Below are positions 1 through 39,039 of a stretch of 39,039 nt of DNA, piece by piece; position 1 is the first letter of the stretch, and every line of letters starts with the position of its first letter. This DNA is from Eubacterium sp. UBA4343. Lineage in GTDB: Bacteria > Bacillota > Clostridia > Lachnospirales > Lachnospiraceae. The stretch covers positions 1-39,039 of the forward strand of contig DGTF01000060.1 of assembly GCA_002394235.1 (NCBI GenBank), in the 5' to 3' direction. The position numbers and the translations under genes were made by a program. Under the pieces are notes generated by a model. That model was not told the DNA's origin and made no database searches. It saw nothing but the letters and a program-made list of their open reading frames with translations.

Positions 1-78
1 CATCCGTCAGAGAAGGTCGGAGCTGAGATCCGCAAGCTGTACAGCTGGAACGATGAGGACAAGCTGATCAACAACTAA
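1..78 (+). CDS. ilvC: C-terminal end of a truncated gene, probably ketol-acid reductoisomerase
   Basis: The open frame runs from the first base of the window to a TAA at 76-78 and gives 25 residues ending in KLYSWNDEDKLINN. The pattern EKVGxEIRKLYSW...KLINN resembles the C-terminus of clostridial IlvC (branched-chain amino acid synthesis). That identification is from memory of the family and rests on only 25 residues. The upstream part lies outside the window. A terminator follows 34 bases after the stop. An amino acid biosynthesis gene next to dapA-dapB would be unremarkable. Confidence 0.45.
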   Translation, partial: HPSEKVGAEIRKLYSWNDEDKLINN

Positions 79-111
79 TCCCCATTTCCACATATACAAA
101 AGTATCCATAT

Positions 112-150
112 AAGCCGGGGGCTGAGAATGCCCCTGGCTTGTTTTAGTTT
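112..150 (+). terminator. Rho-independent terminator of the upstream gene
   Basis: AAGCCGGGGGC pairs with GCCCCTGGCTT (one G-U pair) around a short loop and is followed by GTTTTAGTTT. It closes the partial gene at 1-78. The T-tract merges directly into the 98-bp dispersed element that starts at 148. Confidence 0.85.
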
Positions 151-245
151 ACGCGAACAGTGAGCCGCAGCCGAATGCGAAGTATTCGTGTGCGGCGAGC
201 GTCGCGATAGCGGGATAAAACTCGCGCAGCGTGTTTTATATCGTT
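148..245 (+). repeat. 98-bp terminator-associated dispersed element, copy 1
   Basis: This segment matches 26756-26853 at 96 of 98 positions without gaps, and its first part recurs at 38997-39039. It begins in the T-tract of the preceding terminator. Two hairpins are visible: GCCGCA...TGCGGC enclosing CGAAT...ATTCG, and then GATAAAAC...GTTTTAT with a GC-rich loop. In this copy the second stem has one G-U pair and one G-A mismatch. There is no coding potential. It could be a REP/MITE-like repeat or part of a bidirectional 3' processing signal. Confidence 0.85.
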
Positions 246-256
246 AATCATGTAAA

Positions 257-338
257 GAGTTATCCGATTACTTCTGACGCAGGGATTTACCGATTACGCC
301 TGAAGTACAGACTTACCCGATTACGTCGGACATGTCAT
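257..338 (-). repeat. Three imperfect ~26-bp repeats at the 3' end of dapB
   Basis: CCGATTAC occurs at 264-271, 290-297 and 317-324 (spacing 26 and 27). The third copy is the coding end of dapB (Val-Ile-Gly-stop on the minus strand). The two copies beyond the stop keep GTAATCGG followed by a TAA. The 3' end of the gene, stop codon included, therefore appears to have been tandemly duplicated into the intergenic space. Confidence 0.75.
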
Positions 339-1071
339 ACATGCCGGCGGGCTTTCCGGCAAGGAATTTGGCTGCCTCAACCGCGCCTTTCCCGAAGATA
401 GCACGGGAGTAGGCGGTATGCCGGAATTCAATCACCTCATCCTGCCCTGCAAACATGACGGTGTGATCGCCGACGATGGAGCCGCCCCGAACCGAAGAAA
501 TACCGATTTCCTTCGGGTCTCTCTTTTCGTGGCGGTCATGACGGCTGAATACGAAGTGATATTCATTGTCTAGAGCCTCGTTCATGCTTTCGCCGAGCGC
601 CAAAGCTGTTCCGCTCGGAGCATCGATCTTTCGGTTGTGGTGTGCTTCCACGATCTCCATATCGTAACCCGCGGGAGCCAGAAGAGCAGCAGCCTCCTTT
701 ACAAGCTTCATCAGCAGATTGATGCCGACAGACATATTCGCGGAGCGGAGGATCGGGATGATTTTGCTGCATTCGGCCACCTTCGCGAGGGTCTCCTCCG
801 TGAGAGCGGTGGTGCAGAGAACCAGGGGAAGTCTGCGGTCTACACAGAAATCCAGCAGGGCGTCTGTCGCCCGGAAATTTGAAAAATCAATGACAGCATC
901 TGCTTCAACGCTGCAGTCAGCAGGACTGGAAAAAATCGGATACTCACGGACATTATTTGCCGGAGCGATATCAATACCTGCTGCTATAACAGTCTCGGAA
1001 TCTGCGTTCAGGATGTCAGTCAGAACCTGTCCCATATGTCCGTTGCATCCGCTCAGAATCACCTTTACCAT
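313..1071 (-). CDS. dapB: 4-hydroxy-tetrahydrodipicolinate reductase
   Basis: NAD(P)H-dependent reductase in the diaminopimelate/lysine pathway, cytoplasmic, acting on the product of DapA. The 252-residue protein has the N-terminal nucleotide-binding loop GCNGHMG (residues 8-14) and the family signature EAHHNRKIDAPSGTA (about 142-156), with the catalytic His pair at 144-145, Lys148 and the substrate-binding SGT. Length is normal for the family. A longer frame starts at a GTG (1089), but AAGGAG lies inside that extension six bases before the ATG at 1071, so 1071 is chosen. It is the second gene of dapA-dapB, 62 bases after dapA, and is presumably under the same lysine riboswitch. Its 3' end carries tandem duplications that include the stop codon. 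Confidence 0.97.
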   Translation of the reverse strand: MVKVILSGCNGHMGQVLTDILNADSETVIAAGIDIAPANNVREYPIFSSPADCSVEADAVIDFSNFRATDALLDFCVDRRLPLVLCTTALTEETLAKVAECSKIIPILRSANMSVGINLLMKLVKEAAALLAPAGYDMEIVEAHHNRKIDAPSGTALALGESMNEALDNEYHFVFSRHDRHEKRDPKEIGISSVRGGSIVGDHTVMFAGQDEVIEFRHTAYSRAIFGKGAVEAAKFLAGKPAGMYDMSDVIG

Positions 1072-1133
1072 TTCTTTCTCCTTTTTCACAGCTTATTCTT
1101 TCAGAACTTTTCCGTTTTCAGATCCAAAGAGAT

Positions 1134-2027
1134 TTATTTTACCTTGATTCCGAAGTCAATCAATGATTTTCTGAGCCGCTCGGTGTCCGCCTCGGATCCC
1201 ATACCGTAGAGCGGTCCGCGGAGAGGACCAACCTCTTTGCCCATCATGTTCAAGGCAACCTTAACCGGGATCGGGTTCACCTCACAGAAGAGAGAGTCGA
1301 TCAGGTCGATGGCATTCAGCTGCATCGCACAGGAACCCTTGGTATCGCCGTTCAGGTATTTCCAGCACATCTCATGGGTATATCCGGGCGCGACATTTGA
1401 GAGAACGGAGATTACGCCGAGGCCGCCGAGAGACATAATCGGAACAACCTGATCGTCATTTCCGGAGTAAATATCCAGAGCATCACCGGCAAGAGATTTT
1501 GTCTTCGCAATCTGGGAAAGATTGCCGCTTGCAGCCTTGATTGCCACGATGTTCTTTACATTCTTTCCAAGGTAGGCTGCTGTCTCCGGGAGAATATTGC
1601 AGCCGGTTCTGGAAGGAACGTTGTACATGATGATCGGTGTGTGTACCGATTCCGAAACCTCAGTGTAATGGCGGATCAGGCCTGCCTGCGTCGCCTTGTT
1701 GTAATATGGGGTGACGACGAGAAGCCCGTCGACTCCGGCTTTTTCAGCTTCTGTAGAAAGGTAAATCGCGGTTTTGGTGCTGTTGGATCCGGTTCCTGCA
1801 ACAACCGGAATTCTGTGATTGACGGTCTCTACACAGTGGCGGATGGTGGCGATATGTTCCTCCTCAGAGAGTGTAGCAGACTCGCCGGAAGTACCGCAGA
1901 TGACGATGCAGTCGGTTCCCTCCGCGATATGCCACTCGATCAGTTCATCCAGCTTATCATAATTAACAGTTTCGTCGTCATTCATAGGGGTGACGAGAGC
2001 GACACCGGCTCCTTTAAAAATTGCCAT
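1134..2027 (-). CDS. dapA: 4-hydroxy-tetrahydrodipicolinate synthase
   Basis: Condenses pyruvate with aspartate semialdehyde, the first committed step to diaminopimelate and lysine. The 297-residue TIM-barrel protein shows GTSGES (45-50), the catalytic Tyr of MYNVPSRTG (Tyr136) with Arg140, and the Schiff-base lysine in VAIKAASG (Lys164). A longer frame exists upstream, but AAGGAGG sits nine bases before ATG 2027 and the protein from there matches the family N-terminus. It is first in an operon with dapB. A ~590-nt leader precedes it and holds a lysine riboswitch, an intrinsic terminator and a 14-bp minisatellite. Confidence 0.98.
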   Translation of the reverse strand: MAIFKGAGVALVTPMNDDETVNYDKLDELIEWHIAEGTDCIVICGTSGESATLSEEEHIATIRHCVETVNHRIPVVAGTGSNSTKTAIYLSTEAEKAGVDGLLVVTPYYNKATQAGLIRHYTEVSESVHTPIIMYNVPSRTGCNILPETAAYLGKNVKNIVAIKAASGNLSQIAKTKSLAGDALDIYSGNDDQVVPIMSLGGLGVISVLSNVAPGYTHEMCWKYLNGDTKGSCAMQLNAIDLIDSLFCEVNPIPVKVALNMMGKEVGPLRGPLYGMGSEADTERLRKSLIDFGIKVK

Positions 2028-2118
2028 GACAGATCCTCCTTGATTTGGGTTAGAAATTGATTCTTCACGTTGCCAGTCTGTGTACTTGTAACTGCGTACA
2101 CAGTTTCGCACAGTCGTG

Positions 2119-2290
2119 TCTGTACATCGATGTCTGTGCATCCATATCTATGCATCTATGTCAGTGCATCGATATCTGTGCATCCATGTCAGTGTGTTGA
2201 TATCTGTGCATCTATGTCAGTGCATTGCTAGCTGTGCATCAATATCTGTGCATCTATGTCAGTGCATTGATATCCGTGCATTCATATCTG
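2119..2290 (-). repeat. 14-bp tandem minisatellite in the dapA leader
   Basis: Twelve consecutive 14-bp units start at 2119, 2133, 2147 and so on to 2273, with a thirteenth partial unit. The consensus on the plus strand is close to TCTGTGCATCNATR. Because 14 is not a multiple of three, the array is not a coding repeat. It lies in the transcribed leader between the riboswitch terminator (2332-2358) and the dapA ribosome binding site. More degenerate TGTGTAC-like units continue toward dapA (2070-2118). Confidence 0.9.
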
Positions 2291-2331
2291 TGGGATAGAT
2301 GCATCAGTGTATGTGAACAATGCCTTGAGAC

Positions 2332-2358
2332 AAAAAATATGCGCCGCCGGAATGGCGC
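2332..2358 (-). terminator. Intrinsic terminator of the lysine riboswitch expression platform
   Basis: Read on the minus strand, GCGCC and GGCGC flank an eight-base loop and are followed by ATATTTTTTG. It lies about 95 bases downstream of the aptamer and 300 bases before dapA, as expected for a transcription-terminating platform. Confidence 0.75.
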
Positions 2359-2452
2359 CGCCTGACATTCTGATGAAGCAGATCCGCCCGGGGCGTAAAA
2401 ACCGTTACCGGAATGCAGCCGGCGATCATGATTCATCGTATATGTATCTGCG

Positions 2453-2614
2453 GATAGCGCTCCATCTGACGATGACAGTCATAAACCTGTTCGATTCATG
2501 CCCAAGAAAAAGAAAGCAGAGATCCCTTCCTTTCGGCGTATGTCCCTTTCTCCGCGTCTTCCCCTGCACTCTGCTGCATCGAACCGGATACTCTTGAGAT
2601 ACGCAACCTCTATC
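2453..2614 (-). promoter_or_regulatory. Lysine riboswitch (L-box) aptamer
   Basis: Read on the minus strand the segment begins GATAGAGGTTGCG, continues through AAGAGTA, an AGGGACATACGCCGAAAGG block, TGGGCATGAA and GACTGTCA, and closes with GGAGCGCTATC. These are the conserved blocks of the L-box in order, with the terminal P1 pairing GATAG/CTATC. It starts a few bases after the predicted transcription start and precedes dapA, which fits its known role of stopping transcription when lysine is plentiful. Confidence 0.93.
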
Positions 2615-2626
2615 ACATATAAAGCG

Positions 2627-2655
2627 ATTATATCGTCTGCATAAATGCTTGTCAA
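2627..2655 (-). promoter_or_regulatory. Consensus sigma-A promoter of dapA-dapB
   Basis: On the minus strand, TTGACA (2655-2650), a 17-base spacer and TATAAT (2632-2627) form a perfect consensus promoter. The predicted start near 2620 is just upstream of the lysine aptamer. Confidence 0.92.
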
Positions 2656-2752
2656 GATAACGAAAAGACGATTATCGTTCAATCTGTTCAAAAAAGTTCG
2701 TGGAAACCGCATAAAATCAGACCTTTGCAGACTACACAAAGGGAAAATGTTG

Positions 2753-2761
2753 TGATATAAT
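2753..2761 (+). promoter_or_regulatory. Extended -10 promoter of typA
   Basis: TGATATAAT is a perfect extended -10 element (TGnTATAAT). No good -35 element is visible 17 bases upstream. It gives a leader of roughly 220 bases before typA. Confidence 0.7.
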
Positions 2762-2875
2762 TTCGTGGTTGCAGATAGTGAAAAAATATACAGAGTTGCC
2801 CCGTTTCAGGGGTCAGGCAGTGAGATCTGCCCGGGTTCGGCAGAAGAAAAGCTTGAATATTTGAATCCGGAGGCA

Positions 2876-2940
2876 GGTTTTCCCAGAAACAATGTCCGCG
2901 AGACCGGGAACGGGTTTTCCAAGGGACAATGTCCGGGAGA
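2876..2940 (+). repeat. 28-bp direct duplication in the typA leader
   Basis: GGTTTTCC...ACAATGTCCGnGAGA occurs at 2876-2903 and 2913-2940, with 24 of 28 positions identical and a 37-bp period. Upstream in the same leader, GGCAG/CTGCC and CCCC/GGGG hairpins are visible. No known riboswitch is recognised. Confidence 0.7.
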
Positions 2941-2987
2941 GCAGACGAACGTTGATGCTGCCGGCATTAGATGTGAGGTTAAAGATT

Positions 2988-4823
2988 ATGAAAATTACCA
3001 GAAACGATATCCGTAACGTTGCCATTATTGCCCATGTCGATCACGGCAAGACAACGCTGGTAGATAAATTGCTGAGACAGAGCGGAGTATTCCGGGATAA
3101 TCAGCAGGTACAGGAAAGAGTCATGGACTCCGGCGCAATCGAAAAGGAGCGGGGAATCACGATTCTGTCCAAGAATACTGCGGTTCAATATAAGGACACC
3201 AAGATCAATATCATCGACACACCCGGACATGCTGATTTCGGCGGTGAGGTAGAGCGTGTACTGAAGATGGTAAATGGCGTTATCCTTCTGGTAGATGCGT
3301 TTGAAGGGCCGATGCCGCAGACACGTTTTGTCCTTGAGAAGGCTCTGGCACTGAATCTGAAGGTTGTGGTCTGCATCAATAAGGTAGACCGTCCGAACGC
3401 GCGACCGACTGAGGTGGTGGACGAGGTCCTCGAGCTTCTGATGGATCTCGGAGCTTCCGATGAACAGCTCGACGCTCCCTTCCTCTACGCTTCTGCGAGA
3501 GACGGATGGTGCACCAACGAGCTTGATGACGAGAGAAAGGACATGACACCACTGTTCGAGGCAATCCTGAAATATATTCCTGCTCCGACAGGTGACCCGG
3601 ATGCCGGTATTCAGATGCTGGTATCTACCATCGATTACAATGAGTATGTCGGCCGGATCGGAATCGGTAAAATCGACAATGGAACATTGTCTCTGAATCA
3701 GGAAGTCCTTCTGATGAATCATCATGATCCGGACAAGAAGGCACGGGTAAAGATCAGCAAGATGTATGTCTTCGACGGACTGAAGAGAGTTGAGGTTGAA
3801 AAGGCAACGGTAGGAGAGATCGTAGCGGTATCCGGTATCGCCGATCTGCATATCGGAGATACGCTCTGCGATCTGGAGAACCCGCAGCCGATTCCATTCC
3901 AGAAGATTGAGGAGCCCACGATTTCCATGAATTTCGTGGTCAACGATTCACCTCTTGCAGGAACCGAGGGAACCTATGTTACTTCCCGGCACCTTCGCGA
4001 CCGTCTGTTCCGTGAACTGAACACCGATGTGTCACTCCGGGTTGAGGAGACAGATTCTGCGGACTGCTTTAAGGTATCCGGACGAGGCGAGCTTCATCTG
4101 TCGGTTCTGATCGAGGAGATGAGACGTGAGGGCTACGAATTCGCGGTCAGCAAGGCAGAGGTTATTTACAGGTACGATGAACGCGGCAGGAAGCTGGAGC
4201 CGGTGGAGCTGGCATACATCGATGTGCCGGATGAGTATTCAGGGGCTGTGATTCAGTCGCTGAGCGAGCGGAAGGGCGAGCTTCAGGGAATGAGCGTCGG
4301 CGAGAACGGTATTACCCGTCTGGAGTTCAGCATTCCTTCGAGAGGCTTGATTGGTTTCCGTGGAAACTTCATGACGATGACAAAAGGAACGGGAATCCTG
4401 AACACGATTTTTGATGATTATGCACCGTACAAGGGTGATATTGTGTTCCGTAAACAGGGATCTCTGATCGCCTTTGAGCCAGGAGTATCCGTTGCGTACG
4501 GTCTGTTTGCGGCACAGCAGAGAGGAACGCTGTTCATCGGACCGGGTGAAAAGGTTTACGCGGGAATGGTTGTCGGTATGTCTTCCAAGCCGGAGGATAT
4601 TGAGCTGAACGTCTGCAAGACCAAGCATCTGACCAACACCCGTACCTCTTCATCAGACGAGGCGCTCGTGCTGACGCCTCTGATGATTCTCTCTCTCGAG
4701 CAGGCACTGGAATTCATAGACAGTGACGAGCTTCTGGAGGTGACTCCGAAGAGTCTTCGTATTCGTAAGCGTCAGCTTGATTCCAGACTCAGAAAGCGCG
4801 AGGGAATCAGAAAGAACGGATAA
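2988..4823 (+). CDS. typA: Translational GTPase TypA/BipA
   Basis: Ribosome-associated GTPase of the EF-G/LepA superfamily, linked in other bacteria to 50S assembly and stress growth. The 611-residue protein has G1 AHVDHGKT (15-22), the switch region ERGITI (54-59), DTPGH (77-81) and NKVD (131-134), followed by domain II and EF-G-like domains III and V. The C-terminal part (RGLIGFRGNFMTMTKGTG) is characteristic of TypA. A longer frame from 2892 would add 32 low-complexity residues. The ATG at 2988 matches the family N-terminus (MKITRNDIRNVAIIAHVDHG) and has GAGG nine bases upstream. It appears monocistronic, from the extended -10 promoter at 2753 to the bidirectional terminator at 4864. Confidence 0.97.
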   Translation: MKITRNDIRNVAIIAHVDHGKTTLVDKLLRQSGVFRDNQQVQERVMDSGAIEKERGITILSKNTAVQYKDTKINIIDTPGHADFGGEVERVLKMVNGVILLVDAFEGPMPQTRFVLEKALALNLKVVVCINKVDRPNARPTEVVDEVLELLMDLGASDEQLDAPFLYASARDGWCTNELDDERKDMTPLFEAILKYIPAPTGDPDAGIQMLVSTIDYNEYVGRIGIGKIDNGTLSLNQEVLLMNHHDPDKKARVKISKMYVFDGLKRVEVEKATVGEIVAVSGIADLHIGDTLCDLENPQPIPFQKIEEPTISMNFVVNDSPLAGTEGTYVTSRHLRDRLFRELNTDVSLRVEETDSADCFKVSGRGELHLSVLIEEMRREGYEFAVSKAEVIYRYDERGRKLEPVELAYIDVPDEYSGAVIQSLSERKGELQGMSVGENGITRLEFSIPSRGLIGFRGNFMTMTKGTGILNTIFDDYAPYKGDIVFRKQGSLIAFEPGVSVAYGLFAAQQRGTLFIGPGEKVYAGMVVGMSSKPEDIELNVCKTKHLTNTRTSSSDEALVLTPLMILSLEQALEFIDSDELLEVTPKSLRIRKRQLDSRLRKREGIRKNG

Positions 4824-4863
4824 TAAGAGCCGGCCACAGATACAGGCAGGCAGCAGCAAAGAA

Positions 4864-4922
4864 AAACGAGACGGCCGGAACATTTCCTGCTCAGGGAAAT
4901 GTTCCGGCCGTCTCGTTTTGTT
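4864..4922. terminator. Bidirectional terminator between typA and prs
   Basis: A perfect stem of about 21 bp (CGAGACGGCCGGAACATTTCC and its complement, six-base loop) is flanked by an A-run on the left and TTTTG on the right. It can end both typA on the plus strand and the murC-dnaD-dnaI-prs operon on the minus strand. Confidence 0.95.
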
Positions 4923-4969
4923 ACCACTTTCGCAGATGACAACAGGAATGAGATGCATCTGGCCACGGA

Positions 4970-6157
4970 TCAGATTTTCTCGTGATTCTCGAATTTTTTC
5001 AGAACCTTCTGGATACGGTCTACCGGGTCCAGAAGACTGCTGATGGAAGCGTCGTGATTCAGTGTATCGATCAGAAGCGCTATGTACTTGCTCATATCAC
5101 AGCTGATATAATATGGCCGCTGCAGAAGCTCCGGTCTCTGGTATACGAGGTTTGTTGTGACAAGCTTTGTGAACACTCCCTTGCGGTAGGCTTCATCAAA
5201 GCTGTCGAGTCCGTTCGTGAACAGACCGAAGGTGGCACACATGTAGATGTTCTTCGCCCCGCGCTCCTTGAGCAGAGAGGCAACTTCAATCATGCTGTCT
5301 CCGGAGGAGATCATGTCGTCGATGATGATCATGTCCTTGCCCTTTACGTCAGCCCCGAGGAATTCATGGGCGACGATCGGGTTTCTGCCATCGATGATGG
5401 TGGAATAATCGCGGCGCTTGTAGAACATACCCATATCGACACCGAGGTTATTGGCGATGTAGATTGCTCTCGCCATGCCGCCCTCATCCGGGCTGATGCA
5501 CATCAGGTGATCGGAATCGATCTTCATGTCAGGCTCTGCGTGGCGGAGAATGTTCTTGATGAACTGATAGGATGCGGAGATGGTCTCAAACCCGTGAAGC
5601 GGGATCGCGTTCTGTACGCGAGGGTCGTGAGCATCGAAGGTGATGATATTTTCAACGCCCATTCCGACCAGCTCCTTGAGGCCAAGGGCACAGTCCAGGG
5701 ACTCGCGGCCGGAACGCTTGTGCTGACGGCTCTCATAGAGGAAGGGCATGATTACATTGATTCTCCTGGCCTTTCCGCCGATTGCCGCGATCGCCCGCTT
5801 AAGATCCTGAAAGTGGTCGTCCGGGGACATGTGATTGACATAGCTGCCGAGCTTATAGGTCAGAGAGTAGTTGCAGACATCAACGAGAAGGTAGATATCG
5901 TCTCCGCGGACGGACTCGCCGATGACTCCCTTTGCCTCGCCGGAACCAAATCTGGGAATGTCGCACGGAATAATGTATGAACTTCTCTCATAGCCCTCGA
6001 CAGCCGATGAGGTTTTGTGATCCGATTCCCGGTCCCTTCTCCACTGCACGAGATAATCATCCACCTTGCTGCCGATCGTTGTACAGCTCTTTAACGGAAT
6101 GATCCCGAGACGTCCGACTGGAAGGGAGTCATAGTAATTGTCGTTTCTGTTTGCCAT
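4970..6157 (-). CDS. prs: Ribose-phosphate pyrophosphokinase, long divergent form
   Basis: Makes PRPP from ribose 5-phosphate and ATP for nucleotide, His and Trp synthesis. The 395-residue protein is about 80 residues longer than typical PrsA, mostly at the N-terminus. Recognisable blocks are SRQHKRSGRE (143-152, ATP site), FDAHDPRVQ (174-182), SPDEGGMAR (222-230), KRRDY (247-251, flexible loop) and the PRPP-binding loop DDMISSGDSM (280-289). The loop departs from the usual DDIIDTGGT but keeps the Asp pair. AAGGAGG lies seven bases before the ATG. It is last in the murC-dnaD-dnaI-prs series, 40 bases after dnaI, before a strong terminator. Confidence 0.9.
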   Translation of the reverse strand: MANRNDNYYDSLPVGRLGIIPLKSCTTIGSKVDDYLVQWRRDRESDHKTSSAVEGYERSSYIIPCDIPRFGSGEAKGVIGESVRGDDIYLLVDVCNYSLTYKLGSYVNHMSPDDHFQDLKRAIAAIGGKARRINVIMPFLYESRQHKRSGRESLDCALGLKELVGMGVENIITFDAHDPRVQNAIPLHGFETISASYQFIKNILRHAEPDMKIDSDHLMCISPDEGGMARAIYIANNLGVDMGMFYKRRDYSTIIDGRNPIVAHEFLGADVKGKDMIIIDDMISSGDSMIEVASLLKERGAKNIYMCATFGLFTNGLDSFDEAYRKGVFTKLVTTNLVYQRPELLQRPYYISCDMSKYIALLIDTLNHDASISSLLDPVDRIQKVLKKFENHEKI

Positions 6158-6197
6158 ATCTGATATTCCTCCTTAACACTGCAGGTTTCAATTCACA

Positions 6198-7232
6198 TTA
6201 TTCTGAAGTCTGATTCTGACGCCGGTCCGGACCTTCGTTGGAAAGCCTTTTGCGGATCCGGATGTCCTCTCCGGAAATATGAATCAGACGGTACGAACCC
6301 ATTATACGTGAAAAAGTACGTTCTGAGAAGGCTTCCCGGACCTTCATAATGGAAAGGTTTGTGGAGATAATCGTTGATTTTTTCTGAAGAATCCGCTCGT
6401 TGACGATGAGGAAAAGCTCGGATGTCACAAAATTATTCAGCATTTCCGTGCCGAGGTCGTCTATGATCAGAAGATCACAGGCGTACACGGTCTCATACGT
6501 CTCCTTCAGATCTTCTTCAGAATGAAATTTGTATCTGCTCATGAGATCAAAGAGATCATATGCCGTCAGATACAGAACACTGCATCCGAGATCCAGAACC
6601 CCCTTCGCAATGGCGTGGGAGAGATGTGTTTTTCCGACCCCCACATCGCCGTAGAAGAAAAGATTTTCCGGCGTGCCCCTTCTGTGGTTCTGCCGGAAGT
6701 CCCTCACAAAATTTCGGGAAACCGCGAGAGCATTCTCTGCTTCCCAGTAGAAGGATTTCTGATTTACCTTATTAAAGGAATCTGTCGGGTAGTATTTCAG
6801 TGAAAAATTATCAAAGGTGTCGGATTCCAGAACATCCTTGAGATTTGAGGCAGAATAGAGCAGATCAATCTCAAGCTGGCGGAAACAGCTGCATTTGCGG
6901 TCCCCGACATATCCGGTGTCGTGGCAGAGAGGACAGTCGTACCGTGGCTCCAGGTAGTCCTCGGGATAGCCGTTCGAGAGGAGGAGCGCACGACGCTCCT
7001 CGGCAAGATCCTGAATAGCCCGGTCGGTATCGAGATCACTGCCCTTCGGATCCCCCAGGAGAAAGAGGGCCTTACGGACCGATACGGAGGCAACTTCGGC
7101 ATCGATCTCGGGGAGACGAGGGATCCTCGCATAAACCTCCTCTTTCCGACGGTCAAGGTCGCGCCGGCTTTTCAGCTGCTTCTGGCTGTAGATACGCATA
7201 ATAGCATCATATTGTGAATTGGACAGAGGCAT
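6198..7232 (-). CDS. dnaI: DnaC/DnaI-type helicase-loader ATPase
   Basis: AAA+ ATPase of the DnaC/DnaI/IstB-like group, which in Firmicutes loads the replicative helicase onto DNA together with DnaD. The 344-residue protein has an N-terminal helical region, a four-cysteine cluster CPLC...CSC (Cys100, 103, 114, 116) that probably binds zinc, Walker A GDVGVGKTH (195-203), Walker B LLIIDD (254-259), sensor STN (290-292) and an arginine-rich SERTFSRI segment (304-311). AGGAGGG lies close before the ATG. It sits directly after dnaD (54-base gap) and before prs (40 bases). There is no transposase nearby, so an IstB role is unlikely. Confidence 0.88.
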   Translation of the reverse strand: MPLSNSQYDAIMRIYSQKQLKSRRDLDRRKEEVYARIPRLPEIDAEVASVSVRKALFLLGDPKGSDLDTDRAIQDLAEERRALLLSNGYPEDYLEPRYDCPLCHDTGYVGDRKCSCFRQLEIDLLYSASNLKDVLESDTFDNFSLKYYPTDSFNKVNQKSFYWEAENALAVSRNFVRDFRQNHRRGTPENLFFYGDVGVGKTHLSHAIAKGVLDLGCSVLYLTAYDLFDLMSRYKFHSEEDLKETYETVYACDLLIIDDLGTEMLNNFVTSELFLIVNERILQKKSTIISTNLSIMKVREAFSERTFSRIMGSYRLIHISGEDIRIRKRLSNEGPDRRQNQTSE

Positions 7233-7286
7233 ATTCCCTCCTCTCTGTGCCTGGCTTCAGGCGCGGATGCAGAGGAAGCCCGGAGA

Positions 7287-8390
7287 TTACTCCGGTGTTT
7301 CCGACTGCTGGTTCAAAAGAAGCTCCTGCTCAAGACGGTCGAAGTCGTAATCGCGCTGGTGGAAGTTCTCGTTGAAACGTGTCGAAGATTTTGCGGGCTC
7401 TCTTCCCTGACGGGTTTGCGATGGAGCAGCGTTCCCGGATTCGGAAGATGCATGGGACTGGCGATAGGCGGAATCGAGCTTCTGAATATCGTCCGGCGTG
7501 TGGACGCCTGCCTTGTTCCAGTCGGAGAGAATGCGGTCTGCGTAGGAAAAAGAAGGCTGTCCGGTCTGCCGGATGGTCCGGCTGGCTGCTTCGCGGATCA
7601 GATCCATCGGCATTGCGTATTCCTTCAGCCATTTGTCCATCATCTTTATCTCATCGGGAATCGGATTGCGGTTCCGGATGCCGAAGGCACGAAAAATCGC
7701 GAAGTACCTGTCCTTCCAGGAACTGGAATATTCCTTCGCGGCCTGTACGGTCGTGAGCTTCTCATCGTTCCATGCGAGCCCGACCTTTTCAATGTAATTC
7801 ATGTTCCGGCCGCCCCGCGATACGCAGTATTCCACCAGGTAGTCGATCAGATCAACCGGAAAATGAAGAACATCGTAGAAATACAAGATCCGGCGCATAT
7901 CTGTTGCACTCAGGGGATGACCGATATACTGTTCAGTGAAGAAAAGAATCTGCTGTACATCCTCATTGTCTTTGATTTCCTTTGCCCGGGCAGAGGAAAT
8001 CTGCGCGGGAGCCGTTTTTTTCTCAGGGGGTTCGGGTGCTTTCCTCTCTGAGGGTTCCTCCGGTACATACTGTGTCTTCTGCAGTGAAGGCTGAATGGGC
8101 AGAAGCTCGATCTTCTCAAGCTCCCGTTCCTTCCCGCGGTAGGAGAGATTCAGAAGCCCGGCCTGCTGCCAGTAGCGAAGCGCGCGGAGAACATCCTTTT
8201 CCGTGCACGAAAAAACATCTGCAAGGGAGGAGAGCGTAGGATTGAAATCCTGCCGGTGGACACTCCGGAGCAGATACAGATAGATTTTCACAAAGTCCCC
8301 ATTGGCACGGGGCATATAATAATCGATAAAGTCGTCTGCCAGAAGTGTCATTCCGGCAAGACGACTGTCCTTAATGGTTAACAAACCCAT
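7287..8390 (-). CDS. dnaD: DnaD-domain replication initiation protein
   Basis: A 367-residue protein with an N-terminal winged-helix-like region (about 20-105: YLYLLRSVHRQDFNPTLSSLADVF, a DnaD N-domain pattern), a charged Pro/Glu/Lys linker (108-140) and DnaB_2/DnaD-type helical modules (about 145-300, YSSSWKDRYFAIFRAFGIRNR). The tail is polar and Gln-rich. DnaD helps remodel the origin and recruits the helicase loader. The DnaI-type gene immediately downstream fits this. The gene starts 15 bases after murC, with AGGTGA before the ATG. The domain assignment is from pattern recognition; the family is known to vary in sequence. Confidence 0.82.
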   Translation of the reverse strand: MGLLTIKDSRLAGMTLLADDFIDYYMPRANGDFVKIYLYLLRSVHRQDFNPTLSSLADVFSCTEKDVLRALRYWQQAGLLNLSYRGKERELEKIELLPIQPSLQKTQYVPEEPSERKAPEPPEKKTAPAQISSARAKEIKDNEDVQQILFFTEQYIGHPLSATDMRRILYFYDVLHFPVDLIDYLVEYCVSRGGRNMNYIEKVGLAWNDEKLTTVQAAKEYSSSWKDRYFAIFRAFGIRNRNPIPDEIKMMDKWLKEYAMPMDLIREAASRTIRQTGQPSFSYADRILSDWNKAGVHTPDDIQKLDSAYRQSHASSESGNAAPSQTRQGREPAKSSTRFNENFHQRDYDFDRLEQELLLNQQSETPE

Positions 8391-8405
8391 AGTATTTCAC
8401 CTGCG

Positions 8406-9785
8406 TCAGTCGATCAGATCCTCTCCGACCTGAACAATATTTCCCGCTCCCATGGTGATCACAAGATCGCCGTCCTTGACATTCGCGCGCAGGAAGTCTT
8501 CGATCTCCTCGAAGGACGGAAAATAGTCACAGTCAGTTCCCAGCTTCTGGATTTCCGCCTGAAGATCCCTGGAGGAAACACCGTAGATGTCAAGCTCGCG
8601 CGCTGCGTAAATGTCCGCGAGCACCACATGATCCGCAATGGAGAGTGCCTCTGCAAACTGCGGAAGAAGTGCCTTTGTCCTTGTGTAGGTGTGGGGCTGG
8701 AATACACACCAGATCGTTTCGTGGGGAACACGCTCCGCGGTGTGCAGGGTTGCCTTGATCTCGGTCGGATGATGTGCGTAATCGTCGATGACGGTGGCTC
8801 CGCACTTCATTTTGCCCTTGTACTCAAAACGACGGTTCGTGCCGTGAAAGCTCTCGAAGCCATTCTCGATGGTAGCGGCATCGATACCGAGCTCTCTGGC
8901 GAGGGCAATGGCGGCAAGTGCGTTGCTGACATTGTGCTGTCCGGGCACCTGAAGCGAGAAATTGCCGATGGGGTTGCCCTTGTACAGAGCACGGAAAGAG
9001 GCATTCCCCCGCTTGTCATAGGTCACGAGATCTGCGGTGTACTCTCCCTTGTTGCTCATGGAGTAGGTGATGATCTTGCAGGTAAGCCCTTTGGTGATCA
9101 TCTTGCATGCCGGATCATCCGCATTGATGATCAGCACTCCGTCGTCCGGGAGAAGCTCCGCAAACTTCCGGAAGGAATGACGGATATCGTCCAGATCCTT
9201 GAAAAAATCCAGATGATCGGCATCAATGTCGAGGATGATGCTGATCTTCGGGAAGAAACTGAGGAAGCTGTTGGTATATTCGCATGCCTCCATCAGAAAT
9301 GTATTGTTGCTTCCGATTCTGTAATTGCCTTTGATCAGAGGCAGTATACCGCCGACGGAGATCGTCGGATCCATATCGGCCGCCATGAGAATGTGTGCAG
9401 CCATGGAAGTTGTCGTGGTCTTACCATGGGTTCCGGAGACGCAGATCGGAATCTTATAGTTCTTCATCATCTGTCCCAGAAGCTGCGCCCTGGTGAGGAG
9501 CGGGATTTTCTTCGCGACCGCAGCGGCATACTCCGGATTGCTCGGATGGATTGCTGCTGTGTATACAACGACATCAATGCCATCGGTAATGTTTTCAGCT
9601 GCCTGCTGATAAGCAATTCTGGCACCAGCCGCCTGCAGACGATCGGTCAGCTCTGATTCGTGGGAATCAGAACCGGAAACGACGAAGCCCTCCTTCAGGA
9701 GAATTGCGGCAAGTCCGCTCATGCTGATTCCGCCGATGCCGATGAAGTGGACATGTGACGGTTTATCAAAATTTATTTTATACAT
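8406..9785 (-). CDS. murC: UDP-N-acetylmuramate--L-alanine ligase
   Basis: ATP-dependent ligase that adds L-Ala to UDP-MurNAc in the cytoplasmic phase of peptidoglycan synthesis. The 459-residue protein has the N-terminal dinucleotide-like motif GIGGISMSGLA (16-26), the P-loop GTHGKTTTT (118-126), and the Mur ligase central and C-terminal domains, including DADHLDFF, DDYAHHPTEI and FQPHTYTRT. A longer frame from 9821 exists, but MYKINFDKPSHVHFIGIGG fits the family start and AAGGAG precedes it by 11 bases. It is first in an operon with dnaD, dnaI and prs, and is read from the promoter at 9981-10009 through a leader built of three structured repeats. Confidence 0.97.
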   Translation of the reverse strand: MYKINFDKPSHVHFIGIGGISMSGLAAILLKEGFVVSGSDSHESELTDRLQAAGARIAYQQAAENITDGIDVVVYTAAIHPSNPEYAAAVAKKIPLLTRAQLLGQMMKNYKIPICVSGTHGKTTTTSMAAHILMAADMDPTISVGGILPLIKGNYRIGSNNTFLMEACEYTNSFLSFFPKISIILDIDADHLDFFKDLDDIRHSFRKFAELLPDDGVLIINADDPACKMITKGLTCKIITYSMSNKGEYTADLVTYDKRGNASFRALYKGNPIGNFSLQVPGQHNVSNALAAIALARELGIDAATIENGFESFHGTNRRFEYKGKMKCGATVIDDYAHHPTEIKATLHTAERVPHETIWCVFQPHTYTRTKALLPQFAEALSIADHVVLADIYAARELDIYGVSSRDLQAEIQKLGTDCDYFPSFEEIEDFLRANVKDGDLVITMGAGNIVQVGEDLID

Positions 9786-9802
9786 AGTATGGAAAACTCC
9801 TT

Positions 9803-9965
9803 TTATATGCGAGAGACGCATCCGGGGCAGAATACACCTCAGATCGGTTCTGCTTATATGCGAAAAGTAAGACGCATCCGGCCACAGAACATCTCACAGA
9901 TGATTTCTGTATATGTGCAAAAAATGAGAAGCACCCGACCGCAGAATCTCTCAGATTATTTCTGC
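9803..9965 (-). repeat. Three tandem two-hairpin modules forming the murC leader
   Basis: Imperfect direct repeats lie at 9803-9853, 9854-9909 and 9910-9965. Each contains hairpin A (ATGCG/CGCAT in units 1 and 2, GTGC/GCAC in unit 3) and hairpin B (GCAGAA/TTCTGC in units 1 and 3, ACAGAA/TTCTGT in unit 2), so both arms of each stem change together. On the murC-sense strand they fill almost the whole leader between the predicted start (~9974) and the ribosome binding site. Hairpin A of the last module sits within a few bases of AAGGAG. No known riboswitch class is recognised. Confidence 0.85.
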
Positions 9966-9980
9966 CGATACAGCGTATCA

Positions 9981-10009
9981 ATTATACCCTTGCGCTCTTA
10001 ATATTTCAA
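9981..10009 (-). promoter_or_regulatory. Promoter of murC-dnaD-dnaI-prs
   Basis: On the minus strand, TTGAAA (10009-10004), a 17-base spacer and TATAAT (9986-9981). The predicted start is about 9974, immediately before the repeat modules. No other clear promoter lies between here and prs. Confidence 0.85.
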
Positions 10010-10126
10010 GCAGACGCCTGAGGTGATAATGACGAATTTCGCACAGCACATACAATACTGATATGCACTGTTTTCGGCAAAAGCTATAAAAAACCGACAA
10101 ATAGAATTGAAAAATTATTTAAAATG

Positions 10127-10155
10127 TTCACTTTTGAAAATGACTATGATATAAT
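10127..10155 (+). promoter_or_regulatory. Promoter of glgC-glgD
   Basis: TTCACT (10127-10132), a 17-base spacer and TATAAT (10150-10155), with TG one base before the -10 hexamer, making it an extended -10. GATATAATCTTTT is repeated 17 bases later (about 10165), duplicating the -10 region. Confidence 0.85.
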
Positions 10156-10196
10156 CTTTTTATCGATATAATCTTTTCAAGACAAGAGGTGATTCC

Positions 10197-11474
10197 ATGG
10201 TCAAAAAAGAAATGATCGCCATGATCCTCGCGGGCGGACAGGGAAGCAGACTCGGTGTGCTTACTTCGAAGGTTGCAAAGCCTGCAGTGGAATTCGGCGG
10301 TAAATACAGAATCATTGATTTCCCTCTCAGTAACTGTATTAATTCCGGAATCGATACGGTGGGTGTACTGACACAGTATCAGCCGCTTCGGCTGAACAGT
10401 CATATCGGAATAGGAATCCCCTGGGACCTGGACCGGAATGTCGGGGGTGTCACTGTTCTTCCGCCATATGAGAAGAATACAGATACGGAGTGGTACACAG
10501 GAACCGCAAATGCAATTTTTCAGAATCTGGCATATATGGAGTCTTATAATCCGGAATATGTTCTGATTCTCGGCGGTGATCACATCTACAAGATGGATTA
10601 TGAGGTTATGCTGGATTTCCATCGCGCGAACAAGGCGGATGTTACGATTGCATGTATGCCTGTTCCGATGGAGGAGGCAAGCCGTTTCGGTATCATGATA
10701 ACAGACGGTAAAGGACGGATAACCGAGTTTGAGGAAAAACCGGAGCATCCGAGGAGCAACCTTGCTTCCATGGGAATCTACATTTTTTCCTGGAAAACCT
10801 TGAAGGAATCTCTGCTTGCGCTCAGAGATCAGCCCGGGTGCGATTTCGGAAAGCATATCCTGCCTTACTGCAGGGACAGAGGGAACCGGCTGTTCGCTTA
10901 CGAATTCAACGGTTACTGGAAGGATGTCGGAACGCTGGGATCCTACTGGCAGGCGAACATGGAGCTGATCGACATCATACCGGAATTCAATCTGTATGAG
11001 GAATACTGGCGGATCTACACAAAGGGCGACATCATCCGGCCGGAGTACATCTCCGAAAGCGGTGCTGCAGACCGCTGTATCATCGGCGAAGGCTCGGAGA
11101 TCTACGGGGAAGTTCACAATTCCGTGATCGGTCCCGGTGTCACCATACAGAAGGGAGCCGTTGTCAGGGATTCTATTATCATGAGGCGATCCACGGTCGG
11201 TGCGGGCACGAAGATTGAGAAGGCGATTATCGCCGAGCAGGTCCGCATCGGTGAGAACTGCAGCATCGGTGTCGGAGAGGAGGCTCCAAATGTCTTCAAA
11301 CCGAATATTTACGCCTTTGGCCTTGCCACAATCGGCGAGGATACAGTGATCCCGGACGGTATCACAGTAGGGAAGAATACGGTGATATCGGGGAAGACCG
11401 TTCCCGAAGATTATGAAAACGGCATTCTTCCCGGAGGAGGAGCGCTGATCAGGGAGGACGGTGATATCCTATGA
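10197..11474 (+). CDS. glgC: Glucose-1-phosphate adenylyltransferase, catalytic subunit
   Basis: Makes ADP-glucose from glucose 1-phosphate and ATP, the committed step of bacterial glycogen synthesis. The 425-residue protein begins with [10 protein letters not shown] (11-20), the nucleotidyl-transferase signature, followed by [19 protein letters not shown], the [10 protein letters not shown] metal/substrate block, [16 protein letters not shown], and a C-terminal left-handed beta-helix with hexapeptide-like repeats. AGAGGTGA lies a few bases before the ATG. Its stop overlaps the glgD start (ATGA at 11471-11474), which indicates translational coupling. Glycogen synthase and branching enzyme are not in the window. 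Confidence 0.96.
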
Positions 11475-12586
11475 GAGCATTAGGAATTATTCTTGCAGGA
11501 GGAAACAGCAACCGGATGCGGGAGCTCTCGGAGAAGAGATGCATCGCCGCTATGCCGGTCGCCGGAAGTTACCGGAGCATTGATTTTGCATTGAGCAGCA
11601 TGACGAATTCGCATATCCAGAAGGTCGCCGTACTCACACAGTACAATGCGAGATCCCTGAATAATCATCTGATGTCGTCGAAGTGGTGGGATTTTGGAAG
11701 AAAGCAGGGCGGCCTGTACGTTTTTACTCCCACTGTGACATCGACGAACAACTGGTGGTACAGAGGCACGGCAGACGCTATCTACCAGAACATACAGTGG
11801 CTGAAGGAAAGCCATGAACCTTATGTCATTATTGCCTCCGGCGATGGAATTTATAAGCTGGATTTTAATAAGGTTCTGGAATACCATATTGCGAAGCGTG
11901 CGGATATCACGATTGTCTGTACAGAATGTCATGACGATGACCCGAACCGGTTCGGCGTACTGAAGATGAACGAGGACTACCGCATAGAGGAGTTCGAAGA
12001 AAAACCCATGGTTTCAGATTCGAGCTTGATTTCAACGGGAATCTATGTTATAAGAAGGAGACAGTTAATAGAGCTCCTTGAGCGTTGTGCACAAGAAGGG
12101 CGGTATGACCTGGTTAAAGATATCTTTATCCGCTACAAGAACCTGAAGCGGATTTATGGATATAAAATAAATACCTATTGGAGTAACATTGCGACGGTGG
12201 AATCCTATTATCGAACTAATATGGATTTCCTTAAACCGGAGGTAAGGGATTTCTTCTTCAATGAATATCCCGAGATCTATTCAAAGATTGATGACCTCCC
12301 GCCGGCAAAATACAATCCTGGCAACATAGTGAAAAACAGTCTGATATCGAGTGGTTGTATCATTAATGGACAAGTTGAAAATTCTATTCTTTTCAAAGAC
12401 GTATATGTAGGCAACAATTGTGTGATCAAGAATTCCATCGTCCTGAACAATGTGTACCTTGGGGATAATACTCACATTGAGAATTGTATCGTCGAAAGCC
12501 GCGATACAATAAGGGCGAACTCTTATTACTGCGGCGAAGACAGAATCAAGATCGTGGTCGAAAAGAACGAGAGATACGCGATCTGA
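11471..12586 (+). CDS. glgD: GlgD, glucose-1-phosphate adenylyltransferase-like subunit
   Basis: A 371-residue paralogue of GlgC. In Firmicutes it pairs with GlgC and raises the activity of the complex. The N-terminal loop reads AGGNSNRM (9-16) instead of GGxGxRL, losing the glycine and arginine of the catalytic signature, so it is probably a regulatory or weakly active subunit. Other blocks are retained: [11 protein letters not shown], the GDGIYKLDF region, FEEKP and a C-terminal hexapeptide beta-helix ([14 protein letters not shown]). It overlaps glgC by four bases and is followed 31 bases later by spoVG without an intervening terminator. Confidence 0.95.
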
Positions 12587-12617
12587 AATGCCTGCTGAAC
12601 GCGGGAGAAGGAGCCTT

Positions 12618-12890
12618 ATGCAGATCACAGATGTCAGAGTACGTAAAGTAACAAAAGAAGGGAAGATGAAGGCGGTTGTTTCCATTACCCTGGATGATGA
12701 ATTCGCAGTTCACGATATTAAGATTATCGAGGGCGAAAAGGGATTGTTTATCGCAATGCCGAGCAGGAAGACAACAGACGGAGAATACAGGGACATCGCT
12801 CATCCGATCAATTCCGAGACACGGGACAGAATTCAGAAGATTATTCTGGAGAAATATGGAGAAGTTCTGGATCAGGATGAAGAAGAGTAA
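12618..12890 (+). CDS. spoVG: Septation/sporulation regulator SpoVG
   Basis: A 90-residue protein beginning [11 protein letters not shown] and containing [17 protein letters not shown] and [20 protein letters not shown], the family core. SpoVG binds nucleic acid and modulates septation, sporulation and virulence genes in Firmicutes. A frame opening at 12588 adds ten residues (PAERGRRSL), but the conserved N-terminus starts at ATG 12618, with AAGGAG four bases upstream (tight spacing). It is probably cotranscribed with glgC-glgD, since only 31 bases separate it from glgD. The pairing with glycogen genes is not a standard arrangement known to me. Confidence 0.95.
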
Positions 12891-12916
12891 TTGGTAATAC
12901 CAATCACAGCTTACAT

Positions 12917-12922
12917 TATAAT
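12917..12922 (+). promoter_or_regulatory. Possible -10 element upstream of the rsmF-like gene
   Basis: A perfect TATAAT lies between spoVG and the methyltransferase gene. The only -35-like sequence (TTGGTA, 12891-12896) is 20 bases away and lies in a small ATTGGT/ACCAAT hairpin. This is weak evidence of a promoter. Confidence 0.35.
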
Positions 12923-12977
12923 AGGAAGAAACAGAGTTCTTCATCGCTCAGAACACGGACAAGAAAACAGAGAAAAT

Positions 12978-13014
12978 CAGAAAGCACCTGGCAGTGACTG
13001 TCAGGTGCTTTCTG
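12978..13014 (+). terminator. Strong hairpin after spoVG, without a T-tract
   Basis: CAGAAAGCACCTG and CAGGTGCTTTCTG form a perfect 13-bp stem, extended by an inner CAGT/ACTG. It is followed by TCGAAATG rather than a run of T. It may be an imperfect terminator for glgC-glgD-spoVG or a stem in the leader of the next gene. It ends 33 bases before that start codon. Confidence 0.5.
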
Positions 13015-13047
13015 TCGAAATGCGGACGGGCGCAGAGAGAGGGAAAA

Positions 13048-14655
13048 ATGAAGCTTCCATATGAGTTTGAGGAGAGAATGAAGAAAATGCTTGGCGATGA
13101 ATATGACGACTTCATGGCCAGCTATGACAGACCGAGGCTTCGGGGCCTTCGTGTGAATACCATGAAGATTACGCCGGAAGAGTTCGAAAAGGCCGCCCCC
13201 TTTCCGGTACGAAGAGTTCCGTGGGTATCCGACGGGTTTATCTATCCGAATGATGTCTTTCCTGCGCGGCATCCGTATTATGCCGCAGGCGTCTATTATC
13301 TTCAGGAGCCAAGTGCAATGACGCCGGCGAGCCGTCTGCCGGTAGAAACCGGAGACCGGGTGTTGGATCTCTGCGCGGCTCCGGGCGGAAAGGCGACGGA
13401 ACTGGCCGCAAGGCTCAGAGGAACAGGTATTCTTGTAGCGAATGATGCGAGCAATTCGAGGGCGAAGGCACTTCTTCGCAATCTTGAGCTGTTTGGTACA
13501 GAGAATATGTTCGTGACGAATGAAATGCCTGACCGGCTTTCCGATGTTTTTTCCGGCTATTTTGATAAGATTCTTGTGGATGCACCCTGTTCCGGCGAAG
13601 GGATGTTCCGGAAGGATCCGGATGTCGCTGAAACCTGGAGTCCGGAGCGCGTAAGGTATTTTGCCGCCCAGCAGCGGAATATTCTGGAAAATGCCAGAAA
13701 AATGCTGAAACCGGGAGGATACCTCATGTATTCCACCTGCACGTTTTCACCGGAAGAGGATGAACAGATGATCAGCTGGTTTATCCGTACATTTCCAGAT
13801 TTTTCTCTCCAGGAGATGGAGGGCTATGCGGGATTTTCGGAAGGAAGACCTGACTGGGCGGACGGCAATCCGGAGCTCCGGAAATGTGTGAGAATCTGGC
13901 CGCACAGAATGGACGGTGAGGGACATTTTCTGGCATTGATGCGAAGAAATTTATCTGTGGATCCGGAGCTTGCAGCGGAATCGGGTCAGAGACAAGGCAA
14001 TATCGCAGCTTCCGCATTGTCCGCATCAAGAGAACTTGTCGATGCCGTGACGGGATTCCCTGCAGGTGAAAGGGCAGGCTGTACGGAAGCCGGTTTATCA
14101 GTATTGGGAATAGGAGACCGTGCGCGGACGGACGACCGTACGCAGAGCGATTTGCTTTGCAGAAGGAAGAAGAAGACGCGCAGAGGCGGAGCCTCGGGAA
14201 AAGGCAGAGGAAGAGAAAATATGCCATCCGACATCCGTCCGGATCCGGAGCAGATGGAGCTTCTCAGTGAGTTTCTCCCACAGGCGGATACGGAGATAAT
14301 TGAGCGACGTGCGGGGAAAGGATATTATGTACAGGAGCTGCCCGATGGCGCGGGAAGGCTGAATTTTCTGAGAAACGGCCTTTATCTCGGGGAATGGAAG
14401 AAAAAAAGATTTGAGCCGTCACAGCCTCTCGCGATGGCGCTGAATCCGGAGAAATTCGGGAGGATTTTTTCTATGAGACCGGAAGATGAAAGAATTGCCC
14501 GCTATCTTCACGGGGAGACAATCCAGGCGGATCCGGAGAGGGAGAAGATCAGCGACGGATGGAATCTCATCTGTGTGGATCGATTCCCGATCGGATGGGG
14601 AAAATATGCGAATGGTACGATAAAGAATAAGTACGCGGCTTCCTGGAGGAAGTGA
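13048..14655 (+). CDS. rsmF: 16S rRNA (cytosine-C5)-methyltransferase, RsmF type
   Basis: SAM-dependent RNA m5C methyltransferase of the NOL1/NOP2/Sun family. The 535-residue protein shows the SAM motif LDLCAAPGGKATEL (107-119), the release cysteine in DAPCSGEG (Cys181) and the nucleophile in STCTFSPEE (Cys231), so it should be active. The C-terminal part (from about 400) fits the PUA-like domain of RsmF-type enzymes. A basic low-complexity insert (about 370-392, RRKKKTRRGG...KGRGRE) separates the two. A longer frame from 12994 runs through the hairpin. ATG 13048 has AGGG upstream and a family-like start. The exact target cytosine cannot be read from sequence. Confidence 0.88.
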   Translation: MKLPYEFEERMKKMLGDEYDDFMASYDRPRLRGLRVNTMKITPEEFEKAAPFPVRRVPWVSDGFIYPNDVFPARHPYYAAGVYYLQEPSAMTPASRLPVETGDRVLDLCAAPGGKATELAARLRGTGILVANDASNSRAKALLRNLELFGTENMFVTNEMPDRLSDVFSGYFDKILVDAPCSGEGMFRKDPDVAETWSPERVRYFAAQQRNILENARKMLKPGGYLMYSTCTFSPEEDEQMISWFIRTFPDFSLQEMEGYAGFSEGRPDWADGNPELRKCVRIWPHRMDGEGHFLALMRRNLSVDPELAAESGQRQGNIAASALSASRELVDAVTGFPAGERAGCTEAGLSVLGIGDRARTDDRTQSDLLCRRKKKTRRGGASGKGRGRENMPSDIRPDPEQMELLSEFLPQADTEIIERRAGKGYYVQELPDGAGRLNFLRNGLYLGEWKKKRFEPSQPLAMALNPEKFGRIFSMRPEDERIARYLHGETIQADPEREKISDGWNLICVDRFPIGWGKYANGTIKNKYAASWRK

Positions 14656-14750
14656 GAGACGGAAAACCGAAAGCTGCAATTTGCGGCAATACAGAAGAAA
14701 ATGTCGGAACATATAAATGACATACCGGAACATTCGTACAACATGGAAAT

Positions 14751-14831
14751 GAGAGGTACACAGAAAATTATGTGCTGACCGGAGCAGAGTGAACTCCGGA
14801 ACAAAACTACGGAGCCCGCGTACCTCTTTTT
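14751..14831 (+). terminator. Long-range stem with internal hairpin ending in a T-tract
   Basis: AGAGGTAC (14752-14759) pairs with GTACCTCT (14820-14827), followed by T residues. Inside are a CAC/GTG mini-stem and a perfect CCGGAG/CTCCGG hairpin, so it folds as a multi-branched structure rather than a simple terminator. It lies 96 bases after the methyltransferase stop. It is either the terminator of that gene or the terminator of a small structured RNA. No known RNA family is recognised. Confidence 0.5.
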
Positions 14832-15135
14832 GAGCATTTCACGACACGAAGAAGCCCCGGAAGTGACTCGCGAAACGATTCTCGTCCGGAATCGGACGCG
14901 CTGTGGGTTAGTATCATGAGAATACCCGAGCATGCCGGATTATCGCCGGCAGCAAAGAAGTGAAATAAAAGCGGATTGAAACGGTAAAGAGTTCCGAGTG
15001 AAGACTGGCATAGAGGTTGATAAAATATCAGCAGAATTATTGTTTTGAAAAACTAAAAAGCAGTGGCATATTTCTATATCCTGAAGTATACTGATTATAT
15101 CAAAACAGCCATAGAAAATAAAAACACCCCCGGAC
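14832..15135. other. Intergenic stretch before the recombinase cassette
   Basis: No gene is seen. The stretch contains a TGCCGG/CCGGCA hairpin near 14934-14952 and becomes AT-rich toward the left recombination site. No convincing promoter or ribosome binding site was found. Confidence 0.5.
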
Positions 15136-15168
15136 TGCAATATAAGAAATTATTATATTGCAGTTCTG
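15136..15168 (+). repeat. Left inverted recombination site
   Basis: 33 bases that recur as an exact inverted copy at 16505-16537. The core is TGCAATATAA (15136-15145), a 7-base asymmetric spacer GAAATTA, and TTATATTGCA (15153-15162), the layout of a tyrosine-recombinase crossover site. The last six bases (GTTCTG) extend the identity on the inner side. Confidence 0.9.
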
Positions 15169-15183
15169 GGCAAATAATGGCCA

Positions 15184-16173
15184 TCAGGATGGTGGGATGT
15201 AAGTGTGTGTATACACCTGTTCCATGACCCGGCGTTTATCCTCAAGGCTCGGATGCACATACATCAGCATGGTAATATTTACACTCGCATGTCCAAGTAT
15301 CATGCTTACCGTTTTCGGATCGGCGCCGTCTCTGATACACGCAGTTGCAAAGGTGTGACGCAGCGTGTGAAAATTTCTGGCAGGAATGTCAAGCTTCTTC
15401 AGCAGATTTCGGAAACGCTTACTGCAGGAAGAGGGCTCCATACATTTTCTCCTGCCCGTTAACAGGTAGACATCTGACGGCTGCTGCTGTTTCCTTAAAA
15501 GATCAATGATTTCCGGCGGCAGTGGAATGGAACGGATGGAGTTTCTGGTCTTTGGCGGAGCGATCACGAGATGTGTTCTGTGTCCATCTGTATCCGCATT
15601 CGGATTTGGAAGTCTGCCGAGAGATTTTGTAATCTGCAGCACTCCCTCATCGAGATTCAGGTCGCCCCATGTCAGTGCGCAAAGTTCCCCGATACGGATT
15701 CCACTCACCAGAGCCAGAAGGACACCGCTATTATATGGTGTCAGGTTCTGCGTGAGATATCGAACCATCCTGCCTGTCTCTTCCCGGTTGAATATACTGA
15801 TTTCCGGCTGATGAAAAGAAATATGTACCAGATCATTCATGTCCTGCACACAATAATGATTGCATTTCGCATATTTGAAGGCGGAGTTCAGGATCGTTCT
15901 CAACTCCGAAACGGTTGTGGGAGAAAGGCCTCCGGAATTATCCAGCCTTCCGTCTGATAATTTTTGCTTCAGGTAGCTGTTCAGAATATCAGAATCCAGC
16001 TCCGACAGCTGGTATTCTCCAAGATCATGGATGAGATGTTTTTCAATGAGGTATGAATATGTTGCAGGTGTTTTGCCTGACAATGCAGGATCCTCATCCA
16101 GATAGCGACGATAACTCTCCAGGAATTCATGTACCGTGATGATTTGATTTCGGTTTTCTTCTTCCCTATTCAT
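15184..16173 (-). CDS. Tyrosine recombinase inside an inverted-repeat cassette
   Basis: A 329-residue phage-integrase-family recombinase with an N-terminal SAM-like DNA-binding domain (about 13-105) and a catalytic domain (about 125-315). All catalytic residues are present: Arg160 (GIRIGEL), Lys208 (PPKTRNS), His269-x-x-Arg272 (HTLRHTF), His295 (LGHASV) and the nucleophile Tyr305 (LMYVHP). ATG 16173 is preferred because AAAGGAG lies just upstream (three-base spacing, tight). A seven-residue-longer start at 16194 has no ribosome binding site. The gene is flanked at 16 bp (3' side) and 331 bp (5' side) by inverted 33-bp sites with recombinase-site geometry. No excisionase, relaxase or cargo gene is present. 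It probably acts on its own flanks. Confidence 0.93.
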   Translation of the reverse strand: MNREEENRNQIITVHEFLESYRRYLDEDPALSGKTPATYSYLIEKHLIHDLGEYQLSELDSDILNSYLKQKLSDGRLDNSGGLSPTTVSELRTILNSAFKYAKCNHYCVQDMNDLVHISFHQPEISIFNREETGRMVRYLTQNLTPYNSGVLLALVSGIRIGELCALTWGDLNLDEGVLQITKSLGRLPNPNADTDGHRTHLVIAPPKTRNSIRSIPLPPEIIDLLRKQQQPSDVYLLTGRRKCMEPSSCSKRFRNLLKKLDIPARNFHTLRHTFATACIRDGADPKTVSMILGHASVNITMLMYVHPSLEDKRRVMEQVYTHTYIPPS

Positions 16174-16504
16174 ATTCTCCTTTCCAACGATCATGCCAGT
16201 CCAGTAGCAAATTATAGCTCACCTTCCGGGGTTCTTTCCTGTATAATTATCTGAAAAGCCATGGGAATTTTGTTGGCATTCAGTTAACAGAACAGAAAAT
16301 TCAAAATGTGGCTGTCGAGCATTGCCGGATGGCGGAAACTTCATCTGCAAATTTCACTTTTCGGAGTACGGTACAAACAGTAACAATATCTTCTAGTAAT
16401 TAAACATATTTTCTTGCAATAATATACAGGATAATGTATAATATGATCGAAACGGAGATATTGACCAGAATATTTATATAATATATACAATTACAAAACT
16501 GAGT
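16174..16504. other. AT-rich control region inside the cassette
   Basis: No coding sequence. It lies between the recombinase start and the right inverted site, and must contain the recombinase promoter on the minus strand. A TATAAT (minus strand, about 16211-16216) lacks a clear -35. A better promoter on the plus strand faces outward (16414-16442). Confidence 0.5.
16414..16442 (+). promoter_or_regulatory. Outward-facing promoter inside the invertible segment
   Basis: TTGCAA (16414-16419), a 17-base spacer and TATAAT (16437-16442) point toward the right inverted site and pyk. Inversion of the segment would aim it at the 3' side of the methyltransferase gene instead. Confidence 0.6.
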
Positions 16505-16537
16505 CAGAACTGCAATATAATAATTTCTTATATTGCA
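16505..16537 (-). repeat. Right inverted recombination site
   Basis: Exact reverse complement of 15136-15168. The core is TGCAATATAA, the spacer TAATTTC (the reverse complement of the left spacer) and TTATATTGCA. Opposite spacer orientation means that recombination would invert, not delete, the DNA between the sites. Confidence 0.9.
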
Positions 16538-16591
16538 CCTGATTATACTTATTGTAATATTATTCAGATAACTGTCGATGATGCATTACGA

Positions 16592-16632
16592 GGGCGCCAT
16601 TGGAAACGATGTTTTCAAGGGTGCTTTTTTTC
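16592..16632 (+). terminator. Rho-independent terminator between the cassette and pyk
   Basis: GCGCC and TGGAAA pair with TTTTCA and GGTGC (two wobble pairs), followed by seven T residues. No plus-strand gene ends here in the present orientation. It would stop the outward promoter at 16414, and it would terminate the recombinase gene if the cassette were inverted. Confidence 0.85.
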
Positions 16633-16696
16633 GCTAACATAAGGGAACGAGGGGGGAAGTTTTGTATATTGTGCATAAAGCAACGATAGATTGTTT

Positions 16697-16706
16697 ATGT
16701 TAAAAT
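16697..16706 (+). promoter_or_regulatory. Possible extended -10 promoter of pyk
   Basis: TATGTTAAAAT contains TG one base before TAAAAT, an extended -10 pattern, but there is no good -35 element. It lies after the terminator at 16592-16632 and about 140 bases before pyk. Confidence 0.4.
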
Positions 16707-16848
16707 AGGAATGCCTGATTGAGCCGGGTGTGCGTGTTTGGGGATGAACAAACATCATCGGTTCGTCGATCTGACATTTCAGGACAGGGATACAATAGGT
16801 GGACTGGTCAAAAAACCTGTCATTTGCTTATCTGTGAAAGGAATAAAT

Positions 16849-18276
16849 ATGCGAAAAACAAAAATTATCTGTACAATCGGACCTGCAAGTGCTTCTGAGG
16901 AAATACTGAGCCGCATGGTGAAGGCGGGTATGAATGTCGCGCGGCTTAACTTTTCTCACGGAACCCATGAAGAGCATCTGGAGAAGATGAAGCTGATCAA
17001 GAAGGTTCGCAATAAGCTGCACCGGCCGATTGCAATTATGCTCGATACGAAGGGACCGGAATACAGGATCGGTGTATTCAAGGATCACAAAGTCACCCTC
17101 AAGGAGGGACAGGAATTTATCTTTACGACGGAAGATCTGATCGGAGATGAAACCATTGTATCGGTCAGCTACAAGGGGTTTGCAGACGAGTTGAAACCGG
17201 GAGATAAGATCCTTGTAAATAATGGACTCGTTGTATGTATTGTCGAGAGAGTAGAGGGAACGAAGGTCTTCACAAAAGTGGAAGCTGGAGGGGTTCTCTC
17301 GGACAGAAAGAGCATGAACTTCCCCGGGAAGCTGATGAAGAATGATTTCCTCAGTGAGCAGGACAGGGAAGATCTTCTGTTCGGAATCAAGAATGATGTG
17401 GATTATATTGCCGCTTCCTTTGTATCGACAAGGGAAGATGCGCAGGAGATGAGGGATTTTCTGAACGCGAACGGTGGCCAGGATATCGATATTATCGCAA
17501 AGATCGAGAACCGGGCCGGGGTGAATAATATCCGTGAGATCTCGGAAGTGGTTGACGGCATCATGGTTGCGAGAGGAGATCTCGGAGTAGAGATTCCGTA
17601 TATGGAGGTGCCGGCTGTTCAGAAGGAGATCGCGCAGGAATGCAGACTTCTCGGGCGCCGCGTCATCATCGCAACGGAGATGCTGGAATCAATGATCAAT
17701 AATATCCGCCCGACCCGTGCCGAAATTTCCGATGTAGCGAATGCGGTATATGACGGTGCGTCCGCCATCATGCTCTCAGGTGAATCCGCGGCTGGAAAAT
17801 ATCCGGTGGAAGCGGTTCAGACAATGGCGCAGGTTGCAGAGTTTACGGAGCAGCATATCAACTACCGGAAACGTTTCAAGAACACGGAATTTGTGCAGAA
17901 GAACATTCTGGACGCGATTTCGCACTCCACATGCTCCATGGCAATCGATGTAGACGCGAAATGCATCGTGGTAAGTTCAAAATCGGGAATGACGGCGCGG
18001 ATGGTCAGCCGGTTCCGCTGTCCGGTACAAATCATCGGTATGACGACGTCGGAGAAGGTTTACCGCAAGCTCTCTTTGAGCTGGGGCGTCGAGCCGATTC
18101 TCTGCGAGGAATTTGAGTCGATTGATGTTCTGTTCTATCATGCAATTCGCCAGGCTGTCAATATCCTCAACCTCAAGATGGGAGACAACATCGTTCTCAC
18201 CGGCGGACCGGTCGGCGGAGGAAAAGGCGGAACAAATATGATTAAGGTGGAGACCATCCACAGAAATTATCAGTAA
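16849..18276 (+). CDS. pyk: Pyruvate kinase
   Basis: Final ATP-yielding step of glycolysis. The 475-residue protein starts MRKTKIICTIGPAS and contains RLNFSHG (33-38 region), LDTKGPEYRIG, DIIAKIENRAG (catalytic Lys and metal-binding Glu), MVARGDLGVEIP and TRAEISDVANAVYDGASAIMLSGES as spaced blocks of the family. It lacks the extra C-terminal PEP-utiliser domain found in some Firmicutes enzymes. A longer frame from 16738 exists, but ATG 16849 has AAAGGA nine bases upstream and the family N-terminus. No convincing terminator separates it from the c-di-GMP gene downstream. A GCCCCG/CGGGGC hairpin at about 18342-18357 lacks a T-tract. Confidence 0.97.
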   Translation: MRKTKIICTIGPASASEEILSRMVKAGMNVARLNFSHGTHEEHLEKMKLIKKVRNKLHRPIAIMLDTKGPEYRIGVFKDHKVTLKEGQEFIFTTEDLIGDETIVSVSYKGFADELKPGDKILVNNGLVVCIVERVEGTKVFTKVEAGGVLSDRKSMNFPGKLMKNDFLSEQDREDLLFGIKNDVDYIAASFVSTREDAQEMRDFLNANGGQDIDIIAKIENRAGVNNIREISEVVDGIMVARGDLGVEIPYMEVPAVQKEIAQECRLLGRRVIIATEMLESMINNIRPTRAEISDVANAVYDGASAIMLSGESAAGKYPVEAVQTMAQVAEFTEQHINYRKRFKNTEFVQKNILDAISHSTCSMAIDVDAKCIVVSSKSGMTARMVSRFRCPVQIIGMTTSEKVYRKLSLSWGVEPILCEEFESIDVLFYHAIRQAVNILNLKMGDNIVLTGGPVGGGKGGTNMIKVETIHRNYQ

Positions 18277-18473
18277 TGGTACTGCAGGATTGCAAGAGTG
18301 CGGAGCACGGACTAATCCGTAGCTTATACAGCATGTGACGCCCCGCCTGCGGGGCATGGGGCTGCTGAAGAAGCTCTTCGAAAACGCAGACAGACCGCCT
18401 GCCGCGAAGCGTGCGTGAGAGACAGGATGCGATTTCGAAGGTAACAGGTATGAGCATGAAAGGCGAGGACAAA

Positions 18474-21400
18474 ATGGCTGAGATGATGCTTGATGAGAGA
18501 AGACAGTATGCTCAATATTTTAATCTTCTGCAGGGAGGCGTCTGCATGATTGCAGCCGATGGGTCGGAGCGCATCGTCTTTGCCAGCAGGCAGATGGCGC
18601 TTCTCTTCGAGTGTGAGGACGAGGAGGAGTTTCTGAAGAATTATCCTTGCTATCAATATCTGATGGATGGGAGAGATTACAAGCCTCTTCAAGAGTATGG
18701 CAATTTGCATCCAGAGCACTTTTCGGTGAATTTTCATTATCAGACGAAAAAAGGACACTTCCGTGAGGCAGAGGGAACGGGTGCTTTAAGGAATACTGCT
18801 TTCGGAAAAACCTATGTTCTGCAGATCTTCTCATCGGAGCAGATTTCAAATGACCGAAAAGTGGATGGGATAACCGAATTGCCGGGGATGCATGATTTCT
18901 TAAATGAGGCGTTACGACGTGCGAAGGAGAGAAAAGCCATCCACAGATTAAGAGACTTCTGTCCGGTCTGCTTTGATGTTACAAATTTTAAGGAATATAA
19001 CCGGCAATACGGTATTCATCAGGGAGATCTGTGCCTGAAGAAGATCGGAGACACGATCACGGAAGTTTTCCCGGGTGCTCTCGTCGGCCATCTCGCGGCG
19101 GACCGATTTGTTGCGCTGCCGTCGGAGAAGAATCTTGAGGTAAAGCTTGAACAGATCTGCGATGAAGTGAATCACTATATCAATGATGACGGGATTCAGA
19201 TAAAGGCCGGCGCCTACCGGGCGTCAGAGAACGACTCTCTGGAGGATCTGCGGAATGCGTTTGATCTGGCAAAAATGGCCTGTGACAGCATTAAGGAGGA
19301 CGGCAACCGGATTGTGGCGTTTTACGAACCCTCTATGGGGGAAAGTGCTGCGAATAAGACCTATGTTCTCCGCCATTTCAATGAGGCACTGGAAAGGCAT
19401 TATATCAAGGTATATCTGCAGCCTGTGATCCGCACAATGACAGGACGGGTGAGCGGATTCGAGGCATTGGCGCGATGGGAAGACCCGGAGCTTGGGATGA
19501 TATACCCGAACGTGTTTATCCCTGTTCTGGAAGAGGCCCAGCTGATCAACCGGCTCGACCGGTATATTCTGGAGCATGTTCTCTACCTCAGCCGTGACCG
19601 GATGGAGAACGGACTTCCACTGCTTCCGATATCCATGAACCTTTCCGCCTATGATTTCGAGGTGGTGAACCCGCTCGATACGATTGAGAAGCTGGTCAGC
19701 CGTTACCATGTACCGAGGAGTGTCCTCTGCTTTGAGATCACGGAACGGATCATGCTCCGCAACCGTCACAGCATGGTCAGGACGATTCAAAGGTTTCAGC
19801 AGGCAGGATATCAGATCTGGATGGATGATTTCGGAAGCGAATACTCGTCCCTGAATTCTCTTCATAATTTCCAGTTTGATGTGATCAAGATTGACATGGG
19901 ATTTTTCAGTCATTTTGATGATCGAAGCCGGCAGATTATTACCTCCGTTGTAACAATGGCGAAAATGCTCGGGGTGGAGACACTGGCAGAAGGCGTGGAG
20001 ACGCAGGAGCAGGTTTCCTTTCTCAAAAAAATCAACTGCGGTCGGATTCAGGGATATTATTACGGACGTCCGATGCGCTACGAGGATAGCGTGACGTATA
20101 TCCATGGCAGAGGCATGCAGATAGAGAGTCCGGAGGAAGCACATCTTCTCGACGCCGCAGAAGACATCAATATAATTTCGGATTCCCCTACTTCGCTTTT
20201 TAGCTTTGATGGGAAGCATATTGTTCTTCTGCTCGAAAACGATGCGTACCGGAGGGAGCTGAGAAGTGCAGGTACGCAGAGTATGGAGGAGGAGAATGCC
20301 TACCTCAGCGATGAGGGATCTCCAGTGAGAGACAGGTTTGTCCAGCTTTTGCAGAGAGCATTGAAGTCACATGCGGAAGAGAGCATGGTGTACGCGGACA
20401 ACGGCCAGTATATGAAGGTAAATGTCCGGTGGATTGCGGGAGATGCGCGGCGCTGGGTCGGGGTGGCACATATCTACAATATCAGCAATAATGCTTCGTT
20501 GCAGTTTGCGAACAACCTTGACCATACGCTGCGGAACATCTTTCAGCTGTATGAGGGATTTTATCTGATCGATCGTGGATCTGAAGAGGTGAAAATTCTC
20601 CGGTCCAGCCATCCGGAGATAAAATCTCAGGATGGCTTTTCTTCGATAGCGGCGTTTGTCCGGTACTTCAGGGATGAATTGATCTATCCGGACGACAGAG
20701 ATCGTTTTTTTGCTTTTGTTCAGGCTGAGAATGCTGAGACGGAAGGTGGAAGTACAGATAAGGGGATCAGGGCAGAGATACTGCGTGTGCGTACCGCTGA
20801 CGGGACATACAGGTGGGCGGTGTTTGAAGCACTGGTGCTCTATAAGAGTAAAGCAAAAAATCTTCTTCTCTGTGAGCGGGAGGATATATGGGAGAGGAAA
20901 AGAGATAGGGATGCTCTTCTTCCTGAATTTTGTCAGTCGTTCGGAGTGCCGGGATACGGCACAGATCCGACGGAGGAGGTGAAGGATGGGGATCTGTTCC
21001 GGACACTCTGCGATGCATCTCCTTATGAATTCTTCTGGATGGACAGACAGAGAAAGCTTTTGGGCGCAAGCAGAGAATTTGTCAGGAGAATCGGGCTTTC
21101 CGACGAGAAGGACTATCTTGGCAAGACAGAATCAGAACTGGGATGGCATATCGATTCTGCCGCAGCGGAGCTGGAGGAGAAAAAAGTTCTGGAGATGGGC
21201 GTCAGGTCGACATCGGCCAATGAGCTGGTACTGACCGGAGGCAGACTCGACGGAATCGAGATTACCCGTGTTCCCTGGTACCATGAAAAGGAAATCGTGG
21301 GAATGATGGGAATGATCAGCGGTGATCGGGCAGAGGACAGAAAGAAGGAGGTGCGCCTGGGATTTGTCGACCGCGACACAGAGCTATTGAGTTTTCGCGG

Positions 21401-23165
21401 CGCGATAGAAGCCGGATTGATATATGCGGATCAGTATCGGCTGAAAAAAATCGATTATACAGGACTTTTAATTGATGTTGCCGCATATGCCGAGGCGATG
21501 CGGGAAAGCACCGAGAAGGCAAAGGTGATTCTGACCGAAATATCTGCGACACTGAAAAAACTGATGAATCCGGAATGGGCGATCGCGCGGATCGGGCTGT
21601 GCTGTTTTCTGTGCTTCTGCCGCAGGGATCATGCCGGAGATGTTGAAGAGAAGATTGACAGGGTATCCGGAATGCTTCCGACGCTTTGGAGAAAGCTCGG
21701 AATTCAGGCTGATCCCGTTCTGGCGCATGCGATTGTCTACGGGTCGGAGGTAACGAGCCTGGACGAGATGTTCATGCTGCTGATCCGGAGAATCAGCAGC
21801 ACGGAGAAGGCGGCTCATGGGGAGAGCCCATATGTCGGGGATTACATTGACCTGAGACGTGAGGTGTTCGACAGCCTGACGGAACATGTCATTGTCAGTG
21901 ATCCCAGAACATACGAGCTTGTATATATGAATCGTTCTGCCCGAAGGGATTTTGGAATAAAACCGGATGGCAGCCTGAACGGGTGCCGCTGTTATGAGGT
22001 GCTGGAAGGTCAGGATGTTCCCTGCGCCGACTGTCCGAATCTGTTGCTGCGGAAGGATTGTGCGTATGAGGCATCACACCTGAACCGGAGAAGGGGAGCA
22101 AAAGTACTGATTCGTTCTGCTCTGACAACATGGGAGAACCGGACGCTGAGGCTGACGGTCGAATTTGATATCAACAAGTATCTGCATGCAATAGCAAGGG
22201 ATCACGAGCTGATCTATCAGGAGATGCGGGCAAATGAGGCAATTTCTCTTGGTATGGCGGAAGAGGATCCCGGAACAGGAATCGAGAAGACGATTGCATG
22301 TATCTCTGAAAATATGAGATCGGAGCGCTTCCTGATCTTTGAGGAACGTGATGACAATACGGTAAGTGCCACCTATGAATGGACGGCACCTGGTGTTTTT
22401 TCTCTGAAGGAGGAGCTGCAGAGTATTCCTCTCTCGGAATTGCGGGCGCTGTATACGCAGTTTGCCTCACAGCATGTGGTAATGGTCAGTGATATGGATG
22501 CCTTTCAGAAGGAAAATCCCGGTTTTTCCATGCGAATCCATGATGTCCGGAGCTTTATATCCGGGCAGTTGAAGATCCTGAATCAGACAGAGGGCTTTAT
22601 GATGGTTATCAATCCGGCGGAGGACACCTTCCGTAACACCAGCGTGCTGCTCTCCACGCTGACGGATTTCATAGCAATTATGATTCGAAACAGGAACAGC
22701 GTGCACCAGCTGGAGAAACAAAGCATGATTGACCAGATGACGGGCGCCGGAAACCGGAGGGCTCTTGAGCGGCAGATCCGCGAGTGGAAGGGTGACGGTC
22801 TGCTTGGAGTGATTTCCGTTGACCTGAACGGACTGAAGAACACAAACGATACGGCGGGCCATCATGCCGGCGATGTGCTGATTTGCGAAACAGCCCGGGT
22901 TCTTCAGGAATGCGCAGGTGAAAAGTATGTGTTTCGCACGGGCGGGGATGAATTTATCGTTCTGACAGAAGATCTGGAGGAGAGAGATATCAGCCTGCTG
23001 ATACGGCATATGCGTGAGAATGCAGAAAATAATGGAATCAGTATGGCAATTGGGTTTGCGGCATGCCGGGGGAAGGTTACGGACTTTGACGCGCTGCTCA
23101 CCAGGGCGGATTTCAATATGTATAAGGATAAGGGACACAGTTTCCGCAGAAGAAGAGATGATTGA
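18474..23165 (+). CDS. Multi-sensor GGDEF/EAL c-di-GMP signalling protein
   Basis: A 1563-residue protein, apparently cytoplasmic (no membrane segments seen). Approximate layout: PAS-like (10-125), degenerate GGDEF with AADRF (208-212), EAL domain (305-560), three PAS-like modules (575-690, 680-815, 840-960), a second degenerate GGDEF-like region (965-1110), a PAS-like module with CxC...CxxC cysteines (1171, 1173, 1184, 1187), a GAF-like module (1245-1385) and a C-terminal GGDEF with an intact signature (1490-1494). The EAL domain keeps EALARW (Glu330), SMNLS, EITERI, DDFG (451-452), KID and AEGVE, so it looks catalytically competent as a c-di-GMP phosphodiesterase. The last GGDEF looks active and has no RxxD inhibitory site. 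ATG 18474 is chosen because GAGG precedes it. Upstream GTG and ATG codons are possible. Module boundaries are estimates. Confidence 0.88.
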   Translation: MAEMMLDERRQYAQYFNLLQGGVCMIAADGSERIVFASRQMALLFECEDEEEFLKNYPCYQYLMDGRDYKPLQEYGNLHPEHFSVNFHYQTKKGHFREAEGTGALRNTAFGKTYVLQIFSSEQISNDRKVDGITELPGMHDFLNEALRRAKERKAIHRLRDFCPVCFDVTNFKEYNRQYGIHQGDLCLKKIGDTITEVFPGALVGHLAADRFVALPSEKNLEVKLEQICDEVNHYINDDGIQIKAGAYRASENDSLEDLRNAFDLAKMACDSIKEDGNRIVAFYEPSMGESAANKTYVLRHFNEALERHYIKVYLQPVIRTMTGRVSGFEALARWEDPELGMIYPNVFIPVLEEAQLINRLDRYILEHVLYLSRDRMENGLPLLPISMNLSAYDFEVVNPLDTIEKLVSRYHVPRSVLCFEITERIMLRNRHSMVRTIQRFQQAGYQIWMDDFGSEYSSLNSLHNFQFDVIKIDMGFFSHFDDRSRQIITSVVTMAKMLGVETLAEGVETQEQVSFLKKINCGRIQGYYYGRPMRYEDSVTYIHGRGMQIESPEEAHLLDAAEDINIISDSPTSLFSFDGKHIVLLLENDAYRRELRSAGTQSMEEENAYLSDEGSPVRDRFVQLLQRALKSHAEESMVYADNGQYMKVNVRWIAGDARRWVGVAHIYNISNNASLQFANNLDHTLRNIFQLYEGFYLIDRGSEEVKILRSSHPEIKSQDGFSSIAAFVRYFRDELIYPDDRDRFFAFVQAENAETEGGSTDKGIRAEILRVRTADGTYRWAVFEALVLYKSKAKNLLLCEREDIWERKRDRDALLPEFCQSFGVPGYGTDPTEEVKDGDLFRTLCDASPYEFFWMDRQRKLLGASREFVRRIGLSDEKDYLGKTESELGWHIDSAAAELEEKKVLEMGVRSTSANELVLTGGRLDGIEITRVPWYHEKEIVGMMGMISGDRAEDRKKEVRLGFVDRDTELLSFRGAIEAGLIYADQYRLKKIDYTGLLIDVAAYAEAMRESTEKAKVILTEISATLKKLMNPEWAIARIGLCCFLCFCRRDHAGDVEEKIDRVSGMLPTLWRKLGIQADPVLAHAIVYGSEVTSLDEMFMLLIRRISSTEKAAHGESPYVGDYIDLRREVFDSLTEHVIVSDPRTYELVYMNRSARRDFGIKPDGSLNGCRCYEVLEGQDVPCADCPNLLLRKDCAYEASHLNRRRGAKVLIRSALTTWENRTLRLTVEFDINKYLHAIARDHELIYQEMRANEAISLGMAEEDPGTGIEKTIACISENMRSERFLIFEERDDNTVSATYEWTAPGVFSLKEELQSIPLSELRALYTQFASQHVVMVSDMDAFQKENPGFSMRIHDVRSFISGQLKILNQTEGFMMVINPAEDTFRNTSVLLSTLTDFIAIMIRNRNSVHQLEKQSMIDQMTGAGNRRALERQIREWKGDGLLGVISVDLNGLKNTNDTAGHHAGDVLICETARVLQECAGEKYVFRTGGDEFIVLTEDLEERDISLLIRHMRENAENNGISMAIGFAACRGKVTDFDALLTRADFNMYKDKGHSFRRRRDD

Positions 23166-23203
23166 AGGACTGAAGGAAGTCTCATATCTACAGTGCGGTA
23201 TAT

Positions 23204-23232
23204 TTGACACTTTTCAGCCGGTATCGTATAAT
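23204..23232 (+). promoter_or_regulatory. Consensus promoter of the cobalamin transport operon
   Basis: TTGACA (23204-23209), 17-base spacer, TATAAT (23227-23232). Predicted start near 23239, about 50 bases before the riboswitch. Confidence 0.93.
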
Positions 23233-23290
23233 CGTTGAAGATAATTGAAGAGAGGCCTTTCAGTGCATCCGATTTTCTGCACATGCCTGA

Positions 23291-23449
23291 CAGCAGGAGT
23301 GCAGAGGATCTGTATGAGAATAGAGAATCAGGTGAAATTCCTGAGCGATCCGGTCACTGTGAGCAGCGAACCATTCCGTTATGTCATTGTGTCCTAGAGC
23401 ATGAGAAGACAGGAACCGGTGCTTGAGCTGTCAGCCAGGAGAACTGCTG
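23291..23449 (+). promoter_or_regulatory. Cobalamin (B12) riboswitch aptamer
   Basis: Contains GGTGAAATTCCTGAGCGATCC, then GGTCACTGTGAGCAG, GAAGACAGGAACCGG, and the B12 box AGCCAGGAGAACTGCT (23433-23448), in canonical order. A closing stem CAGCAG (23291-23296) / CTGCTG (23444-23449) is visible. It precedes a BtuCD-type transporter, matching the known regulon. Confidence 0.92.
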
Positions 23450-23548
23450 AGAGGTTTTGTAGATATGCTTCCGAAGAAAGCAGATTCTGATGGCTTGGGT
23501 GTTTTGCCGGATTTCCGGCGGAACCGATTAATACAGGTTATTTTTTCA

Positions 23549-23577
23549 GGACGAATGCTTCGGCATTCGTCCCTTTT
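23549..23577 (+). terminator. Riboswitch-associated intrinsic terminator
   Basis: GGACGAATGC-TTCG-GCATTCGTCC, a 10-bp stem with a UUCG tetraloop, is followed by CTTTTC. It lies about 100 bases after the B12 aptamer and 40 bases before the permease gene, the expected position of a transcription-attenuating expression platform. Confidence 0.85.
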
Positions 23578-23616
23578 CATGTATAAGATCATTGAAGACG
23601 AAAGGCATGCTTACGA

Positions 23617-24672
23617 ATGATGGGTGATAATGAAATCAGCAGCTATCACGCTGAGAATCTGAAAAGGAGAATGCGATACACAGCGGTCTTTGCCGTTCTG
23701 GCAGCTGCGTTTCTGATCGTGACCGTGGTCAATATCAATACCGGCAATGTCGATATTCCGATTAATAAAATTTTGAGAGCTGTTTTTCTCCGAATCGGCT
23801 CAAGGGATGATATGAATATCATCTGGAAGATCCGTCTGCCGCGGATTCTGATGGCGGCTATTCTCGGAGGAGCGCTCTCCCTGTCCGGATTTCTGCTGCA
23901 GACATTTTTTGAGAATCCAATCGCGGGTCCTTTTGTGCTCGGAATATCTTCCGGCGCAAAACTGATTGTCGCGTTTCTCATGATTCTTGTGGTGGCCAGG
24001 CACGGAGCGGTGTCCTCCTGGGCCATGATTCTTGCCGCGTTCGCGGGGTCTCTTGTGTCAACCGGTTTTATCCTGCTGGTCTCGCGGAGCGTGCGGAATA
24101 TGTCGGCGTTGCTGGTTGCCGGAATCATGATCGGGTATATCTGTACTGCGCTGACGAATCTTCTCGTTACATTTGCCAGTGATTCGGATATCGCCAACCT
24201 TCACAACTGGTCTCAGGGAAGCTTTTCTGGTATGACCTGGGACAATGTCCTGGTGGGCGGAATCATCATCGGAGCTGCGTCTGTCCTGGTATTCCTGCTC
24301 GCGAAGCCGATCGGTGCCTTTCAGCTTGGTGAGGCCTACGCGCAGAGCATGGGAGTTAATGTTAAGCAGTTCCGTGTGGCCCTCATCCTGCTGTCGAGCA
24401 TCCTCTCTGCGACGGTGACGGCATTTGCCGGTCCGATTTCTTTCGTGGGCATCGCGGTGCCCTTCCTGATCAAGCGTGCGCTGAATACGGCAAATCCTGT
24501 GGTGGTCATCCCGGCCACTTTCCTTGGAGGCGCCGTCTTCTGCATGATCTGTGATCTGATCGCAAGGGTTGCATTTGCGCCGACTGAACTGGAAATCAGT
24601 ACGGTGACCTCGATTTTCGGAGCACCGGTCGTGATCTTTATGCTGATACGGCGGCAGAAGGGAAGAAGATAA
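23617..24672 (+). CDS. btuC: FecCD-family ABC permease, cobalamin/corrinoid type
   Basis: A 351-residue membrane permease with about ten hydrophobic segments and FecCD family blocks: IRLPRILMAAILGGALSLSG (near 70-90), NPIAGPFVLGISSGA, GLAK-like SMGVN (coupling region, about 240-250) and FAGPISFVGIAVPFL (near 270). It probably forms the channel of a corrinoid importer. The assignment to cobalamin rather than iron rests on the upstream B12 riboswitch. The start is ATG 23617 or the adjacent ATG 23620. AAAGG lies 11-14 bases upstream, so the ribosome binding site is not ideal. It abuts the ATPase gene directly (stop at 24672, next start at 24673). No BtuF-type binding protein is encoded beside it. 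Confidence 0.88.
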   Translation: MMGDNEISSYHAENLKRRMRYTAVFAVLAAAFLIVTVVNINTGNVDIPINKILRAVFLRIGSRDDMNIIWKIRLPRILMAAILGGALSLSGFLLQTFFENPIAGPFVLGISSGAKLIVAFLMILVVARHGAVSSWAMILAAFAGSLVSTGFILLVSRSVRNMSALLVAGIMIGYICTALTNLLVTFASDSDIANLHNWSQGSFSGMTWDNVLVGGIIIGAASVLVFLLAKPIGAFQLGEAYAQSMGVNVKQFRVALILLSSILSATVTAFAGPISFVGIAVPFLIKRALNTANPVVVIPATFLGGAVFCMICDLIARVAFAPTELEISTVTSIFGAPVVIFMLIRRQKGRR

Positions 24673-25806
24673 ATGGAGAAGGTACAGAGCGAGGAAAAAT
24701 ATTATCTCCACCTGGAGGGTCTGTCGGTCGGGTATAACGGGAAACCTGTGATCCGCGATATTGAGATCGGAATCCGGCGCGGTGAAATTGTTACACTGAT
24801 CGGACCGAACGGCGCGGGAAAATCCACAATCTTGAAAAGCATCACGAGACAGCTTTCTCTTGTGGAGGGAGAGGTCGTTTTTGATCTGAAGAATTTGTCG
24901 GATTATTCGTTCCGAGAATTGTCTTCGCGTATGGCTGTTGTCCTGACGGACCGTCTGCATCCGGAGCTTATGACCTGTCACGATGTGGTCGCGACCGGAA
25001 GATATCCTTATACGGGGCGGTTGGGACGACTGACGGAAGAGGATGAGCGGAAGGTCGATGATGCGATGAAGGCGGTTCAGGCACAGGAGATTGGAAACCG
25101 CGACTTTAACGCGATCAGTGACGGGCAGAAGCAGCGGGTACTGCTCGCAAGGGCGATCTGCCAGGAACCGGATATCATCATCCTGGATGAACCGACGAGC
25201 TTTCTGGATATTAAGCATAAGCTGAAGCTTCTGTCGATTCTCCGGGATATGGCAAAGCAGAAGAATATAACAGTTGTGATGTCTCTGCATGAGATCGATC
25301 TGGCGATGAAGATTTCTGACCGGATTATCTGTGTTCACGGGGATAAGATCTTCCGGAGCGGAACGCCGGAGAGTATTTTTCACGAGGATACGATTCGTGA
25401 GCTGTATGAAATCGACAACGGCTTCTTCGATCCGATGTTCGGAAGTATCGAGCTCCCGAATGTCAAGGGAGAGCCGGAGGTGCTGGTATTGTCGTCATGT
25501 GGAACGGGGATACCGGTGTACCGCAGGCTGCAGAAAGAAAAAACGCCTTTTGCGGCGGCAATCCTGTACACGAATGATGTCGACTACCGGTTGGCGCGTC
25601 TTCTTGCTTCGCAGGTAATCACCGAAAAGCCCTTTCATGAGATTTCGGACCGCGCTGTCGCCGAGGCGCTGGAGGCGGTAAGAAACTGCGCAAGGATCAT
25701 CGATGCCGGTGTGACAATCGGTCCGGGAAACCGGAGAATGCAGGAGATTCTCGATGCGGCATATGAAAGTGGAAAATGTGTGAAGTACAGGGCTTCAGAT
25801 ACATAA
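24673..25806 (+). CDS. btuD: ABC ATPase of the cobalamin importer with an extra C-terminal domain
   Basis: A 377-residue protein. Residues 1-260 are a FecE/BtuD-type ATPase with Walker A GPNGAGKST (44-52), signature ISDGQ (148-152, Ser-Asp instead of Ser-Gly), Walker B IIILDEP (168-174) and the switch His in SLHEIDLA. Residues of about 270-377 form an additional domain (VLVLSSCGTGIPVYRRL ... YTNDVDYRLARLLASQ ... CARIIDAGVTIGPGN) absent from a minimal ATPase. Such fusions occur in clostridial corrinoid ATPases, but I cannot name the domain. It starts one base after the permease stop. The coding end (Ala-Ser-Asp-Thr-stop) is the first unit of a 22-bp tandem array. Confidence 0.88.
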   Translation: MEKVQSEEKYYLHLEGLSVGYNGKPVIRDIEIGIRRGEIVTLIGPNGAGKSTILKSITRQLSLVEGEVVFDLKNLSDYSFRELSSRMAVVLTDRLHPELMTCHDVVATGRYPYTGRLGRLTEEDERKVDDAMKAVQAQEIGNRDFNAISDGQKQRVLLARAICQEPDIIILDEPTSFLDIKHKLKLLSILRDMAKQKNITVVMSLHEIDLAMKISDRIICVHGDKIFRSGTPESIFHEDTIRELYEIDNGFFDPMFGSIELPNVKGEPEVLVLSSCGTGIPVYRRLQKEKTPFAAAILYTNDVDYRLARLLASQVITEKPFHEISDRAVAEALEAVRNCARIIDAGVTIGPGNRRMQEILDAAYESGKCVKYRASDT

Positions 25807-25903
25807 GAACATGGTTTCAGATACATAAGGGTATGTCTTCAGATACATGAATGTATGTTTTTAAATACATGACGATAGGGTTTCAGACACAGGAGTGTAT
25901 GGC
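25794..25903 (+). repeat. Five 22-bp tandem repeats beginning at the btuD stop codon
   Basis: Units start at 25794, 25816, 25838, 25860 and 25882, an exact 22-bp period. The consensus starts TTCAGATACAT and continues with a more variable half containing GTATG. Unit 1 is coding and contains the stop codon. The array fills the gap up to the ribosome binding site of the next gene. Confidence 0.92.
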
Positions 25904-25929
25904 TCTTTTTATGACAGGAGGGAAATAAA

Positions 25930-26577
25930 ATGAAACAGAGAACAGCAGCAATCTTATGTGCAGCAGTTATGGGAGCGTCGCTTCTGGCCGGATGCGGGAC
26001 GGGAACGGGGAATTCGGCTTCTGAGTCATCTTCTGCAACGCAGATTCAGTCACAGTCAGGGGCGGAAGAGACTGCAGCCTCGTCCGGCGTTTCCGCTGCA
26101 TCGTCCGCGGCCGTAAGCACATCTTCATCCGATGCTGCCGGACAGTCATCGGAGACCGTCTCCGGGAGTGCTTCGGCATCTTCAACAGCTTCTGCGGGAG
26201 CAGAGGTGCCGGCTGACGGAACCTACACGGCCGAATTCACTTCCGACAGTCCGATGTTTAAGGTGAATGAGGCAAACGACGGCAAGGGAACCTTGACGGT
26301 GAAGGACGGGAAAATGGTCATTCACGTAAGCCTGACCTCCGAAAATATTGTGAACCTGTTTGCCGGAACAAAGGAGGATGCGCAGAAGGACGGCGCAGAG
26401 CTTCTTCAGCCGACCGTAGATACGGTCACATACAGTGACGGAACGACAGAGGATGTGTATGGGTTTGATATTCCTGTTCCGGCACTTGACAAGGAATTTC
26501 CCGTTGCTCTGATTGGCAAAAAGGGAAAATGGTACGATCATATGGTCACCGTTACCAATCCCGTTCCAAAGGCATGA
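25930..26577 (+). CDS. Putative surface lipoprotein of the cobalamin operon
   Basis: A 215-residue protein with a lipoprotein signal (basic start, hydrophobic core, LAGC lipobox with Cys22), a Ser/Ala-rich linker (about 24-95) and one compact domain (about 97-213: DGTYTAEF ... NEANDGKGTLTVKDGKM ... YSDGTTEDVYGFDIPVP ... GKKGKWYDHMVTV). I recognise this as a domain seen in Clostridia near metal or corrinoid transport genes, but cannot name it. It does not resemble BtuF. AGGAGGG precedes the ATG. It is probably the third gene of the riboswitch operon and ends at the terminator at 26711. A role as a corrinoid-capturing or passing protein is inference from context. Confidence 0.72.
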   Translation: MKQRTAAILCAAVMGASLLAGCGTGTGNSASESSSATQIQSQSGAEETAASSGVSAASSAAVSTSSSDAAGQSSETVSGSASASSTASAGAEVPADGTYTAEFTSDSPMFKVNEANDGKGTLTVKDGKMVIHVSLTSENIVNLFAGTKEDAQKDGAELLQPTVDTVTYSDGTTEDVYGFDIPVPALDKEFPVALIGKKGKWYDHMVTVTNPVPKA

Positions 26578-26710
26578 CTTGTGCTTTCGCTCCATTGATG
26601 TCTGGGACATGTTGAATGAACAGGGATTTTTTGCTGAGATGAACCGGAAAGCGGTTTCGGAAAAGGTTGAAAAAGAGATTTAAAAAGAGATTTAAAAAGA
26701 GGAGTAAAAA

Positions 26711-26758
26711 GAGGACCGCCGCACTAAGCATATTGCGTTAGTGCGGCGGTCCTCTTTT
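26711..26758 (+). terminator. Terminator of the cobalamin operon
   Basis: A perfect 17-bp stem, GAGGACCGCCGCACTAA with its complement around a 10-base loop, followed by TTTTA. The preceding 60 bases contain A-rich repeats of AAAAAGAGATTT. The T-tract runs into the 98-bp dispersed element. Confidence 0.95.
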
Positions 26759-26853
26759 ACGCGAACAGTGAGCCGCAGCCGAATGCGAAGTATTCGTGTG
26801 CGGCGAGCGTCGCGATAGCGAGATAAAACTCGCGCAGCGTGTTTTATCTCGTT
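26756..26853 (+). repeat. 98-bp terminator-associated dispersed element, copy 2
   Basis: Same length and 96/98 identical to 148-245. The two differences fall in the second stem, which here is a perfect 11-bp pairing of CGAGATAAAAC with GTTTTATCTCG. As with copy 1, it follows a plus-strand terminator and faces a convergent minus-strand gene (galM). Confidence 0.9.
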
Positions 26854-26927
26854 TTGATAGCGGATGGGGCAGCGGGATAACACCGGAAAACGTATCCTAT
26901 CTCCCGTTGGGCAGTCCGAAGAAAAAA

Positions 26928-27980
26928 TTATTTCCGGAAGCTAAGTTTATAGGTAGTTGTGGACTCATACTTCTGACCGGCCGGGAGAATGGGACTTGCG
27001 AAGCCGTCGATGTTGATGCTGTTCGGGAAATACTGTGTTTCGAGTGCAAATCCGCATCTCCGGTCGTAGATATGTCCGGACTTTGCTGTGTGGCGCGTGA
27101 CATAATTTGCCGTGTAGAGCTGCATGCCGGGAAGATCGGAGTATACATCCAGCTGAAGGCCGGTGACGGAGGAGAAGACCTCTGCCATTTTTCGCGTCTC
27201 GCCCTTGTCCATGGCAAAGACAAAGTTGTGGTCATAACCGTTACCGAAGCGAAGCTGTTCATCATCTGCCTCGATATCGGCACCGATGGACTTTCCGTTC
27301 CGAAAATCAAAGGGCGTTCCGCTTACATCAAGGAGTCTGCCTGTCGGAATGGTTCCGGCGTCAATCTCAGTGATTTTATCTGAGAACAGCTTCAGATTGT
27401 GATCCAGAATATCTCCGTTTCCCTCACCGTTTAGATTAAAATAAGAATGATTTGTCATGTTGCAGAGGGTGTCCTGATCAGAAATCCCTTCATAATGGAT
27501 AGAGAGACAGCCATCCTTGTCAAGCTGATAGGTCACGGTTGCGGAAAAGGCGCCCGGATATCCCTGATCGCCATCAGGAGTGTCAAGTGTCAGAGAAATT
27601 GAAGTGCCGTCCGCAGCGATGCCCTGCGTCTTCCACATTCTTTTATAGTAGAAATCGGGACCGCTGTGCAGGTTGTTCTCACCGTCGTTTTTTGCCAGAT
27701 GGTATGTCGTGCCGTTCAATACAAACTGCGCGCCGCCGATCCGGTTGGCATTCCTCCCGACGGTTGCACCGAAGCAGGCATCGCTCTTCTCATAATCAGA
27801 AGCATGGTCATAACCGAGGACGATATCTACAGGAATGTCATCATCGCCTTTCACGGCAAAGGATACAAGTGCAGCTCCATAATCTGATACAGACGCCGTG
27901 TATCTGCCGGCGTGTATGGTGTACAGCGTCGCCTGCTGTCCCTTAGCTGTTCTGCCGAAATCTTTAACCCAATCGCTCAT
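26928..27980 (-). CDS. galM: Aldose 1-epimerase (mutarotase)
   Basis: Interconverts alpha and beta anomers of glucose and galactose. The 350-residue beta-sandwich enzyme has NRIGG (79-83), the substrate His in NNLHSGPD (His105), the catalytic acid in MTNHSYFNL (His178) and the catalytic base in FALETQYFPN (Glu314). AAAGGTGGG precedes the ATG. It is transcribed alone on the minus strand, convergent with the cobalamin operon and divergent from the alpha-glucan transporter. No strong promoter was identified upstream. The 3' flank contains the 98-bp element. Confidence 0.96.
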   Translation of the reverse strand: MSDWVKDFGRTAKGQQATLYTIHAGRYTASVSDYGAALVSFAVKGDDDIPVDIVLGYDHASDYEKSDACFGATVGRNANRIGGAQFVLNGTTYHLAKNDGENNLHSGPDFYYKRMWKTQGIAADGTSISLTLDTPDGDQGYPGAFSATVTYQLDKDGCLSIHYEGISDQDTLCNMTNHSYFNLNGEGNGDILDHNLKLFSDKITEIDAGTIPTGRLLDVSGTPFDFRNGKSIGADIEADDEQLRFGNGYDHNFVFAMDKGETRKMAEVFSSVTGLQLDVYSDLPGMQLYTANYVTRHTAKSGHIYDRRCGFALETQYFPNSINIDGFASPILPAGQKYESTTTYKLSFRK

Positions 27981-28151
27981 AAATTAACCCACCTTTCAGA
28001 AATACCTGATACTTTTTGCGCCGGATTCATTCCGGTGCCATACTCTGTTATTTTACAGCAGTTTACCTGTGAAAAACAGATGGAATCACGATTATCGCTG
28101 TGCTTTGTGCCGCTTAAGCGTCACTTCATGCTCATACCTGTTGTCGTCGCT

Positions 28152-28199
28152 AATGTTCTTGCCCACTGGTGAGCAAGCTCCCCGTGGGCCAAGAACATT
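28152..28199. other. Near-perfect 15-bp hairpin in the galM/transporter intergenic region
   Basis: AATGTTCTTGCCCAC pairs with GTGGGCCAAGAACATT, one bulged C, with a 17-base loop. There is no T-tract on either strand, so it is not a terminator. It lies between divergent genes. It could be a relic of a mobile repeat or a leader stem of galM. Confidence 0.55.
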
Positions 28200-28278
28200 G
28201 CGACTGGACTTATACAGTAAAGGTGCACAAAAAGAGGTGCCTCGATTTGAGAGTATTAACGAAAAGTTGATTTGCTAT

Positions 28279-28292
28279 TGAAAACGTTTCCA
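28279..28292. promoter_or_regulatory. LacI-family operator 1
   Basis: TGAAAACGTTTCCA, a near-palindrome centred on CG, typical of MalR/CcpA-like LacI proteins. It is 36 bp upstream of operator 2. Confidence 0.7.
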
Positions 28293-28314
28293 ACAGGTGC
28301 TATTCTCTAAACAT

Positions 28315-28328
28315 AGAAAACGTTTCCA
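28315..28328. promoter_or_regulatory. LacI-family operator 2
   Basis: AGAAAACGTTTCCA overlaps the -35 region of the transporter promoter (28323-28328), a position where binding would block RNA polymerase. Confidence 0.72.
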
Positions 28329-28351
28329 GTGAAATCCGAATATGATACAAT
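28323..28351 (+). promoter_or_regulatory. Promoter of the alpha-glucan transporter
   Basis: TTTCCA (28323-28328), 17-base spacer, TACAAT (28346-28351) with TG one base before it (extended -10). The transcript would start close to an ATCCTTTA/TAAAGGAT hairpin (28350-28368). Confidence 0.7.
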
Positions 28352-28402
28352 CCTTTAAAATAAAGGATTTAAAGCAATTTTGATTCATGGAGAGGAAAAG
28401 TT

Positions 28403-28416
28403 CGAAAACGTTATCT
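28403..28416. promoter_or_regulatory. Possible LacI-family operator 3
   Basis: CGAAAACGTTATCT is a less symmetric match to the same motif, about 50 bases downstream of the promoter. It may be a weak site. Confidence 0.45.
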
Positions 28417-28488
28417 AAAGGTAAGAAAAAGCTCGTGGGAAAATAGATTCCCGCGGCTAAAATGTGTAAATCAAAGGAGGATAAACAC

Positions 28489-29970
28489 ATGAAAAAGAAA
28501 GTTCTCAGTCTCGTACTCGGAACAGCAATGGCAGCTTCCATGTTCGCTGCCTGCGGATCTTCAACATCTTCAACAAGCTCTGCTGCTTCTTCCAGCAGTG
28601 CAGCAGACAGCAGCGTTGCATCCGCATCTGCCGGCACCACCGAAGATGTTGCATCAAGCAGCGCAACAGCATCAACCGGATCTGACGGCGGAAAGGTATA
28701 CATGCTGAACTTCAAGCCGGAGACAGATGACGCCTGGCAGGATCTGGCGAAGACCTACACCGAGCAGACCGGAGTTGAGGTGAATGTTCTTACCGCCGCT
28801 GACGGACAGTACGCGACCACACTTCAGTCTGAGATGGCGAAGTCCGAAGCACCGACAATCTTCAACATCGGATCTTCCACAGACGCACAGACATGGGATG
28901 ATTACACATACGACCTGAAGGATAGCGAGCTCTACAAGCATGACAGCGATCACAGCCTGGATGTTGTATACAACGGCAAGGTTGCTGGTATCGCGAACTG
29001 CTACGAGGCATACGGCATCATCGTCAACAAGACAATCCTTGACACATACTGCAGCCTTGACAACGCAAAGATCTCCTCTATCGACGACATCGACAGCTTC
29101 GACAAGCTGAAAGAGGTCGCTGACGATATTCAGAGCCGTCTGGACGAGATCAACAAGGCGGGCGGATATGATCTGACCGGAGCATTCACCTCCGCAGGAC
29201 TGGATGATTCCTCATCCTGGAGATTCTCCGGACACCTTGCGAATATGCCGCTGTACTACGAGTTCGTAGACGACGGACTTGAGGATCCGACAGCAGGAGA
29301 GGCTACCATCAAGGGAACATACCTGGACAACTACAAGAAGGTATGGGATATGTATGTATCTGATTCCGGTGCTGATCCGAAGACACTTGCAGGCGGCACC
29401 TACAATGCTGAGCAGGAGTTCGGTATGGAAGAGGCAGTCTTCTACCAGAACGGCGACTGGGAGTACAGCGCACTGAAGGATGCTGACGGAACAAACGGTT
29501 ATCTCACAGCAGATGATGATCTTACCATGATCCCGATCTACTTCGGCGTTGACGACAAGAATGAGGGCCTCTGCGTAGGTACCGAGAACCACTGGGCAGT
29601 CAACAGCAAGGCATCTGATGCTGACATCAAGGCTTCTCTTGATTTCCTGAACTGGGTAATCACCTCTGACGAGGGACGCGAGGCTCTGAACTCAACAATG
29701 GGTCTTTCCTGCCCGTTTGATACATTTACCGGAGACTACGCACCGACCAACGAGTTCAGCGCTGTAGCACAGAAGCTCAATGATGAGGGCAAGAAGTCCG
29801 TTGCATGGGCATTCAACTCCACACCGAACGTAGATGACTGGAGAGCTGATGTTGTATCTGCGCTTACCGCTTACACAGACGGAACCGGCGACTGGGATGC
29901 AGTTAAGACCGCATTTGTAGACGGATGGGCAAATCAGTGGAAACTTCAGCAGGAATCCGCTTCTGAATAA
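28489..29970 (+). CDS. ABC sugar-binding lipoprotein, probably maltodextrin type
   Basis: A 493-residue family-1 extracellular solute-binding protein. It has a lipoprotein signal with Cys22 (FAAC), a Ser/Ala-rich linker (23-65), then the binding fold: ETDDAWQDLAKTYTEQTGVEV, YEAYGIIVNKTIL, FYQNGDWEYS and WAVNSKASDADIKASLDFLNW. It captures sugar outside the membrane for the two permeases that follow. AAAGGAGG lies eight bases before ATG 28489, which rules out the longer frame from 28462. The maltodextrin assignment is inferred from the adjacent malQ genes and glgP. A terminator at 30074-30121 separates it from the permeases, so it is probably made in excess. Confidence 0.9.
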   Translation: MKKKVLSLVLGTAMAASMFAACGSSTSSTSSAASSSSAADSSVASASAGTTEDVASSSATASTGSDGGKVYMLNFKPETDDAWQDLAKTYTEQTGVEVNVLTAADGQYATTLQSEMAKSEAPTIFNIGSSTDAQTWDDYTYDLKDSELYKHDSDHSLDVVYNGKVAGIANCYEAYGIIVNKTILDTYCSLDNAKISSIDDIDSFDKLKEVADDIQSRLDEINKAGGYDLTGAFTSAGLDDSSSWRFSGHLANMPLYYEFVDDGLEDPTAGEATIKGTYLDNYKKVWDMYVSDSGADPKTLAGGTYNAEQEFGMEEAVFYQNGDWEYSALKDADGTNGYLTADDDLTMIPIYFGVDDKNEGLCVGTENHWAVNSKASDADIKASLDFLNWVITSDEGREALNSTMGLSCPFDTFTGDYAPTNEFSAVAQKLNDEGKKSVAWAFNSTPNVDDWRADVVSALTAYTDGTGDWDAVKTAFVDGWANQWKLQQESASE

Positions 29971-30073
29971 TCCTTCGGGGGATGATTAAAACAGCAAATA
30001 ATCAGGTGGCACGCAGACATATGAAGAATATGCCATCATAAATAAAGTGATGACACCTTAGCAGAAAAATAAA

Positions 30074-30121
30074 GGGGCTGCCGGATGAAAAACAAAAGTG
30101 ATCATCGCGACAGCCCTTTTG
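30074..30121 (+). terminator. Intercistronic terminator after the binding-protein gene
   Basis: GGGCTG-c-CG...CG-a-CAGCCC with an inner GATG/CATC pairing, followed by TTTTG. Such a partial terminator after the binding-protein gene is common in sugar ABC operons and lowers permease expression. Confidence 0.75.
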
Positions 30122-30184
30122 CTCGCCTGAAAAATCAGTGAGTGTGCTTATTGAAACTGTCTTTGTTCTAAAGTGAGGCTTTCT

Positions 30185-31042
30185 ATGTCAAAACCATTAA
30201 AAAAATACTGGCCGCTTTTCGTGCTTCCCACAATGGCGGCATTCGTGATCGGATTTATCGTACCATTCGTATATGGCGTATTTCTTTCCTTCTGTAAATT
30301 CACGACAGTTACGGACTGGAAGCTGGTGGGGCTGCGCAATTACACCAGAATCTTTTTCGTCAGCGGAAAACTGGATACCACATTCATCCATTCGCTGTGG
30401 TACACCTGCCTGTTCACGGTAGTTACGGTACTGATTATCAACGTTGTCGCGTTTTTTATCGCGCTTGCACTCACAAAGGGAATCAGAGGTACCAATATTT
30501 TCCGTACCTCCTTCTTCCTTCCGAATCTGATCGGAGGCATCATCCTTTCCTACATCTGGTTGATGATCTTCAACGCGATTCTCGCAAAATATTCCAAGAC
30601 GATTGTATCCACACAGTGGACAGCGTTCTGGGGCCTGGTCGTTGTCGTTTGCTGGCAGCAGATCGGATATATGATGATCATCTATGTCGCAGGTCTTCAG
30701 AATATTTCGGCGGATCTTCTCGAGGCGGCGAAAATCGACGGAGCCAATAACTGGCAGCTGATGAAGGGTGTCATCATTCCGATGCTTCGTCCGACCATCG
30801 CGACCTGTACCTTCCTGACACTGACGAACGGATTCAAGCTTTTCGATCAGAACTTTGCTTTGACCGGAGGCAATCCCGGCAAGATGTCACAGCTGCTTGC
30901 GCTGAACATTTACGATACCATGTACGGAACCACCGGATGGCAGGGGGTAGGACAGGCAAAGGCAGTTATCTTCTTTATTCTGGTTGCGATCATCGCACTC
31001 GTTCAGAATAAGCTGACAACGCGTAAGGAGGTAGAAGCATAA
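30185..31042 (+). CDS. ABC sugar permease, MalF type
   Basis: A 285-residue inner-membrane permease with about six hydrophobic segments (first at about 10-32) and the ATPase-coupling EAA loop EAAKIDGANNWQL (from residue 180). It probably pairs with the next gene to form the channel. ATG 30185 is preferred over GTG 30173 because GTGAGG lies six bases upstream. Its stop overlaps the start of the next permease (TAATG at 31040-31044). No ATPase gene is present in the cluster. A shared MsmX-type ATPase encoded elsewhere is the usual solution in Firmicutes. Confidence 0.93.
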   Translation: MSKPLKKYWPLFVLPTMAAFVIGFIVPFVYGVFLSFCKFTTVTDWKLVGLRNYTRIFFVSGKLDTTFIHSLWYTCLFTVVTVLIINVVAFFIALALTKGIRGTNIFRTSFFLPNLIGGIILSYIWLMIFNAILAKYSKTIVSTQWTAFWGLVVVVCWQQIGYMMIIYVAGLQNISADLLEAAKIDGANNWQLMKGVIIPMLRPTIATCTFLTLTNGFKLFDQNFALTGGNPGKMSQLLALNIYDTMYGTTGWQGVGQAKAVIFFILVAIIALVQNKLTTRKEVEA

Positions 31043-31974
31043 TGGCACAGGCAAATACAATGAAAGTCAAAAAAACAAAAGAGAATGAAGTGTCTGCCGC
31101 CAGAAAATCGAAGCACGGCACAGCACTGACCGTGTTCTTCTCGGTACTTTCCTTCTTCTGGATTCTGCCGATCCTTATCGTTGTGCTGAACTCGTTTAAG
31201 AGAAAAGCATACATCTTCAAGAATCCTTTCGGAATCAGTAATGTAGAGCTGTCACAGGGCTTTGACAGATGGCGCGCGGGAATCCACAAGACCTTTGTAG
31301 GACTCACCAACTATGCAACGGCAGTCAAGAAGACGGATTTCTTCCGCTGCTTCGGATACTCGGTATTTATTACCGTGGTTTCTGTTGCACTGATCGTGCT
31401 TCTGTGTTCCATGACTGCATGGTACATCATCCGTGTAAAGAACGTGGCGACAAAAACGGTATATCTTCTGTGCATGTTCTCTATGATCGTGCCTTTCCAG
31501 ATGGTTATGTTTACGCTTTCCAAGTTCGCGAACATTCTTCATCTCTCGAACCCGGTCGGTATCTGTATTGTTTATCTGGGATTCGGAGCGGGACTAGCGA
31601 TCTTCATGTTCACCGGATTTGTAAAGCAGATCCCGATTGAGCTGGAGGAAGCGGCAATGATCGACGGCGCCACACCGGTACAGTGCTATTTCCAGGTTAT
31701 CCTCCCGGTTATGAAGCCGACGCTGATCACGGTTTCCATTCTGGACGCGATGTGGATCTGGAACGACTACCTTCTGCCTTCTCTGGTACTGAATGTCAAC
31801 AAGTACAAGACGATCCAGATCGCCGTTCAGTATCTGAAGCAGTCTCACGGTCAGGTTGACTGGGGCGCTATGATGGCGGTTCTCGTTCTTGCAATCATCC
31901 CGATTGTCATCTTCTACATGGCAGTGCAGAAGTATATTATCGAGGGTGTCGTTGCCGGCGCCGTTAAAGGCTGA
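31042..31974 (+). CDS. ABC sugar permease, MalG type
   Basis: A 310-residue permease with a charged N-terminal tail (about 30 residues, Lys-rich), about six hydrophobic segments and the EAA loop EEAAMIDGATPVQCYF (near residue 202). It overlaps the previous gene by one base, which indicates coupling. The C-terminal YIIEGVVAGAVKG is typical of MalG-type permeases. Its substrate is inferred from the neighbouring malQ and glgP genes. Confidence 0.94.
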   Translation: MAQANTMKVKKTKENEVSAARKSKHGTALTVFFSVLSFFWILPILIVVLNSFKRKAYIFKNPFGISNVELSQGFDRWRAGIHKTFVGLTNYATAVKKTDFFRCFGYSVFITVVSVALIVLLCSMTAWYIIRVKNVATKTVYLLCMFSMIVPFQMVMFTLSKFANILHLSNPVGICIVYLGFGAGLAIFMFTGFVKQIPIELEEAAMIDGATPVQCYFQVILPVMKPTLITVSILDAMWIWNDYLLPSLVLNVNKYKTIQIAVQYLKQSHGQVDWGAMMAVLVLAIIPIVIFYMAVQKYIIEGVVAGAVKG

Positions 31975-31993
31975 TGAATAAATCTAAAGAATG

Positions 31994-32012
31994 GGCCCGG
32001 TTGTCCCGGGCC
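31994..32012 (+). other. GC-rich hairpin before the first malQ
   Basis: GGCCCGG/CCGGGCC with a five-base loop lies between the MalG-type gene and the ribosome binding site of malQ. There is no T-tract, so it is more likely an mRNA processing or stabilising stem than a terminator. Confidence 0.5.
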
Positions 32013-32031
32013 TGAGGAAAGGAAGAAAATA

Positions 32032-33522
32032 ATGAGGGCTAGCGGAATACTGATGCCGATCTTCAGTCTTCCCGGAAAATACGGAATCGGGTGCTTCTCG
32101 GAGGAAGCGTACAGGTTCGTGGATTTTCTGAAAAAAGCAGGACAAAAATACTGGCAGATTCTGCCGGTTGGACCGACGGGATTTGGAGATTCCCCCTACC
32201 AGTCCTTTTCTACCTTTGCAGGGAATCCCTATTTTATCAGTCCGGAGGAACTCGAGAGACAGGGGCTGATCCGGAAAGAGGATATCCCGGAGCCGGAAGA
32301 GGACGCAAGGGAGGACCGTGTAGATTACGGATGGCTTTACAACACGCGATATACAGTCCTGAGAAAGGCATTTCAGAACTGGAAGGGGCAGGAGCGTCCG
32401 GATTTTGCGGAATTTCTGTCCGAGAACGGGTACTGGATTGAAGATTACGCTCTTTTTATGGCAGAGAAGGACCACTTCGGGGGAAGAAGTTTTTCCGAGT
32501 GGGATGCGGACATCCGCTTCCGGAGACCCGCTGCCATGGAAAAGGCGAGGCAGGAACTTGCGGATGAGATTCTGTACTATGAATATATTCAATACGAGTT
32601 CAACCGGGAATGGACAAAACTGAAAAAATATGCAAACGAGAACGGTATCCGGATTATCGGTGATATTCCGATCTATGTATCACCGGACAGCGCGGATTTC
32701 TGGGCACACCCGGAACTGTTCCAGACAGATGAGAACAATCTGCCGACCAGCGTAGCCGGATGCCCGCCCGACGGTTTTTCTGCAGATGGACAGCTTTGGG
32801 GCAATCCTCTGTATGACTGGGAGTATCACAAGAAGACCGGATACAATTGGTGGCTGAAGAGAATTTCAAAATGCGCAGAGCTCTATGATGTGATCCGGAT
32901 TGATCACTTCAGAGGTTTTGACGAATATTACTCCATCAAGGCGGGAAGCCCGAATGCAATCGGAGGGCACTGGTGCAAGGGACCGAATACAGATCTGTTT
33001 GATACGATCCGGGAAAAAATTGGTGATATCCGGATTATCGCGGAGGACCTCGGCTACATTACAGATACCGTAAAGAAAATGGTAAAGGAAACCGGATACC
33101 CGAATATGAAGGTGATCGAATTTGCTTTCGATTCGAGAGATTCCAGCGGCAGAGCTGCGTATTACCCGTACAATTACAACAGCAACTGTGTTGTGTATAC
33201 GGGAACGCACGACAATGAAACACTGCTGGGCTGGCTCGGAAACATTATGCCCGAGGAGAGGCAGGAGCTGAAGGATTATCTGGGAACGGATACAGAGGAT
33301 GACCGGGAGATTGTGGACCGAACCATTCGTCTGGTTGAGAGCAGTGTAGCGGATCTCTGTGTGGTACCGATACAGGACTGGCTTGGGCTGGACAATTCTG
33401 CCCGGATCAATCATCCGAGCACGACCGGTACAAACTGGGTGTGGAGACTGAAGGAAGGACAGATAACGGAGCAGCTTTCCGACAGAATTGATAAGATCTG
33501 CAGTATATACGGCAGAATCTGA
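32032..33522 (+). CDS. malQ: 4-alpha-glucanotransferase, copy 1
   Basis: GH77 enzyme (amylomaltase) that transfers maltodextrin segments and releases glucose. The 496-residue protein starts MRASGILMPIFSLPGKYGIG and has the family blocks GDSPYQSFSTFAGNPY, the nucleophile in RIDHFRGF (Asp291), the acid/base in IAEDLG (Glu338) and the third catalytic residue in GTHDNET (Asp394). AAGGA precedes the ATG. It lies 57 bases after the permease and before a terminator, so it is probably the last gene of the transport operon. It is clearly homologous along its whole length to the second malQ at 34898. Confidence 0.97.
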   Translation: MRASGILMPIFSLPGKYGIGCFSEEAYRFVDFLKKAGQKYWQILPVGPTGFGDSPYQSFSTFAGNPYFISPEELERQGLIRKEDIPEPEEDAREDRVDYGWLYNTRYTVLRKAFQNWKGQERPDFAEFLSENGYWIEDYALFMAEKDHFGGRSFSEWDADIRFRRPAAMEKARQELADEILYYEYIQYEFNREWTKLKKYANENGIRIIGDIPIYVSPDSADFWAHPELFQTDENNLPTSVAGCPPDGFSADGQLWGNPLYDWEYHKKTGYNWWLKRISKCAELYDVIRIDHFRGFDEYYSIKAGSPNAIGGHWCKGPNTDLFDTIREKIGDIRIIAEDLGYITDTVKKMVKETGYPNMKVIEFAFDSRDSSGRAAYYPYNYNSNCVVYTGTHDNETLLGWLGNIMPEERQELKDYLGTDTEDDREIVDRTIRLVESSVADLCVVPIQDWLGLDNSARINHPSTTGTNWVWRLKEGQITEQLSDRIDKICSIYGRI

Positions 33523-33588
33523 AGACTAGTTTAACATGGAATGACCTTGACATTGATAAGCAAATAAGCCATTATTTAATGTGGACAG

Positions 33589-33624
33589 AACCCGCGTCGT
33601 CAGACAGACGGATGCGGGTTTTTT
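33589..33624 (+). terminator. Terminator after the first malQ
   Basis: ACCCGC-GTC pairs with GAC...GCGGGT and is followed by TTTTTT. It ends the transport-malQ operon and separates it from lacI. Confidence 0.88.
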
Positions 33625-33637
33625 CAGAGCACTGATT

Positions 33638-33649
33638 GGAAACGTTTCC
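33638..33649. promoter_or_regulatory. LacI-family operator upstream of lacI
   Basis: GGAAACGTTTCC, a perfect palindrome sharing AAACGTTTCC with the transporter operators. It is 160 bases before the regulator gene, which suggests autoregulation. Confidence 0.7.
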
Positions 33650-33696
33650 TATCAGAAAACACATGCACGAAGAGGCTTTTTCCGAAAGCATTCATA

Positions 33697-33726
33697 TTGT
33701 GCATTGTGTGACAGACGAGCTATACT
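33697..33726 (+). promoter_or_regulatory. Possible promoter of lacI-malQ2
   Basis: TTGTGC (33697-33702), 18-base spacer, TATACT (33721-33726). The match is moderate. It lies between the operator and the regulator gene. Confidence 0.4.
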
Positions 33727-33808
33727 GCAGATTGCGTCGTACTGCATATTTTTGTAAATCAGCAGATATGATGACTGCAGAAGAGACATTTGAGGAGAAG
33801 TTGAGAAG

Positions 33809-34846
33809 TTGGCGGGGTTAACAATTAAGGATATTGCAAGAATCTGCAATGTAAGTATCAGCACAGTGTCAAGGGCGATCAATAATGACCATGGCATTAA
33901 CAATCAGACGCGGGAGCGTGTGCTGCAGGTCGCTAAGCAGTTCGGGTATGTGCCGAATAACAGCGCCAGAAACCTGAAGATGGCAGAGTCAAATACGATT
34001 GCACTGATGAGCAAGGGTATGAACAATCCTTTCTTCCAGGGGATGTATCCTTACTTCCAGCAGGAACTGGAGAAATACAATTATGAATTCCTCCTTCACT
34101 CGATGCCTGAGGAAATTGATGAGGGGTACGAGGCGGAGGAAATCGCGAAGGAAAAAAGACTTAAAGGTATGATCTTTCTCGGCGGAAGACTCGATTATCC
34201 CGAGGCAGTGCTCGGGAATATACAGGTTCCCTTTGTATTGTGTTCTGTCGCAAGTGCCGTGAGTGTAAATATGACGAACATGAATGTCTCTTCGGTGTCC
34301 ATTGATGATGAGAAAGAGGCTTACAAGGTTGTGAAGTATCTGATCCGGATGGGCCACCGCAGAATCGCGATTATCGCAGGCAAGAAGCATGATCACACGG
34401 TAGCCTTTCTGCGTGAATCCGGCTATCGCAGGGCGATCAATGAGAGTGGAATCGAGATGGATCCGGAACTGATCCGCTATCTGGATGACAGCATTCCCGA
34501 GTATACAGAGGCAAACGGGTACGCGACCATGAAGAAGCTGCTGGAGTCCGGCACGGATTTCACCGCGGTTTTTGTGATCTCGGACCGGATGGCTACCGGG
34601 GCTTACAAGGCTATTTATGATTCCGGCAGGAAGATACCCCGGGATATTTCCGTGGTTGGATTTGACGGAATCGAGCTTTCACGGTATTTGTATCCGTCAC
34701 TCACCACCGTGGTGCAGCCGGTTCAGAAGATGGTAAAGTCCAGTGTGGAACTGCTGAGAGCCCAGATCATGGGCGATACAACAAAGAAGCATCTCATCTA
34801 TGATGCGGAGCTTTCCGAGGCGGACTCCGTGAGAAACCTGCTCTAA
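33809..34846 (+). CDS. LacI-family transcriptional regulator of alpha-glucan genes
   Basis: A 345-residue regulator with an N-terminal helix-turn-helix and hinge (LTIKDIARICNVSISTVS, residues 4-21, then FGYVPNNSARNL), followed by a periplasmic-binding-protein-like sensor domain (65-335) ending in the usual ISVVGFDGIELSRYLYPSLTTV block. It starts at a TTG codon. GAGGAG lies 11 bases before it, and no in-frame ATG gives the family N-terminus. Its target is probably the GAAACGTTTC sites at 28279-28328 and 33638. The effector is unknown, with maltose or a maltodextrin likely. It lies 51 bases before the second malQ, without a terminator between them. Confidence 0.92.
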   Translation: MAGLTIKDIARICNVSISTVSRAINNDHGINNQTRERVLQVAKQFGYVPNNSARNLKMAESNTIALMSKGMNNPFFQGMYPYFQQELEKYNYEFLLHSMPEEIDEGYEAEEIAKEKRLKGMIFLGGRLDYPEAVLGNIQVPFVLCSVASAVSVNMTNMNVSSVSIDDEKEAYKVVKYLIRMGHRRIAIIAGKKHDHTVAFLRESGYRRAINESGIEMDPELIRYLDDSIPEYTEANGYATMKKLLESGTDFTAVFVISDRMATGAYKAIYDSGRKIPRDISVVGFDGIELSRYLYPSLTTVVQPVQKMVKSSVELLRAQIMGDTTKKHLIYDAELSEADSVRNLL

Positions 34847-34897
34847 GGGGCGGTTTGAGACGAAATTGCACGGGAAGTACAGGAGAACGAGGTGAAA

Positions 34898-36514
34898 ATG
34901 AGAACAAGTGGTATTTTGCTTCCGGTTTCATCCCTGCCGACCAGATATGGAATCGGCGGTTTTTCGGATGAAGCGTTTGAATTTGTGGACCGGCTAGAGG
35001 AGGCCGGGCAGAGCTGGTGGCAGGTCCTGCCACTGGGTCCGACCGGATACGGGGATTCTCCGTATCAGTCCTTTTCCACTTTTGCCGGGAACCCCTACTA
35101 TATTTCGCTGGATAAGCTGAGAGAGGAGGGACTTCTTACTACTGAGGAATGCGAAGAGGCGGACTGCGGTCAGAACCCCGAATATGTAGATTATGAGAAA
35201 ATCTACTTCAGCCGCTTCAAGGTCCTGAAGAAGGCCTTCGACCGGTTTGAGCGTGAATCACAGGGACAGGATGAACTGGAGGCTTTCTGTGAGAAGAATC
35301 GGGACTGGCTTGCGGATTATGCTCTGTACATGGCAATCAAGAACAGCCGCGGCGGAGAGGAATGGAGCCGCTGGCCAGCGGAGCTGAAGGACAGAGATCC
35401 TGAGGCGTTAAAGGCGGCGGAGAGTGAGCTCCAGACAGAGGTAAAATACTACTGCTTCCTGCAGTTTGAATTCGCGAAGCAGTGGAAGGCATTGAAGGAT
35501 TATGCGAACGGGAAGAAAATCGGCATTATCGGAGATATTCCGATCTATGTGGCAATGGACAGCGCGGACTGCTGGGCAGGCCGGGAGCTCTTCCAGTTCG
35601 ACAGTGACGGTAAACCTTCCGGGGTCGCGGGATGTCCTCCGGATGCATTTTCCGCTGACGGACAGCTCTGGGGGAATCCGCTGTACAACTGGGATTATCA
35701 CAGACAGACAGGATACCGCTGGTGGATCCGCAGAATGAAGAGATGCGCGGAGCTTTATGATTCGGTCAGAATCGATCATTTCCGTGGATTTGCGGGGTAC
35801 TATTCGATTCCCTTCGGTGCGCCGAATGCCAGAAATGGTCATTGGGAGAAGGGCCCTGGCATAGATCTGTTTCATGCGATCCAATCTGAGCTCGGAGATC
35901 AGAATTACATCGCTGAGGATCTGGGCTTCCTGACGGATGATGTCGTAGAAATGGTAAAGGAAACCGGATATCCCGGGATGAAGGTTCTGGGATTTGCCTT
36001 TGACGGCAGTCCGGACAATGGATACCTCCCGGATCACTACGAGAAAAACTGCGTGGTATACACGGGCACTCATGATAACGAGACGATTGTGGGATGGTTC
36101 CGCAATCTGAATCGAAGGGGAAAGGCCTTTGCAAAGAAGTATCTCGGGCACAGAGTAGTTCCGGAGGAGGATTTTGTAAGGCTTGCCTTGATGAGTGTCG
36201 CGAATCTGGCGGTTATTCCGGTTCAGGATTATCTTGGACTTGGCGATGAGGCAAGAATCAATGAGCCGTCTACCCTTGGAGACAACTGGAAGTGGAGGCT
36301 TGTCCCGGGACAGTTCGATGTGCACACGGCAGGGAAAATCCGCGAGCTGACGGAGATCAGTGACAGACTCCCGGCAAGAGAACGGAAAGAAAAGACGAAA
36401 GATAAGGAAGACAGAGGAAAAAATAGAAATAACAGCATAAAATACAGTACAAATGACAGTACAAAAGACGATATAAATGACAGTACGAAAGACAGTACAA
36501 AGGATAGTGTATAA
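34898..36514 (+). CDS. malQ: 4-alpha-glucanotransferase, copy 2, with repeat tail
   Basis: A 538-residue GH77 enzyme paralogous to the gene at 32032. Catalytic residues are present: Asp293 (RIDHFRGF), Glu340 (IAEDLG) and Asp393 (THDNET). A GTG at 34892 is possible, but ATG 34898 aligns with the other copy (MRTSGILLPV versus MRASGILMPI) and follows GAGGTGA. The main oddity is the C-terminus. After the conserved fold ends near residue 490, a charged Lys/Glu-rich stretch is followed by [N/D]-S-T-K-type repeats encoded by 12-bp units, a tail the other copy lacks. It is probably cotranscribed with the LacI gene. Confidence 0.96.
   Translation: MRTSGILLPVSSLPTRYGIGGFSDEAFEFVDRLEEAGQSWWQVLPLGPTGYGDSPYQSFSTFAGNPYYISLDKLREEGLLTTEECEEADCGQNPEYVDYEKIYFSRFKVLKKAFDRFERESQGQDELEAFCEKNRDWLADYALYMAIKNSRGGEEWSRWPAELKDRDPEALKAAESELQTEVKYYCFLQFEFAKQWKALKDYANGKKIGIIGDIPIYVAMDSADCWAGRELFQFDSDGKPSGVAGCPPDAFSADGQLWGNPLYNWDYHRQTGYRWWIRRMKRCAELYDSVRIDHFRGFAGYYSIPFGAPNARNGHWEKGPGIDLFHAIQSELGDQNYIAEDLGFLTDDVVEMVKETGYPGMKVLGFAFDGSPDNGYLPDHYEKNCVVYTGTHDNETIVGWFRNLNRRGKAFAKKYLGHRVVPEEDFVRLALMSVANLAVIPVQDYLGLGDEARINEPSTLGDNWKWRLVPGQFDVHTAGKIRELTEISDRLPARERKEKTKDKEDRGKNRNNSIKYSTNDSTKDDINDSTKDSTKDSV
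36431..36514 (+). repeat. Seven 12-bp coding repeats ending at the malQ2 stop codon
   Basis: Seven consecutive 12-bp units (36431, 36443, 36455, 36467, 36479, 36491, 36503), consensus GACAGTACAAAA, encode four-residue repeats of the type Asp-Ser-Thr-Lys. The last unit ends exactly with the TAA stop at 36512-36514. Confidence 0.93.
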
Positions 36515-36636
36515 GAAACAAGAACCGTAAGCAGCTGTGCCACGAAATGAGGACACAGGGACATTGCGACTGAACTTTAGATAGAAGTTATACTTTGAGA
36601 CAACAACATGTGAGAGAAAATAAGGAGAATCAAAGC

Positions 36637-38949
36637 ATGGGAACAATGGAAGAGAAAAGCGTAGATACGACAGATGCTGTTATGGAGGAGAGGATCGAGA
36701 AGATTCTGACGGTGCGTTTCGGAAGAGGACTGAGGGATTGTACAAAAGAGGAAATTTTTGAGGCTCTGATGCAGATCACGAAAGAGGAGATGGAGGGACG
36801 TCCGAAAGTAGAAGGCAAAAAGAAGCTCTACTACATCTCCGCCGAGTTTCTGATCGGAAAGCTGCTTTCCAATAACCTGATCAACCTTGGACTCTATGAC
36901 AAGGTGAATGCCATCCTGAAGAAATACAAGCTCTGTGTTGCAGATATTGAGGGACTTGAGAATGAGCCGTCGCTCGGAAACGGCGGTCTCGGCCGTCTTG
37001 CCGCATGTTTCCTGGATTCAATCGCTACGCTGAATCTGTGCGGAGACGGAGTGGGTCTGAACTATCATTACGGGCTGTTCCGTCAGGAATTTCTGAACAA
37101 CAAGCAGCATGAGGTCATCAATCCGTGGATTCGCAAGGACAGCTGGCTGGAGCGCCGCCCGGAATCGTTTGAGGTGCCGTTCGGCAGATTTACTCTGAAA
37201 TCTACGATGTATGACATCGATATTCCGGGATATGAGACCGGGAAATGCAACCGGCTGCACTTGTTTGACCTGGATTCGGTCGATGACGGCATGGTTCAGC
37301 CGGACAGCATCAATTTTGATAAGAGAGATATCCAGAGAAATCTCACCCTGTTCCTGTATCCGGACGACAGTGACCGGGACGGAAGAATTCTGCGTGTATA
37401 TCAGCAGTACTTTATGGTAAGCAATGCTGCGCAGCTGATTCTGAAGGAAGCGGACGAAAGAGGAGTAGACATTCATAAGCTGGATGAGTATGTCGCTGTG
37501 CAGATTAACGACACCCATCCGTCCATGGTAATTCCGGAGCTGATCCGTCTTCTGACCGCGCGCGGTCTGTCCATGGATGAGGCAATTGAGGTTGTCACAA
37601 AGACCTGTGCCTATACCAATCACACAATCCTCGCGGAAGCTCTCGAAAAATGGCCGATCGATTATCTGGAGGAAGCAGTACCGCATCTTCTTCCGATCAT
37701 TCGGGAGCTGGACAAGAGAGTACGGGCGAAGGTGAAGGATGAGACAACCTACATCATCGACAAGGACAATCTGGTTCATATGGCATCGATGGATATCCAT
37801 TACGGGCATTCGGTCAACGGTGTCGCTTCTCTTCACACGAAGATACTCGAGGAATCCGAGCTGAAGAATTTCTATAAGCTTTATCCGGAGAAATTTAACA
37901 ACAAGACAAACGGTATTACGTTCCGCCGCTGGTTCATCGCCTCCAACCCGGAGCTCACGTCCTATATCGAGTCTCTGATTGGACCCGGATTCCGCAAGGA
38001 TGCAATGGAGCTGGAGAAACTGATGAAATATTATGATGATGAGAAGGTGCTCAATGAGATCGGCAGAATCCGTCATCACAACAAGAAAAAGGCGGCTGAG
38101 TATCTGTATGAGACACAGAACCTCGTCCTGGATGTGGACTCGATCTTTGATGTACAGGTAAAGCGTCTGCATGAGTATAAGCGTCAGCAGATGAATGCGC
38201 TGTACGCGATCTATAAATATCTTGAGATCAAGAAGGGCAATCTCCCGAAGCGGCCGATCACAATGATCTTCGGCGCCAAGGCAGCTCCGGCCTACACCAT
38301 CGCAAAGGATATCATACACCTGATTCTCTGTCTGCAGGAGCTGACGACAAAGGATCCGGAGGTAAGTCCGTACCTCAAGGTTGTCATGATTGAGAATTAC
38401 AACATTACCAAGGCGGAGAAAATCATCCCGGCTGCGGATATCTCTGAGCAGATCTCTCTTGCTTCCAAGGAGGCTTCCGGCACAGGCAATATGAAGTTCA
38501 TGCTGAACGGAGCCATCACCCTCGGAACCGAGGACGGCGCCAATGTAGAGATTCATGATCTTGTCGGAGATGACAACATCTACATCTTCGGAAAGAAATC
38601 GGAAGAGGTTGTGAAGCTCTATGAGACCGAAGGCTACAAGGCAAAGGACTATTACGACAACGTGCCGCTGATTCACAGACTGGTTGACTTTATCATCGGA
38701 AGTGAAGTGAAGAGTGTCGGCGATCCGGTAAGCCTTGAGAGACTCCACCATGAGCTGATTTCCAAGGACTGGTTCATGACTCTTCTCGACGTTGAGGATT
38801 ATATCCGGACGAAGGAGAAGATGTTCGATGACTTCAATGACCGTAAGAGCTGGTACAAGAAGGAGCTTGTGAATATCGCGAAGGCAGGATTCTTCTCCTC
38901 CGACCGGACCATCGCTCAGTACAATAAAGACATCTGGCATCTCAGCTGA
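36637..38949 (+). CDS. glgP: Glycogen/maltodextrin phosphorylase
   Basis: GT35 phosphorylase that releases glucose 1-phosphate from alpha-1,4-glucan ends. The 770-residue protein contains [67 protein letters not shown] and the PLP-binding lysine in [11 protein letters not shown] (Lys620). A longer frame starts at a TTG (36595), but AAGGAG lies nine bases before ATG 36637. It follows malQ2 by 122 bases and may have its own promoter (TTGCGA and TATACT with a 19-base spacer, weak). It would use the linear glucans produced by the two MalQ enzymes. A strong terminator follows. Confidence 0.97.
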
Positions 38950-38972
38950 GACAGGCTCTGCAGAGTTGTTAA

Positions 38973-39000
38973 GGGCTGCCGCAATGCGGCGGCCTTTTTT
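38973..39000 (+). terminator. Terminator of glgP
   Basis: GGCTGCCGC-AAT-GCGGCGGCC (one G-U pair) followed by TTTTTT. The T-tract is continuous with the third copy of the 98-bp element. Confidence 0.95.
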
Positions 39001-39039
39001 ACGCGAACAGTGATCCGCAGCCGAATGCGAAGTATTCGT
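38997..39039 (+). repeat. 98-bp terminator-associated dispersed element, copy 3 (cut by the window end)
   Basis: The first 43 bases match copies 1 and 2 with a single difference (TGATCC for TGAGCC). It again begins in the T-tract of a plus-strand terminator. The rest lies beyond the window. Confidence 0.88.

Follow-up and report, generated by a model that had tools for sequence, protein, structure and literature searches.

Layout of the locus and its proposed crossover sites

The window, the whole 39,039-nucleotide stretch of Eubacterium sp. UBA4343 DNA that was analysed, contains a cassette in which one tyrosine recombinase gene lies between two inverted copies of a 33-bp site. Pfam matches identify glgD-like, spoVG and rsmF-type genes to its left and a pyruvate kinase gene to its right, the names glgD and rsmF being our reading of those matches. 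The features of the locus are as follows.

12994..14655, + strand: rsmF-type rRNA methyltransferase, left neighbour, also present in congener G014 and on the contig of congener G009 that ends at the site
15136..15168, + strand: left crossover site; 27-bp core at 15136-15162, spacer GAAATTA, inner extension up to 15168
15184..16194, - strand: tyrosine recombinase, 336 aa; PF00589, E 9.3e-24
16385..16504, no strand assigned: conserved control block at the cassette 5' end, defined by identity to congeners
16414..16442, + strand: outward promoter-like site TTGCAA-17-TATAAT pointing to pyk; consensus match only
16438..16467, - strand: inward promoter-like site TGGTCA-18-TATTAT, 9/12; consensus match only
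16505..16537, - strand: right crossover site, an exact inverted copy of the left; core at 16511-16537, spacer TAATTTC on the + strand
16593..16631, + strand: terminator-like hairpin and T run between cassette and pyk, -15.5 kcal/mol
16846..18276, + strand: pyruvate kinase (pyk), right neighbour, also present in G009 and G014

The two sites are 100% complementary over 33 bp, with 1336 nt separating the arms. Each is built on the core TGCAATATAA-N7-TTATATTGCA, a 10-7-10 dyad in which 10-bp arms flank a 7-bp spacer, and the spacers, GAAATTA on the left and TAATTTC on the right of the + strand, are in opposite orientation. Allowing up to three mismatches, the core was found twice in the window against 0 expected from 100 shuffles, and in the draft genome (2.55 Mb, 85.8% complete) it matched only at the two cassette ends; a second copy of the site or of the recombinase gene was not found in that draft. 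Across the orthologous loci the conserved part of the site is the 27-bp core, with arms of 10 to 11 bp, and the 6-bp inner extension GTTCTG that completes the 33 bp is altered on one side in G009. Read leftward, the left site forms a hairpin (-19.9 kcal/mol) followed by a T-rich tail, an arrangement resembling a terminator for the recombinase mRNA; inspection of the right site by eye revealed no directly adjacent T tract. A tRNA scan of the whole window returned none, and an Rfam search of the cassette locus and the two orthologous loci gave no match at E<=1. Positions 14832-15135, between rsmF and the left site, are non-coding and without an Rfam match, and 14832-15168 is 83% identical to G014. 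Downstream of pyk, positions 18411-23165 encode a protein of 1584 aa in which GGDEF-like and EAL-like motifs were recognized by eye; it had no match at E<=1e-8 in the stretches retrieved from G014 and G009.

The recombinase belongs to the tyrosine recombinases by its PF00589 domain and its R-K-H-R-H-Y residues. These residues (R167, K215, H276, R279, H302 and Y312), which we take to be the catalytic six of the family, are invariant among the three orthologues of the window, G014 and G009. PF00589 was the only domain detected in the protein, which does not qualify as a serine recombinase of the Hin type. Translation probably begins at 16173, at an ATG just 3' of AAAGGAG, giving 329 aa, because the ATG at 16194 is out of frame in G009. 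With dN/dS values of 0.095-0.097 and synonymous distances of 0.84-1.08 among the three orthologues, the gene is under purifying selection. The SAM-like domain starts near residue 20 in the orthologues, compared with residues 69-101 in five scanned relatives of 375 to 408 aa, and the enzyme therefore lacks the N-terminal extension of these longer proteins. The enzyme matches phage integrase families; outside four clusters at 81% identity or more, its nearest homologues (best 120 of 230) are 39% identical and carry PF14659 together with PF00589. A viral contig search yielded just three loci at 23-26% identity, and a search of the contig collection returned two congeners and one 25% match. An earlier note, made from these letters alone, had described the exact inverted pair with its 10-7-10 geometry, the opposed spacers and the complete catalytic set, and all three descriptions were borne out.

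The three-species cassette alignment is conserved over columns 1-160, at the 5' end, and not over columns 161-340; positions 16385-16537, site included, are 91% identical to G014 across 153 bases. Within this block the outward promoter-like site has identical hexamers and spacing in the window, G014 and G009. Its -35 matches the consensus at 4/6, and its weight lies in this conservation rather than in the match itself, since shuffled versions of the scanned window region contained 5.9 sites (sd 2.5) and the real one nine. The inward promoter-like site is likewise present in G014 and G009, with its -10 overlapping the outward -10, and could serve the recombinase. The earlier note's statement that the segment has no cargo thus holds for genes and has to be modified for the conserved outward promoter-like sequence inside it.

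A hairpin with a T run precedes pyk in all three species (-15.5 kcal/mol in the window, -23.2 in G009 and -23.4 in G014, values obtained with no shuffled control), and the window's copy at 16593..16631 was not reported by the pattern scan for terminators and promoters. As terminator-like hairpins flank the cassette on both sides, pyk and rsmF look shielded and the locus has no evident target or phase-variable gene; pyk as a simple target is disfavoured by the terminator-like hairpins between it and the cassette. Rightward from rsmF, only a weak hairpin (-12.3) precedes the cassette in the window and none in G014, so rsmF transcription may enter the cassette. Such read-through may run antisense to the recombinase gene in the window and sense to it in G014, which, from the arrangement of the locus, suggests that recombinase expression depends on cassette orientation.

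Orthologous loci and a reversed cassette in the genus

Among 16 genomes of the genus, its own included, five contained a match to the recombinase at E<=1e-30: the own genome, G014 and G009 (85% and 81% protein identity, respectively) and two others at 34-35%. G014 and G009 have the same two sites around the gene, with pyk downstream. The site, at up to two mismatches, was present in three of the nine genus genomes searched, exactly the three with an orthologue (seven genus genomes lay outside this search). In G014 the gene order glgD-spoVG-rsmF-cassette-pyk is that of the window and the cassette is reversed: its stretches correspond, read backward, to window positions 16537-16385 and 16257-15135, both flanks align in the forward direction, and the breakpoints at which the direction changes fall inside the crossover sites. 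In G009 the orientation toward pyk is that of the window. Of the three species found to carry this cassette, two therefore share one orientation and one has the opposite, and in all three the junction of left flank and site falls at the identical base. Inverted repeats thus bound a segment that is found in both orientations between species, as in an inverton, and the opposite orientation at the same place in G014 makes a self-flipping switch very likely.

The G009 rsmF gene lies on a separate contig, C117, the last 55 bases of which are the first 55 of the cassette contig C63, and the overlap stops with the final base that is identical in both inner cassette ends. With de Bruijn assemblers, a 55-base contig overlap can be read as a k-mer fork. 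The 31-bp repeat alone would not break a k=55 graph, whereas two continuations of the rsmF-side flank would. The overlap, seen at the left junction only, therefore fits what would be expected if reads held both orientations, an indirect indication within one population; mixed strains with fixed orientations, or another cause of contig breakage, could also explain it. By-eye inspection of contig ends near the sites of two loci of the wider family (L076 and L088) showed no fit to a simple k-mer overlap.

In all seven congeners that have pyk and lack the orthologue, rsmF was absent from the fetched pyk stretch (in G001 this stretch held just 468 bases upstream of pyk), and the flanks of these seven showed no similarity apart from one 31-base match. 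As rsmF was not in the fetched stretches, they provide no empty allele for comparison.

Several further observations were made at these loci. Both inner arms, and neither outer arm, of the G014 sites (L025:8657-8689 and 10030-10062) have the same T-to-C change, perhaps a concerted change by branch migration or conversion. The G014 pyk (L025:10515-11941) is split into two frames meeting near 10958, with 148 and 328 residues matched, and we read the split as a probable frameshift of assembly or strain. The genus also contains a second bracketed recombinase, 33-37% identical to that of the window, at L070:920-2093 (G001) and L071:12425-13654 (G007); these loci have TTTCGCAGAA-type arms and the same orientation relative to a shared hairpin. 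Two adjacent distant recombinase genes, with matches at 4865 and 6246, occupy contig C8 of G000 (L012, 4746-7898); the one that was examined has a flanking direct repeat of score 31.

Related cassettes across the Lachnospiraceae

A profile of the three orthologues was searched against 397 family genomes (E<=1e-50, up to five candidates scored per genome). Seventy genomes matched, with at least 88 matches including that of the window; 72 of the other 87 were examined for repeats and 15 were left out. Together with the window, its two orthologues, the two congener genes at 34-35% and four distant recombinases from the window's genome, this gave 81 loci. Inverted repeats (score >=16, with loci cut by contig ends counted as misses) bracketed the gene in 47 of the 81, and scoring direct repeats were found in five. 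Bracketing was observed at 42 of the 72 family loci, representing 34 further genera, at 5/5 window, orthologue and congener loci and at 0/4 distant loci; the remaining 30 of the 72 were not bracketed under the test used, among them L084, which was scored as a miss though an inverted pair of score 18 is present there (L063) around the wrongly chosen ORF. Four of the five direct-repeat loci are also bracketed by inverted repeats, probably through the similarity of a dyad site to its inverse, and the fifth is a distant own-genome recombinase. Cassettes of this build, approximately 1.1-2.0 kb long, thus recur in 35 genera of one family as sampled by 397 genomes. On the recombinase tree bracketing is clustered without forming one clade (16 changes against a shuffled mean of 26).

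Most repeats of the class are 10-7-10 dyads of 27 bp, their arms close to TTTCGTAGAG, from which the arms of the window are divergent. The exact-arm pattern of the window was found only in its own genome among the 397 family genomes, which contain one other genus member, and more distant relatives therefore use other arms. Spacers and arms were compared in the 39 of 44 pairs of score >=18 that passed a dyad filter (L070, L071, L081, L124 and L130 failed it). Within pairs, spacers showed 0 mismatches at 273 positions whereas arms differed at 106 of 780, a contrast somewhat inflated because the exact 9-base seed favours matching centres; 32 different spacers occurred among the 39 pairs. Outer and inner arms did not differ significantly in decay (46 vs 60, p 0.21).

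Promoter-like sites matching at least 10/12 were present in the 5' gap of 31 of the 47 bracketed cassettes in the outward direction and of six in the inward direction, against 9.5% of base-shuffled gaps; at 9/12 the counts were 40 outward and 24 inward, against 46% of shuffled gaps. Among the 47 are the non-independent loci of the three orthologues and the two congeners, as well as a few loci with almost no 5' gap; the three orthologues are counted among both the 39 pairs and the 31 promoter matches.

By a longest-ORF heuristic, the neighbouring gene points away from the cassette at 35 of 42 positions on the 3' side and 25 of 46 on the 5' side. The 42 family loci have 48 away-facing neighbours of at least 100 aa within 600 bp, of which 46 were scanned, L087:5043-5348 and L105:779-1942 being left out. 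Pfam matches, among the first 25 of 54 families and each in one to five of the 46, included HTH regulators, CpsB/CapC, glycosyltransferases, response regulators, surface-protein repeats, Cas12f-like TNB and DEAD helicases. PADLOC models for HTH, control-protein, type IV restriction and Cas12f families, among the first 25 of 38, matched up to three of the 46 each. Cas12f1-like TNB domain proteins are found 3' of bracketed recombinases at L094:1251-2579 and L097:4076-5428, and a shorter protein with a similar N-terminus and no Pfam match lies 3' of another at L101:3600-4145; the recombinases of these three loci form one clade with that of L088. DEAD/ResIII helicases (L105:3495-5681, which also has helicase-associated repeats, and L107:3396-4400) adjoin bracketed recombinases of a single clade.

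Interpretation and relation to known systems

We consider, with high confidence, that the cassette is a self-inverting promoter cassette (an inverton) with its own tyrosine recombinase; judged by comparison of the three genomes, it is a real self-bracketed inverton, with naturally occurring alleles in either orientation. Transcribed from within the segment, the recombinase would bind the 10-bp arms of the two inverted sites, and strand exchange across the identical 7-bp spacers would flip approximately 1.4 kb carrying the recombinase gene and the conserved outward promoter-like sequence. An outward transcript would then run toward pyk in one orientation and toward the 3' side of rsmF in the other, and each flip would switch rsmF-derived transcription between antisense (window) and sense (G014) to the recombinase gene. 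We infer cleavage of these sites by the recombinase, continued flipping, activity of the promoters and any influence on the neighbouring genes.

Three other explanations were weighed. An ancestral inversion in a switch that is now locked would account for the single flipped allele among three species and for the want of an evident target gene; we think it improbable, given a dN/dS of about 0.1 with invariant catalytic residues, near-identical sites across a synonymous distance of about 0.8-1.1 and the contig overlap in G009. Slightly less credible is a tiny mobile element, a recombinase-only insertion with terminal inverted repeats, of which the G014 copy would be an independent insertion in the opposite direction. 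The cassette is indeed short, with one gene, inverted ends and terminator-like hairpins on both sides, its enzyme resembles phage integrases and its orthologues occur in just three of 16 genus genomes, the own genome included. All three copies nevertheless have the same neighbours (in G009 via two overlapping contigs) and the left flank meets the site at one base throughout; both ends are complete dyad sites that include an outer arm, the draft genome holds no second gene or site copy, and integration of a circle would, we reason, leave the spacers in direct rather than inverted orientation. That the dyads are only transcription terminators insulating a chromosomal recombinase that acts elsewhere is very unlikely, since, for all the folding of the left site and its leftward T tract, identical spacers stand inverted at both ends in three species, inspection by eye showed no T tract immediately beside the right site, no other such site occurs in the draft genome and the segment is flipped in G014.

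The self-inverting cassette is thus preferred, and it was in this form that the earlier note had proposed it, suggesting that related genomes be searched for the same site and for inverted alleles. Such a search located the site in G014 and G009 and an inverted allele, with breakpoints within the sites, in G014; the G009 contig overlap ending at the site and the class-wide identity of spacers within pairs lend the proposed inversion further comparative support. Its view that this does not look like an integrated element agrees with the layout: a single gene lies between inverted sites, and direct att repeats around cargo, the mark of an integrative element, were not found. Its suggestion of a minimal phase-variation switch is upheld in part: the outward promoter-like site agrees with it, and the terminator-like hairpins on both sides and the lack of an identified phase-variable gene do not.

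A more speculative reading, which we consider less likely than not, is that this is a self-referential switch with no outside cargo gene, in which the flip mainly sets transcription of its own recombinase, with or against rsmF-operon transcription and between terminators at both ends. It might then serve, next to core metabolic genes, as a DNA memory that is bistable and times itself, a divergent form of a widespread Lachnospiraceae class of invertible promoters in which a private tyrosine recombinase and a private 7-bp spacer would prevent cross-recombination of co-resident switches.

What began as a guess from sequence is now a very probable switch with a naturally flipped allele, and the same build, with outward promoter-like site, tyrosine recombinase and its own site pair, is common among relatives. 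Some cassettes of the class adjoin capsule, surface-protein, regulator or nuclease-like genes, and such compact switches could account for heterogeneity in little-studied anaerobes. They are natural candidates for orthogonal recombinase tools, and their differing spacers supply a testable rule on which switches can recombine together.

A search of the open-licence literature found no description of this cassette, which is weak evidence of absence. The sites of Cre/loxP, FLP/FRT and Xer/dif have inverted arms of approximately 10-13 bp and a 6- to 8-bp spacer; the cassette sites share this geometry and differ in their arms, and their natural role here would be local inversion. Integrases with PF14659 and PF00589, presumably of the Tn916 type, are the nearest homologues at 39% (best 120 of 230), but the window enzyme is without the N-terminal extension of the longer ones, and no excisionase was noticed beside it, though no dedicated search was made. 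Switches of the fim and RecV/cwpV types resemble the cassette in combining a tyrosine recombinase, inverted repeats and an invertible promoter. In fim the recombinase gene lies outside the switch, and this is also where RecV/cwpV-type switches differ from the cassette.

The hin switch has a promoter reading outward. According to PMC5903667, an invertible segment occasionally contains a recombinase, Hin being the example given; in Salmonella hin, as in the cassette, the recombinase gene is inside the segment that is inverted. The same paper lists Cdi7 as the one C. difficile R20291 switch that has a recombinase nearby. The Hin enzyme belongs to the serine recombinases, whereas the cassette has a tyrosine recombinase, 10-7-10 sites and no known target gene, so that it resembles the hin switch in layout and is not a Hin-type member. 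PMC11892184 links by proximity a Clostridia inverton group 139 to a tyrosine recombinase group, invertase group 35; the inverton group comprises 33 invertons, 32 of them from Clostridia and nearly all with a tyrosine-type recombinase nearby; a proximal invertase is there one that intersects the inverton or lies within 5 kb, and the passage on this group does not say whether the gene is inside. Insofar as this description allows, the cassette and inverton group 139 with invertase group 35 probably belong to the same wider class.
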